From contig JAMXDE010000011.1 of assembly GCA_026770025.1 (NCBI GenBank), positions 558,001 to 622,000 of the forward strand: a stretch of DNA of 64,000 bases. Direction: 5' to 3'. The DNA is from Craspedostauros australis. Lineage: Eukaryota > Bacillariophyta > Bacillariophyceae > Mastogloiales > Achnanthaceae. This document shows, piece by piece, positions 1 through 64,000 of the stretch (positions are counted from its first letter, which is position 1; each line of letters starts with the position of its first letter). The position numbers and the translations under genes are program-made. The notes below the pieces were generated by a model. That model worked only from the letters and a program-made list of their open reading frames with translations, ran no database searches and was not told the DNA's origin.

Positions 1-950
1 GAGCTTCTCCAACAACATCATTGGTGTTGCACTCAACAAACAAGGGCTGTTCCAATTTGAAACCTCTTCATGTTCACCAACAATGATAATCAGCAATTAC
101 ACACAGGACAAGAGGGGAGCACCAAACACTGCACTTACTACGCCACCAGGGTGATCAAGCCAAGAGGTGGAGTCAGTGTGTTTGGTGTTGTTGTTGTTGC
201 TATGTTAGTGTGTCAATTGATGATTGAGTTTGAATTATGAGATGATGATCTCCTATTGCTAATGATGGTGCCTATTGCACGGGTTTCTAATGTGCTGCTC
301 GATTACCTCGTGGTTTCTCTCGCAGTCTTTCCTAAAACATTGCCCAAGATGGCATGTTGATCTACACAATATCTCGTGTTATTCTCGCCTTTGGGTCTTT
401 CTTCATCTCTGTCTGATCTTGTCTGCCTGGATCTCTGTTTGATCATATAAGGGTTGATCCATCTACGTCGGCAGGGTGCTTACATCACCCCTGACGATGT
501 TGTTCTGGATCCTAAGTATTGTTGCCACGTGCTCGATGATACACTCGGTCTTGCTAGACAGGTCAGCATACCATGACTAAGATATAATCTCGATTCCGAG
601 GATCACACTGACTGATCCTCTGATGTCATTGATGATGTCAGTGCCTACGTCAGATTCGATGACTGTAGTGACTGAATCTCAATCGTGTATCAAGACTCAC
701 TCGACTATACTCTCAAATCGAGTCGAATCAGAAATAGTGAATCACGTTACAGTCATGGGAGATGGGTACCTAATTTCGCTCTAGATGTTGATAAACAACG
801 ACCTCAAGCACTCTGCAAGCGCATCCACAGCAGAAGTGGTCTGGTGGAAAACCCATCCAATGTATCTGGATGAACATCAATGACTCCCACATGCATCAAG
901 AACCCAGGTGTGACCATTGGATGGGTCCATAAGTTGGAGCTCCAGTAACT
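1..950. other. gene-poor stretch, no gene seen
   Basis: Only short, composition-driven reading frames are present (the longest is about 62 codons). There is no recognisable protein domain, tRNA signature or tandem array. The stretch is AT-leaning with many TGAT/GATG words and looks like intergenic or decayed mobile DNA. Confidence 0.5.
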
Positions 951-1166
951 GTGTTGCATCTGATTCCATTGCAACTGCATTCAACATCTGTTCACAGCAG
1001 CCGATGCCCCCAAGGCTTGTCTTGCCACCACATGGACGCTGTGCAAGAGGAACAACAAATCAAGGAGGCGCCCATGCTGGACATGCCTGATTCCCTCATC
1101 AAGCTGGAAAACACCAGGGAGACCCTCAATGACATCTGTAACTACCTGGAGAACATACTTGGTGCC

Positions 1167-1950
1167 TCAGACATGCCACCAGGATCTGCTGGTGGGAAAG
1201 AAAAGGCTTCCATGATGGTTGGAGACTGGATGCAGCTTGGCGAAGTTCCAAGGGCAAGGGACAGATTGAGATTTGCAGCCTCCATTGGTGCTGCTTGGGT
1301 ATGCCATGCTGGGGGCATCAAAGTTGTTGCAGAGCCTGGATGTGATGCACCCCGTCAGTGCATCCTGTGTTTTCTGAAGAGCAGCCATGATCTTGGCCAT
1401 CTACTTGGAGTCTTCTACCGCAGAGTTGCGCTTGGACTTGCGCTTCTGTGCCGTAGTTCTAACTTGTTGTGCTGGCAGTGCTTTCCTGGTGGCGGATGCA
1501 ACACTGCTGCCATGCGTGGCTGCAGCTGTTGCAGAGGCAACTGCAGTGCTGATTGTAGAATTTGTGCTGAATTTATCCATGGGACAATGACGCCCCAACA
1601 TCACATTCTCCATTTTGGCTGTCAGCCGTTTCCAACCAGCAATCCACTTGGCAGAGCTGATGACATCCTCAGGGAAGCTCTGGAGCTCCTCATGAGCATC
1701 CATGAGTTGGCCAAGCCATCCATGCCAGCACTTGCTATGGTCACCTCTGTGAGGATGGAGACGATTGTACTTGCTTGTGTGATCCATGAGGTGCTGGGAA
1801 TGGCGCTTCATCGTTTTCACCTTGGGTTTCCCCTTGGGGTAGAGGGAAGGGCAGGAGCCACACATTGCCTCACAGATGATTTTCCATGCCTCCCCAATGG
1901 GACAAACCCATGTTTGAAATCCAGGGTTATAGTAGGAATCTAATCTGTTA
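1167..1950 (-). pseudogene. possible decayed mobile-element reading frame
   Basis: On the minus strand one frame stays open from about 1950 to 1401, meets a single in-frame TAG, and continues open to 1167. The upper part is rich in Trp, Cys and His (for example WVCPIGEAWK near 1905 and DHSKCWHGW near 1730) and the part before the TAG is basic (QKRKSKR). A plus-strand frame (951-1943) overlaps it almost completely, so which strand codes, if either, is uncertain. No family is recognised. A broken transposon-encoded protein is an inference from the single stop and the gene-poor surroundings. Confidence 0.2.
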
Positions 1951-3717
1951 TTAGATCGTACCGTTTTAGAACTGTGAGATCAATCTCATTGTCTCTTCTC
2001 AATTCCAATTCGGTAGCAAGCATGATCCACAGTAGCACACCATGATCATACGCATGTCCACGGTTGCTTTCATCTACATCTTCATCTTGCTCTCTCTCTC
2101 TCTCTCTTGTTGTCTCATCATGCATTTCAGTAGCTTTGTTTCTCTTCTACATTTGAGCAATACATCTCAAAGCCATATGGGTACCTTGCCATGGGTCTCA
2201 TGTCGATCGGTCCGACATCATCGTTTGTTCCTCAGTATTCCTCTCACGCTACCACCATGTCATCCATGATCATATCTGTCACATGTCCCATTGTCATTCG
2301 TGCTCTTGGGTGACTAAGGGATTGTCTCTGTTTCTCTTTCTCAGCGTTTCTCCCTTTCAGGTGGCTCCGAAGTGTCTCTGTCCGTCGAGGCGCGTCAACT
2401 TGTTTGGGATGTATTGTTGGTATCGTTCATAGTTCTTGGCTCATGCACGGATGCATCCCTAGTGGTCGAGTCCCAGATTCGCACTCATTATCCTGATGGA
2501 CCATGACCAGACTCTGTCACAGGACATGACTGGATGTGAGGCGACGCACAGATGATTGTGCGAGGTGGGACAGGCTACAAGGTTGTCCGAGTGTGGTCAA
2601 CCAGAGTTGATACGTTGAGTCGTGATGATGTTGGTGGGAGGTGAGGCAATCAAGAGTAATTTGGTAAAAACGTACCCTCGATTCCTGACGGTGGTGCATT
2701 GTGTTTGGTGTGTCACGTTTTCGGACGATTTGTGTGTTGCTGGGACGCACAGAACGTCAAATCATGCCACACATGATAACGTGTAAGTAACGCGTACCAA
2801 ACGACCGACGCCTTCGGGACCAAGTCCGTGACTGGACACCTGACGATAAATACCGGAGAACATCGTTGAACCTTCTGCCACCAAACAACATGTGTTGTGC
2901 TGTTGGATCCACGCGATTAGACGAAACACATTGATAGGTCCATAAAGCTTAAAATAAGATCTAACTAAAATGTAACGGTTATTCATTTATAAGAAGATTG
3001 AAAGGATTACGGATATGTGCTTGGTTTGGATATCGCAGATGAAAAGTTAGAATGTCCATTTCAAATGGCTGGCCAACTCGCTCGAGGGGCTCATAGTTTC
3101 CCACACCTGAGGCCGAAGCGTAAAAAAGGTTCTGCACGTCAAGACCATGTGCCAAGGCCAGCACGCGACAAAGGGAGGACTACCAACGCCAACGTCACCC
3201 GAGCATGGAAAAGGAAGGGGCGTTGGGCTTAGTCAGTTTAGTCGTCAGGCAACCATGCAGTCAAATGAGGTCCAGCTCGGCTCCACAGACGCTGAAATTT
3301 TTGGACACAGTCGAGTTACATCGAGTTTTCCTGCATCGTGGAACAAACCCTCGTGACGGACATGCGATGCCATGCCATACGAACATGTGCGGCTTCGATC
3401 GTAAATGGACAAGAGCGCAATCAGTTGGCTCGAGCATCCTCTGGTACCTGGTGATCTCTTTCCTATTTGCGGATGGAGAGATATCAATCGCTGAGAGCGC
3501 ACGGTGCAACGGAATGATGGGATGTTGTACAAGCCATCGTTCCAACTGTATCCCACCACAAGGTACATTCACACGAGGACATGGAGTATCCACCCCTTCC
3601 TACTCACACGTATTTACATGCCACACTATTCTAGAGGGAATTATTGTAGTGTACTGCTACTACTATTAACATACGTACTCTCCTCGTTTCGAATGACACA
3701 CACACCACGTCATTTCC
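1951..3717. other. gene-poor stretch with a CT microsatellite
   Basis: A (CT)n microsatellite runs at about 2090-2107. Otherwise there are only short overlapping frames on both strands with no recognisable domain. The last few hundred bases are the probable 3' flank of the glycosyltransferase that ends at 3718. Confidence 0.45.
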
Positions 3718-4911
3718 TCAGTATTGGAAGTTCCGAGTTTGCGAAATGTTGAAGAGAACGTCCCTACAGGATTGGAGCAGCCACTCCTTCGTCGCTTCGT
3801 CTACCTGATTCGCGATAGTGCTGTAGGGTTTCTGATCCATAGCTGCCCAGCCGTTTCTCTTGTACCTGCTACGCACGGCATTTCGCACGATGAATTCGTT
3901 GTTGGTTGCTCTCGTTCCCCACACGCGGACTTGGCGACCGCCTGTATCGTTGTACAGACCTTCCTCGGGATAGCCGAATTTCTCGTCCTTCATGAAATCG
4001 ATGGCGGCCGTCTTCAGTGCGCCGGGTCCGGTGACTACGGGAATGTTCTGCTTCAGCACGTTCTTGACGTCGAACAGACGAAGGTAGACCCGATGGACGG
4101 CGTAGAACATGAGGGGATGCTTGGGCGATGCCGCGATGAAGTACTGCGCGGGGAAGCCACCGCCTTCGACGACTATGTAGGCATCATCGTCCGGCTGGAT
4201 TGCGGCGTCGGTGGTGAACCGAGGTCCAGGGGCGCTGTCCATGTCGGAGTAGATACCACCGTACTCATACAGGACAAGATATCGCCAGAGATCGGTCTTG
4301 GCGGCGCCACTGATGAGGCATTCCTGTATCAGTTGCAGATGCGGAAACTCGGGCCAAAACTTCGTGAGCAACCTATCCACGGCTGGATCGTCATGGAAGA
4401 GGAAGGAGTGGCCTTCCAGCTCCCAATTCTTCAGGCTGGACCGGAATGCCCCTGTCAAGCAGGGTCTCTTGCCGCTAATGTGCACGATCCTTGGGATCTT
4501 GCGCGGCGGCAGCGTTTGGTTGGCGAACGTGCTGTTGATGAAGAAGGTGCCATTGGGGCACATATGCGGGTCAAACTTGCTCGTCTGGACGAGATCCTCC
4601 AGCGGGATGTAATCAATCTCGCGGCTGGTGTGCTTGGCCCTCTCCTTGGACATGCCTGGTGCTGCGGTCGCCCGTCGGTCGGGACCTTCCTCCCAGCTCT
4701 CATCACCTTCCAATGTGGCGTTGCCGAAAAGTGTGGATCGATCAGGATTGTACGCGACCATCACCGACATATCTTGCAGATTTCTGGTACAGAACACGCA
4801 GAGCATCACGATGGCCACCACGCTGCGCAGAGAGAAGGTCAGCGGCTGTCCCTCGCGACCCTTCTGCGTACGAGTATCTGCCGTGTTCTTGTTCTTGCGT
4901 TTGGCAGCCAT
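3718..4911 (-). CDS. GT32-type glycosyltransferase (DXD motif), type II membrane protein
   Basis: Predicted Golgi or ER glycosyltransferase that moves a sugar from a nucleotide donor onto a glycan or lipid acceptor. A basic, disordered N-terminus (MAAKRKN...) is followed by one hydrophobic segment at about residues 26-42, giving type II topology. The catalytic domain has IPRIVHISGK at about 139-148 and the family signature YEYGGIYSDMD with the metal and nucleotide-sugar binding DXD at residues 223-225, as in the Gly_transf_sug / OCH1-like and alpha-1,4-galactosyltransferase families. Several NxT/NxS sequons lie in the lumenal part. I chose the ATG at 4911 because it has a Kozak-like context (accATGGct); the frame is open to an earlier ATG at 5007, which would add 32 residues. 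Single exon, 397 residues. The acceptor cannot be told. A long antisense frame (3724-4917) is a shadow of codon bias. Confidence 0.85.
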   Translation of the reverse strand: MAAKRKNKNTADTRTQKGREGQPLTFSLRSVVAIVMLCVFCTRNLQDMSVMVAYNPDRSTLFGNATLEGDESWEEGPDRRATAAPGMSKERAKHTSREIDYIPLEDLVQTSKFDPHMCPNGTFFINSTFANQTLPPRKIPRIVHISGKRPCLTGAFRSSLKNWELEGHSFLFHDDPAVDRLLTKFWPEFPHLQLIQECLISGAAKTDLWRYLVLYEYGGIYSDMDSAPGPRFTTDAAIQPDDDAYIVVEGGGFPAQYFIAASPKHPLMFYAVHRVYLRLFDVKNVLKQNIPVVTGPGALKTAAIDFMKDEKFGYPEEGLYNDTGGRQVRVWGTRATNNEFIVRNAVRSRYKRNGWAAMDQKPYSTIANQVDEATKEWLLQSCRDVLFNISQTRNFQY

Positions 4912-5121
4912 GGTTGAACCTTGGGAAGCGCGGTAAATACGTTTTCGGCGTCGTTTTCCGATGGGACTCCATTGGTAGTCCAAGTAGTCATCGTGTAACA
5001 TATTCACAATCTAGAAGGTACTCCCATAGACAGTTCATCGACGTAGTGTGAACATGGTATTACGGTTGGTCACTAGTTATGTTACGTTGGTTGTTCGTGC
5101 TGCATGGGACTCGCTCCAGTC

Positions 5122-7056
5122 TTACTCAGTGTCTGTGGATTCGCCCTCCTTGGTCTCGGATGGCGGGTCGACCTCCTCGGTCTTGGGGCTTACCGGCGGC
5201 CAGTAGTACTCCTCCTCCTCCTCGTGGTCTGAGTCGCAGTCAATCTTAATCAACTCAGCCACACGAATCTTGCGAATGACCGTGGCGCAACGCTGAGTGC
5301 TGGCGCTGGAGACAACAGCGGAAGGCACCACGACGGGGTCAGGAATATCAGCGCGACGAGCACGTCTGCGAGCAGCAGCGCGGCGGGAAGCACGAGTAGA
5401 CGTGTCCATCGAACCCACAGTCACGCGAGATGGTTGACGAGCGGACTGCACAGTGAAAAGAAAGAACCCAAGGATGTGTGAGTGAACAAGTGGGAGTTGT
5501 GAAGAACAGAAGACGAAACCGGTATCGAAAACACTTACCCTTGCAGAATGTCCTGATCCGGTAGCTCGGCGACCACGAGCAACTGTCATGCGAACAGGAG
5601 CAGGACGGGAAAATGTTAATTCGTCATCGGACGAACTGTAGTCATCCTCTCTCTGGTGAGCACGGGGGTTCAGCTTAAGTTTGCTACGCCTCTCTGTTCG
5701 CCTGTAACGCGCCAAGTTGGTGGCGCAATGGGTGACCGGGCTCGCGCTGTAGACCGGCACCATGCGCACAATCAGCAGGGGCGCATCAGTGTGCACATCG
5801 CTCTCCCGATCATTGATGCCAACAGAAGGATTGATAAAATCAATCCCATGCATGGCTTGATCAATAGTCATTTCAAACCGGTCACTGACTTGGATCGGCA
5901 GAAATTCCTTGTGCACGCGGACAGGTCGTGGGTGCCCGCGACACATGTTGCGAACAGCAAGCGCGTAGGATTCGCTGCGTTCGCGTTGCCCACGGAAAGA
6001 ACGGATCTTGAGGTGCGGAGGAACCGTTTCGTTCAGGCGCTCAAGCAGCTCCTTGTCGGTTGCGGCGGATGACGCGAGCTCTTGGTTCTGATCGAGCTTG
6101 ACCTCCAACACGCGCCCATGCTCCTTGATCAGCACGTTGACATCGCCGTAGCAAGTCCCGCCAGGCAGCTCGAACGTGATTTCGAACACCTCCCCACGAC
6201 CAGCTGGGGAGTACGCGTGGCGCACAGCGGGCAAGAAAATTTCGGTGTTCTTGTTCATCCACGTTTCAATCGCACGCGCACGACTGGGGCCCTCTTGCAA
6301 GGGTGTCCCAGTAACAGTGTTCGTCACCAGCATGCCACGACTTGCAGCAAAGCCAGGAGGAGCAACAGGAGGAGAAGCCACATGCGGTGGAGGGGCATGA
6401 ACAGACGAGGGCTCAGTACGAGCAGCAGTCATCGTGTCCATGGTGTGGTAGAGAGGTCTTGGTGTTGGTGATGGATGGGTGGGGATGGGCGATGCCATGT
6501 GCGCCGTGTTTGGTTCGGCGGAGGGACGGGCTGTTGTTGGCATCGCGGTTGGAGCGGTGGGTGCCGGGCTGTAGGCCATGCGCGAAAAAGCGTCCATGGT
6601 TTCCTTCGCGTCTTCGGGTTGCTGCGTTGATACTTTTTTGATCGCTTTGTCAAATTGATCTTTGTACGCAGTTGCGTTCGCGACAAGATCGGAAACGTTG
6701 GGAGAGAATTTCGTATCCATGCGCACTGAGAAGGGTGAGAAATGATGTCGTGAATAAACGCGTAACAAATGACAATTTCAGGCATGCACTTCAAGTCACG
6801 TACCGGCCTCAGTTGCCTCCTTCTCGCGCCTTCTCTTCACTGAATTTCGCAAATTCCGAAGGTTCCGAGGGAAGTTGCGTCTGGACAGGAATGCCAAATC
6901 GGGATTCTCTTTCCACACTTCCCTCGCGGTCTTCTTCATCGGAATTTCGCCGCTCTCGATCTTCGCCCTCAATTCGCGGATCTGGGAGTACAGCTGCTCG
7001 TTCCACTCCGCTCCATCACAACTGTCGTGCTTCGTGGGAGCAGCTTTTCGTGGCAT
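5122..7056 (-). CDS. Gene A: unrecognised two-domain protein, paralog of the gene at 61073-63326
   Basis: I rebuilt three exons: 7056-6804, 6725-5539 and 5445-5122. The introns are 78 bp (donor GTACGT, phase 1) and 93 bp (donor GTAAGT, phase 0), and the product is about 587 residues. The N-terminal domain (about 15-80) has W18, TAREVW at 43-48 and F62-RNLRNLR at 64-70, and looks like a small helical, possibly DNA-binding module. A Pro/Thr/Ala-rich linker follows. A second domain (about 255-407) contains FELPGGTC at 269-276 and APLLIVRMV near 399. The C-terminus carries an Arg-rich run (RRAAARRRARR) and then an acidic tail, suggesting a nuclear protein. The gene at 61-63 kb shares both domains and the intron layout. 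A DDE transposase starts 1.86 kb upstream in the opposite direction. I do not recognise the family; a transposon-associated role is inferred only from this context. Confidence 0.7.
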
Positions 7057-7770
7057 GTTGTATCGGCACTTACTTTTTAATCGTGAACGAGTGATCGATG
7101 GAGTATGAACGTCATTTGTGAGAGGAAGACTTCGCTCCATTCCGCGGCAACCTGAGGAGTTCGTGTGCGACGTGTGATGAACCGGTGCCTTGCGCTGTGG
7201 AGCACGCACGCTGGGAGGATCCGTGGAGCAATCGATCACCGCGTTGCAGCGTGATAATGCGAAACACAAAAACACGGGATACGTAGACGTCTACGCTGCC
7301 CTACTATAGTTCAACGCATCCGTTTTGCCTGGAATATCCAATATTACATCTTTTTTGATATATTTATTGTCTAATTAATGTATACGTTGAATGAACATAG
7401 ATGTTTCCTAGAGCATAAAGAACTATACGGCTACGACTATAGTGCATATGTAGTGTTGGTCTAGATTCAACGCTCAACGTATCTATTCGATTTGCTCCTG
7501 TTAGTCGACGATGGTGGAGAAACATGGGTCTTCTGTCGTGTGCGACACTCTCTCGGAGTATACACATGTAAGTACACTGGCGTGTTGGCACGTCGCCATG
7601 TGTTTCGTGAGCAACGACATGGGGAGTTCGTTTGTGGGGAGCCAACGGGACATTGACGTGAGGCTCGCGTGTGTTTCACCATGTGCAACACGTCGGGACA
7701 GACACCAACATGACATCGACCTGCGACAAGCACGACATGGACATGCGACAGACACGACAGAGGACCGGAT

Positions 7771-7822
7771 CGACGAGCAAGGGGACGTGCAAGGGACGAG
7801 CAAGGGGACGTGCAAGGGACGA
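7771..7822. repeat. 22-24 bp tandem repeat, copy 1
   Basis: About two units of the sequence cgacgagcaaggggacgtgc plus aaggga stand in tandem. The same unit recurs at 8130-8202 about 360 bases downstream. The two clusters bracket unrelated sequence, so this is a short minisatellite or the subterminal repeats of a mobile element. Confidence 0.75.
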
Positions 7823-8129
7823 CCAAATTTCTCGCAATTACCGCGGTTTTGTCGGTGCGACATGTTGCGAAATGGGCCATACTACCATGTCTAGTCTAGT
7901 TGTATATTCAAGGCGATAGAGTGCACTTTTCAAAAATTAGAATGCATGAATGTAAGCGTACGATCTATACCATGGTAGCACACGTATTCGATCTTGATTG
8001 CAACATCATTCTGAAACACAGTTGATAACAGAGATTTGCATCGCGGCGACTCCAGACTGATCACCTACGATACTGCGACATCTCTCTATAAGTAAAGTGC
8101 GGTAAGGGAGGTGTCGATTTTTCAGGAAT

Positions 8130-8240
8130 CGACGAGCAAGGGGACGTGCAAGGGACGAGCAAGGGGACGTGCAAGGGACGAGCAAGGAGACGAGCAAGGG
8201 ACGCGACTTCAGCACGACGTGAGCACGACGTGAGCACGAC
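8130..8240. repeat. 22-24 bp tandem repeat, copy 2, followed by an 11-bp repeat
   Basis: Two and a half units of the repeat seen at 7771-7822 are followed by a shorter variant (gacgagcaagg) and then three copies of agcacgacgtg-like 11-mers at about 8210-8240. The orientation is the same as in copy 1. Confidence 0.75.
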
Positions 8241-8916
8241 TAGTACAAGACCGATTCACGACAAGGGTAAGACTCCACGACAGTGCGCGGTCAGATGTTG
8301 TCTATCCATGGCTGTATGTCCATGATTGTTCGTGTTGAGCGCAAGGTGAACTACGGGCTCCCCAGATAGAGCACAACAGCACGCGTGCAAGAATGATACA
8401 GCACGCTGGAGGGCATTCAGCTCGATACTCGTTTGCTTCCCCTCCAGAGCGTGCTTGCTTGCAGTGCCGGGCGAACGGAGCAGCGCGCACGTTCGTCCGA
8501 GAGAGCCTCCCACGAAGTCGTGGATGTGCCCCTGATCATTACACTACATCCGGCAACGAAGGAATTCATTGGATGTTTCGTCCGTTGAATCCTGCCTTCC
8601 TTGGCACCTTGGTCACAACGAAGCACAAGTGGGCGCAGCATTGGAGGACAACCGTACACTTTGTTCGACTTCTCTGCGATTAATCTGGAAGAACGCCCTC
8701 GCTTGATTGGCTTCCCCACAGCAAAGCGCGGAACAACTACTGTAGCTGGAGAGCATGCGAAGCCCCACAAGAAAGCTCGTTTCGTCATTGGCAAGTTGCA
8801 GTTGATTTGCGCACAATTTGTACTAGCTCAACGGTTACTTGTTGGCATTGTTGTTTTTCGCCTCATTTTGATATTTCTAGTTGCACAAGAGCTCATAATT
8901 CGCAAGGAACACGAGA

Positions 8917-9939
8917 ATGCTTCTACCAAGTGGAACATTTGCCACCCTGGGGTTCGGGCTGATTGGGTCACGCCCAAGAGGCTTGGACACGAACAACCTT
9001 TCCAGGGAGGCACTGCGACAGTTCGCATCCGTTTTCGGAACGCATCCTGACATCGTGCACATCTTGTGGAACGAGCTCTGTCATGCGCGAGCTCTGCCAC
9101 TCACGGCGAAACCGAAACATCTCCTGTGGACGTGCGCGTTTCTTCGTCTGTACGTGTCTGAGACTGCCCTTGCCACCATGTGCAAGTGTTCTGCCAAAAC
9201 ACTTCGGAAATGGATGTGGCTAATGATGGAAGCCGTTGAAACCGTTAAAGATCGCATTGTAAGTACTAATAAATTCACACACCCGAACTGCGACACAAAA
9301 TTCTGTTCACTCCATTCACTCACACATGGTTCTGATTTTTCCTGGTACCGCTCCCATTGACAGATTGTCTGGAACCGTCGTTTCGTTGGCGCAAGTCACG
9401 ATGCAAAAGCTCTTGTCACTGTGGACGGGACTGACATGCGAATCACCGAACCCAAACCGTTTAGCCAGAAGTGGTACTCGTTCAAATTTCGCGCTGCTGG
9501 TTTGCGTTACGAGTTGGCTGTTGCGATTTCCACTGGCGAGATCGTTTGGGCGAATGGTCCTTTCCCGTGTGGCCTGTTGAACGATCTTTCGATCTTCCGT
9601 CTGGGTCTGAAACCGAAATTGGCGCAACACGAAGTCGTCGTCGCAGACGCCGGATACCGTGGGGACCCTTGTGTCTTTCCCCCAACATTTCGTGCAGATG
9701 GGATCATGCGGTGCCGCCACGAAACGGTCAACAGGCGAATCAAGCACTGGCAATGCATGCACCTGAAGTGGCGGCACCACGCGGACAAGCATCGCCTTGC
9801 ATTCAACGCGGTTGCCATCGTGACGCAAATTGAATTGAGCAACGGCTTCCCCTCGTTTGACGTGGTTGTCGCGATGCAAGAAGCACGCGAACGTGCCATC
9901 GCCCGTGCAGATGCACAACACACAAACACTACTAATTAG
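8917..9939 (+). CDS. Harbinger/PIF-type DDE transposase
   Basis: Two exons, 8917-9258 and 9364-9939, are joined across a 105-bp intron (GTAAGT...CAG, phase 0), giving about 305 residues. The catalytic triad of the DDE_Tnp_4 fold is visible: D135 in VTVDGTD, D209 in VVADAGYRGD and E234 in CRHETVNRRIK. The spacing is 74 and 24 residues. The upstream helical region (about 60-105) precedes the RNase-H fold as usual. The first ATG after an in-frame TAA is at 8917; an additional 5' exon is possible because the N-terminal DNA-binding part is short. The triad is intact and there is no stop, so the gene could be active. Harbinger elements typically encode a second, DNA-binding protein, and the divergent gene A is a candidate. 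I could not find terminal inverted repeats by eye. Confidence 0.85.
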
Positions 9940-11622
9940 GCCGTCCCACGTAGCAGTAACAAATAGCCAGAATTTAACAAGCATAAAATGTTAATCGTTG
10001 ATGTCCTCCCTTGTCTGTTGTAGTGAGTTCGTGTTTGGTGTCCTGGTTTGAAAAAGGCAAGCACAGCATCGCGCTGACTGGTTCATCGTGTAAGTGCTCT
10101 GCTTTACTGTGGGGAACACTATTTGCCAACGATGCATCTTGGACCCACTGGAAAGCCGTGGTGGAGAATGGGCAAGGAGCTTCGTCCACGTGGGGTGACA
10201 TCCTTCCTGGATCACAAGAGGATGGACTAGGCAACCAGACACTGTTGCTTGCGCAAAACAATCCAAGTGTGTCCTAATGAAACGAACGAAAACACCAGAG
10301 AAACATCTGGACTGTGCAATCACACGCACGTTCAGCGGAGGGGTGGGAGGATGTTCACAGCAACAGCCGACGATGAGAGCGACACGAGCAGGGGAGCGAC
10401 ACAAGCAGGGTTCATCACGCAATGACGCGTGGCTATGAGGACAGGAAAGGTAGGACATGATGCTGCCTACCCCCCTGCGAACGAACATGCTCACTTTCGT
10501 CACAGGTGTGGAGAGTGACGAGTGAAGAATCGAAGTACACCGGGCAAGAGTATGATGAGACAATGCATGTTTGTTGGTGTGCTGCACAGCAAGGAATTGT
10601 GGCGCGAAAAGGAACCACCCCACACGTTCGAGAGTTGTTCCGGCCACGAAGAAACGCACCAGCACGAACAACGAATGCGAAGCAAGGACCCTCTTGAAAA
10701 GCAAGGGGCGATTGAGCCGAAGGGCTGTCACGGTCGAAAGGAGGCAATGTGACGTAGCGGGTTTGGGAATGGCGCTGTCTTGGAGCAGACACGAAAGGGT
10801 GGAAGGAGAGCAAAGCGGACGTCATTGGCACGTTCACACAGTGTTGGACATCGCCAGGCACTCACGTTAATAAGCGCAACGTCACGCCGACACGGGAAAG
10901 GCGTGCTCTAGTAGTCGCATGAGTCGATGATCCCAACGAACAAAGCACGGCAGAACGCGCTTCAAGCGTGAATAAAGTACAAATCGACACATGTGGTGTC
11001 TTTACCGCGCTTCCCTTGTGATCTCGAACTTTCGTCGTCGGCGTTGTTGTGACTGCCAAGTCGAACCGGATGTGGAATACGATGATGACGACCTCGTTGC
11101 CTCTGTTTCTGTTTTTTGCAGGCAGATGTGTGCTGCATCATCGTTGGGAGAACCGTTTTTTGTTTGTTTGTTTTCCATGATTGTGGACAACCAATCGATT
11201 CTGATCGTTGTGGTTTGAGGCGAGGCGCGCTTCCACTCGGCGACATCCTACTTATGATCCAACACCGTTTCGTCATGTCCGAACCATGGCAATGACGCAC
11301 GGCATTGGAGGCCACGAGCTGAAGATCCCGGCGCTATTCCGTTCGCTTTGTGGACTCTCGTCTGGACGGCGTCAGTGCTCGTTGACACACACAACAAACC
11401 AAGAATTTCAATCCTCACTTTTTGTTGTGACCACTTGGTTTTGTTCACCGCAACATCAAGCTCTCTCGAAGATCCGCGCGGCCGTTGGCATCGGAAGGAA
11501 GCGCGGACGTGCATCCGGGGACAGTGGCAGGAACATTGGCACTATACTCTCATACAGGTCAAGATCAATCATCCCGAGAACGCAGAGACCGCAAGTCCGG
11601 AAGTCGACGTCAAGGACCCAGC
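9940..11622. other. stretch without a supported gene
   Basis: Long open frames exist on both strands (for example 9991-10731 minus and 10571-10870 plus), but they overlap one another, are rich in Cys, His and Arg, and match no domain I know. The right-hand end of the transposon is expected here. The last few hundred bases are the 5' flank of the TcdA-like gene. Confidence 0.4.
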
Positions 11623-12783
11623 ATGAAACGCTGCGTTGCTTGCATCATCGGGCTGGCAGCCCTTCTCACATCAAGGGTGATTGGATTTGGCATTCCGTCC
11701 AAGCCATCCAACCCATCCATCTGTGCCCATTCGAGAACCGAACGAAGGGGTAAGAGAAGCATCTTGCAAAGTTCTCAGCAGGAGGTGGAAGATTCTTCAC
11801 AGCAGACGCAAACGCAGACGCAAACGCAGACGCAAACATACATGGAACAAAGGGAACAGCACGCGCAGGATGAGGCAACGACGCTGTCACCGATTGCGCC
11901 ATTCAAGCTGGAGAACGAAGAACTGACGCAGCGCAACCTGCGATTCGGGGGCGTCGGTCGATTGTACACGACGCAGCAGGATTACAATCGCAACATGGAG
12001 GGCAACGCAGAGGATCTTCATTTGAAGGTCGTGGATCGATTGTCATCTGCTACCGTCATGGTCATCGGGCTGGGTGGCGTGGGGTCGTGGGCTGCCGAGG
12101 CGCTGTGCCGCAGCGGGGTGGGCTCCCTCGTGCTCATCGATCTGGATGACATTTGCATCAGCAACACCAACCGGCAGCTCCACGCGACAGCATCGACCGT
12201 CGGTCAGATGAAGATTGATGAGATGCAACGTCGTCTCAATGACATCAACCCGGCCTGCAACATCACGCTCATTCATGACTACATCTCCGATGCGAACATC
12301 GCGGATATCCTCGATCGCGTGCCCGACATCACCGCCTGCCTCGACGCCATCGACGGCACGGAGGCCAAGTGCGCGCTGATCTCGCAGTGCGTCGATCGTC
12401 AAATTCCGGTCGTGACGTGCGGCGGGTCAGCTGGTCGTACAGATCCCACGCGGGTTCGCTACGACGACATCACCCGGATCGAGGGTGACAAGCTGCTCAG
12501 CGCGGTGCGCAGGATTTTGCGCAAGGAGCACGGATTCTCGGCTGGTGTGGCCTTCTACATGCAGCGAAGTAAGAACACGAAGATGCCGAGGAAGTGGCGT
12601 GTGCCGGCGGTGTATTCCACGGAACCGACCAAGGTCGTGTCGAAGGACACTGTGTCGTCCTTCAGACGGTGCGATGGTGCATTGGGAACAGCATGCTTCG
12701 TGACGGGAACGTTCGGCTTCATTGCGGCAGGTCGCGTGGTGGAGATGATCGTCAAGGACGACCTCGTTGTTCCTCGAAAATGA
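11623..12783 (+). CDS. tcdA: TcdA-like tRNA threonylcarbamoyladenosine dehydratase (ThiF/E1 fold), probably plastid-targeted
   Basis: This ATP-dependent E1-like enzyme cyclises t6A37 of ANN-decoding tRNAs to ct6A. The ATG at 11623 begins a 386-residue protein with a hydrophobic signal-peptide-like segment (about 4-16) and a phenylalanine at 22 (RVIGFGIPS), resembling the cleavage region of stramenopile plastid presequences. A QT-repeat linker (about 61-72, encoded by a 12-bp DNA repeat) follows. The ThiF domain has the nucleotide-binding loop GLGGVGSW at about 149-156, DLDDICISNTNRQ, and DAIDG in the usual places. PVVTCGGSAG and DPT agree with the TcdA/CsdL subfamily rather than with ubiquitin E1. 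The C-terminal FVTGTFGF segment is hydrophobic as in Tcd proteins. The frame is open upstream to 11485, but the targeting signal favours the later ATG. Confidence 0.85.
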   Translation: MKRCVACIIGLAALLTSRVIGFGIPSKPSNPSICAHSRTERRGKRSILQSSQQEVEDSSQQTQTQTQTQTQTYMEQREQHAQDEATTLSPIAPFKLENEELTQRNLRFGGVGRLYTTQQDYNRNMEGNAEDLHLKVVDRLSSATVMVIGLGGVGSWAAEALCRSGVGSLVLIDLDDICISNTNRQLHATASTVGQMKIDEMQRRLNDINPACNITLIHDYISDANIADILDRVPDITACLDAIDGTEAKCALISQCVDRQIPVVTCGGSAGRTDPTRVRYDDITRIEGDKLLSAVRRILRKEHGFSAGVAFYMQRSKNTKMPRKWRVPAVYSTEPTKVVSKDTVSSFRRCDGALGTACFVTGTFGFIAAGRVVEMIVKDDLVVPRK

Positions 12784-13078
12784 TAGAGTAGATGATGGTG
12801 CATCAATGGACAAGCATGTTGTGTGTGTGCATTGAGAACGTTGATGCCATCTTCCTCACTTTCCCATGCGGACAGTTGGGAGTGGCGGTACGGTGGCAGT
12901 TGCAGTAATATTAGGCGTATTGTAGCAGATTAACTTCTTTACTCCACTTTCATTACAATAGTCATGCAGAGCTCGGAAAGATCGATCCTGGTATTTGCAC
13001 AACATAGCATGTCGTAGCATAATCATATCACGTCAGGACATCGTTGTGCGCACACCCCTACCGTGGGAATGACCACTT

Positions 13079-16000
13079 TTATTTGGAATACACTTGCGTC
13101 ATGTCATTGAGAATGCCGCAAGTATTGTCACCCATCGCGACGTAAGCGTATCCATTCATGCCCCAGCTGCTTCCCCATTGGTTGCGAACGATCCAATAAC
13201 CTTCGCGATCGGAGTCGTCACGGCTACCGCTCCCGCTGTGGCTATTGCTTCCACTGTTGTTGTTATCGTCGCCATCTTCGTCACCGTCGTTGAAGGCGTA
13301 GCCCACGATTTGGACGCAATGGTTCATGTCCAAGAAGGCGGATGTGCAGCCGAGCTCTGCCGTGATGATACCACCGGCATAGTCCTGCCACAGTGATGCC
13401 TCCAGGCACACGGTTGTTGGTCCGTAGGATGCGACGTTGCGCACAGCAAGCGCTTCATCCTGTGTGTCGCAGTTGCAACCGCTGCCATCCGTGTAGCACA
13501 GGCAACGATCGGTTGCGTATCCGTAGCCATCGATCTGGCCGTACCGTTGGCTTTGGCTGCCACTGTTGTAATTATCATTGTTGTCGTTGCTTCCGTCGTG
13601 AGAGTTGCCCTCCGCAGGACAGATCTTTGCGGCATAGGATTGCACAGCATCCGCTCTGCACAAATACAATGATAAGAAACACAGGAAAGGAAACAAAAGC
13701 ATAGAATCGTGGTGGTGGTAGCAGACAGAGTGCAAATATGCACAATTGTTGACAGATGTGTGAGAAGTGCGCGGTGCAGCATGCGCGAGACAATCAACAA
13801 ACGAAAACATCAAGCAACGCAACACAGTGATCCACTTACGTGTAGGTGTAGCTCGTGCCTTCCATCGCCTCGGTGAGTTCCAGAAGGAATTCATCATCGT
13901 ACGCCATGTCATTCTCCAGCAGCAGACCGTTGTGCTCCATGACCCATTCGAAGGCGTTCTGTGGCCACCCGCCGCTGCACATCTCGCAGGTGTCGTCGCA
14001 TACGATGACCTCCGTTTCGGAAAGATCGTAGAGCTGACCTGTTGACAGGAAAGTTGCCGATTCGATGGTTTCCACGGCCGTGATGGCCCAGCACGCGCCG
14101 CAATCTCCCTGCGACTTGATGTCGCTGACAGCGCCGCCATCGCGCCAATCGACCGCGACGGGGTAGGAATCGGCATCGTACGTTGGTTCCATGGTCCCAA
14201 AGCCGAATTGGATGCCCGCGGAATTGAACAACCACCTGAGCCAGCACGAGACGTTGTACCAGTTGCAATTAGCGCTGGAGGATGACATGACGCGCGAATC
14301 TTGCGCCAAGCTTCGCTTGGATAGGACACGGCGTTTCGCAGATGCCTGCAGCTTTGGATTTGCCTTCGTTGGGTCCAGGACGTGTCCGGAGCCGTGGCTC
14401 AATCGGCGCGTCTTGGGTCCAACAGCTTTGTGCTTTTGATGGTGATGCCAGTCTTCACCCATGAGGCCCTTGTATCCGGTGAGGTATCTGGCCTTGAATT
14501 CTTCATGCGTCAAGTCTTGCAGACCGTTGGAACCGAAGACTTCCTTCTTGGTCATCTTGCACGCACCATGTTGCACATTCTTCTGCTTCGTTCTGCGCAA
14601 CATTGAGTATTCAGACAGAGTATTTGGTTGTGGCCGTGTGATACATGTCGCGCATTTGATTCATGTTTGGCAAAAAAACGAAAGAAAGAAAGAAGTTGAA
14701 GATGAGGAACGAGAAGCAACAGGGTAATTCAGAGAGTATACTCTTCAGAACCACCCAACCAACCAAAGAAAAGAGGAACAATAGCGGAGCTCTTGTGCCA
14801 ACGGATGACTTACCGTTCGTGATTGTGCGACCAGATATGAAAACGATGCTCCTTCTCCTCGTGAGAATGGTACTTCTTGCCATGGTGATGTGCCCAGCTT
14901 TCGAACTTCTCCCTCAGCTCTTCCTCCATCTCCAGGAGGACGCGGTGCTGACCATGTGCAGCGTTGTGATGTTGTTGGTAGACGGCTTGCATGGGCTCTG
15001 CCATTCGGAAGCGTGGATCATTCTGCTGACCAAGTCTGGATATCTCGTCCTTGGACAGTGGCAGCAAGAGGATTTGCTCTGGCACTTGATCATTGGCACT
15101 AGCAGTGTTGGCGTTGGTGGTTTGGTAATTCCCATTGCCGATGGCAACGAGATTGGCGTCGGCGGAGGCCGTGACATCGGAATCGGAATGACCGAAGGAA
15201 TGCATGAAGACCCCCGTGAAGGTCAAGAGCAGAGCAGCAGCTAGAACCATCCAGATGCGGACGAACGAGAGGAGGCGTCTGGCTTTGAGCAACGCCATGG
15301 ATGGACCGCTTTGTGGACGGTGGGCAAAGCCCCGAGACCACGAGTTTCCGTTTTCCATTTCAAAGTAGTCGCGGTCAGGGTTGAAGTGTGACGGTTGCGA
15401 AGACTGCGATCTGGTGGGTCTGAATCTCTCCCCTGCCTGTCCCAGTGCACCGAAGAGGTTGGATGTCTTGGCACCGATGGAGGCACCTTTCCTTTTTTGA
15501 TTTGCATCATCATCGTGGGCATGCGAATAGGCATATGGGTTTGCTTCGTGCGGTGATCTTGTCGGCATTCTGATCGTCGGACTCTTCCTATGCGTGAGCA
15601 ACAGGCCCGAAGATGTCTTGATGGGCTCTTCCCCACCATCGTTGCGAACCGCATTTGATGCATTACTCGGCGATCGGGAGATGTCTGCGTCGTGCTGCTG
15701 ATCGTTGACTGATCTCCTTGAGGATGATGGCATGGCCATTGGGGTACTTCTAGTCGCTGTTGCTGCACTGTTTGGCGTTGCAGAAAGCGCGTTCATGCGG
15801 GGCGGTTCCTCTTCGATTTCTAGGTAACCTGCAGTGCCCGGAAAGACCGAATTGACTGGCGGTTCCCTGTGCGCGCCATACTGTTGCCGCTGCTGCTGCT
15901 GTTGATGATGTTGATGATGCCGTTGAAAGCCTGTTCTGAAAGAGTCTTGCGTTGCAACGGAGGATTGATCGTCAAGCAAAGAGTTGCCTTTGACATTGAC

Positions 16001-16471
16001 GAGGGTCTCCGCGGTGGGACCTCCGGTAATGGCTACGGCTTGGTTGTTGGATGCAGATTGGGTGTGCATGAACGGATCAAAGCCTCCCGATGCCTGTGCA
16101 GATCCATACGCCTCCTGCCTTGCTTGTTCAGACATCGCGAGTTCAATGGTGGTGGGCGAGTTGGCGGCGGAGGACATGGATGGCGAAGTCATGTGCGCGA
16201 GGAGCGTCGATTGGTAGTTGCGGCCCTGGATGGTTGCAGGCGGTGTCAGCGATTCGACCGTCTGCAGGTCGTCGTCCGACGCGTCATCCCTTGATTGAGG
16301 ATCGATCTCCGTCTCGAAGCTGACGGTCAAGCGATCCGCAAGCGGCGTGCCACCCATGTTCGCCGCAACGCCACCCGAGATCCCTTGGCGTGTCTCCGAT
16401 TGCTGATCGCCCTCCGGCTCATCGTCCGATGAAGCGTGGGAGAACGACACGTACTGCGAATCCGGCATCAT
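13079..16471 (-). CDS. membrane-anchored papain-like cysteine protease with I29 propeptide and long N-terminal extension
   Basis: Three exons: 16471-14814, 14592-13840 and 13655-13079. The introns are 221 and 184 bp, both phase 2, and the product is about 995 residues. The N-terminal 400 residues are polar and low-complexity (Ser, Asn, Gln, His). A single hydrophobic segment follows at about 402-427, predicting type II topology with the protease in the lumen or outside. The I29 inhibitor prodomain begins around 514 (EKFESWAHHHGKKY), continues across intron 1 and ends at LTHEEFKARY. The C1A peptidase has the active Cys at about 720 (KSQGDCGACWA), His at about 916 (MNHCVQIVGY) and Asn at about 962 (VRNQWGSSWGMNGY), so it should be active. 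Two Asn/Asp/Ser/Gly-rich inserts interrupt the catalytic domain. The frame runs further upstream only through non-ATG codons. The extension could be a mis-joined separate gene, but it is one continuous frame with the prodomain. Confidence 0.8.
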
Positions 16472-17450
16472 CTCCGGTGTATGATGCTCTGCTGTGCTAT
16501 ATTCGATACCTTGGAAGTATAATAGCAAAGTGGTGGAGTGGCTGTGGAATCAACTGCTGCCGATGTTGATGCTGCTTCTTCTGCAACAGAACTGTGTCTT
16601 TCTTGTGTCGAATGAACGCGGACAACGGAAGAGCAGAGCGTGTCGGGTGCGGAACAGTGGCAGATAGTAGTAGACCAAGAAGAAGTCGCGTTCACCGTGC
16701 TTTTGTCTCTCGTGTCGTTGGTTTGGCGTTTGGCTGCGACAGACTTTCCCTCCTCCATTTCGCGCCCTTGTGCGTTGGCTTTCGTAGCGATTTTTCTAGT
16801 TGGCGAGAGAAGCCCACCACAATTTCGCCGCGCGCCGGCCGGCATTCACCTTGACTCGTTCGAATTGAGATTCGCCCAATTTTTAAATCGTTCATTTAGC
16901 CGTAATATAACGTTACAATGCCCACCTCTTTCATTCGTGTTTCATCTCTCATTCGTGGCGTTGAACAATGCCGAAGCCTTCGCGTTTCGATCGTCATCGT
17001 GTTTGACGGCCTTCCTCGGTTTGTTGGGATGGGATGCCTCCGACATCAGCGTTCGTGATGGTGGTCGTGTGACAATGACGACGACGATGGCAACGATGAC
17101 GATGGAAGAAGAGAGGAGAGAGAACACTGAGTTCGCGACGCCGATTCCTTCCTCCTCCATCACATCGCATCACATCGCATCACCTCGCATCCCGTCAGGC
17201 CAACGACCGAAAGAGAATCGATCACAAAAGAACGGCCGAGGCTTGACACATAAAACCAAGTCACAAGCAAAACAACAACAACAACAACCACAATAGAAAA
17301 GCAACAGAGCAACAGCAACACAACAGCAACACAACAGCAACACAACAACAGCACAGCAATAAAGCAGACGATTCATCACGTCCATAACAGAACAACAGAA
17401 CAACAGCAGAACAGCAGAACAGCAGAAGATCAACACTAAAGCAAGGCACG
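16472..17450. promoter_or_regulatory. divergent promoter region with CAA/CAACA-rich 5' leader
   Basis: The protease (minus) and the epimerase (plus) start 979 bases apart, so both promoters should lie here. From about 17268 to 17430 the sequence is a run of ACA/GCAACA units (repeat unit close to agcaacacaac) just ahead of the epimerase ATG, probably its untranslated leader. Open frames through this region on either strand (a Gln-rich plus frame and a Cys/Val/Leu-rich minus frame) reflect the repeat. Confidence 0.5.
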
Positions 17451-18551
17451 ATGACACTGAAGAATAGACAGACGGTCCTGGTGACCGGAGGTTGCGGGTA
17501 CATCGGCAGTCATGCGCTGACAACGCTGCTGGATCAGGACTACAACGTGGTGGTGGTTGACAACCTTTCCAACGCCACGGACGCAGCCCTCGACAGGGTG
17601 GCGCAGGTATGCAAGATACCGCAGGAGGAACGCAGCGAGCGCATCGTCTTCCACAACGTCGATGTGTGCGACAGGGCGGAGCTCAGGAAGGTCATGGAGG
17701 CATCGCCGACCTTCACAGCCTGCATCCACTTCGCTGGTCTCAAGGCCGTTGGCGACAGCACCAGCATGCCCCTTCTCTACTACCACAACAACCTCTACGG
17801 CACCCTCGTCCTCCTCGAGCTCCTGGATGAGTTCGGCTGCCGCTGCATCGTCTTCTCCTCGTCGGCAACCGTCTACGGCGAACCAAAGACCATGCCAATC
17901 ACGGAGCAATTCCCAGCAGGCCAGGACATCACCAACGCCTACGGACGCACCAAGTACTTCGTCGAGGAGATCCTCAAGGACTTTTACAACTCGAAAACGC
18001 TCAAGGGCAAGTCCACCGACTGGTCCGTCATCCTCCTGCGGTACTTCAACCCCATCGGCGCCCACGAATCCGGCCTCATCGGGGAGGACCCCAACGGCAT
18101 CCCTAACAACCTCATGCCCTACCTCGCGCAGGTCGCCTGCGGCAGGCGCGAATTCCTCACCGTCTTCGGCAACGATTACTCCACTCCCGACGGCACGGGC
18201 GTCAGAGATTACCTTCACGTCATGGATCTCGTCGAAGGTCACGTCCAAGCCATCCAGCATGCCCAGAAACAGACCGGCGGACTCTACACCTACAACCTCG
18301 GCACGGGGCACGGCGTCAGCGTCCTTGGATTGCTCAAGTCCATGGAGAAGGCCTGCGGGCATGAGCTCAAGTACAAGCTGGGCGAGCGCCGTCCTGGGGA
18401 TATTGCCATCAGCTATTCTGATGCCAGTCTGGCCGCGAACGAAATGGGGTGGAAGGCCAAGCGGACCTTTGATCAAATGTGCGAAGATGTCTGGCGTTGG
18501 CAATCCAACAATCCGAACGGATACCGCAGTGCCAGCGAACTTGAGAAGTAA
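17451..18551 (+). CDS. GALE: UDP-glucose 4-epimerase
   Basis: Interconverts UDP-glucose and UDP-galactose with tightly bound NAD in the Leloir pathway, feeding galactose to glycans and polysaccharides. Single exon, 366 residues, the usual length for the family. The Rossmann motif TGGCGYIGSH is at 12-21 and VVVVDNLSN follows at about 33-41. The catalytic Ser is in FSSSATVYG (136-138), and the YxxxK pair is Y164 and K168 in AYGRTK. RYFNPIGAH and GVRDYLHVMDL are typical of the extended SDR epimerases. No targeting signal, so probably cytosolic. Strong C/G-ending codon preference, as in a highly expressed gene, leaves long shadow frames on both other frames and strands. Convergent with the next gene, 113 bases between stops. 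Confidence 0.97.
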   Translation: MTLKNRQTVLVTGGCGYIGSHALTTLLDQDYNVVVVDNLSNATDAALDRVAQVCKIPQEERSERIVFHNVDVCDRAELRKVMEASPTFTACIHFAGLKAVGDSTSMPLLYYHNNLYGTLVLLELLDEFGCRCIVFSSSATVYGEPKTMPITEQFPAGQDITNAYGRTKYFVEEILKDFYNSKTLKGKSTDWSVILLRYFNPIGAHESGLIGEDPNGIPNNLMPYLAQVACGRREFLTVFGNDYSTPDGTGVRDYLHVMDLVEGHVQAIQHAQKQTGGLYTYNLGTGHGVSVLGLLKSMEKACGHELKYKLGERRPGDIAISYSDASLAANEMGWKAKRTFDQMCEDVWRWQSNNPNGYRSASELEK

Positions 18552-18664
18552 CATTGTACAATACGTATTGTAGTATGAGTATGGCACAAAGATAAGGAGA
18601 GTAACACAGTTGGATTACGCAGTGTAGTATTTTTCCTTTACAGTGCAACACTCCAGCTTCCGTC

Positions 18665-20581
18665 CTACACACCATTTCGACCGTCTCCTTCCATCGATTC
18701 CTCTTCAATCTGCCCCATCCTCACGCTCGTGCTCGTGCTCGTACTCTCGCTATGATGAGCACTCGCACGCACACTCTCATTCTTAGTAGTACCAGTGCTG
18801 ACGACGGACACCTTCCCCAGCGCGTCCATCTCCACCTTAACACCGGCAGTTTGCAGCTCCTTCGATTCCACCGGTTTCTGCGCTTCCAATTCGGCCACCA
18901 TGGCTTGATTTGCCGCGTTCTCATGTAGAGCGTTGCGAATGGCGACCAAGGCCCATTCGCGCAGTGTGAAGCAGGCATGTCCAAATGACGTCGATGACAG
19001 CAGGACGTGCAACCCCGTGCGTTGTGTCGTACCTTGCACAGCGCGCATTGTGTCCTGGTTGCGGCAGCATTGATAACACAGGTTGCCGATGCATCGCACC
19101 AGCGACACCATGGCGTGTTGCTCTTCCGGTTGCAGCACCAGCTCTCTCGCCTTCTTGCCGAAACTGCGTTTGAGCAGAATGTCCACCATCGCGCCCAGAT
19201 CTTGCAGCAGGTTCGGCAGGAGGAGGGTGCCGAGTCGCAACCGGAGGATAGCGCAGTCGCTCGTGTCGCCGCTCAAGGACGTCGCCAGTATGTCCAGCAC
19301 TGTAAGGGCGGCAGATTGGCCCAGCGGGTCGTCCTGCGACGATGCCGTTGCCTCCATCTGCGCGCTGCCGTGAGGCAACTGGTCGCGCAGAGAGTTGTAC
19401 AACGACACCAAGAAATCATGCGAAACGTCGCCGACAAGTCGTTCGCTGTCGGATTCCGTCTCCTTGGCGAGACAATGCAGCAACACGAGTTGTTCTGGGA
19501 ATATAATCGTATTCGTGCCGTCATCATCATGAGTTGATCGCGAGGATCCACGGCCCGCCGCATGAAAGATGTTAGCAACCATGTCGCGTCGACAAAATTG
19601 CAGGAGCAACAGAACGATCCACTCCGTCGCCGAATCGGCTGGGTCGTCGGATGGTTCCGTTGTTGCTGACGGTGGTTTTGTATTCGCTTTGTCTTGAGTG
19701 AGATTCTCTCGGATGGATTGGGTGGAGATAATGTACCGCAGCAGATTGGATATCAGCAGTTGGCTGTTGGCAAGTGCTGTGATGAATGCAGTAGCATGAT
19801 TCTCATTGTCGTCATCTTCTTCGTCTTGTCCTTCTTCGATGATAGGAGTGCTTGGTGAATCCTGATTGCCATCGGAATTGGGCGATAACGACACGACGCA
19901 ATTGTGCAATGCAGCCACAACAGCACCGAGGATTTCGCGATTGCTCGTGTGCGCGGACGTGATGATCATATCCACCCAATTCGACGATCGGCTGTGCGCG
20001 TCTGGTTGTGATGATGATGATGATGGCGATGATGATGTTGTTGTCGCATTCTCAAACAGATTCGTTTGCTCCAGCATTCGATTCTTGACATCATCAGAAG
20101 AAGGTTCAATCGGGATATCGTTCGCAATGATCCTGGCCGTTTCCTTGTTACCAGTGACAAGGTTGCACAAGAGTTTGGCAGCCATGAGCTGACACTTGGC
20201 ATCCGTCGTGCCACCCTTGCAGAGCAATTGAGAAATGGGAAGATGCAGCCTGTCCTCTGCAATGGCTTGCTGCTGTATGTACCGACGATTGGAATCGTTA
20301 CGAAAGGATATGCAAGAAACGCCATACCGCAGCGCTCCTCGCGTTCGCAGGATCCTCTGCTTGCGTGTCTCGTCGCTGTCGTCGGGAGCTGCATGGTGAA
20401 TGATGAAGTCCTCCAGCTGATCATTCAACGATCGGAAGTGTGATGCCATCAACTGCAGATCTTCGATGTCCTCTCGATGTGGCTGTTCTTGTTGTTGGGC
20501 CTGCCGCTGATGTTTGTCACGGATCCCTCTGGACCATGTCAGCAACGATTTCCATTCTGTGGGATCTTTTTGGGAGTCCAT
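18665..20581 (-). CDS. ataxin-10-like armadillo-repeat protein
   Basis: Single exon, 638 residues from the ATG at 20581. An upstream in-frame ATG at 20686 would add 35 His/Pro-rich residues and looks like leader. The body is helical, with segments resembling armadillo repeats, broken by Ser/Asp/Glu-rich linkers (for example a run of serines and a run of acidic residues in the middle). The C-terminal region, about 510-600, matches the ataxin-10 homology domain: a stretch like LVRCIGNLCYQCCRNQD, then LREWALVAIRNALHENAANQ. In animals and fungi ataxin-10 proteins act in cytokinesis and kinase binding; the algal role is unknown. The C-terminal tail after the domain is Ser/Thr-rich. Confidence 0.75.
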   Translation of the reverse strand: MDSQKDPTEWKSLLTWSRGIRDKHQRQAQQQEQPHREDIEDLQLMASHFRSLNDQLEDFIIHHAAPDDSDETRKQRILRTRGALRYGVSCISFRNDSNRRYIQQQAIAEDRLHLPISQLLCKGGTTDAKCQLMAAKLLCNLVTGNKETARIIANDIPIEPSSDDVKNRMLEQTNLFENATTTSSSPSSSSSQPDAHSRSSNWVDMIITSAHTSNREILGAVVAALHNCVVSLSPNSDGNQDSPSTPIIEEGQDEEDDDNENHATAFITALANSQLLISNLLRYIISTQSIRENLTQDKANTKPPSATTEPSDDPADSATEWIVLLLLQFCRRDMVANIFHAAGRGSSRSTHDDDGTNTIIFPEQLVLLHCLAKETESDSERLVGDVSHDFLVSLYNSLRDQLPHGSAQMEATASSQDDPLGQSAALTVLDILATSLSGDTSDCAILRLRLGTLLLPNLLQDLGAMVDILLKRSFGKKARELVLQPEEQHAMVSLVRCIGNLCYQCCRNQDTMRAVQGTTQRTGLHVLLSSTSFGHACFTLREWALVAIRNALHENAANQAMVAELEAQKPVESKELQTAGVKVEMDALGKVSVVSTGTTKNESVRASAHHSESTSTSTSVRMGQIEEESMEGDGRNGV

Positions 20582-21166
20582 TGTGCAACCAATTGTGAAT
20601 GTGTGCGACGATTGAAAGCAGTGTGCTGGAGGATGCTGGTGACCATTTGAATGGTGCTGATGGTGGTTTGCGAGGGAAGGTCTCACGTTTCACATCTTGT
20701 GCGTAGTTCTACCGCTCCAATATTTCATCATTTCCTTTTTGCCACCCAAAATATTCCATTTGTGCTTTCCAAATAAGACATTTTAAGTCCCAAATGGGCC
20801 TATTACATATTTCAAGTAGGTATCTATGTCTTGGTGAACAAAAGCAGAAAGAACCCAATCAGCACATCAAATCCAAACCAGCTATCACGCAGTATCACGC
20901 GAGCTACAAGTGGAGGAGCATGCCTCTGGGACACCCGGCAAGTGCATCAAATACTTCAGTTTACGACTAGTACGACTCAAAAGTGGTTTTTGTCGTTTGT
21001 TGTGTTTCTTCGTTGTTTGTGAGATGTTGACAAAGCAAATGTCGCAGCGACGTCTTCGTTTGACTCATTGATATTACTACTTTATCAGTCGGTGTTACTC
21101 GGACAAATTTAGTCATTGCTTCCGTTCGGTTGAAGTGTCATCGAGTCCCGTCGAACCTGCTTCCTT

Positions 21167-21364
21167 TTGCATTTAATGCATTTGGAGTGCATTTAATGCA
21201 CTTGGGGTTCAAAAAATGCATTTGAAGTGCATTAAATGCAAATGGAGTGCATTAAATGCATTTGTAGTGCATTAAATGCATTTGGAGTGCATTAAATGCA
21301 ATTGGGGTGCATTAAATGCATTTGGGGTTCAAAAAATGCATTTGAAGTGCATTAAATGCACTTG
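21167..21364. repeat. 20-bp minisatellite array 1 (core tgcattaaatgca)
   Basis: About ten units of agtgcattaaatgcatttgg and variants stand in direct tandem. Some units replace the core by ttcaaaaaatgca. The core tgcattaaatgca is nearly its own reverse complement, so each unit can form a small cruciform. The same unit forms array 2 about 1.85 kb downstream in the same orientation. Confidence 0.95.
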
Positions 21365-21532
21365 ATCGGTTTTGCTGTCCACAATTCGTGAATGGATCCT
21401 CCTGGCGTCAACTCGCCACATCCAACCACTGGGCGCAAAACTGGTGGTTGCATGAGCCAGACGTACTGTTTGCGAACGGAAGGTGGCCGTGGCGATGAAG
21501 AACAATTCTCCTGCTGCCAATTCAGTGGTTCT

Positions 21533-21600
21533 TGCAAGCCCCATGCTGGGTACCATCGTGTTTTCTGTAAGCCCCATGCTGGGTACCGTCATGTTTTCCT
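21533..21600. repeat. 33-bp tandem duplication
   Basis: Two adjacent copies start with aagccccatgctgggtacc and end in tgttttc-t. They differ at a few positions. They are not part of the neighbouring minisatellite. Confidence 0.85.
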
Positions 21601-22885
21601 GAATATAGCGAATCGGACAACACTACTTTCTTAGCAAAGGATGTAACGTGTTGTCAAATAGGGTAATACATATTTAGCTAGTGTCTACGACACAAATACT
21701 GGCTGGCTTGTCCTCAACGCGGACAAAAGGCATGACGTCATTGACGGTCGATGACAGACCGAAATTGTATTCAATGGTGTGGATGGTGATGTCGTGACAG
21801 GTCCAGTGCCATGTCGGTTGCTCACGCTGTTGGTGATTTGGCTCCTTTGGGTGTTTCCTCCTGCCAATGTTGTGTCAAGCAGCAAAGCATTGGTGGTGTC
21901 ATCCCTACATGTCGGCCACACCAGCCACACGTGTGAATGCTACACAACATAATATTATGTAATGTAATGGAGGGCAGTGACTTATCCTTTGCTATGCACA
22001 ACAAAATACAATACTAAATAATACTTGGCTTAGTTTGTGAATGTTCTACAAAGTCCTGCACAACCTGCTTTGTTCCCCTTGGACATGGGACGCCATAATC
22101 ATCTGCTGAGCTGTTGACATGGTGCAGAAAGAGACTGGTGACAGTAGTGTTGTCATCCTTGTTGTTTCTTGCATCGTGATTCAAGTGCTTGTGGATTCAA
22201 TACCACTGAAACAAGAAGTAAAGAGGGGGAGCAGATGAGCAACGGTTCAAAGCCAATGATGGCCATTGGCGACAACGAGCAGAGAGGAGGTCCAAACACA
22301 CAGGCAGGGAATAGACCTGAAGCAAGGACGAGGCTGTACTATAGAGTAGGTATATGGAGGGAAGGAAGTGTGTGCTGATTGATATGTGGACAAAGCTGAA
22401 CGTCCTGGACCATGAACAGCAGCGGATCGAGAACAAGGCATGATGCAGCTTGAGTTAAGGGTGAGGGCAAAGGTTGAATTGGGGTGTACCATCCTTGGGT
22501 AGCATGGAGCCTGCAACCTGCTCACCACCATATGTATTCTTTTCCACATGGGTTCCATTGATCCAAAGCCCAGACAAAGCAGCAGCCTTGGCATGCCCAC
22601 TGCCACCACGCAATCCTCAACATGTTGTTACAAGTAACCGCCTCACCCACGTGAAATGTGAGTGTGTCGATGATAGACACGACTGGACAGCATGTCGAAA
22701 CACGACTGACGATTCCGAACCCCATTTGCCCTCCACCGTCCGCACGCTGGACGCGTTTAGGCAAAGGCTAATGCGAAAAAAAAACTTTGTAACTACAAGG
22801 TTCAGGAGTCTATAACTTCACGCAAATACCCAATACAGCATAATAGGATGAATTCAGTGCTGAAATAATGTATCAGAACGAAGTT

Positions 22886-23205
22886 TCAATCGTATCCTGA
22901 ATGGGTCTTGTGCTCACGCTGAGTCCACACAGCAAACAACTCGAGTCTGTTGTCCATTTGGTATTGGAGAATCACACACAGGGCCTCGAATGGGTGCACA
23001 TGGCATTGGTGGCCATGGCGAACAGTGTCGCTCATGGTCTTCAGGTTCTTGATTCGGCAGTTCAAGCGCTCGTGTTGGCAACGAGCGCGGCCCTCGAACT
23101 TCGCACCATCTTTTCGCGAAAAATCCTGTTCTTGGGGCCTGCACTCCAATCGCCAACCCACACACAAACAGCTCAAGCGAGTCCCGCGACCTGTGTGCTT
23201 CCACC
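22886..23205 (-). pseudogene. 3' remnant of a second Harbinger-type DDE transposase
   Basis: The minus-strand frame ending at 22886 carries a C-terminal transposase segment: RCQHERLNCRIKN, then HPFEALCVILQYQ. It lines up with RCRHETVNRRIKH and RLAFNAVAIVTQI of the intact transposase at 9364-9939, including the catalytic Glu in HE(R/T). The first two catalytic aspartates are absent because the frame runs directly into the minisatellite at 23206. The copy is clearly diverged from the intact one, so it is an older or different subfamily. It is non-functional as it stands. Confidence 0.65.
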
Positions 23206-23398
23206 AAAAAATGCATTTGGTGTGCAAAAAATGCATTTGCAGTGCATTAAATGCACTTGGAGTTCAAAAAATGCACTTGAAGTGCATTAAATGCAAATGG
23301 AGTGCATTAAATGCAAATGCAGTGCATTAAATGCAAATGGAGTGCATTAAATGCAATTGAAGTGCATTAAATGCATTTGGAGTGCATTAAATGCACTT
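23206..23398. repeat. 20-bp minisatellite array 2 (core tgcattaaatgca)
   Basis: About nine to ten direct units of the same 20-bp repeat as array 1, including units with the ttcaaaaaatgca variant. It abuts the truncated transposase remnant. A plus-strand frame through it is repeat-driven and not coding. Confidence 0.95.
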
Positions 23399-24302
23399 TC
23401 AGTTGTGCATCAGATTGATTCGTGACTTAAACAACTACAGTCACAACGGCGGTCATTGGACACCAGTACACGATCTCGTTAAATAGAATACTTAACGACA
23501 CGACATTCACCGGTCATTTTCAGCGAATGCGACGACACAGATTGTGGAGGTAAGACTAATTCGATTAAACAGCCTCGATTCATCTCCATGGTCAAGTGAG
23601 TCAAACGACGAACATTTCAATGGACTTGCCGGGTGTCCCTGCAGCACGACCTATTGGTGGTTATGTTTGGTATCGTTCACTGGTGCAGACGGAACAGAAG
23701 ATGATCGTTGGTGCTGTGTGGATGAGCATCAACCCTGGGGGTCTTTGGTTGGACGAAACTGGATTCCGCGACATTTCGCGCAATGGTCTGTCCGTTCGCG
23801 TCAGGTGTCACGAGGACCTGACACTGCGGTTCGCCAATGTGATGCACCACGCCAGTGATGTATCTCGCGTGTGTCACCAACGAAGGACACATTGACGTGC
23901 AACACGACCCGCACAAGAACGAAACGGCTCTCGGAACAACAGCGAAATCATGGCACCTGCGACGGTTATTGTTTCTACATACTACTATGATGTTCATTGG
24001 AAGCGACAAAACAGAAGGTATGGAACGGTTACTGCGAACTTGAAGCAAGTGGGCCATAGGGTACCTCACGCTGGTAGGTCGCTCGCTGAGGTGACAAGAC
24101 GGCGCAAGTGCCCTTCCAATGCCCACACATGCACTGTTCCGCCTCCTCCAAATGAATGGTGTCGGCATGAATGCCTGCATGCGCACATGAATCATCCATC
24201 AACCATCCATAGCAACACCTCCGAAGAACGACTCTCCACCACACAATGATACTTGCATAGGAATCCAGCCATCACAAGAGCAAGTCATCACCATCGCGCT
24301 TC

Positions 24303-26019
24303 ATGCAGTTCCGTTCCACCTCATCGAATCCATCCCCATCGGTCGACATGAGCATTCGACAACGCAATGCGGCTGAAACCAAGCCTTTCCTTCAGCTGTC
24401 GGGAGACGATGATGGCAGCACTCCATCACCGACAACGACATCAATGAAGAGTGCCATCTTTGTTGTGCTGGCACGCCTCCTTGCGTTCCTACAACGCAAC
24501 CGAAAACGCGTCTGTGGCTACTGCTTGCTCTTCATTTGCATGATGATGCTGATCGTGGCAGAATTCACAGATGTGTACTCCATCTGCACCGACAGCGTCT
24601 TGGGGACGCCCAATTTCACACCAGCGGTGAGTGAGATAGCGTGATGCTTGCAGAGGAGAGTGAAGTTGAGACCTCGACTCTATCCTACTCTGCCATACAT
24701 GCTCCAACACTGACACCGACCCAGATATCCTCAACACTTCCCCTCACCGTTGCTATGCTCATCTATTATATTATACTTCACGCATACACTTGTTCTCGAC
24801 TGCTCAATGCTTGTAGAGCACGAACATCCGGATGGATCTAAAGCCGGTACCCAAACCCCTCGATCCTGCCAAAGCGATGCTCTCCGTCCCTTTCTACATT
24901 TACGAAGATTGGGACTGGCTGCAACATGGAAGTTACCAGGGCAAATCCATGCTGAGTCTGATCAATGACCCCACATCCCTCAAGGATCTTGGCACCATCA
25001 TGCAGTTCAAGCTCTGCACAGATTTCTGGTTCCTCTTGGCTGCTTACAACCATCCTCAACGCACCAAGGATCCCAACGAGGCCAAGATCTTCGTCGTCCC
25101 CACACTGGTCAACTTCTATTCCCGCTGGGGCATCCAGCCGGAAGAACTTTGCGTCAAGGGTCACTGTGGCGGCCGCCTCATGCAGTACACCATGAACCAG
25201 CTCTCCGAATCGCCGTACTTCCAAAAATCAGGCGGCAAGGATCACATCATGGTCAATTCCTACAATTACTACTGGAAGCGTCTGCCTTGGATGTACCGAT
25301 TTGCCATGCCATGGAAGAATCTGTTTTCTAGGGTGAATATGATCGGTTTCGACGGACGCAAGGACAATCACCGCAATCGGGAGAATTTCCCTGATCACAA
25401 GTTCGGTAGCCGATGTCAACCGACTGAAGAGAAGTTGCATGATTTTGCAATGATCGCAAGTCTGCATCCGGAGAAACGAAGATTCCTCGATCGGCGCAAT
25501 CTGTGCAAGTGGATGGGGCAGCCATCGGGCGAAGATACCAGCAGCGGCAACCTTGCCGCATCCTCATCGTCGGCTTATGACATGAGCATTTGCGGCAGAG
25601 GCAAGCAATGCCCGGCGTTGGCGGAAGCCCGATACTCCTTCCAGGTTTGGGGTGACACCGCCGGATCGCAACGACTGATGGATATCATGCTCAGCGACAC
25701 CGTGCCCATATTCACGAGGCGCAACCAATACGCGGCGCAGGCCGATTTCATTGATTGGGATGAGGTCTCGTACTTTGCCGACATCTCCACTGAGCAGCGG
25801 TTCTTGCGAGATATTGACAAAATCCTTTCCAACAGGGATGGGTATGCCGCCAAGCTCGAGAAGGTGATTTCCAACAAGGAATTGTTTGATTGGGAGACAT
25901 CTACCGCGTTCGATATGTTCATGTTCGTGTTGCAGTCCAGGATTTATCCCGAAACGATATCGAAGGATGCCAAGCTACCGTATTCCGCATTGAAGGTTCC
26001 ACGGGTTGGCAGCAAATGA
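24303..26019 (+). CDS. exostosin-like GT47 glycosyltransferase
   Basis: Two exons, 24303-24626 and 24817-26019, are joined across a 190-bp intron (GTGAGT...TAG, phase 0), giving about 508 residues. A short cytosolic N-terminus is followed by a hydrophobic anchor at about 70-88 (VCGYCLLFICMMMLIVAEF), giving type II Golgi topology. The exostosin domain starts at VPFYIYEDWDW, continues through DFWFLLAAYNH, AKIFVVPTLVNF and IASLHPEKRRF, and ends with the nucleotide-sugar binding half: ARYSFQVWGDTAGSQRLMD and SDTVPIFTRR. GT47 enzymes build glycosaminoglycan, xyloglucan or other wall polysaccharides; the product here is unknown. A second in-frame ATG 15 codons in (MSIRQ) is an alternative start. 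Confidence 0.88.
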
Positions 26020-26266
26020 AGGACAATGACACACACTGTGAACATCACATTTCGCGTGTGGGTAGCATCCGTAAGATGGTGGAGTGATGCTGATCAGTCG
26101 CACAGTGGCATGACACAGGCTGCAGAAGCAAGGGAGTGTACTCTACGTATTACAACCATCATGCGTAATAACACATCTATCAATGATCTTATTCTAATTC
26201 ATTGCAATCTCCAACAGGTCGTATCGTAAGAGTGCATAGTACATAGGATGACAGTAGGCATGAGGG

Positions 26267-28573
26267 CTATTGCACGTCGTTCCTGCTACCGTCCCCATCA
26301 ACAGTATCTGCCTGCTGGCGTATTGATGATTCAACGCTGGAAATGAGACCATAGTTCGGCACCAAGTTGTTATGTGCGAGCACGGATCCAGTCAGCGGGC
26401 TCTTGTCGCTTGTGGTAAGCCATCGGCGGATTGCCACCTTCTCATACGTATGACCTGTAGTTATACGCGTGGTTTGGTTTGGGTGCAGAATGGAATGGAA
26501 GAGATCGAAGACATGGAGAATGGCAGAATGAAGGGGTTGGTGAGTATTGCTGTCATCCGCAGTACAAGGTCTCAGTACAAGGTCTCAGGACAAGTCCGCA
26601 CAACCGCAATCTGCACAAGACTCACCATCCGGTGCAACGACTGGTTCTACCATCGGTTCTCCAGTGATTGGGCATGGTGGCATGCCAGGCAGCGCCTCCG
26701 TGCGATCATTCCCATCCAAATCCAATGCCATGGTGGATTGCAGATCGAGCAACGTGCTGACTTCTTCCTGGACTTCCTGGATGGCCTGAGAGTGCTGCTG
26801 ACCAGTGCTGCTGCTGCTGTTGTTGTTGTTGTTGTTGTTGCTGCTGCCAGAATTGCTGTGGGGAGAGTCGTGCGTCGGTATGTCCAACGAGAATGATGCC
26901 GATGGATTGTTCCTTCCGTCCCAATTCGTGGCGTGCACAATGTCGCTCACCGCCGTGTCAATTCCTCCATTGAACCAGCGTTCGAAGATGGACAGACTAC
27001 CTTGAACCACTTCGCTGCTGATGGATAGTAAACCGTCGACGGGAACACGATCGATCGTCTCCGTGAGACTGCTCGCGACGATGGAGTTTGAGAGCCGTTC
27101 CTGGATGGATGAGAGCTCTTCTTGGCAGATCTCGGCGGCGCTCGAGGCCTGCACTTCACACACCAGCATGTGTCTGTGTGTCTGGAACGAGCAGATCCAT
27201 CCCTCCGGCGTTTTGTAGGAGAGCTGGACGTGGTCGGCCATGACTTCGGATACCTGGTACTGCTGGTGGGGCACGAGGGGGAACAAGTCGTCGGGACGGC
27301 AGAACTGCGTGAAACGGCACAGATCCCCTCGCCGCAGATTCGCTTCATTGCTTTCGTATTCACAGGTGATCCGCACACGGGCGCGATTCGATGCCACCCC
27401 AGTCAACGATACCCAGCTGTCGATGGTGGCGCTGACGCCGGTGAGCAAATGCACGACGTCGATCGATGCCATTCCCAGGAAGGTGTCGTCGGAATCGCCG
27501 GACGCCGACTGTTTGGACCAGCCCATCTTATCCTCCTTGTTCGTTTTCGTTTCGCCGTCGACCGAGCCAGTGAAGATCGCCACCGTCAACACGGAGTTCG
27601 GTTTCTTGTACTCGTACTGCGATCCGCTCCTGCTGCTGTCAAGGGTTGCCATGCTGTCCGATGTCGCCATTGTTGTCGTTACTGTTGTCGTTGTCGTCGT
27701 CATTTCTGTTGTGATGTCCTTCGGCGGATTGTGCATGAGGTGGTTGGCCGGGAGCGATACATCCAAGAACATAGACTCATGCCTTGGCCACGTGGGGTCT
27801 GTGGAGTTGAAGACCATGGAAGTCCTTTGTGTTGAATTGCCAAACTTCACGCTGGCGTACGGGTTGATTGCATTTTGGTTGGAATTGCCCCCGAATCGAC
27901 TGGCAACACCGAACAACCCCCTTGGTGCTTCATTGTTCTTCGGATTCTGCGTGCGTATGAATGTATGCCATGGTGATGAAGACAACGGGATTGCAAGTAT
28001 AATACATCGTGGTCGAAGCAAGCAGTTGTGAGAACGGGGCCAGCGGAATGTCATTGTGCAAACGCATCCATTGGGAGGTAACAAGCGAAGCTCTGAAGTC
28101 CTCTCTGTTTGCTGCAAACAAGATTACGGTATGCCTCTCACCTCCAGACCACGTGCAGCGACCACGCGCACGATGAGTGTCCCCAGCAGGTACTCTTCCA
28201 TGTCTTCCTGATCATCGTCATCGTCATCATCAATATCGTCCGATTCAGGTGTGGAGATGTTGCTTGAATCTTCTGCTGGTTTGCGCTTGCCTTCATGTCT
28301 GTGCCATCGAGAATCATCATCATCATCAGGTGATGTTGCTGTTGTTGCAACAGCTGCATTGATTGGTTGCTGCCCATCTTGTGACAACGAAAGGCGACCT
28401 TCGTTGGAGGCTATGGAACTGAGAGCCGCTTGGGAGTTCGCGCCAACTTGGCTGTCATCTCCGTCACCATCAGAAGCAGAAGCAGCAGAAGCAATAGCAG
28501 CAATAGCGGTGTCACTGTCCTGACTGTCTTCTGTGCCAAGCCTCAAGTTCTGCATGGACCCATTCCAGCTCAT
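26267..28573 (-). CDS. C2-domain plus U-box protein, putative E3 ubiquitin ligase
   Basis: I rebuilt three exons: 28573-28142, 27946-26626 and 26454-26267. The introns are 195 bp (GTGAGA, phase 0) and 171 bp (GTGAGT, phase 1), and the product is about 646 residues. An acidic, Ser-rich N-terminus leads into a C2 domain that begins at GTLIVRVVAARGLE (last 14 residues of exon 1), is split by intron 1 and continues with NPYASVKFG and STDPTWPRHESMFLDV. The first C2 calcium-ligand Asp appears to be Asn, so calcium binding is doubtful. A middle region of unknown type and a poly-Asn/Ser linker follow. At about 569-622 a U-box reads CPITGEPMVEPVVAPDG, then HTYEKVAIRRWL and SPLTGSVL. The U-box is split by intron 2, and the last exon (62 codons) is easily missed. 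U-boxes recruit E2 enzymes; C2 may give membrane or protein binding. Confidence 0.8.
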
Positions 28574-28989
28574 GGTTTCATCTGAAGTGCTGTATTGACT
28601 GGCCTCTCAGCTCTTTGTTGTGCAGCGTGTTTGTGCAGCGTGTTTGTGTCTGGAATGTGTTGACTCTGACACGGTTGTGCGAAGTGATTCCTGGGTTGTG
28701 GTTGTTGTTTGTGTGTCGGAGGGAGAAACCCAGTCGCGTCCTCTTCGTTCTGCAAACTTCGCTGTTTGCAAAACACAACGAAAGACGAATGAAAGACAAG
28801 CGATGGACAGACAGACGGAGATTTGGAGGCATTCTTCACGATACTCGTACGACTACTCGTAGTCTACTCTAACTGAGAACCTTATCTTACTGCCTCTTTG
28901 CTACTATACCTTCTTCTCTCTTCGTAGCCATGCCGAGGCTTCCTTGTGATGCCAAAGCAAGCCACTCGTAGGAAAGCAATGTTGCCAAA
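28574..28989. other. intergenic region, no gene seen
   Basis: Between the start of the C2/U-box gene and the end of dihydrofolate reductase, both on the minus strand. It should contain the promoter of the former and the 3' end of the latter. Short frames on both strands show no domain. Confidence 0.5.
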
Positions 28990-30156
28990 TCATTGAGAAC
29001 TGCGCGTGTAAACGTAATGCGTGAATCCCGGCGCTCCGTCCTCAGGAGGGTACACTGTGTTGGACATCTCTTTGAAGGACTTCTCCCAAACAGATTTGTC
29101 AGGGAACCTGGCGACTGCTTCTGGCAGCTTGCCGGTCTTTGGTGACGGCGACGTCAAATCAACCTCCGTGTCCACAATGCTGAGGTAGACATGCGTCACT
29201 GCCTCATTTTGGACTGCCTTCGTGTAGATACACTCCCCGCCGACGATCCAGCACTTGGGAGGAACGTCGATACTGTTGGCATCAGCATTATCGTTCAATT
29301 TCGATGTTGCCAGTTCTTTGGCACGCTCCAACGCAGCCTCCAATGATCCCGCAACCTCCAGCTTGGTGGGGAATTTGGATACGGGAGCTTTCTTCATTGT
29401 TCTGGAAACAATGATGCAATGCGAGGCATGTCCGATGTGTTCCTGGCTTTCGGATTCCAGGAAGGTCCGGCGGCCCAGGATGATGATGTTATTCGTGGTC
29501 AGTCTCCTGTAGATCGCATACTCGTGCGGGATGCTCCAGGGCAGGTCACCATCGATGCCGATGACGCGATTGTTGGCCATTGCCGACACGATGCCAAACG
29601 GGACGGTCGGTGGATTGTTTGCTGCGGTCATCGGAGATGGTTGGTGCTGATGCTGCTGCCGTTGCGGGCTGATGATGCTCGTGTGTCTGTAGCCTGAAGA
29701 GTTGATGGATTTATGAGTCACACAGGGCAGCACCTGTGAAGCCAAGAAGGAGTGTTGCGATTGATCTGCTAGAAAGAAGTGTGGCTGGATCCGTTTGGCA
29801 AGAAGTTCTCTAGTTCGCGTGAAATGATGGAGAGATGCTGCGATCATAGCCGCAGGCAACTCCTTGTTGGTGATCCTCGTGGGCCCGTCCTCCACCTCTC
29901 TTCGTGAGGGTCTGAGACACGTGAGAGGCGACACATCGACAAGGCTGGCATCGAGGAAGTCTGTTGTGACGCATGTTCGAGCTTCGTTCCGAGCATCGCC
30001 CGTCAATGCCTTTCTCGCCACATCCTGAATCCCGACTTTGCGGGTCTCAACTCTCGCAACGGAACAAAGAGAACGCAAGGCAAAGAGGACCGCCCCCAAA
30101 ATCGCCAACGCACAAGATGGCAGAAGAGGAGCCTTTGCGAGGTTGGATGCTCCCAT
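28990..30156 (-). CDS. DHFR: dihydrofolate reductase, single-function, with N-terminal extension
   Basis: Reduces dihydrofolate to tetrahydrofolate with NADPH, supplying one-carbon units for thymidylate, purines and methionine. The DHFR fold occupies about 187-388: FGIVSAMANNRVIGIDGDLPWSIPHE in pieces (the substrate-site motif is DLPWSIPHE), then IILGRRTF for the NADPH-binding arginine loop, and WIVGGECIY for the glycine pair. The protein stops about ten residues after the last strand, so no thymidylate synthase domain is fused. The frame stays open upstream to an ATG at 30156, adding a 186-residue extension with a hydrophobic stretch at about 11-33 that may be an organelle signal. Alternative in-frame ATGs are at 29847 and 29631; the last would give a minimal enzyme. 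Single exon. Confidence 0.85.
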   Translation of the reverse strand: MGASNLAKAPLLPSCALAILGAVLFALRSLCSVARVETRKVGIQDVARKALTGDARNEARTCVTTDFLDASLVDVSPLTCLRPSRREVEDGPTRITNKELPAAMIAASLHHFTRTRELLAKRIQPHFFLADQSQHSFLASQVLPCVTHKSINSSGYRHTSIISPQRQQHQHQPSPMTAANNPPTVPFGIVSAMANNRVIGIDGDLPWSIPHEYAIYRRLTTNNIIILGRRTFLESESQEHIGHASHCIIVSRTMKKAPVSKFPTKLEVAGSLEAALERAKELATSKLNDNADANSIDVPPKCWIVGGECIYTKAVQNEAVTHVYLSIVDTEVDLTSPSPKTGKLPEAVARFPDKSVWEKSFKEMSNTVYPPEDGAPGFTHYVYTRSSQ

Positions 30157-30479
30157 GTGCTGATAATTTTATTTTATGGATGGGTGAGAGGACGGAAGTA
30201 TTATATAGAATAATATAATATGATGTCAGCTCCAAAGGATCGAACGTATTATGATATACTAGCCGGAGGCATCGATTTCCCTGGAACACAGAATCCTCCA
30301 TTGCATCCTTGGATAATGATGGTGACCAAGACGGTCCTGCTGCGTGCATCCTGTCCCGAGAGCTATCGACCAGCTCACCAGTGCATTACCCGAATCCTAC
30401 GCGTCGATGCGTCTTGGTTCTTCTTTCTTCGTCGCTGCCGTACGGTAGATCTCGATTCAATTCGATTTTGGCTCCGCAT
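30157..30479. other. intergenic region, no gene seen
   Basis: Lies between the DHFR start and the stop of the small plastid gene, same strand. Contains an AT-rich TATATAGAATAATATAATATG patch near 30200 that could be promoter sequence for DHFR. No supported frame. Confidence 0.4.
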
Positions 30480-31247
30480 TTATTTGGCGGCGTACAAGGC
30501 GATGAGTCCGAGGATGAATGGGAGGGAGATTCCGGCCAGTCCAGCGAGGGCGATTGGGAGCTTCTCTTCATCGGTCATCTTGTCAGTGTTGCTGTATTTC
30601 AAGCGTAGGGAAGCCATGGATTTACGGTGCAGCGAGAGATAGATGCGCGTCGTATGTGCGAAGCATTTGACGGTTTAGAGTTATCCCCATGTCGTCGTCG
30701 CAGTGCAATCCCACAAGTTGCACAATTGTCATCCAAGCGATCAACCCCCATGTAATGCACCATGATCGACATGCAAGGACGGGGTGTTATGGCAGTTTCC
30801 AGTTTCGCCAAGCGCAAGCGTGAAGGGAAGAGAAGAAGAGCAAAAGACCCAATGACGTGAGTATCCATGAAATCGATGGGCATGCAACCACCGTTGCCTC
30901 AGATCATGCCTTGCCACTCCGTGATGGACGTAACCAACACTGTATGTTTGAACGTCACAATGCACCTTCATCTGCCTTTCGCACTATTTTCGCCTTCATT
31001 GATTGATTCAACCTGATGCTTTGCTGCGCGTTGCTTACGTTTGGAAGAACTCTTCTGGCTCCGAATCTCTGGAGAGGGACTCGCGCTCTGGATCTCCCAT
31101 GAATCCATTGAGCTTGGTGGTCGTGGTGGCGGCCTTGACATTGAAGGCATGGCCAACGGATGAGCGTGGGACGAATGCCTGCGACATGAGGACGCAGCTC
31201 ATGGCGACGACGACGGCAAGGACGGTGGAGAATGTGACGGACTTCAT
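30480..31247 (-). CDS. small plastid-targeted single-span membrane protein
   Basis: Two exons, 31247-31039 and 30591-30480, are joined across a 447-bp intron (GTAAGC...ACAG, phase 2), giving 106 residues. The N-terminus is a clear signal peptide ending SQAFVPR with Phe at 25. This is the plastid-import motif of diatoms and other secondary red algae, and a Ser/Thr/Ala-rich transit region follows. The mature part is acidic (PERESLSRDSEPEEFF, then TDKMTDEEK) and ends in one hydrophobic helix, LPIALAGLAGISLPFILGL, with a short tail of YAAK. Its size and topology resemble small thylakoid subunits of photosystems or antenna complexes. I cannot assign it to a named one. The second exon is only 37 codons. 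The phase match and the smooth acidic-to-helix join support the splice. Confidence 0.7.
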
Positions 31248-31988
31248 ATTGCTGATTGGTGTAGCTGTTGTTGAATAGAACTAGAGTGGACGGGAGAAGA
31301 GTAGGCTTATTGGTGTTTGTGGATGGATTCGGCTTGGTGTTTGTGGAGGAGGAAAAGTTGTGAGTGTGAATGTGTTGGAGGGCAAGGCTGACGACGACAG
31401 CCAAGGGCAGTGAGTGCTGGGCCTTGTTGGGTTCGCGGAAGGTTGAGTTGGTTGAGTTGGTTGTGGTGCGTTGATGTGGCGGCGTGTCATGAAGTGGAAA
31501 AACCGAGCTGGCTGACGATCGTGTCATCATTGATCGCCATCATTTGTCATCGAATGACCCAACCGATCAACATCAGAATTCTGATGTGTTGCCGTAGATT
31601 GCGTAAATGAGGCTAGATACATACTAGATCCTCAGCATTTCGATGATACAGAGTGCACTGGTGCGAACAGCGGAGTAGGAGCCAGAATACCAGGGAGGGG
31701 AGAGCACAAGCTGTCGCAATCTCAGAATGGTACCCTAGTACTATACATTGCGATTGCATTACAGCCACACGACGTTCATTTCAGCTCGCTGTCCTGTTGT
31801 TGGTTCTTTAACTCTCTCATTCTATCTTACGGTGACTCAGTTGTATCGTCGTCTTCCTTCTTGCCGTCTCGCATCATCGTGCTGCCTGCTTCGGCGCCTT
31901 CATCGTTTCGATATCACACAACCAAAGCTGGCAAAGTGGATACGTACTGTTGTGCCACGCCATGCACCATCGCCTTGTCGCGACTCTT
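31248..31988. other. intergenic region, no gene seen
   Basis: 741 bases between two minus-strand genes. The part nearest 31248 is the leader and promoter of the small plastid protein and contains a gttgagttggttgagttgg direct repeat near 31440. No supported gene. Confidence 0.45.
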
Positions 31989-32558
31989 CTAAGGATTAGT
32001 CGCCAAGGTGATGGCATCGCAGACGCACCGTGTGGTGAAGGCGTTGATGAAGGTCCGCTCTTCACGCGTGCAGGTGGTGGCCTCGGACTCGCAGCTCTCA
32101 TCTTCGCTGAGGACCGTCGTGATGACGATGAGCAGCAGCGACGTGGGGATGAGGCACAGGATGAGGAAGTGGATGAAACTGGCACGCTGCACGCGTCGCA
32201 GTTCTCGCAGCAGCACGTTGCGTCGGCGTTCCTGCATCTCGGGACTGTCGTGATCGACGAAGGCATTGTCGCCTTCATCGAGGTCGTTGGCCGTGTGGTC
32301 GAGGAGGATGACGGTCATGTCGTCATCGTCGCCGCCGCCCTCGTTGTTGTTGCAGTCGTTGTCGAGCGCGCTTGGGTTCTCCATCAGCACCATGTTGGAG
32401 AGGGGGGATGGGGCAGCGCGGTTGCCTCCGGCGGACTCCAGGTCCGTGCTGAGCATGCGGTTGCTGTTGGCCCTGCCAAAGAGGCTCCTTGACGATCGGC
32501 CACCTCCCAAGACGGTTGGTCGCTCCTCGTTTGTGCTCTGTTCGTCAGTGATCGTCAT
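31989..32558 (-). CDS. unknown protein with one membrane span and a Cys-rich end
   Basis: Single exon, 189 residues. The first 110 residues are polar and acidic (a run of GGGDDDD near 75). A basic stretch follows (QERRRNVLLRELRRVQR), then one hydrophobic segment at about 129-148 (HFLILCLIPTSLLLIVITTV). After it come about 40 residues with four cysteines (CESEATTC, then TRCVCDAI). This fits a type II or tail-anchored membrane protein with a small disulphide-bonded outer part. No family recognised. The leader just upstream contains a gatgcgttt repeat (about 32580-32630). Confidence 0.55.
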   Translation of the reverse strand: MTITDEQSTNEERPTVLGGGRSSRSLFGRANSNRMLSTDLESAGGNRAAPSPLSNMVLMENPSALDNDCNNNEGGGDDDDMTVILLDHTANDLDEGDNAFVDHDSPEMQERRRNVLLRELRRVQRASFIHFLILCLIPTSLLLIVITTVLSEDESCESEATTCTREERTFINAFTTRCVCDAITLATNP

Positions 32559-33486
32559 GTTGTCCTGTCCTGTCTTGGAATGCGCTGCGTTTGATGCGCT
32601 TGATGCGTTTGATGCGTTTGATGTGTATGAATGGGCACAACTCTGTGGAGAGTCGGGGGTTGCTATTGTACAACAGGCTTGGTGGTTGAATGGTAACGAG
32701 TGAGCTCGGAGGGACGGAGGCAGTAGATGAAGAACACGGGAAAGGCTGCGAGTGCTTCAGAGCGCCGGTTCATGGTGGAGACGGACGCGTTCGTTGCGGT
32801 TGTTGTCCTTCTTCGCTGTTTGCGTTGGTTGTTTGCTGCTTTCTTCTCTCGTTGTTTTGCGGACTGTATTCTCCAGAATTCTGCCCCAACAGTTTCCCCG
32901 TCTCTTACCTTTCATCGTTGATGACAAAATTGCACGGATTTCAAATATTTGCCTCTTTGAATTGATATATGTAAACTTGTCACATAAGACATCAATAGAT
33001 TCATTGATCGTGGGAGTTTCGCTCCGAAGATGCTTCACGACGAAACGCCTGCAAACCTCGTCGATCTCGCATCACATTTTGTGAACATCTCCATCTTTGC
33101 CTTCGAAGTGATCTGTTCATGGCGGTGCACGGTGCGGGGAATCGCACGAGACATCTCAAGGGTGCAACATAACATTCTGCTCGTATGATACGGCTGCGTC
33201 CTTGCATCCTCGCATCTTTTCTCATGCTCTAGTTCCGTTCCAACAACCGCTGCTATACCTAATACTCTAGTCGTACGACTATTCATCTCTTTCCAACCCA
33301 CTGCACTTCGCTAAATTCCATTCCCTTCTCGAACGTGTGTTCAATTCAACATTCTCCCAGCCAAGCCAATCTGAGTTCCAACGTTGAGGACTCTGGTCCA
33401 TTCCATTGTATTCTATAATACATATTATACTATACAGGTGGTCTCTACATACTCTACATACTCTATTCTACCGCATAGTAGCCTGC
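32559..33486. other. intergenic region, no gene seen
   Basis: 928 bases between two minus-strand genes. It begins with the 9-bp repeat tgatgcgtt (four to five copies, 32590-32630). Near 33420 is an AT-rich run (ctataatacatattatactatac) close to the 3' end of the cyclophilin gene. Short frames only. Confidence 0.45.
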
Positions 33487-34713
33487 CTAAACCTTGCCAT
33501 CCAGATGCCATTGAAGCCGATGCTGCGCTATCCAGGAGTCATTGTGAATCCTGGACAGAGCCTCGACAGGCTTGCTTAGCAGCACGACTTGCGACACGTC
33601 CATGTCGCAACCGCTTCTCTCCATCCAACTTGTTGGCAACGTGATGTGGGACATGATAGCCTTACAAGCAGGGGCAACCAGCACCACATCCACGGCGTAG
33701 TTTGCAAGCAACGCCTCAACCTGAACGGCCTGCGCATCGACGGCTTGATCTGACGTTAACGTTACGGCATGCGACACATGCGTTTGCATCGCCGCTTGGA
33801 ATCGTTGCACGACAGCGTCAGAAGGCCCGATGATGATGGCACGCGGCCGCACCATGAAGGTGGGACTGACACCGGAAAAGCTGTCGGCGTCGGGCTGGTC
33901 GTACCAGTATCCGCACGATGGAGTGTGGAACGGCGCGTAGATACCACAGTCCGTGATGGTCAAGGGTTGCTGCGGCGCATCGCCGTCGGGCGTGCCCAGC
34001 GCTTCCATGGCCGTCAGGACCTCCCATCCGCTAACGATCTCTCCAAACACGACGTGCTTGCCATCGCACTGCGGCGCCGCAGCGAACGTGAAGAAGAATT
34101 GGGAGCTGTTGGAATTCTTGCCGCTGTTTCCCATCGACAGGATACCGCGGCGGTCATGCTTCAAGGCGAGGCCGGGACGATCGTCCTTGAATTTCTTGCC
34201 GTTGTAGATGGATTCTCCGCCGCTGCCATTGCCAAACACGAAATCTCCACCCTGCACGACGAAGTTGGGAACGACGCGATGGACCTTCGATCCACGGTAT
34301 GTCAATGGCTTGCCGGATTCACCGATCGGTGGTGGCTTCACCTTGCTGCCGCTGCTGCTGTCCGTCGTGGATGGTAAAGCAGATCCGTTCGCGCACAGGG
34401 TGGCAAAGTTCTCGCAAGCCAACGGCGATGTGTCCCAGTACAACTTGACGACAATGCGATTGCCGCCGATGGGCGGTTTGGTCTCGATGCCCTCGCCGAC
34501 CTTGCAACCCCACTCGTGATCGTTGGCGATGCACTCGGGGATGCGTGATATCTCCGAACCACCCAGATACCTCAGGTCCTTGCAGGAGAAGCCGTAGCGG
34601 CTGTCAGTGGCATCCACGAAGGCCGCCGCGGTCGCCAGCTTCTGCCGATGACCATTCACATCGAAATCGATGAAGCAGAATTCGGGCGTTTTTGCGTTGA
34701 TTCCGGAGACCAT
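33487..34713 (-). CDS. cyclophilin-type peptidyl-prolyl isomerase with N- and C-terminal extensions
   Basis: Single exon, 408 residues. The cyclophilin domain is about 85-265. H145-R146 with F151 and QGGD (154-157) supply the catalytic Arg and the backbone-binding site. GILSMGNSG and SQFFFTFA follow, and DGKHVVFGEI closes the site. At the position of human CypA Trp121 there is Gln (Q215, in APQCDGKH), which usually means weak cyclosporin binding. An insert rich in Ser/Gly lies around 113-135. The first 80 residues resemble no known targeting signal. The last 130 residues have a Rossmann-like pattern (RAIIIGPSDAVV, then VDVVLVAPACK). No clear membrane segment. Probably a protein-folding or complex-associated isomerase; the extensions are unassigned. 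Confidence 0.85.
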   Translation of the reverse strand: MVSGINAKTPEFCFIDFDVNGHRQKLATAAAFVDATDSRYGFSCKDLRYLGGSEISRIPECIANDHEWGCKVGEGIETKPPIGGNRIVVKLYWDTSPLACENFATLCANGSALPSTTDSSSGSKVKPPPIGESGKPLTYRGSKVHRVVPNFVVQGGDFVFGNGSGGESIYNGKKFKDDRPGLALKHDRRGILSMGNSGKNSNSSQFFFTFAAAPQCDGKHVVFGEIVSGWEVLTAMEALGTPDGDAPQQPLTITDCGIYAPFHTPSCGYWYDQPDADSFSGVSPTFMVRPRAIIIGPSDAVVQRFQAAMQTHVSHAVTLTSDQAVDAQAVQVEALLANYAVDVVLVAPACKAIMSHITLPTSWMERSGCDMDVSQVVLLSKPVEALSRIHNDSWIAQHRLQWHLDGKV

Positions 34714-35243
34714 CGTGGACTCGTTCGTTGTCTGTCTTCTACAGCACTATGCAGGGCAATGTGTGATCATTGATGCTGGTGTTGCCATCAATAGTCGTAC
34801 AATCCGCGGAGTGCTCTCCTATTCGCGAATGATGCCGCCATGGTCAGATCCGCTGTCATGTTCCCACAGCGGAGCCGCCTTGGTGAGAATGCAAAGATTG
34901 AAAATTTGACTAACTCGATCAATACATCCACCAGAAGTTGGTACCACACAAGAGTGCACATTTGATCACGACGAACTCTTCCACAACCAACCATCTTTGG
35001 CGCCAACCACAACAAGAACAACAATAACAAGCACAGCATCAAACCGATGTTCTGTGGCTGAACATACGTGCCGACACATGAGACGACGAAGCCAAAGAAT
35101 CAAAAAGGAAGGACAGCGAGAGAGTGGAGAAATAGGCACAAGTTCTACATATAATACTCTAACTGTAAACAGTACCATTAACATTCCCATCAGCACTCCC
35201 CAGAAAGACGACAAAACAAAGAGGAGAGACAACGACGAGCACC
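34714..35243. promoter_or_regulatory. divergent promoter region, cyclophilin / NMD3
   Basis: 530 bases separate the two divergent ATGs. The NMD3 side ends in a CACC-ATGG start context. No tandem repeats or core motif stands out. Confidence 0.4.
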
Positions 35244-37432
35244 ATGGAAGATCCGATGACAGCCTCCGACGCGTCCCTCGCAGGAACAGGTTCCATCGCC
35301 ACATCGACGCAGCCGCAGATGGTGCAGGTTCTGTGCTGCATGTGCGGGATCACCATCTCGCCCAACCCCTCCAGCACCTGCGCCACGTGCCTCGCGACGT
35401 CGTCCGACATCACGCGTGGCATCGGAACGCAGGCCATGCTGCATCAGTGCCGCGGTTGCCAGCGTTGGCACAAGGAGGCCGGCAAGTGGATCGCCTGCGA
35501 ATTGGAGAGCCGCGAGCTCATGGCGCTGTGCCTCAGCAACGTCAGCGGACTCAAGGGGTCCAAGAACAGCGGACACCGCGTGCGATTGATCGACGCCAGC
35601 TGGATCTGGACCGAACCGCACTCCATGCGACTCAAGGTCCGCCTCACGGTGCAGAAGGAGGTGCAGCAGGGCACCATCCTGCAGCAGGCCTTCACGGTCG
35701 TCTTCGTCGTCAGGAATCAGCAGTGCTTGGAATGCCAGGCCGAGTTCCGCCAGGGTTCCTGGAAGTCCTTGGTGCAAGTTCGTCAGCGCGTCAGTCACAA
35801 GCGCACCTTCCTCTATCTGGAGCAGCTCATTCTCAAGCACGGTGCGCATCGCGGATGCTTGAGCATCGAAACGTTCCGCGATGGTATGGATTTCTACTTT
35901 CCTGACAAGGGCAAGGCAGCGCGTTTCATTTCATTTTTGGAGAGCGTGGTGCCAATGAAGGTGGGTACATGCTTTTTCTGTTGGACAGTGTCAAAATGGA
36001 CAAGTATAGAGTAGTACATACTCTACACTTGTTCATCATGTGCATGATGCTCATACTCAAGTATGATATCTGATGTCGCTCATTTGATGTCAGCTGGACC
36101 CGATGCGTTTGGATGCATGTGAAGTGACTCGTCATCAAGAGAGGACAGCTGCCAATGCATCCGCCATGTGTTTCACAGCATCAACATCAAGTACTCACCC
36201 TGAACCTATACACAACACTTCAATACTCTTCTGGATCTGGCGAATCACGTCTACCGTCCTCGTACATACCATCTCGCTCACGAACATGCACACAGGTCAA
36301 AACATCCAAAAAGCTGATTGGCACAGACATCCGATCCAATATTTCGAACTTCAAATACACCAACCTCGTCGAGATCTGCCCGCTTTGTAAGGACGACCTC
36401 ATGTACCTCCCCTCCAGAACGGCACGAAACCTGGGCAATATCTCCCGCCTGGTCTTGGTCAAGAACATCTCCAACCTCATCCACTTCATCGATCCGCTCT
36501 CCGGACAGACAGCATCCATGACTTCCGAAGCCTACTGGCGAGACCCGCTGCGCCCCATCATCACTGCGGCACGATCGCGCATGGACCGGTTCATGGTGCT
36601 CGGCAAGGAGGCCGTCGTCGTGGAGCGCAACGTCTCCAAGCGTTCCGCCAGTCGCAAGCAGCGCAACCGGTTGGCCACCATCACTGTGGCACGCGAGGAC
36701 AATCTCGGCATCAACGACACGCAAGTCGAAGAACGATCGCATGTGGGATACCTCATGAAATCGGGCGACATCTGCGTGGGATACGATCTCAACGAAACCC
36801 AATTCGTCGATGACGATGCCGAAGATCAGAGAGCGGCCGGCAAGATGCCCGACGCCATCATGATCCGCAAGCTGTACGGCGGGGTGGCGACGGAGGAAGT
36901 CAACGCATCGAAGATGAGGATATGGAAATTGCAGCGTCTCGACGTTGAGGTTGCAGAGAGCATGAAGAGCGCCAGAGCTGCCAAGAACGAAGCGGAGGCC
37001 GATGACATGGACGAAGAGGACTTCTTGCAAGAAGTCGAGGCTGACCGCGAAATGAGAAACCGAATGAATCTGTACAAGAGCCAAGCACTCAAGAAGAAGA
37101 AATCGGCTGAAGATGGCGAGGATGCAGAAATGGACGATAACGACGACAATGACGACAATGACGATGGTGAAGGCAACGATGACCAGGAGGTCAAGCTGGA
37201 CGAACTCCTGGACGGCCTCGTGCTGGATTCCAAGCCGGATGCGGAGGACATGGACGCCACGAACGGCCTCAGCGGCGATTTCATTCCCTTGGATGAAGGT
37301 GAAAAGGCCGCCAAGGACGGCATCGCGTACCTGGGACGCGAAGATGCGCGCAACTTGAAGGACAAGGATGGCGCCGTCGCCACCAACTCGTTTGGAAAAG
37401 AGTATTCGCCAAAGGACTTTAAATTTGTGTAG
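35244..37432 (+). CDS. NMD3: 60S ribosomal export protein NMD3
   Basis: Adaptor that binds the joining face of nascent 60S subunits and links them to the exportin CRM1. Two exons, 35244-35960 and 36296-37432, join across a 335-bp intron (GTGGGT...ACAG, phase 0), giving 617 residues. The N-terminal zinc-binding region has C31, C34, C46 and C49 followed by C69 and C72 (QCRGCQRWHKE). RLIDASWIWTEPHS and KRTFLYLEQLI are typical NMD3 blocks. The splice joins VVPMK to VKTSKKLIG, matching the conserved family segment. VEICPLCKDDL and LGNISRLVLV follow. The C-terminal third is very acidic (about 480-520) with Leu-rich acidic stretches that could serve as export signals. Head-to-head with the cyclophilin gene. 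Confidence 0.93.
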
Positions 37433-37613
37433 ACGAACGTAATTGGAGAATTACTATTAGAAGACTCTACTCTATTTTGGGTTATCGAGAGTGTGGTCGC
37501 TGGTGCGCGCACGTACGTTGTTACGACGGACCGATAGACTGCACTGGGCTGTAACAGTTGGTACGAGTCCGGTTGCGACTGGTACTCAGCTTTTGTGTAG
37601 TGCTGCCACATCA

Positions 37614-39532
37614 TCACGCAACGTCTTGAAGTAGCTTCTTGACGCTGAAGAATGTTCCGACCGTGCCAACGACACCACCGATGGCAAGCACAAACATCGC
37701 CAGGTGACTGTAACCCTCCAGACGGAACGAGATGATGGATGGCAGCACGAAGGCGATCATCGTTCCGGACGCGCATCCCACCAAATCCAGAATATCGCCG
37801 AGGCTGGGAGATGCGATCGCGAGCATGGTCGTGACGAACCACAGTTTGGCCGTCAGAGCGATGTGACCAACGAGCTGGAGCTGCCGTTCGTCGTCTGGCA
37901 ATAGCCATTTGGTGGGCGCTGCACTGGACAAGATAAGCCTCGATAACGTCGTGGATAGCGAGATGTTGTCCGCATCTCTGTCATGATCCTGCGGCGGAAC
38001 GATCAACGGTTCCTGCAGATCATCTGCGGCGAGCGCGTCCTCCGCAATGACATCGTTCTTGCAGAAGGGATGGATGAAGATGATGATAAGGAGTTCCCGG
38101 CACGTGAAGAATGGGAGTGGGAAGGTGAAGAGCATGGTGACGCAGAGCAAGAGCTTGGCGAGATTGATCATCCATGACTCGGGATAGATGGCGAAGATGT
38201 CGGACTCCGTCTTGTCCCAGAACGTCATGTAAACGAATATGCCAACCGACAAGGACACGGCCGATGCTATGCTGACCGCTGTGGACGAGACAATCTTCCA
38301 GTTGGAGACGCTGCGGATGGTGGGTCGCAAGGATCCGTACACCAGGTGCACGGTATGCTGTGACACGAAGGTGAACACGAACGTTCCCAAGCTGCAATTG
38401 ACATCGGTCGATTCGAGGACGTGACGAAGGGTTGGTGAAGTTGTGCCGCAACGATGCAACAATGAATTGCGACATTGTATTGATTGCATCACAGCATCGT
38501 GTGCAGAGTATCGTAGCATAGAGTGGAGTGAAGAAGAATAGAGAGAGGTAGACGAATGGTGTGAGAAATGCATTCTGCACGACAGCGCATGATGGCGTGG
38601 CGTCAAATAATCCATGATCAGCATCACAACATGCTCCCCGAATCAATGGAACTGTGACCCACAGCGATATCATACAGCACCATGGAAGATGTGTAGTATA
38701 GCATGCAAACTGCAAGTCCGTACCTCTCCACAACACCAGGCTTGATCTCGAACCACTTCTCGTAGACCGAACCGCCATCTTGATGCAGTTCCGGATGCGC
38801 GAAGAATATGTAAATGACGATGCCAACTATGGCGATCATGGAAATAACGCTGAGCATGGAGAGATGCGACAGCGGTGTCATATCCCGCAAGAGACACAGC
38901 GGCAGGATGATGGTCGCGCTGAGGATCCATGTCGTCCAGTCGTTGTCTCGCAGAACTTCATGAATGACATGCACGAAGCCATCTTCTGTGGTGGCGTGGT
39001 GTCCAAACATGAGACTGCGTAGCGCTGGCGCGAAGTTGTCCTTGACGACGATGATGTAGGCCACCAGACAACCGAAGGAATAGAGGAACTTGCAGGCCAG
39101 CACGAGCAACCGACCCGTGGAGCCCAACCCGACCTTGGCCAGATCTTCGTAAGATCCGTGCGCTCCTTCCGTCTCGACCGACAGCCGTATGACCATGTCC
39201 AACGATACCTTGGTGAGCACACCGAAGAACAGTATGAGAAAGATCGAGACCACGCCGCCCGACACGGCGATCGCCCCGCCCAGCCCGATGCAGCCGGCAC
39301 CGATGATGCTGTTGGTGAAGTTGAAGATGGCGCCCGGCAGGCTGGATCCGCGGTCCGGCAGCTCGATGATGGTGGATGTGGAGCGCGCTAGCGGTGATTC
39401 AGCGTCATCCACCCGATCGTCTTCGTACGCGTACATGCCGTCGCCTTCGGAAGCGACGCTGTCCAGCACATCGTCGGCGTGATCGTGGCGCATGAACCTG
39501 GAGTCCACCGCATCGGAGTCAACTGATTGCAT
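37614..39532 (-). CDS. amino acid transporter, AAAP/SLC38 type
   Basis: Two exons, 39532-38724 and 38391-37614, are joined across a 332-bp intron (donor GTACGG, acceptor GCAG, phase 2), giving about 528 residues. A polar, acidic N-terminus of about 80 residues is followed by GAIFNFTNSIIGAGCIGL, the conserved first helix of the AAAP family with the unwound GAG segment. Around ten to eleven hydrophobic spans can be counted. The intron falls just before LGTFVFTFVSQHTVHLVY, where the spliced frame restores the usual helix. An acidic cytosolic loop (about 390-420) precedes the last spans. Such carriers move neutral amino acids with protons or sodium across the plasma membrane or vacuole; substrate and site are unknown. 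Upstream codons in frame are non-ATG. Confidence 0.87.
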
Positions 39533-40161
39533 GGTATGGCGCGAGTGCAGAATGATAACACAATGGTTGATGGGATCTATCAAAGTGCACCCTCTATTCG
39601 CTACTTGTGGTTGTGATTGTGATTGTGGTTGTGGTTGCAAGTGTAGCTAATACTTGTACTAGCCGTATACCAGCATCAGACGTCTTTGTGTTTGGGAGGA
39701 ATGAGAAAGACGCGGGAGGCGCAAGAAGTGCACTTCGGAACACGTTGTCAGAGACGGTGGACGGAGAACGAAGGCGGGAAAGCCGTCACAAGAAGAAGAA
39801 AGAACGAAAGAAGGCACTCCAACGAATTGTGTCTCTCGTTCTCGAGTCGTGCTTTCGTGATTCGAGTCACCAATGTCGGAACGAAGGAACACAACCACGG
39901 TAACAACAAGGGAGAATCGGCCTCTCCAACAGCACCACAGAGAGACACGGAGAAAACCAAAATGGCGAAAGGCAACGGACACTTGCTGTTGCGTCCCTCT
40001 CCTCTCTCTTGAATCAAACTTAATCAAAGTTGAATCAAACGCTGAATCAAGGCTGACCCAAGAAAGGAGGAGAGGCAATCCAATCGAATCCAAACCAAAC
40101 CAAACCAAACCAACACAAGGCAAGGCAAGACATCAGAGATCGGCAAGCAACAATCACAACC
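39533..40161. promoter_or_regulatory. divergent promoter region, transporter / YIF1
   Basis: 629 bases between divergent starts. The transporter side has a TTG/GTG-rich repeat (gtgattgtggttgtggttg, about 39610-39640). The YIF1 side ends with aaaccaaaccaaaccaacac, a short tandem repeat in the leader. No gene supported inside. Confidence 0.45.
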
Positions 40162-41726
40162 ATGTCAGGATTTTACGGCCAGCAAGCTCCGGGAGCAAGC
40201 ACAGGCGGCGGCAACAGCGGCTTCTACGGCTCCAGCAATGCCTTCGGACAGCAGCAGCAGCAACAGCAGCCATCCAACAACGGCGGCAACACCAATGCCT
40301 ACGGATTCGGACAGCAGCAGCAACAAGCATCATCTCAGCAGCAGCAGCAGCAACCAGCCTTCCAGCAATGGCAGGCGCCGGCTCCGGCAGCCCAGTACAA
40401 TGCGCAGCAGCAAAGGCAATCCCAGGGTCATGCCTACACGAACCAGCAGCAACAGATCCTGCAGCAACAGCAGCAGACGCCAGCGCCCTTCTGGAATCCA
40501 AACATGACCGCGGCAGTTGTCGGCGTCGCCGCGCAGGCGGCCTCGGGCAAGATCTCCAACGACGCCGTGCTGGATTGGGCCATGCAGGGCGGAGCTGCGG
40601 CCTGGAAATCCGGTGGGGCCAGCATGATTCCTGGCTTTGACCGCAGCATGATCACTCTGCGCACGTACTTTGCCGTCGACAACAACTACGTCGTCGCCAA
40701 GATGAAGAAGGTGCTATTTCCCTTCCAATCGACCGAGTGGAGGCGTATTGTAAGTGGATACAATCACGATGGCGTCGATGTTGGGTTGCGTCATGCGAAG
40801 GCAACTTGCGGAATCCTATGTGTAGCCGACCGAAGTGCCTGGGTTCATTGGTCGTCACTCTATTGCACTGTATTGCATTGCACTGTACATCTCTGCTTCA
40901 TTGATTGCATTGATTGCATTGCGTTACATTGCGTTACATTGCTTCGGTTGATCAATAATCTCACATTTCAATCGCGTTGCTTCAATTCCCCATGCTGGAC
41001 GTACGTGGACCATTGTTGGACCATACCTGGCATGATTGATGTCTATGGTGATGTGATGGTTGGCGTTACTGTTATCGATGCCATCACTATCAATGGCATC
41101 GTCTTTGTTGCCTTGGCTGTGGAAATGAGGCCATCCAATCCTTGAATTCATCCGTTCACACAATTCTATTTGCACAATCGTCGACGCCTCAGGAAAATGA
41201 ATCCGTGGGAGGACCAGACACGATCGTCTACATGCTCCCTCACTCCGATGAGAATGCTCCAGACTTGTACATCCCATCAATGAGCCTGATTTCCTACTGC
41301 CTCCTCTGCGCTTTGTGTTACGGGACGTCTGGCCAGTTCGATCCGGAGGTCATCCCCGACGTCACCACCAATTGCTTCATCGTCCAAGTGCTCGAGGTCA
41401 TCGCAATCCGCGTTGGTCTCTACATGATGCAGGTCACGCTGCCCATCCTGGATCTCTTCAGCTACACTGGATACAAGTACCTGGGCCTTTGCATCAACAT
41501 GTTCATCGGCCTCATCACGGGGCATCTCGGATACGGCACGACCGGCTTCTACGTCACCTTCCTCTTCACGGCGTCCGCAGCATCCTACTTCATGCTCAAG
41601 ACCATGGCCAACAACACCCCCACCAACGTATCGGCGACGGGTCCCAAGCGAGAGATCATGGTGCTCGCTTTTGCTGGTTCGCAGGCTGTCACCATGTGGC
41701 TCGTGAGCCAGACCAAGTTCTTGTAG
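40162..41726 (+). CDS. YIF1: YIF1-family Golgi membrane protein
   Basis: Partner of YIP1 in ER-to-Golgi vesicle traffic. Two exons, 40162-40749 and 41193-41726, are joined across a 443-bp intron (GTAAGT...TCAG, phase 0), giving about 373 residues. The N-terminal 110 residues are low-complexity Gly/Gln-rich and cytosolic. The conserved part begins at MITLRTYFAVDNNYVVAK and KVLFPF, continues after the splice with NAPDLYIPSMSLISY, the family hallmark, and ends in about five membrane spans. The predicted C-terminus is short (VSQTKFL). The long poly-Gln tracts (encoded by CAG runs) are unusual and could vary in length. The exon 2 start is chosen by phase and by the family motif; a nearby AG could shift it slightly. 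Confidence 0.88.
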
Positions 41727-42847
41727 AATATAGTAGAATAGTTTGGTATGCACCATGCGAGTACGAAGTCATCGTAGTCGTACGAGTGCGTAATGCAATA
41801 GCAGTGAAGGTCAATCACCCGATATAGTAGTCTCACTCTCTCTCTCTCTCTCTGGAGAGTAGTGCTGATGCGAAGTGTACCATGCTGTCTCTCTCATGAA
41901 CTCGTTGGTCGTGATCCCAATTTCCGCACTCCTCTCTAGTTTCGATGGTGATACTACAAGACGCGAAAGCGATTTGGTGTGACTTGCGCCCAATTTTTGG
42001 GCAGAGAACGACGTACAGACGACGCAGTTTCCCGGTTTTTACCTCTTTACTAACGCACACAGGCAGCAGACTCCTCCGACCAATGTGCCTCGAAATGGGT
42101 GTCGCGAGCGGTTGGGCGCGGTTGTGTTGGTGGGTGTCGCTGTTCTGGAGGTGTCGGATTAGACCTCCTCCAAGAGCAACACCAAGACGGAACAAACAAC
42201 CAAGCGAGGTGTGTGTCTTGACGATGATGACGGCCATGACGAGGCCTCTATGGATGGAAGGATGCTTGTGAAAGAGACGATGGTGTGAATTGATTCGGGA
42301 GATACGATGCCATCGGAATTCGTTTGGCAGATGGACGAACCACAACGGGAGAGCGGAGTTCCATCACGGCGATATCCGCGCTACGCTCGTATCGTGTATT
42401 TGCGTGAACATCGACGCCAAGCAATCATGGCCAAGATGACGCAATGCGGTCGCTGCACGTCAGATAGCGTTGCGACAGTGCGCATGCATTCAACGAACGC
42501 CTGTGGATGCGACAAGCACGAGGATGCGGTCATGAAAGCCAACAGCATGATTGGGTTGACATGCGCAACTGCCACGCGCAACGCAGCAGCACAAAGCCAT
42601 CTCCAACCTCAAGCAATATCTCACACTAATCCGCTTCCACTGCGTTCCACTCTCACCTCCTATTCACGAACTACGCGTATTCGTCGCACGCAATTGGTAT
42701 CGTGAACATTGACGAAACAACTGACGCAAACCACGCCTCGACGCAACATGCACACAACATTGAACACCACACGCTCTGCAACCACAGTCAATTGACGCTA
42801 TCCATTTTGACCTTTCGTAGTAGTATCCACAAAAGCAACCAGACAAG
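41727..42847. other. intergenic region with CT microsatellite, no gene seen
   Basis: 1.1 kb between YIF1 and eL18. A (CT)n tract is at 41836-41853. Overlapping frames on both strands (41833-42345 minus, 42307-42705 plus) have no recognisable domain. The last hundred bases are the eL18 promoter and leader. Confidence 0.45.
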
Positions 42848-43426
42848 ATGGGAATTGATTTGAAGGCAGGCGGACGCCGCATCGGGCACAAGAGCTCGAT
42901 GAAGGTGGTCAAGACCAAGAATCCATACAACCGTCTCTTGATCAAGCTGTACAAGTTCCTCTCCCGCAGAACTGATTCCAAGTTCTGCGCGACCGTCTTG
43001 AAGCGTCTGCACATGAGCAAGCTCAACCAGCCACCGATCGGCCTGAACCGCCTCTCAAAGTACATGACCAACAAGGACGGCAAGACCGCCGTCATCGTCG
43101 GCAAGGTGACCGATGATGTCAGAATGTTGGAGTGCCCAAAGCTCTCCGTCTGTGCCCTTGGCTTCACTGAGAATGCACGAAAGCGCATCCTCGCAGCCGG
43201 AGGAGAATGCCTGACCTTCGATCAACTCGCCCTTCGCGCACCAAAGGGATCCAATACTGTCCTCCTCCGCGGACCAAAGTCCCGCGAAGCCCTTGCCCAC
43301 TTCGGTCACAGCACAAGTGTCAACAACCCACACACTCACGACGGTGTCAAGCCATACGTACGAAGCAACGGACGCAAATTCGAACGCGCCCGTGGTCGCC
43401 GTCGTTCCAGGGGTTTCAAGGTGTAA
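42848..43426 (+). CDS. RPL18: cytosolic ribosomal protein eL18
   Basis: Structural protein of the 60S subunit. Single exon, 192 residues, the family's usual length. It starts MGIDLKAGG and has the typical segments [31 protein letters not shown] and the basic C-terminus [10 protein letters not shown]. No extension. The ATG follows a short leader (agacaagATG). Strong codon preference (AAG, CGC, CTC) as expected of a highly expressed gene. Confidence 0.98.
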
Positions 43427-43852
43427 ACAAATTATTAGATTCCAAGAAATACCTGACGACCTGCACACAGAGTGCTTTTGTCTTCGCTCACTTCCATGTT
43501 TGTGGTTGTCGGCATGGAGTGAATGAGCTTTGGGCATTTGATGAATGTTGCGACGATGTCTTGGTGTCAAGTTTCCAACTTCCATTGATCGGCAATTGTT
43601 TCGTGTCGCAAATACGCAACAAGACCAAAACAACGATCCGAAGCAAAGGACACACAATCTGCAGCCACCACACGACGAACGCAAAACAAACATCCTGGAC
43701 TCTGCACGCCACCTGCCATCGTATTCCACAAACCAAGGCTTTCTCTTCTTCCGTGCTCACCCCACCGAAACCAGTGAAAGCAACTGCAACAGCAACAGCA
43801 ATAACAGTACAAGGCAAAGCAAACGACAGTTCTGCACAGAACAACAGAGACA
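43427..43852. other. intergenic region, no gene seen
   Basis: 426 bases between eL18 and the RAD51 paralog, same strand. The end is an AAC/AGC-rich leader. Minus-strand frames here are repeat-driven. Confidence 0.4.
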
Positions 43853-45483
43853 ATGTCGGCAGAACACAGAAGTCTCGCGCGGCTCCCTTTGGAGATCTTC
43901 ACTGATCTGATCACGAGGGAAATGGATGCGCCGTTGCCACCGCACCAACTACGGTCGGATATTGCGCTCAAATTCAAGAAACCATGCTTGAAGAAGTTCC
44001 GCGGAAGTAGAAGCAGCAACAACGGAGGAAATCAAAACATGATGGAACCCATCGCGACGGTCGGGGATTTGCTGAAGTTATCACGGAAGGTGATCATGGT
44101 CATCCTCGATCCCATCCTGACGTACAGTGAGTTGAGCGCTACGTATAATACGGTCGGATCATGGCATCTCATTGACACGGAAACATGCGGCGATCATATG
44201 TAGTCTTACAATCTCTGCTTTGCTCTACTCTGCTCTGCACAACGCTACAACTCTCTCGATCTTCTGTTTTTCTTCTTCTTTTGACAATGTTCGTTCACTG
44301 TACCTTCGAATGATCGGGTGGCACTGCCATCGCCTCCATCATTCTATCCATCGACGATCTATTGACGATCTATTGACGATCTGTTGACGGACACTTTATT
44401 TCAGACGAGTGCCAGGAATTGACGGATCGGATTTGCAGACACTGCACACCACTTCCGCAAACTGTCTTGTCCATGCTGCGCGTACCTTCTTCCCAACTTG
44501 CTTGTATTGGAAGTACTTCCAGCATTTCGGACACTGCACCAACGATAGGCACGGCACAACTCAAACCCAGCGCAAGGTTCTTGCCAAGCGGCGTGCTGTC
44601 ATTGGATGATGCATTGAAAGGCGGCGTGCAAATAGGCAACATCACCGAAGTCATTGGACGAGCAGGATCGGGAAAGACGCAACTCGGCCTCCAGCTCTGC
44701 ACGATGGTGGCAGGACTCGGCCAGGGAAGCATCTACATCGACACGGAGGCAAAGATCAGTTTGCAACGTCTGAAGGAGATTAGCCATCACCGACAAAGGA
44801 ACTTCAACGATGCGGCAAGCGCATCCCCTGAATCTGCATCTGCGTGCAAGTACAAATCGCCGGACGTCGTGCTGAACAATCTGACGGTCCACACACCCAC
44901 CAGCACCAACGAATTGCTATCGCTGTTGCAAAGTACGGAGGAGGAGATTTTGAAGCGCAACCAGATGGCGGCTGACAGCACAACTTCAGACAGGTACCCT
45001 GTTCGATTGCTCGTCCTCGATAGCATCGCGGCGCCGACGAAGCGAGACTTTGGGTCCGATTGCGCTCCGCAACGCGCCGCCGCGGTCTTCAAATGTGCCC
45101 AGATGCTGAAGACTCTTGCCGACCAGTTCGACCTGGCCATCGTCGTCATCAACCAGGTTGGATTGGACGCCAACGCGTCCACCACATCAGATTTCGACGG
45201 AGAGGTAGCAGTCCGCGCAGCACTGGGAACATCTTGGCATCACTGCGTGACGACCCGCATCCTTCTATCGCATGATTCTGATCCGAATAAGGTCCAAGAC
45301 GAACATCACACCACCCTCATCCACGGAATCCAAATTCAAAGTAGTCGTCGACGCGTTTCCATCCTCAAAAGCAACGTCGCAGAACACAGCACAGTACAAT
45401 GCAACATTGCCGATGCTGGGTTGGTTCATGCGGAGGCAGTGGCGAGGACGCAGTCGGGATCAGATGGAGACTCAGACGCGTAG
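43853..45483 (+). CDS. RAD51-paralog recombination ATPase, most like RAD51B
   Basis: Two exons, 43853-44126 and 44405-45483, join across a 278-bp intron (GTGAGT...TCAG, phase 1), giving 450 residues. The first 90 residues form the small helical N-terminal domain of the RAD51 family (VGDLLKLSRKVIMVIL). The RecA core begins at SLDDALKGGVQIG. Walker A is GRAGSGKT at about 176-183, followed by SIYIDTEAKISLQRLKEI; Walker B is LLVLD at about 293-297. INQV and AALGTSWHHCVTTRILL follow. Order and spacing fit RAD51B better than XRCC3 or RAD51D, but the call by eye is not firm. Paralogs assist RAD51 filament formation in double-strand break repair. The intron contains a tattgacgatc tandem repeat. The 5' exon would be missed without splicing. 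Confidence 0.75.
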
Positions 45484-46380
45484 ACTATAGTATACAGCCA
45501 GATGCGCATTCGTTTCGAAACCAAGTGGATTGGCTTGGAAGTAGTGTGGTGTTACTCCGCGCGTGGAATGCTTGCGTTGCGATGCAACTTTTCTGCTCCC
45601 TCTAGTTTCTTTCGTAGCATGTAGTGATTGTCGAAAGTACTCACATAGTCTCCGGTTCTGATGGGCGATTGTTGTTGTGTGGGGAAAGCGATGCTCGACC
45701 GGCGTGTTTGATCCAAACTAACATTAAAAGTATACAGCCTTGATAATGCGTATTTATGAGAATCAACCAAACCAAAGACAAACAAATTGCTCGCGATGCC
45801 GCACTTGGTCAAACAAACAAGAAACAACGCACCAAAACGCCATCATCTTCCATCCCATCGCCTAATCTCGCACACATCACCTGCCCTGTGACGACACCTG
45901 CAACCCTCTTGCGTCTCGCCTGACACTATCTCGCCCTGTCTCTTCCTGATACAGCATCCGGAACATTCTCATCATCGGCAGCATCCGCACCGTCGGCAGC
46001 ATCCGCAACATCGGCATCACCTTCCATCCACTCTGAGAATATCCAGCGAGCCGCATCGGACGAACAAGTTGCCATTCCAATTCCAGACCCATCGAAGCAG
46101 GCCAGGTGAAGTTCATCGGAGGCCACGCAACACATCGATACAGAACAAGAACAAGAACAAGAACGAAAGAGTCAGCAGAAGCTCGAAGACATTCGACACA
46201 CCAGTTGTGAACAAGGTCACGAATCTGCTGAAGCGTCGGTTCGAAGTGGCCGTCAGAAACAGGCGAGACAACGCAACCAGCGAAAGTCGAGAAGAGCAGG
46301 AGGCGATCTGCAATCGTGGCGGTTGTCTCCTTGACTAATCAGGCATCAGCTTGAGACGCAAACACAAACGCTACCACAAG
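45484..46380. other. intergenic region with short tandem repeat, no gene seen
   Basis: An 18-bp tandem repeat (ggcagcatccgca-like) lies at about 45975-46015. Frames here are low-complexity. The stretch carries the 3' flank of the RAD51 paralog and the leader of the next gene. Confidence 0.4.
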
Positions 46381-47813
46381 ATGGACAACAACACAAGAGT
46401 CGACACTTCGTATCACCCACCGATGACGCCGAATAGCTACAGATCGGCAGGAGAAGGAGGCGGCAACGGCAACGGCAGGCAGACGAGCTTGAACAAGACC
46501 TTGCAAACGGAATACATCGATGTGGGGGACGACAGGCAGACAACGTACGCGTGGCTGACGAAGACCATAACGTCGTTCGTGGGGTCGTTCGTCTCGCCGA
46601 AGACCCTGCTGGGCGTCATGCGGATCCTCAAGGCCGTCACGCTGTGCTTCCTGGTCCTCAATATTGCGGCGGATCTGATGTACATCACATTCCTGCACAT
46701 CCTGGCGACGCGTGACGTGCGACACCTTGTCGGCGGGAAACGCGACATGATCATCCGGTTGTACGGCCTCGCTCTGGCAGCAATTGCGCTATGCATGGAG
46801 ATGGACGTGCATGCCGTCGTGAAGCGATTCATCGGCCTCAAGGGCTTCATGCCACGAGGGGCACTGCTCTTCCTGATCTCCGCGATCACCGGATCTCATC
46901 CCATACAGGACAATCACATCACGTCACAAAACGACGACGTCATCAACGACGATGAGTTTGCCAACGTGGATGCAGAGATTCCGCATTCCGCAGTGGCCTT
47001 CCAGATGATCACATCATTCATCCTGTAAGTTGTGAGATGGAGTGCATTCCGTGGGGATGAACACGCACGTGTGTGTGTATTTTATTTGCATTGCGCCCAA
47101 TGCTTGATTCGGGAATGGTGCAGAATGGACATGGTGGATCAAAAGGGGGAAAGCACGAGTAGAGTCGATGAGGTTATGAAAGAACTGGCGAAACGATGGG
47201 GAGACGAAAGAAAGCTTGCTACGTACGGCATGCTGCATGCAACACGACATGTTCGATTCAATGACAGCCCGTCCTCATCTCTGATGTGCATCATTCCATT
47301 GTGCTATGTTCTGCTCTTGCCCTTGCCCTTGCTCAACTCTCATCTTTGCTTCTCTGTTCCTGCTCCTCTCCAACCAAATATTCGATTGAATATCGACACC
47401 TTTTGCCTGACGCCATACCATACCCAACAATCGAATGATTCGCGGACCAAACTGAACTCGTCTACGCAAATGCAGTGGCGTCTGCGCAGTCACATATTTC
47501 GTCTCCGGAGTCTTGTGCCTTGACCGGCTGACATCGAGGGCCTTTGTATCAACAGATGATCCAATTGCAAGGACAGCAATTCCACTTCCAAGCGGAGTGC
47601 AAACGCCCAGCCACGAGCTGTCACTTTGAAGTGTAAAACACCTCATCTCATGTGAGTTCATCACATGTCACTTCACATCTCATCATCATGACATGCGCCT
47701 CCTTTCACCGTGCAGGTGGCAAGCTCCGTGCAGTGCGCAGGATGATAGTCTATGGAGCCAAGAGTGCGACGGCATCTATTTTCTTACTGGGAGGGTACCA
47801 TATTCCACTATAA
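46381..47813 (+). CDS. four-span membrane protein, possibly COPI-associated/TVP15-like
   Basis: The first exon (46381-47024) encodes about 215 residues: a polar N-terminus, then hydrophobic segments around MRILKAVTLCFLVLN, IIRLYGLALAAIALCMEMD and GFMPRGALLFLISAI, with a fourth beginning at AVAFQMITSFIL. The frame then reaches GTAAGT. The best continuation I found is a 73-base exon at 47741-47813. It restores phase 2, completes the fourth span (MIVYGAKSATASIFLLGGY) and stops, giving 238 residues. That intron would be 716 bp, the longest in the window, and an extra small exon at about 47125-47220 cannot be excluded. The span pattern with a Glu at the end of span two and an RG before span three resembles COPI-associated/TVP15 proteins; this is tentative. 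The ATG at 46351 is an alternative start. Confidence 0.5.
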
Positions 47814-48198
47814 TTGTGAACATTAACCTTGTACTGACGCGGCACTCCATACTGTTTCATGTACTGATCATAGCATGTATAATATGGTGTTGGCACACGC
47901 TGTTGTGTGGATTGTCTTCTTGTCATGTGGTCCATCGACTCCTCTTAGTTGTTGTGGAGCTTCTCGCTTCGTTACCGTTCCGCTCATTCGTTTTCTTTGG
48001 AAATGACGTTGTCGACATCAAATCTTTCGCGCCGAAGAGATCTTGCGTCTCCCAAAGACAACCAAAACAATCAATAGCAACAAAGGCAACAAGACCCATC
48101 ACAACTCTCATCAGTCGTATAATACCATATGTAGTCCTCGCATACCAGTCCAGCATCTGCCTTATCCATCACGCTGCTGCCATCTCTCTAATATTGGA
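47814..48198. other. intergenic region, no gene seen
   Basis: 385 bases between the membrane-protein gene and the short-chain dehydrogenase. A non-ATG frame in phase with the dehydrogenase is open from about 48043 but has no good start. Confidence 0.4.
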
Positions 48199-49353
48199 AT
48201 GTATGCAACTATCAGCCCAATCGGTATCATGAAGTGCATCGTGGTTTCATCGTTGATTGGGAGATCGCACAGTCTGCTCGCAACAAGTAGAACAGGCGCA
48301 ACAGCAACAGCAACAGCAACAGCAGCCGCAGCCAATGGCATGGTTGCTGCGATGGCTACATATTCGCAACAGATCCAGCACCAACCCAAAAAAGTGCGCA
48401 GTTCACGCATCATGACACATCGATGGGCATCATCGTCGTCGTCGTTTCAAGCACCAACACCGCCAAAATCGAAAGGCGAAGCCGTGTATGATGACATCGA
48501 CATTGTGAAGTATGAATCGCGACCGCCCGATTCGTCAACGTTGAGACGATACGCTGATCCTGCTGCCAACTTCGTGGTGACGGGCGCATCCCGGGGGATT
48601 GGATTGCAATTCTGCAAAACGTTGATCAAGCGCAACAAGGGGACGGTCTTTGCTTGTTCCAGATCCGTCGGCAGCGAAACACAGCTGATGCAGTACATCG
48701 ACACTTTACCGCAAGAAGATGCGGATCGAATTACGATCGTCCCGCTGGATCTGGAAGATCAGGCCTCTATCGAAGAGGCAGGCCGCACAATCAAGCAGGC
48801 ATGCGATCGGGTCGACCTCTTGCTGAATGTGGCCGGGATCCTCGGAGATGGCCAGACCACGCCAGGCCCCGAACGCAGCATTGCCAAAATCGATCGCGAA
48901 TGGATGGAGAAATCATTCGCGTTGAATCTGTACGGACCGGTCATGCTCAGCAAGGAACTGACGGATATCATGAAACAGTCGCGGCGCAAATCCGCGAATG
49001 CCTCAGGCAACGCACGTGCTCCTGCTGTCATTGCCAATCTCAGCGCACGTGTTGGTTCCATCTCCGACAACGGGCTCGGTGGTTGGTACTCCTACCGCAT
49101 GAGCAAGGCGGCGTTGAACCAGGCCACTCGCACCATGTCGAATGAGTTGAAGCGTTCCCAGATCTGGTGCATCGCCCTGCATCCTGGAACGACCAACACC
49201 GATCTTTCCAAGCCGTTCCAAGCCAACGTGCAAAAGGGCCGTCTCTTTCCTGTCGATTTCACGGTCGAGAGTCTGTTGGATGTCATCGACAGCATGTCTG
49301 ACAAGGATTCCGGCGGTCTTTACGACTGGGCAGGCAAGGCGATTCCCTTCTAG
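48199..49353 (+). CDS. short-chain dehydrogenase/reductase with N-terminal presequence
   Basis: Single exon, 384 residues from the ATG at 48199; a second ATG at 48229 (MKCIVVSSLIGRS) is as likely. The first 100 residues are Ser/Ala/Thr/Arg-rich with an AT-repeat and few acids, as in a mitochondrial transit peptide. The SDR fold follows: cofactor loop TGASRGIG, NVAGILGDG for the NAG motif, SARVG for the catalytic Ser and YSYRMSK for the YxxxK pair. HPGTTNTDLSKPF is typical of C-factor/sniffer-like SDRs. The substrate is unknown. The Arg after the TGAS loop and the CSRS at the end of strand two suggest NADPH. Confidence 0.85.
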   Translation: MYATISPIGIMKCIVVSSLIGRSHSLLATSRTGATATATATAAAANGMVAAMATYSQQIQHQPKKVRSSRIMTHRWASSSSSFQAPTPPKSKGEAVYDDIDIVKYESRPPDSSTLRRYADPAANFVVTGASRGIGLQFCKTLIKRNKGTVFACSRSVGSETQLMQYIDTLPQEDADRITIVPLDLEDQASIEEAGRTIKQACDRVDLLLNVAGILGDGQTTPGPERSIAKIDREWMEKSFALNLYGPVMLSKELTDIMKQSRRKSANASGNARAPAVIANLSARVGSISDNGLGGWYSYRMSKAALNQATRTMSNELKRSQIWCIALHPGTTNTDLSKPFQANVQKGRLFPVDFTVESLLDVIDSMSDKDSGGLYDWAGKAIPF

Positions 49354-50103
49354 AACAATAGTGGAGCAGAGCTAAGGCGTTTGATATGGCGGAGAGACAA
49401 AGGCGCAGCATGGTAGCGTGGACCAGGAGGTGCTGTCTCTAGAACCCATAGCAGTGAACAATGCTACGCCAGTACTCTATGTGAGCCAAATGAATACTCT
49501 CTGGAGCACTCTAGGTGATGTCTACGCTAGTTGCCTGTCATGATGTTCGTCTTGCTTCTACCCTTCTACTCTCCAGAGAAATACTACATCAATGGATGTC
49601 TCAGACCCGCGGAACGAAAGTTGTGACACAGAAGGATCCAACGAAAGAGGCGATCAGAACTCCAAATGGACATCGTCGCAGCCACAACTGCAATCACAGA
49701 CGTCAAGGAGGAGGAAGAGAGGCGATGAAGGATCCCGTGCACACAATCAAGCACAACGAAGAAGAAACACAGAGACACACAGAGAGAGAGAGAGTCGACA
49801 CCTCCATACATACACATACGGACCAGCCATCAATTGAGGGATAGAAGGGGAGCATCCCTGCCTAATTCTATCCTATCCAAGCGTGCTCTGTACGAGTACA
49901 CGAGTATCATATTCTATCATCTATTGTATAATATTCTATTATATTATACACGCATAGTACTTTCAGAACAGCAACGCAAGGCAATAACGGATTCGATCAA
50001 CGATTCGCAACGACGAACACTTCACGCAGATCAATACATACGTACGTCCGCATTCACATTCACATTTGAACGCCGGAACACTCTGCCGCATCTTGAATGA
50101 GAA
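49354..50103. other. intergenic region, no gene seen
   Basis: 750 bases. Holds a short (AG)n tract at about 49783-49797 and an AT-rich patch (tattgtataatattctattatattata) at about 49922-49948 that may be core promoter for the next gene. No supported frame. Confidence 0.45.
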
Positions 50104-51833
50104 ATGAGACTGCAGTTCGGCCGCTTGACACTCTTGGTTGTGGCTGCAGCGGGCGTTGATGGCGCCACCCGCAATGGCGTCTTCGCCTTCGCGCCGCAAC
50201 GCATGCTGCTGCATCGATCGTTCATGAGCACGAAGATTCATGTTGGCAGCGACCCTGACGAGTTCCAGGATTCCAGTTCGGACTGGAACGACCATCTCAA
50301 GTCGCAGCTGCAGCAGCGCAATGTCGGCAGCGATGGCGACTATGTCGAAGAGGAAGGCCAAGGCGGCTCGCGATTGAAGGCGCTCATAGAGGCGAGTCAA
50401 CAGCAACAATCTCGCATGCCATCGGGCGGGATCAACAATCCCTTCCTGACACCACCGCCGGCGACGCAGCCAGCTGGCATCGACGACATGTCTGCTGACG
50501 AACTGCGTCAGTTGCTGCGCAATGGTGGCATGCCTGCACCGCCACCACCGCCGCCGCAACGGGAAAGCCCACGGCCAGCGGGACGCAACCGCGATGCCGA
50601 TGCCATTTCCAACACGGCCGATCTTTACCTTGCTCAGCTCAAGCGCGATTCCACGGTCCGCACGCTCGCGCGGTACAACGGTGAAGATGAGGTGGCGAAT
50701 GCCATCATGGAAGATGAAGGCATCGAGCAGTTGGAAGGGATGCTCACGTCCAATCCCTATCTCAAAGAGTGAGTGATCTGTGATGCAAGCCTTGCGTATG
50801 GCTGTTTTTGGGGGGCGTTGCTGTGCGCTTCATTCTGCCCATACGTGCTCTATTCAGAAACGGTGATGGCTTCCCGTGTTGTGCAATCGAATCAATCCAA
50901 ACATGTGCAAGTTTGCGAATTGGTCACTCACGGTTATCTGCTGTTGCTACGTTCCATGTTCGTACATGCTCTACTATTCTTGCTGGCCATTTCTTCATGA
51001 TATATGCATGCACTTACAGGAGCCGAGGCAAGGAGAAGGATCTGTTTGAAACCGTCCCGGAAGAGGCGCTGGCGCCTTACTTTCTCGAGACCAACCAGGA
51101 CAAAGATAATTCCTATTCGGGCGTGAGCTACAAGGACAAGCTGCGAGAGAGAGTGCAGAAAGGCGGTGCAAAGACAGCGACACCGCAATCGCAGCCACAA
51201 TCGCAGCCACAATCGCAGCAACCTTCGCAAGAACCAAGCCCCCCGAAGCCACAGCCAACCGTCCAAGTTGAAGTGAAGACTCCTGTGGCTCAAACGCCTG
51301 CCCCTGACGTCAGCACTGCCATTGATGCTCCGAAGTCCAATCCAGGACAAGGGCAAGTGGACGGCGCCCTCGCCTGCATCGAAGGTGCTGTGACCATGTA
51401 CAAGAACAGTCCACCAGAAATCCAAGGCACTTTCCTTGTCTCGTTGAGGGTCGCGCTGAAATCCGCCATCGGCATCATGAACACGGTGTTGGGAGACGCG
51501 CCTGCAGCAGGCCCAGGCCTTGCCAACATTGACAGCGCCATCGCATGTATCGAAGGCGCCGCCACGATGTACAAGAACAGCCCTCCCGAAATTCAGGGAA
51601 CCGTGCTCATTTCACTTCGAGTGACTTTGGCATCCGCGATGACGACAGTGGACGAAGCAATCGGTCAAGCGAGCAGCATCGCTACTGCCACTGCTCGCGC
51701 AGCTGTGAATGGTTCGCCGAGTGAGAGAGGAAACACTATGAATGGTCCCGCGCAAAACGCGATCATGTTGGAAAGGATGTTCAACGACATCAAGAATGCT
51801 GCGCGATACAGAGAGGGCGGGTTCGCAGATTAG
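50104..51833 (+). CDS. plastid-targeted protein with a tandem 50-residue repeat, function unknown
   Basis: Two exons, 50104-50768 and 51020-51833, join across a 251-bp intron (GTGAGT...ACAG, phase 2), giving about 492 residues. A hydrophobic signal peptide (8-16) is followed by VFAFAPQR, the canonical phenylalanine motif (AFAP at 28-31) of diatom plastid presequences. The mature protein has a Pro-rich segment (a run of prolines near 150), a helical stretch (LYLAQLKRDSTVRTLARYNG), a QP-repeat linker (about 275-290), and near the C-terminus two copies of a 50-residue repeat at about 332-381 and 390-438. Both copies contain MYKNSPPEIQGT and SLRV. No family recognised. A stromal or thylakoid-associated structural or assembly protein is a guess from the targeting and the repeat. 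Confidence 0.75.
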
Positions 51834-52456
51834 CACTGCTGAACTGCATAACACACCTTTCATCGGATACGCTATGCATGCATGGGGGCAGGTGCGCAGG
51901 CAGCATCTTCTATCGCCATGAAATGCACCACAAGCACCAGGAAAGAAGAGTAGAATGAAACGAACGAGTATTGATTTCAGTTATAATATATTCTGTTATC
52001 GCCGCAGCTTTCACAACACGGTATGACAGATTTTCCGAAACCTGCCGAAGCTTTCCGAACCCTCTTTCGACAAGAACGAAAGGGGGAACAGAGATACCCC
52101 CAAGTGTTGTTTCGCATGTTCCCCCTTTTATTCAAATGCTCTGAAAAAGCCCTTTCGCAAACCCAAACGACTCATGCGAATAAGGTTCCGTTCTTCACGA
52201 CCATGCAATCCGAGACACGATGCTGATTTCACCCTTCGTCGTCATGGGACACATCAACTTCACCGTGGAAGGTGTTCGGGGCATCAACGCCGACGAAAGA
52301 AATCCACGATCCTCCAACCCAAACGGAGTTGCTGATGCATCGGAACCAGATGCCCCGCCAACACATTTGGTGACATAGTCGTACCCACAAGGATTACCCT
52401 GCAGACGACACCAAGAAGAACATCACATCGAGAATATAAACAAGAATACCATCAAG
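51834..52456. other. intergenic region, no gene seen
   Basis: 623 bases between two plastid-protein genes on the same strand. Contains TTATAATATATTCTG near 51980, a possible promoter or 3'-end element. No supported frame. Confidence 0.4.
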
Positions 52457-53672
52457 ATGATCAGCACAAGACAAAGCGCTCTCCTGGCCACTTTGGTGGC
52501 AGCGATGGTGACATCCGCCGCGACCGCGTTCTCCGTTGGCAGCCCAACATCGGGCATCCTCCTGCGACAGCCAGTTACCTCCACCTGCCTGTGGGCCGAG
52601 AAGGCTGAGGAGACCTCCGACGATGAGACCATCGAGGCCGGCGATGACGCATCGTCCGCCACCGACATCCTGAATTCCCCAGCCTTCCTGCAGCGCAAGC
52701 TGGAAGTTCTTGAGACTGACATCAAGAAGGCCGATGAAGACATCGCCGAGGCCAAGGAGCGTCTGTCCGCTGGAAAGGAGGAGTGGCAGGATCAGCTCGA
52801 CAAGCTGGAGGTAGAGGTCCGTGACGAATGATCATGCGATGCATGCATGCGTGCATGTGGGGAGGGGAGAACGCGTGGAGTCTTCTCCTCTCTTGCTTGT
52901 GCAAACGAGCAAAAGCGAAAAGATGCGCCAAAACAAAAAAGAAACAGACGAACGATGCACACAGTACATGCATCACCGGGGTTGTGCATGCACACATGGG
53001 ATCGATGGCACTAGCTGCGATGGGTTGATATGCTAGGATGAAGCACTGCTGTGAATTGATTGTTTGAATGCGTTTGTACATCAAGGAATGCGCCATCTGC
53101 TTGTCCCCAGAATCGCATTAATCCGTCAATTGCAATTGTGTACGAGCAGAATACTCACCAACACACACGCCCCGCTCCATCTTGTTCCATCCAACTCTGT
53201 GCATCCGCCCACTTGCAACTCAATCAATCAATCCGTCATTCCTTCATTGATTCATTGATTCATCCATGAACTGTCCAACGAACTTCCGCAGTACAAGACC
53301 ATCAAGGACCGCATGTCTGCCCAGACGGATCAGAATGATGTCGTCGCCACCTCCGAAGTGGCCAGCGCGATTCTGGAGCTTGTCGACAACTTCGAGAGAG
53401 GATTCGGTATCGTGATCCCAGAAACCGACGAGGAGAAAGCCATCGACGAGGAGTACAGAAAGGTGCACAGCGACATCCTTGCGACGCTCGAGAAGCTCGG
53501 AGTGAAACAGGTGGAGACCGTCGGCAAGGAGTTCGATTACGAGGTCCACCAGGCCGTCATGCAACGGGCATCCGAGGAATACGAGGAGAACATTATCTGC
53601 GAAGAGTACCAGAAGGGGTTCGTCATCGGCGAGAAGCTGATCCGCCCAGCCATGGTCGCCGTCGCTGCTTAG
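52457..53672 (+). CDS. GRPE: GrpE nucleotide exchange factor, plastid-targeted
   Basis: Co-chaperone that drives ADP release from plastid Hsp70/DnaK. Exon 1 runs from 52457 to 52810 or 52816 and exon 2 is 53292-53672 (phase 0). Two donors six bases apart (GTAGAG at 52811, GTCCGT at 52817) both keep the frame, giving 244 or 246 residues. The signal peptide ends AATAF-SVGSP with Phe at 25, the plastid-import motif. A long coiled coil follows (LEVLETDIKKADEDIAEAKE, then YKTIKDRMSAQ), with the four-helix region and beta domain marked by ILELVDNFERGFGI, FDYEVHQAVMQ, EEYQKGFVIGEKLIRPAMV. These are standard GrpE landmarks and the C-terminus is complete. The intron is about 480 bp and contains TCAATCAATC repeats near its 3' end. 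Confidence 0.88.
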
Positions 53673-54230
53673 AATAGGCCGCAATGGGGTTGTTCCGTTC
53701 CAATCCAATCATGCAGCGCAATGTTGCAAGGCAAGGCACAATCCGAATATGCTTGCAGGAATGTAGGTGTAGAACTCCTGCGTGCGTTCTATGCATCGAA
53801 AGATGCAGCGCAGAGCTGACTCGGCGTCCCTGCGTGCTTAGCCATGGATCGCAGGAACGGCGACCCCACGCACCATACTTTAGGACGTGATGTAGAGCAG
53901 AGCAGATGAGATGATTCAATTGTTTTAGAGAGTCGATTAGGTATTGTGCATAGTGGTTATCGTCAAGTTTGGCATCGCTTCGCTGCTCCGCGAGTGTGCA
54001 AGTTGCGTGGCGTGTATCTGCTTTCTGCACATTCGTGGTTGATTGGTTGGTTGGTTGGTTGGTTGGCGAGCAAAGGATCGTTTCTCAACCACGAAAAATG
54101 GCATCAAGAAACGAAGAAGAATTCCCACCAACATCACAAAAAGTAAGACAGACAGTGACGACAACGATCTTCGCACATGCGCCGACCCAAAGTTCGATAG
54201 AGTGGAGCATAACAATCGTGATCATCCATC
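53673..54230. other. intergenic region, no gene seen
   Basis: 558 bases. A short ttggttggttggttgg repeat is at about 54040-54065, in the leader region of the next gene. No supported frame. Confidence 0.4.
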
Positions 54231-55313
54231 ATGGCGGACGAATCCGACGACTCATCATCGATGGGAAAGTACTGGCCTGAGGCCGAGCAACAGAAGAGCC
54301 ATCGAGGTAGCATGAAGACAAGGAGGACGCGCAGACAGAGCGGATCAACCAAGCACAACCGTGAGACGATCAAAGCAGAGGACAATGATGATCACGATGA
54401 CGATGACGATGATGAAAGGCGACAACAACAGCAAGATCAAGAACAGGAAGGAGGCGGCAACCACAAACAGCATCGCAAACGAAGGAGAATCCAGAATGCG
54501 CCCAAGGTGGTGGTCGTGCGTCGCAGCAACTCGCGACGACACAAACAGCATGGCAGCAGCGTCGCCATCAATCAAGCGCAGTCGGTTTCGGAACTGCCAT
54601 CCAAAGGTGTTAGCAGCCCATCCCGCTCTTCAAGACCACGAACCGCGCAACAACATCGATCGATGATGCCGCTCGATTGGGACGCGCTGGCAGCCTCTGC
54701 TAGATGCGCTGTGGAACACAATCTTCACAAATCGATGGATACCGAAACTTGCGAACATCTATTGGGATTGGCGACCACCTTCTCTCGTGATGGCGATGCG
54801 TTGTGGAATGATCCAATGCACAACAACCCCTTGCACGGGTTGCCCAGCGCGCCGCTTCCACCCGGGATCTTGGATTCTCTGGTACAAAGGTTCCGACAGC
54901 AATACGCTGCGTGCCCTCAGTTCGATGCATCCGGGTTGGTCACCATCGGGATGATGGTGGAAGAATCCATCACGGCATCGTTGCTTCCATTGGCGCAGCT
55001 CCATTGCGCGAGGATGCGGCAGTTGCAGTCGTCTGCGCCGCGGCGGTCACAATTGGAGGCGACTGAAGTCAGTGTCCTTGGCGACGATTGTCTCACTCTT
55101 TCGGTAACCGCGAACGCCAACGATGACACGCAAAAGCAAGTCTTTGCCCAGCAGACATTGCCTCCGGAGGAAGCTGTCCTGCAAGTGTTGGCGGCGCAAT
55201 CGACATCTGAACCTCACGAAGGTAACAGCGTGTCCGCGTTACCACCCATACGAGAGGTCATCAAGGACACGCCGGTTTCTCAACATCAGCTATCCCAATG
55301 GAAAGAGAAGTGA
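54231..55313 (+). CDS. unknown, probably nuclear protein with a disordered basic N-terminus
   Basis: Single exon, 360 residues. The first 145 residues are highly charged and disordered: basic clusters (KTRRTRRQS, KQHRKRRRIQ) that fit nuclear localisation signals, and an acidic run of Asp at about 53-61. The second half is more ordered. PLDWDALAASARCAVEHNL is followed by LVTIGMMVEESITASLLPLA and HCARMRQLQ, an amphipathic helical pair that looks like a conserved interaction module. The C-terminus is acidic and polar. I do not recognise the family. It could belong to a chromatin or transcription complex, judged only from composition. Confidence 0.6.
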   Translation: MADESDDSSSMGKYWPEAEQQKSHRGSMKTRRTRRQSGSTKHNRETIKAEDNDDHDDDDDDERRQQQQDQEQEGGGNHKQHRKRRRIQNAPKVVVVRRSNSRRHKQHGSSVAINQAQSVSELPSKGVSSPSRSSRPRTAQQHRSMMPLDWDALAASARCAVEHNLHKSMDTETCEHLLGLATTFSRDGDALWNDPMHNNPLHGLPSAPLPPGILDSLVQRFRQQYAACPQFDASGLVTIGMMVEESITASLLPLAQLHCARMRQLQSSAPRRSQLEATEVSVLGDDCLTLSVTANANDDTQKQVFAQQTLPPEEAVLQVLAAQSTSEPHEGNSVSALPPIREVIKDTPVSQHQLSQWKEK

Positions 55314-55441
55314 ACTACAGCATTGAGTTGCTTCCCTATCAATCAATCAATCCTATCATTACCATTATCATTGCCATGTTCTTGTGCTTCACCAACACTG
55401 CGGCCATGAATACCATGGAGTACAGATCCTAATCATTAGAT

Positions 55442-57483
55442 TCATTGCTCCTGCATCTGCTCACGTTTCTGCGCTTGAAAGAATTGGGCAGACTTGCGTT
55501 CGAAGATGAGAACGTAGCTCTCAGAGACGCCGATCAGCTGGGGGATGGTCTTCTTCACGTGGAGATCCTGGATTTCGTACCACTGCTTGTCGGATCGGTG
55601 GTGCACATGGCACTTGTACGATCCTTCCTGCAGCGGATCCACCTTGCCTTCGCGTCCCACATCCGATGGGCTTTCGTGCGTGATGTTCGCAATCAGATCG
55701 TACTTGTCCGTCAGCAGATCCGGGAGGCTGGTGGTGGCGAAGTCCAGTGTCTTTTGGAGCAGCTCCTTCTTTTCCAGAACGCCATTGGCGATGTGACCGC
55801 AATTGTGGCTCGATAGAAGCGCCTTGAGTTGCTTGACCTGCAATTCATCAGCAGTTGGTAGAATGCGCGAAGTGGAATGCAGTGGTTGATTTCATTGTGA
55901 CGTTCATGTCAAAGGTAGCATTGCCGGAAAGATCGTATTGAGGACAGCGCAAACAGGGCAAGGTAAGATGGGAGAGGCCACAGGATTCGTCAATACAAGT
56001 GGAGTGCGCAAATGAAAACAGCTCTTCACAGCATACGCAATCACGCAACGAACCAAATCAGAGTTCCGACGCAAGCACTTACGCTCATGGCCCTGACCTC
56101 TTCTTCCGTCGGCGCCTTCTTGCGCTCCTTTTTGTCGAACACGTAGGAACTGAGGTCCAGGTTCTTGACGGGGAATGCCACGATGGTGGGGTTCTTTTCT
56201 CTCGAGTACTCATTCGACTTGAAACGCGAGAGATGAAGGATGAGGTAATCTGGCAGCTGCAGCAGACGGTATCGCTTGCTTTGCATTTTGCCGTTCTTGT
56301 CGAGCGCATCGCGGAATGTCATGCCTTCGAACTTCTTCAACACATTGGCCAGCGGCTCCTGAGGAATCACGAGACCTCCCTCAGCATCACGGAATAATGG
56401 CTTCTCAGGGATATCCAGCGTCAGCTGCAGGAAACCTGAGCTGGTAGCAACTTCTTCCATCTCTGGTTCGTCATCATCATCATCATCATCATCGCCTTTC
56501 GCTTTGTCGTCCGTGACATCCATCTCATCATCGTCGTCGTCGTCATCGTCATCTGGATCAGACTTGGATTCATTCTTCTTCCCAGAAGCAGAAGCAGCAG
56601 TGGCGTTATCACTCTTGACCTTCTGCCTCCTGGTCGTGACTTCCACACGCCCCTGAAAGGCTTCGTACACGATGCTGGAGTTCGGCTTTCGCGTTCCCCC
56701 AAGACCAATGTGCAGCTGGTTGAGGAACCAGGCCATGAATTCGCCCGCCTCGCCTTGCACGCCCACCTGGAACTTCTTGTTGGAGCCGCTGCTGATGGCA
56801 TGCACGAGCGTGTGCGGATCGATGTGGCTCTTGAAGCATTTGTCGCTCCATATCTTGCGCACCAGCTCGCCAAAGCGCAGGGCCAGATTCGACACGCGGT
56901 GTGGTGGTTTGTTCTTCTTCTTCTTCTTTTTGGACTCGATGTAAATGTCCCTGTGCGTGCGACCGAGGAAGAAATCGCGCAGCGGCGGGACGTGTGCCAA
57001 GGCCTGCACGGCGGCGTTGATGAAATCGGTCTTGTGCAGATTGTTCAATCCGACATAGCCCGGAAGGTACCGTCGTCCGAAGATGTCGCGAGCCAGGCTG
57101 GTGTTGGCATCGATGCTGATGATCTCCTTCTTCGAGAAGGTCGGATGCAGCGTCGCCGAGATGTCCTTGAGGGAGGGGTCCTTGATCTGATAGTCATCCG
57201 GCAGGCAGTGGAACGTCCCCTTGGACAGATGCACGAAGACGTAGTGGCCCTCGTTGACGGCATGGGTGTAGGCCGGAGTCTGCTTGCCACGGCCGCGGAA
57301 GAACTTCCCGCACACCAGACACGCGTACACGTGCGGTCCCGACTCGAGAGACACGGAGCAGGATGGCTCGAAGTCAAAGTCCAGCAGGGTGCGGTCGATG
57401 GTGTCCAGATACGGGCACTCCTCCTCCTGCGATGGCTGCTTCGATGCGTCCGTCTTGCGTCGCTTTGCGTTCGGTGCTGACAT
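55442..57483 (-). CDS. USP39: USP39/Sad1-type U4/U6.U5 tri-snRNP-associated protein (inactive ubiquitin hydrolase fold)
   Basis: Needed for tri-snRNP stability and pre-mRNA splicing. Two exons, 57483-56083 and 55837-55442, join across a 245-bp intron (GTAAGT...GCAG, phase 0), giving 598 residues. The N-terminal ZnF-UBP shows CSVSLESGPHVYACLVCGKFF and HYVFVHL. The UCH fold starts GLNNLHKTDFINAAVQAL, where Asp stands at the catalytic Cys position. The C-terminal block has GSYKCHVHHRSDKQWYEIQD, so the triad is degenerate as in other USP39 proteins. Two acidic Asp runs (about 310-345) form an insert. The splice adds VKQLKALLSSHNCGHIANGVLEKKE in pieces just after the junction, a SAP-like helix pair inserted in the fold. 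Convergent with the 54231-55313 gene, 128 bases apart. Confidence 0.92.
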
Positions 57484-58122
57484 GGTGTAGCAATGCAGAT
57501 ACTCGTGGAGCAGAATATAATATAATACAATTCAACAGATGAACGCGTGTTGCAATTTGGTTGCGGATGTGGGTGGTAAGTGATTTCGTATTGGTGTCCA
57601 CAGCATGAGATGTGGCAGGATCCCTGCTCGTTGCCACCAAAAAGATGCGTCAAACACAAAGATGCGATGTTGATTTCTGCCACCAGCGATTGGTTGGGTT
57701 GATTTTGTGTTTGTGTCGGACACATCTAGCTCCATGAAAAATAATGATACTCGGATTTACATCTTTGTTGTTGAGTCCAGTCACGAGATTTCACGCGATT
57801 ATACGCAAATTGCAGCAGAATATTTGCGTTACTCTATGTAATTGGTCGTATGGATCGAAGGATGCCGCCAAGTGGAAGAAATCGTGGAAACAGCAAACAC
57901 AACAACACTGCTGCCAACACCACCAACACCAAGACCGACACGAGAAAATGCGGAAAATGATGGCGACCATGACGATGTCAGTTGTGACGTGACGATCGCC
58001 GCTATGACAACAGAACAACCATTACGAATCGTACCACAAGAACACCAATACCAACTCTAGAACGATCAAACGCACGTACACAACCTAATACATACTCACA
58101 GAATTCCTTCGAATAGATCAGG
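57484..58122. promoter_or_regulatory. divergent region between USP39 and SPC12
   Basis: 639 bases between divergent starts. Frames at 57744-57992 and 57842-58060 are Gln/His/Thr-rich and look like leader of the SPC12 gene. No clear core element. Confidence 0.4.
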
Positions 58123-58683
58123 ATGGATTACGAGGGCCAGAAACTTGCGGAACTTCTGTTCTACTGGATCATAATAGGCTTCGGCGGCGTCGGATGGGTC
58201 ATCGGGCACTTCCAGCAGGACTTCATGATCGTGTTCAAGTTCTGGCTGGTTGGTGTTGCGATATCGCTTGTGGTGAGTGCTTGCGTTTGCGTTTGCGTTG
58301 GGGGATCTGTGTGCCTGCTGCGTGATGGAGACGAAGATGGAAGGCTTTTGACGATGGGCTGCTTCGTGCGGCGCCGTTGTACAGCGAGATGTTGATGCAG
58401 GGACACGCAGGATCTACTCTACATCTTCCACGAGTATCCTCGTCGATATTCGCACATTCGAATGCAGACCTTGCCTCGCAATTCCCTCACCTGTCTCTTG
58501 TCTCCTTCCTGCGTCCACAATCACGCTCACAAACGCAATCACGTTCACAATCACGAATGCCATCGCAATCACAAACGCCAATGCAAAATGAAGCTTTGTG
58601 TCCCAGACTGGCCGTTCTACAATCGTCACCCAGTCAAGTGGTTGGAGTCCGTCCCAGATAGAAGAGAAAAGAAGACGAACTAG
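58123..58683 (+). CDS. SPCS1: signal peptidase complex subunit SPC12 (SPCS1)
   Basis: Small non-catalytic subunit of the ER signal peptidase. Two exons, 58123-58272 and 58594-58683, join across a 321-bp intron (GTGAGT...GAAG, phase 0), giving 79 residues. It starts MDYEGQKLAELLFYWIII, the family signature; the second hydrophobic span (FKFWLVGVAISLVLCV) crosses the splice. The C-terminus has PDWPFYNRHPVKWLES as in SPC12. The acceptor at 58593 is chosen because it alone restores both frame and second span; the CAG nearer PDW would break the frame. The intron contains an aatcacaaacgc-type short repeat. Each exon alone is easy to miss. Confidence 0.9.
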
Positions 58684-61072
58684 AGATAGGAGGACTATTG
58701 GGATGATTGCGAGTGCGAGTGCGAGTGCTGCACTGCCACAACATGGTCGGAAAGAGAGATGATCTGCTGTTGGGACACACACGCACATCAAGCCATGTGT
58801 TTGCGCATCATGTCAGATGTTTCGGACACCCGGTCCAAACCTGCAACTGACGAATACAAACCAAATGGCAGATGAGGACACATGGTCGATGCACGGACAT
58901 GGCGATGATCCATGGTGTGCTTGGACCACTCAGTCCACGGATTCATCTGAACAACCACCCAACTACGGATATCAACATCCTGGATAGGGTGCTCGAGATA
59001 GCAGTATCACTTCACGCAGAACAAGAGAGTAATGAAGCAAAATCATATCCAATTGCATTAACTGAGACGTATCACAAGCTGTGCATGCCATACATGGTGT
59101 TGTTTTGCATGCAGGCGATCGATTGGCCATGTTGCACTCGCATGAGTATGCCTGATCAATGACATCTTGTCGCGATGTTGATGCACCACAATCCTGACCT
59201 GATGACACGCCAACAGAGACTTCTTGCTACCGGCATCAACTGGGCAAGTTGTCGCCCTTGGAATTCCTGGAACGGGAAGGTGGAGGCGGAACTTGGTCCT
59301 TCTTCGATTCCTCTGCGACGCGTCGGATGGGAGTGGATGTAAATTGGGACACGTTCACGATTGTTCGTCCCGAGCTTGAGAGGTATTCTACCTGCGACTT
59401 TGATGATCCTCCCACACGTCCGTGCGAGCTATTCGTCCCGCCGCTGCCGTCTCTCTGTTTGAAACGATTTCATTCGGATGCCTCAGGAACAACACGATCT
59501 AACGATCTTGTTGAGGCATGCAAGTGTGCGAAGGCTGTTGGCCCTCTTCCCATCACTGCCGACGCCTCGATTCGAAAGACATGAAAGATGAACCGCTTGG
59601 CATGAAGTTTTGGCTCCTCTACATACTCCACATTCAAAACGTGGCAATACCAATTCAAACCAAGGAGGACGACTGCCTGTACGAATACACATGATGATGC
59701 CGTTCTTCCTCCTCCTCCTCTTTCACTCATCGTACGACTATGTTAAGATCCCTGGAACGATCTCCCAACGTCTTGCCCCTTGTACCCAAGAGCAAACACT
59801 CGCAGATTAGAACGTCCTGGATCACAAGGTGGCGCAAGTTTGGAAGTTGAACCGTCGAGGCATGATGCTATGCGTTCGTATGTACGATCCATGCATCCTG
59901 AAGCCTCACGTCCACGAATTCCTGGCAGTTCCCCGTTACCCAAAGATTAGAGCCTCGTATCTTGGTCTTGGTTAGCGCGTTGCAGTTGGATTGTTCCGAC
60001 GAAAGTCGCCACCTGCCTGTTTGAAACGTGTCAGAATGTGGCAGCGAGACACGAGCGAACATTGTGAGGTGACAACAAGCGAGAGCAAAAAAGCAGCTTC
60101 GTGACGGCGAAGTCGAGCGTGGACTGATGTTGTGGGGCGGATGGCGATCGCTTGCCTTGCCGCCTGTCGATCTTCTGCATGTCGCAGTGCGTATCACTGA
60201 GACATTTGAGAATTTATGCCATGACATCTTGGATCAACATGATAGCGCATCCCATTGTTCCTGGATGCTCCGTGACCTCTTGCGCAAGCGAAGTTTTTCT
60301 GCATTGGGCGGTGTTGTAGTACCGGAACGATGCGTCAGCAGAAACATCATGCGGGTTCGTTTTGGAACTTTGGCTGTTCTCCAATCGTTGTTTCCCTCCA
60401 TCCACCAGTGAATCGGCCAGTGAGTCAACCAGTTAACAACCAAACGAGCCGGCAGACACGCACATCACACACGCACAATGACAGATGAACACGCTGAGGG
60501 GGACCTCACATTGATGAACCGCATCGTCATCGTTATCTCTCTGTTTCTGATGGCTATGTGCTGACAGTACCATCGCAGCGTGTTGTGCGTACGTCCCAAA
60601 CACGAGGGTGGTTCCAATACAGAACAGAAGTCCAGTGTTCGTATTGTTGTTGGTTGCTGGATCAGTGGTACAACTGGATGCAGATAAGAGAGGGAGAGGA
60701 TTAAAAACACCAAGGGGTTGCCAAACCGACCTCCTCATAAAAATAGGATCATCGCAATCGAACACTGACAGAGCAGATCAGTACTGGCCCACCAAGCGTC
60801 ATCACTGGGAGGCGCGGTAATGCCATGTGTTGAAATATAATTGCATCAACATCAAAATATCGCGAAAAGGCGAGCAAACTGCCATGCCCGATATTTCTAT
60901 TCATTTCGTGACCTTTAAGTGGATGGAACAACAGAATTTTGCTCCATTGTCATACAGTACTGATGTTTGCTGCTTATTTGTATGCGGCGAATTACTGGTT
61001 TACTATTTGCTACTGCGTACAAGAGTGTGTGTGTGGCTTGTTTACTGTTATATGTATTTCGGTACGATGTCA
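58684..61072. other. gene-poor stretch, no supported gene
   Basis: 2.4 kb with several frames of 60-140 codons on both strands and no recognised domain. A plus frame at 59249-59584 has coding-like composition but no partner exons or known motifs. The frame 60127-60411 (HVAVRITETFENLCHDILDQ in part) may be a decayed element. A plus-strand frame over 60827-61255 is hydrophobic only because it is antisense to the acidic tail of gene B. Confidence 0.4.
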
Positions 61073-63326
61073 TCAATCCTCTTCCTCGCTGGTGTCCTCG
61101 TCGCTGCTGTCCTCTTCCTCGCTGCTGTCCTCGTCGCTGCTGTCCTCATCATTGCTGCCCTCATCATTGCTGTCCTCGTAGCTGCTGTCCTCGTCATTGC
61201 TGTCCTCCTTCATTGGCTCATTCAGGCCGGTCCCCAACAAGTTGTCTCCAAGTAGGTCGAGGCCGTCGAATTCATCAAATGCGTACTCTGGGAGAGTTGT
61301 ATCAATACCGCCACCTGGAACCCACTGGGGGTCCTGGCCTTCTTCTGCAGCAGCAGCATCTTCTTGTTGTTTGGCTTGTGCAGCAGCAGCAGCATCTTCT
61401 TCTTCTTGTTTGGCTTGTGCAGCAGCAGCATCTTCTTCTTCTTGTTGGGCTTGTGCAGCAGCAGCAGCTTCTTCTTCTTCTTGTTGGGCTCGAGCAGCAG
61501 CTTCTTCTTGTGCTGCAGCATCAGCCTCCCTCTTCGCTCGTGCCGCCACAGCCGCGGTCTTCACCGCAAACGCTCGGGCTCTCGCCACTGCTGATGGTTT
61601 GACGCGCGGGGATTTCCCCGCTGGCACCACGCGCTCAATCAGGACCTCATCGTGGCCCGGGGGGGCTCTCTTGGGGGTGCGGGGGTAGCGGGCCGCTGCC
61701 ATCGCGACGCCATGGGCGATCGCGGCATCAACACCACGCCTGATTGGTGCGGGTGTTGGTTCGGTGTGGTGGATGGCATTTTTGGTTTTTGTGGGTGATT
61801 TGTGTTTCTTGTCCTTCCGCTTTTTCTTGCGTGCTTTGCTTTTGGTCTTGGAGTGTTTGCTGGTGGATGCACCAAAGCGGCTGCTGGTGGCACTCAGGCT
61901 TTTACCGGACAGGCTCACCACGTCCGGACCCTCGGGAAAAGCCTTCCCAAACACACCACGCTGTTGGAAGAAGAAGTTTGCAAAGTGGAAGAAAATTGCG
62001 TGTGTTAGTCCGTGTGCTTTTGTCACCCATCGAGTCGTGGGTGATCGTGAAAGTCATTGGGTCATTCTGCTTTTACTTACCTCTATCGCGGCTGGCTTCT
62101 CGTATGTCTTCGCTTGAAGAAATGTCCCAGTACCGATGCTGGAGTCATCGCAACGGGAGGGCAGACATGTATGACGCGTGTTGATGTCAACACGGAATTG
62201 GGGCTTAGTCGCCCCAACCTGCGACAAGCCAGCGAACACAGGGCGATTATGTGGAGAACGAGCTTTGGGAACGATAGAGACGATGGGATGAGAACTGTTT
62301 TGCTCAACAACACGGACGATAAGCACAGGCGCCCGCACCAAAGCTTCTTTGTCGTTCGTTGGAACTTCAAGTTCAAGGTAGTTGATCCCGTTGAGAACGC
62401 GATCGTCAGCGCGTTCCCATCGATTTGTCACAGCGAACGGCAAATCGACAGTTTGTGTGCGCACTGGTGCTCCATTGCGCTGTTTCATACGCGACAATGA
62501 TATCTTGCTTGCATCTGCACGTGCCTTCTCGTCGTTGAAGGGAGACACCCAAAGACCGTTCGCAACCGTAAACTCATCGCGCAAATGGTCGTGAACACGT
62601 TCGATGTTTGCAACAGCAGCATTTTGTGCAACTTCAAGCACAACAGACATGCCCCCAGGCGCAACATGCACACGAAGGTCTTTGTGGCAAGTGCCACCAG
62701 TGAGTTCGAAGGTGAGGTCGATGATACGCTCGCCATTCGCGTTGCGGTAGAATGTGCGCGTGACAGGCAGAGCGTGGTTGTTGTTTGCGTCGAGCCACTT
62801 CATGACATCGGCGTCAGTGGTGGCGACTGGTGGTGAAGGAGGGTGTTTCATGGTGTTTGTTTGTTGCGATGGTGGTGGTGGCTGCGTTGTTGCGTTGTTG
62901 TTGTTGTTGTCTAGGTTCGTCAGGTTGATGTCGTTCCGGACCATTCGAGAAGCTTCCCGAATCGATTTCGCGTGCGCAGCAAGCTCCGACACGGTTGGAG
63001 ATTCGTTGGCGTCTCTCTGGACTGAAAACCCCAATCACGAGTAAAAAAATTTTAGTCACGTTGTATGAGTCACGCACACAGTAGTCGAGCAAATCATGAT
63101 TGCACACGTCATGAATCCAAAGGTACTTACTTTGCTCCTGTCTGACCTTCGCACGCAGATTCGACAGATTCCGGGCAAATTCGCTTTGGATGAATTGGCG
63201 TGCGGTTTCGGAGTTGTTCCACACCTCTTTTGCGGTCCACTCGGGTCGGATGGCTCCGGTCTGGATGTGCGTTTTAAGTAGTTGCACCTGTGAGCAACTG
63301 TATACCCAACGTTTCGGCTTGGCCAT
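61073..63326 (-). CDS. Gene B: paralog of gene A, with Ala/Glu/Gln repeat and acidic tail
   Basis: Three exons, 63326-63131, 63021-62081 and 61960-61073. The introns are 109 bp (GTAAGT, phase 1) and 120 bp (GTAAGT, phase 0), and the product is about 674 residues. The N-terminal domain has W7, TAKEVW at 31-36 and F50-RNLSNLR at 52-58, matching gene A. Intron 1 interrupts both genes at the same place and phase, just after this domain. The second domain (about 155-305) has FELTGGTC at 170-177 and APVLIVRVVE at about 296-305. Exon 3 is different from gene A: a Lys-rich segment (SKARKKKRKDKKHK), an imperfect AAAAQAKQEEED repeat likely to be helical, and a tail of Ser/Asp/Glu units (SSDEDSSEEED). 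Nuclear localisation is likely. Function unknown. Confidence 0.7.
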
Positions 63327-64000
63327 GTTTCTGTTTTGTGTCTCCTTTCCACCAAACACTCTTGTGGTGCATCCTGATGTGCACATGGTCTCATTTGCGG
63401 TACAAACAAACAAGTTGTGTATTGGCCTGCCTGCCTGCCTGATAGTACTGGTGGTATTAGTCATGGTATTCCCGCTTCGTTCTGTACTTCCAGCGGAACT
63501 AATAAAGTACAACCTCTATGTAACCTATTACATGGCATTTGTTATGCGGTATCCCACATGGACGATGGCGGGTCGCACAACACTATCGACGCAAGTGCCA
63601 GCAAGAGCTCCTCCCTGTACAAGAGTAAAAAGAAATCCCACTTCATTGTTGAAGGGATTGTTCCACTTTCCCAAAGAAATAAATTGTAATTCCACCCGGA
63701 ATTATAATTTAAATTATTTTGGAATTCCGAGCGTATTCTTCATGTGACCACGACGGCAGTGTGAGATATTTCCCTTTTTGGGTGGAATTGCTGGGGAGAG
63801 AGGGCCGGAATTATAATTTAATTTACATTACAATTCCGTTCGACCTCGTAGTATTTCCATGTTGGATGGGAATCTTTCCACATCCCCACGTAGAACTGAT
63901 GTAACTTCCCTACCTGATGAAGGTCACGAACTGCGCTGCATGCCTAAAAAGCTCCACTACGAGAAGGCACCTCCTCCGTTTCTCTTAGCGTTCCCGCGTC
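63327..64000. other. upstream flank of gene B, gene-poor, runs off the window
   Basis: Contains AT-rich imperfect palindromes (annotated separately). No supported frame. The promoter of gene B should be near 63330-63500. A divergent gene beyond the window end cannot be seen. Confidence 0.4.
63687..63836. repeat. pair of AT-rich imperfect inverted repeats built on ggaattataattt
   Basis: At 63687-63715 attgtaattcc faces ggaattataat across a few bases. At about 63809-63836 ggaattataattta faces the reverse complement of tttacattacaattcc. A further lone copy of ggaattc lies between. Such hairpin-forming AT-rich units resemble ends of a MITE. Target-site duplications were not found. Confidence 0.55.

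Follow-up and report, generated by a model that had tools for sequence, protein, structure and literature searches.

In a 64,000-nucleotide stretch of the genome of the diatom Craspedostauros australis (hereinafter the window; C9:558001-622000 of the 74.8 Mb, in 90 contigs, that were searched), two related spliced genes, gene A and gene B, are the second open reading frames (ORFs) of two related cut-and-paste DNA transposon families. A preliminary description of this DNA had taken them for an ordinary gene family; instead, each belongs to a transposon family with near-identical recent copies. The product of these genes is predicted to combine an N-terminal three-helix domain with a domain resembling the HSP20/alpha-crystallin sandwich. 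In the available text of the relevant literature (including PMC4482050), the second ORF that accompanies a Harbinger-like transposase encodes a Myb/SANT protein or a YqaJ nuclease or lacks a known motif; against this background, an alpha-crystallin-like second ORF would represent a new kind of partner in transposition. Through it, a connection with the plant complex that pairs Harbinger-derived with alpha-crystallin proteins could also be put to the test. For genome annotation in algae, it is relevant that spliced, constrained, gene-like ORFs can belong to transposons.

Two transposon families with paired genes

The borders of the element that harbors gene A were delineated by homology, with eight further family A copies examined at length. 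The homology spans exactly 4923-11015 in four of these (L009, L010, L012 and L016) and 4917-11019 in another (L011), these five full-span copies being 91-98% identical to the window element at the nucleotide level, whereas three partial copies (L013, L014 and L015) match from 4923/4924 to 7621, 10242 and 10626. The borders of the 6,093-bp element coincide with the inverted ends GGGAAGCGCGGTAAA, and the 14-mer GGGARGCGCGGTAA has 87 genomic occurrences, compared to 0 for the reversed control. For the family B element, homology to another copy (L018) begins at 60807, and GGGAGGCGCGGTAA is found at both ends.

Table 1. Coordinates within the window of the genes and transposon features described in the text
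Feature	Position	Strand	Remarks
Family A DNA transposon copy	4923..11015		6,093 bp, two head-to-head genes; borders by homology to other copies
Left terminal inverted repeat (TIR), family A	4923..4940	+	GGGAAGCGCGGTAAATAC, 18 nt, 94% complementary to 10998-11015
Right TIR, family A	10998..11015	-	pairs with left repeat
Target-site duplication CTTG, left	4920..4923	+	or TT at 4921-4922 if the repeat's first G belongs to the element
Target-site duplication CTTG, right	11015..11018	+	or TT at 11016-11017
Gene A	5122..7056	-	588 aa; ATG 7054-7056; three exons
Gene A exon 1	6804..7056	-	start codon and modelled N-terminal three-helix domain (W, TAREVW, NFPRNLRNLR)
Gene A intron 1	6726..6803	-	phase 1, GT..AG
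Gene A exon 2	5539..6725	-	proline-rich linker, then predicted HSP20-like domain
Predicted HSP20/alpha-crystallin-like domain, gene A	5749..6237	-	FELPGGTC to APLLIVRMV, with two-helix insertion
Gene A intron 2	5446..5538	-	phase 0, GT..AG
Gene A exon 3	5122..5445	-	arginine-rich stretch (NLS-like by eye), acidic tail, stop codon
Short direct repeats GACGAGCAAGGGGACGTGCAAGG..	7746..8208	+	in the gap separating the two divergent genes
Transposase A exon 1	8917..9258	+	
Transposase A intron	9259..9363	+	GT..AG
Transposase A exon 2	9364..9939	+	D-D-E (VDGTD, ADAGYRGD, RHETVN), Pfam DDE_Tnp_4
Family B transposon, in-window part	60807..64000		ends at C9:625768, 3,768 bp past the window
Gene B	61073..63326	-	675 aa; ATG 63324-63326; three exons
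Gene B exon 1	63131..63326	-	modelled N-terminal three-helix domain
Gene B exon 2	62081..63021	-	linker and predicted HSP20-like domain (62258-62860 aligned)
Gene B exon 3	61073..61960	-	lysine-rich NLS-like stretch, Ala/Glu repeats, acidic SDED tail (direct reading)

Several additional observations concern individual copies. The family B transposase gene is interrupted by an insertion of 1.1 kb whose inverted ends measure 24-27 bp (64947-66051, that is, C9:622947-624051), and gene B is open. A 1.77-kb segment elsewhere in the genome (C8:1972466-1974231) carries both B-type ends with C-T/T-G flanks and, being too short to hold both genes, is probably a non-autonomous copy. One end of the family A element lies 11 bp upstream of an ATG that opens a minus-strand ORF on the host side (3718-4911); this ORF, by eye only, resembles a DXD glycosyltransferase; given this position, the element may supply or replace the promoter of this ORF.

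Much of the preliminary description of the two genes themselves withstood scrutiny. All the motifs that it quoted for the two domains common to genes A and B are present, three exons could be read in each gene, and the similarity between the genes is well above chance level, with gene A exon 2 retrieving gene B at E = 8.2e-20 in the genome search. Intron 1 is, as had been stated, in phase 1 at the same aligned position of both genes (..REKEATEA^VRMDTKFSPNVSDL in A, ..VRQEQ^IQRDANESPTVSEL in B); intron 2, which had not been mentioned, is in phase 0 in both genes alike, at matching positions. All four introns have GT..AG boundaries, and the GT and AG of both introns are retained in each of the nine other gene A copies that were checked, eight of which are 89-99% identical to gene A and one (L122) 71%; in the latter, the splice sites are displaced by small indels. 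The predicted three-exon structure of genes A and B is thus confirmed at the sequence level.

The transposase of element A matches the DDE_Tnp_4 family (PF13359; 27.4 bits, cut-off 24.8), and none of the 20 aligned sequences varies at the D, D or E column. A genome search with gene A exon 2 yielded 73 match rows, the best others being up to 99% identical to the query; these and two further rows were merged into 72 gene loci. At 62 of these loci, a transposase lies head-to-head with the partner gene within 16 kb, where the chance expectation is approximately 0.01 per locus. The remaining 10 loci have no divergent transposase nearby among the at least 108 transposase loci (C-terminal rows; 129 of 529 candidates scored). 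Of the 108 listed, 48 never came out as the closest partner when gene loci were matched with transposases. Duplication of a host gene is rejected as the source of the copies in view of this pairing, together with the shared TIRs at which the copies that were read end.

Among 5.8 billion public proteins predicted from genomes and metagenomes, the transposase has 26 relatives, 30-55% identical, two of which carry a source name ('hypothetical protein'). A viral or prokaryotic source for the transposase was considered and rejected, no relative having been confirmed in scans of viral contigs or of one genome per prokaryote species; nor was there a significant match among PDB sequences.

Divergence, selection and a third group of elements

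The partner gene diverges faster than the transposase: between elements A and B, domain 2 is 26% identical, compared to 61% for the transposase exon. The two genes co-diverge, with a Mantel r of 0.95 between the partner and transposase identities across 14 elements (0 of 5000 permutations) and 0.87 across seven representatives (8 of 5000). Purifying selection acts on domain 2: of the 16 pairs computed, all 11 whose dS was usable (below 1.2) have a dN/dS of 0.10-0.26, well below 1, and the constraint claimed in the preliminary description is thus borne out. For the transposase exon, dN/dS is 0.05-0.14 in close pairs (11 rows, in one of which the element C12:1250k is represented by the transposase C12:1253620 rather than by its divergent partner, the limits of the range being unaffected). 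The same description had proposed an old duplication as opposed to a recent repeat, and it is the first half of this proposal that stands: the split between domains 2 that are 26% identical is indeed old, but there are also full-length copies that are 96-98% identical.

One pair of elements departs from uniform divergence. Compared to the copy at C36:52-58 kb (L122), the catalytic exon of the transposase (window positions 9173-9922) is 90-94% identical, whereas most other parts are 52-78% identical, and dS values of 0.23 versus 1.04 accompany the higher identity of the transposase exon. Either an exchange between element families (a mosaic produced, for instance, by gene conversion) or an unusual constraint on the transposase exon would account for this pattern.

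Outside this genome, no homolog of the partner was detected among the 5.8 billion proteins with gene A exon 2 and a 13-row alignment as queries; this is weak evidence because the search requires exact shared 5-mers and the gene is fast-evolving. Within the genome, there is a third, more distant transposon group, for which approximately 30 transposase matches, 47-49% identical, are listed. The one copy of this group that was read, at C9:757500-767400 (L057, L108), has an open frame of 951 codons in which the two domains are arranged in the same way; the transposase of this copy (C9:760936) is 48% identical and belongs to the 48 that no counted gene locus has as its closest partner. In an hhalign comparison, the second ORF of the third group aligned with domain 2 with P = 0.00028, a stated probability of 41% and a score of 32.9, with 60 shuffles reaching at most 17.2, and its short N-terminal stretch showed a weak similarity to domain 1 (score 16.1, shuffle maximum 13.7); hmmsearch gave no significant link to the third group (best E 0.088). 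Hence the HSP20-like second ORF is probably common to this more distant group as well, judging from profile similarity.

Target sites and place among Harbinger-like elements

Target sites were read from both flanks of 27 elements in which the exact 14-mer is present at the left and at the right end; at least two more end pairs (C6:1905819-1919961 and C58:238836-243463) lie outside this set. All 18 A-type copies read C-NN/GGGAAG...CTTCCC/NN-G with NN repeated, so that the duplication is NN within C-NN-G, or CNNG if the outer G/C is counted as target. All nine B-type copies read C-N/GGGAGG...CCTCCC/N-G, and N is identical on both sides in eight of them (T in five, A in two, G in one), with T versus A in the ninth. 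Accordingly, a CWG duplication is found in seven B-type copies, alongside one CGG and one CTG/CAG mismatch, and in none of the 18 A-type copies (CNNG). The dinucleotide AT is duplicated in four of the 18 A-type copies and in no B-type copy, and the TWA duplication of PIF/Harbinger proper is seen in none of the 27 elements.

Of the features that characterize the Harbinger-like (PHIS) superfamily, both a transposase of the DDE_Tnp_4 type and short TIRs with a short target-site duplication were found, and by their DDE domain, TIRs and target sites, both families resemble this superfamily. They share with PIF/Harbinger the DDE_Tnp_4-type transposase, the two ORFs, the short TIRs and, in the second ORF, a helical domain that presumably binds DNA, but PIF/Harbinger elements have a TWA target and a Myb/SANT second ORF, in contrast to the C-NN-G or C-N-G target and the predicted HSP20-like domain, with no Myb/SANT match, of the elements described here. 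According to the available text of PMC4482050, NuwaI elements of the PHIS superfamily produce CWG target duplications, have TIRs that start with GGG and have been described only in animals. Family B, which resides mostly at CWG (seven of nine copies, in which W is identical on the left and on the right), and the GGG ends of both families are reminiscent of NuwaI; however, NuwaI has a Myb/SANT second ORF, and the family A target, C-NN-G, is one base longer and, read as CNNG, has no counterpart among the targets that this text lists (PMC4482050). The Pangu group includes one heterokont and two algae among its hosts and likewise has a second ORF lacking a known motif and a DDE-only transposase, but generates ANT target duplications (PMC4482050, available text). 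ISL2EU, also with two ORFs and TIRs starting with GG, differs in its AT duplication, YqaJ exonuclease second ORF and restriction to animals (same source); genes A and B, searched at E 1, did not match YqaJ.

Predicted domains and possible role of the partner protein

Domain 1 was modelled as three helices (pLDDT 76, pTM 0.55). A Myb/SANT domain, as found in the second ORFs of Harbinger and NuwaI (PMC4482050, available text), was considered for this region but found no support, domain 1 showing no Pfam match to Myb/SANT and no fold match among PDB chains in a Foldseek search. Gene A exon 1 matches a B-family first exon (L026) in tblastn at 4.7e-9 within a small set of 17 loci. By analogy, domain 1 may bind DNA.

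The preliminary description had recognized neither domain, and by sequence this holds, genes A and B having no significant match in Pfam, NCBIfam or PHROGs; domain 2, however, became assignable as HSP20/alpha-crystallin-like once folded. The AlphaFold model, built from an alignment of 16 sequences and of middling confidence (pLDDT 65, pTM 0.55), has the topology of the alpha-crystallin beta-sandwich with a helical insertion at the place of the small heat-shock beta6 strand. The beta6 strand is the dimerisation strand of small heat-shock proteins. With small heat-shock proteins and CS-domain co-chaperones, domain 2 shares the predicted beta-sandwich and, in the corresponding strand region, an LPG motif, but it differs from them in its long helical insertion and in that the Pfam HSP20 model matches none of the 16 family members. 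An hhalign alignment with HSP20 spans just 32 columns, and its stated probability is 11%. We interpret domain 2 as an HSP20/alpha-crystallin-like sandwich with a helical insertion on the basis of the model, to which profile comparisons lend weak, concordant support. That domain 2 is instead an unrelated beta-sandwich, its resemblance to HSP20 reflecting coincidence in a common fold, appears unlikely, even taking into account the middling model, the Foldseek results (no E below 0.001, TM-scores by query length of about 0.3, unrelated chains from rank 8 on), the low hhalign probability and the domain 2 profile search of PDB sequences, which returned no heat-shock protein and nothing significant.

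The 10 genome matches of Pfam HSP20 include none at the gene A or gene B loci. Separately, four closely similar, dispersed HSP20 coding segments inside long open frames of 241-370 aa (L101, L102, L105 and L107, at C4:3013682, C4:3056987, C24:364766 and C10:550592) could stem from a heat-shock gene that is mobile or has recently been amplified. No HSP20/alpha-crystallin domain in a transposon second ORF is described in the titles and abstract openings listed for the literature searched, a scope that stops short of subscription literature and Repbase, and none is named in those listed for Harbinger-like elements.

The role that we consider fairly probable for the product of genes A and B is that of a partner of the DDE transposase of Harbinger-like (PHIS) elements, which would act on DNA through domain 1, mediate import and promote assembly through the HSP20-like domain. 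This proposal builds on the analogy with the Harbinger Myb-like protein, which attaches to the TIRs as well as to the transposase, enabling their joint nuclear import (PMC9179366, available text). Specifically, domain 1 would bind the element ends or subterminal DNA, the basic stretch would carry the complex into the nucleus, and the HSP20-like domain would oligomerise, contact the transposase, or both, holding the complex together so that the two ends would meet for cleavage at C(N)NG targets.

Perhaps the most appealing rival is that the partner counters silencing, with the HSP20-like domain recruiting or mimicking host chromatin machinery and so keeping the element expressed. In Arabidopsis, HDP1, HDP2, MBD7, IDM1, IDM2 and IDM3 form one complex, in which the Harbinger-derived pair HDP1 and HDP2 works with the alpha-crystallin-domain proteins IDM2 and IDM3 (PMC5758694, PMC5462541, available text); there, the components are separate plant host proteins, whereas here, both kinds of domain are seemingly fused in one protein of the transposon itself. 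The acidic tail of the partner protein is compatible with such a function as well. The present data fit this possibility and the transposase-partner role alike, but the sequence of domain 2 is far from Pfam HSP20 and the transposase-partner role alone accounts for the pairing, so we regard an anti-silencing function as rather unlikely.

Alternatively, the HSP20-like domain, whose predicted fold class is that of small heat-shock and CS co-chaperone domains, might serve as a dedicated chaperone that keeps the transposase soluble or ties mobilisation to stress, with no direct recognition of the ends. This appears quite unlikely inasmuch as the modelled helical insertion occupies the place of the dimerisation strand, and the conserved N-terminal domain and the basic stretch would be left unexplained. 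It is very improbable that the partner is a domesticated or captured host gene merely riding in the elements, as could be suspected from its constrained three-exon structure and the minority of loci away from a divergent transposase, given the predominant head-to-head pairing and the co-divergence of the two genes.

Returning to the transposase-partner role, one could go further and envisage a Harbinger-like lineage of silicifying algae in which a protein joining a DNA-binding and an alpha-crystallin-like domain not only builds the transposition complex but also works against silencing by the host. Such a combination is quite improbable; if true, the Arabidopsis complex of Harbinger-derived and alpha-crystallin proteins would have a selfish counterpart in it, which would suggest that such partnerships can begin inside transposons.

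Independently of the transposons, the genome has many matches to silicon transporters (PF03842) and light-harvesting proteins (PF00504), as expected of a diatom or other photosynthetic, silicifying stramenopile. Because there are 88 match rows for PF03842, compared to the 3-5 gene copies typical of most diatom species (PMC10700740, available text), the silicon transporter family looks hugely expanded here, with the caveat that the count may include allelic or duplicated contigs. The best 32 of these matches exceed 750 bits and are nearly full length, with stops in four of the 32, and the matches are spread over many contigs (for example, C11:710408-712021, C2:977655-986283 and C61:24421-26025).
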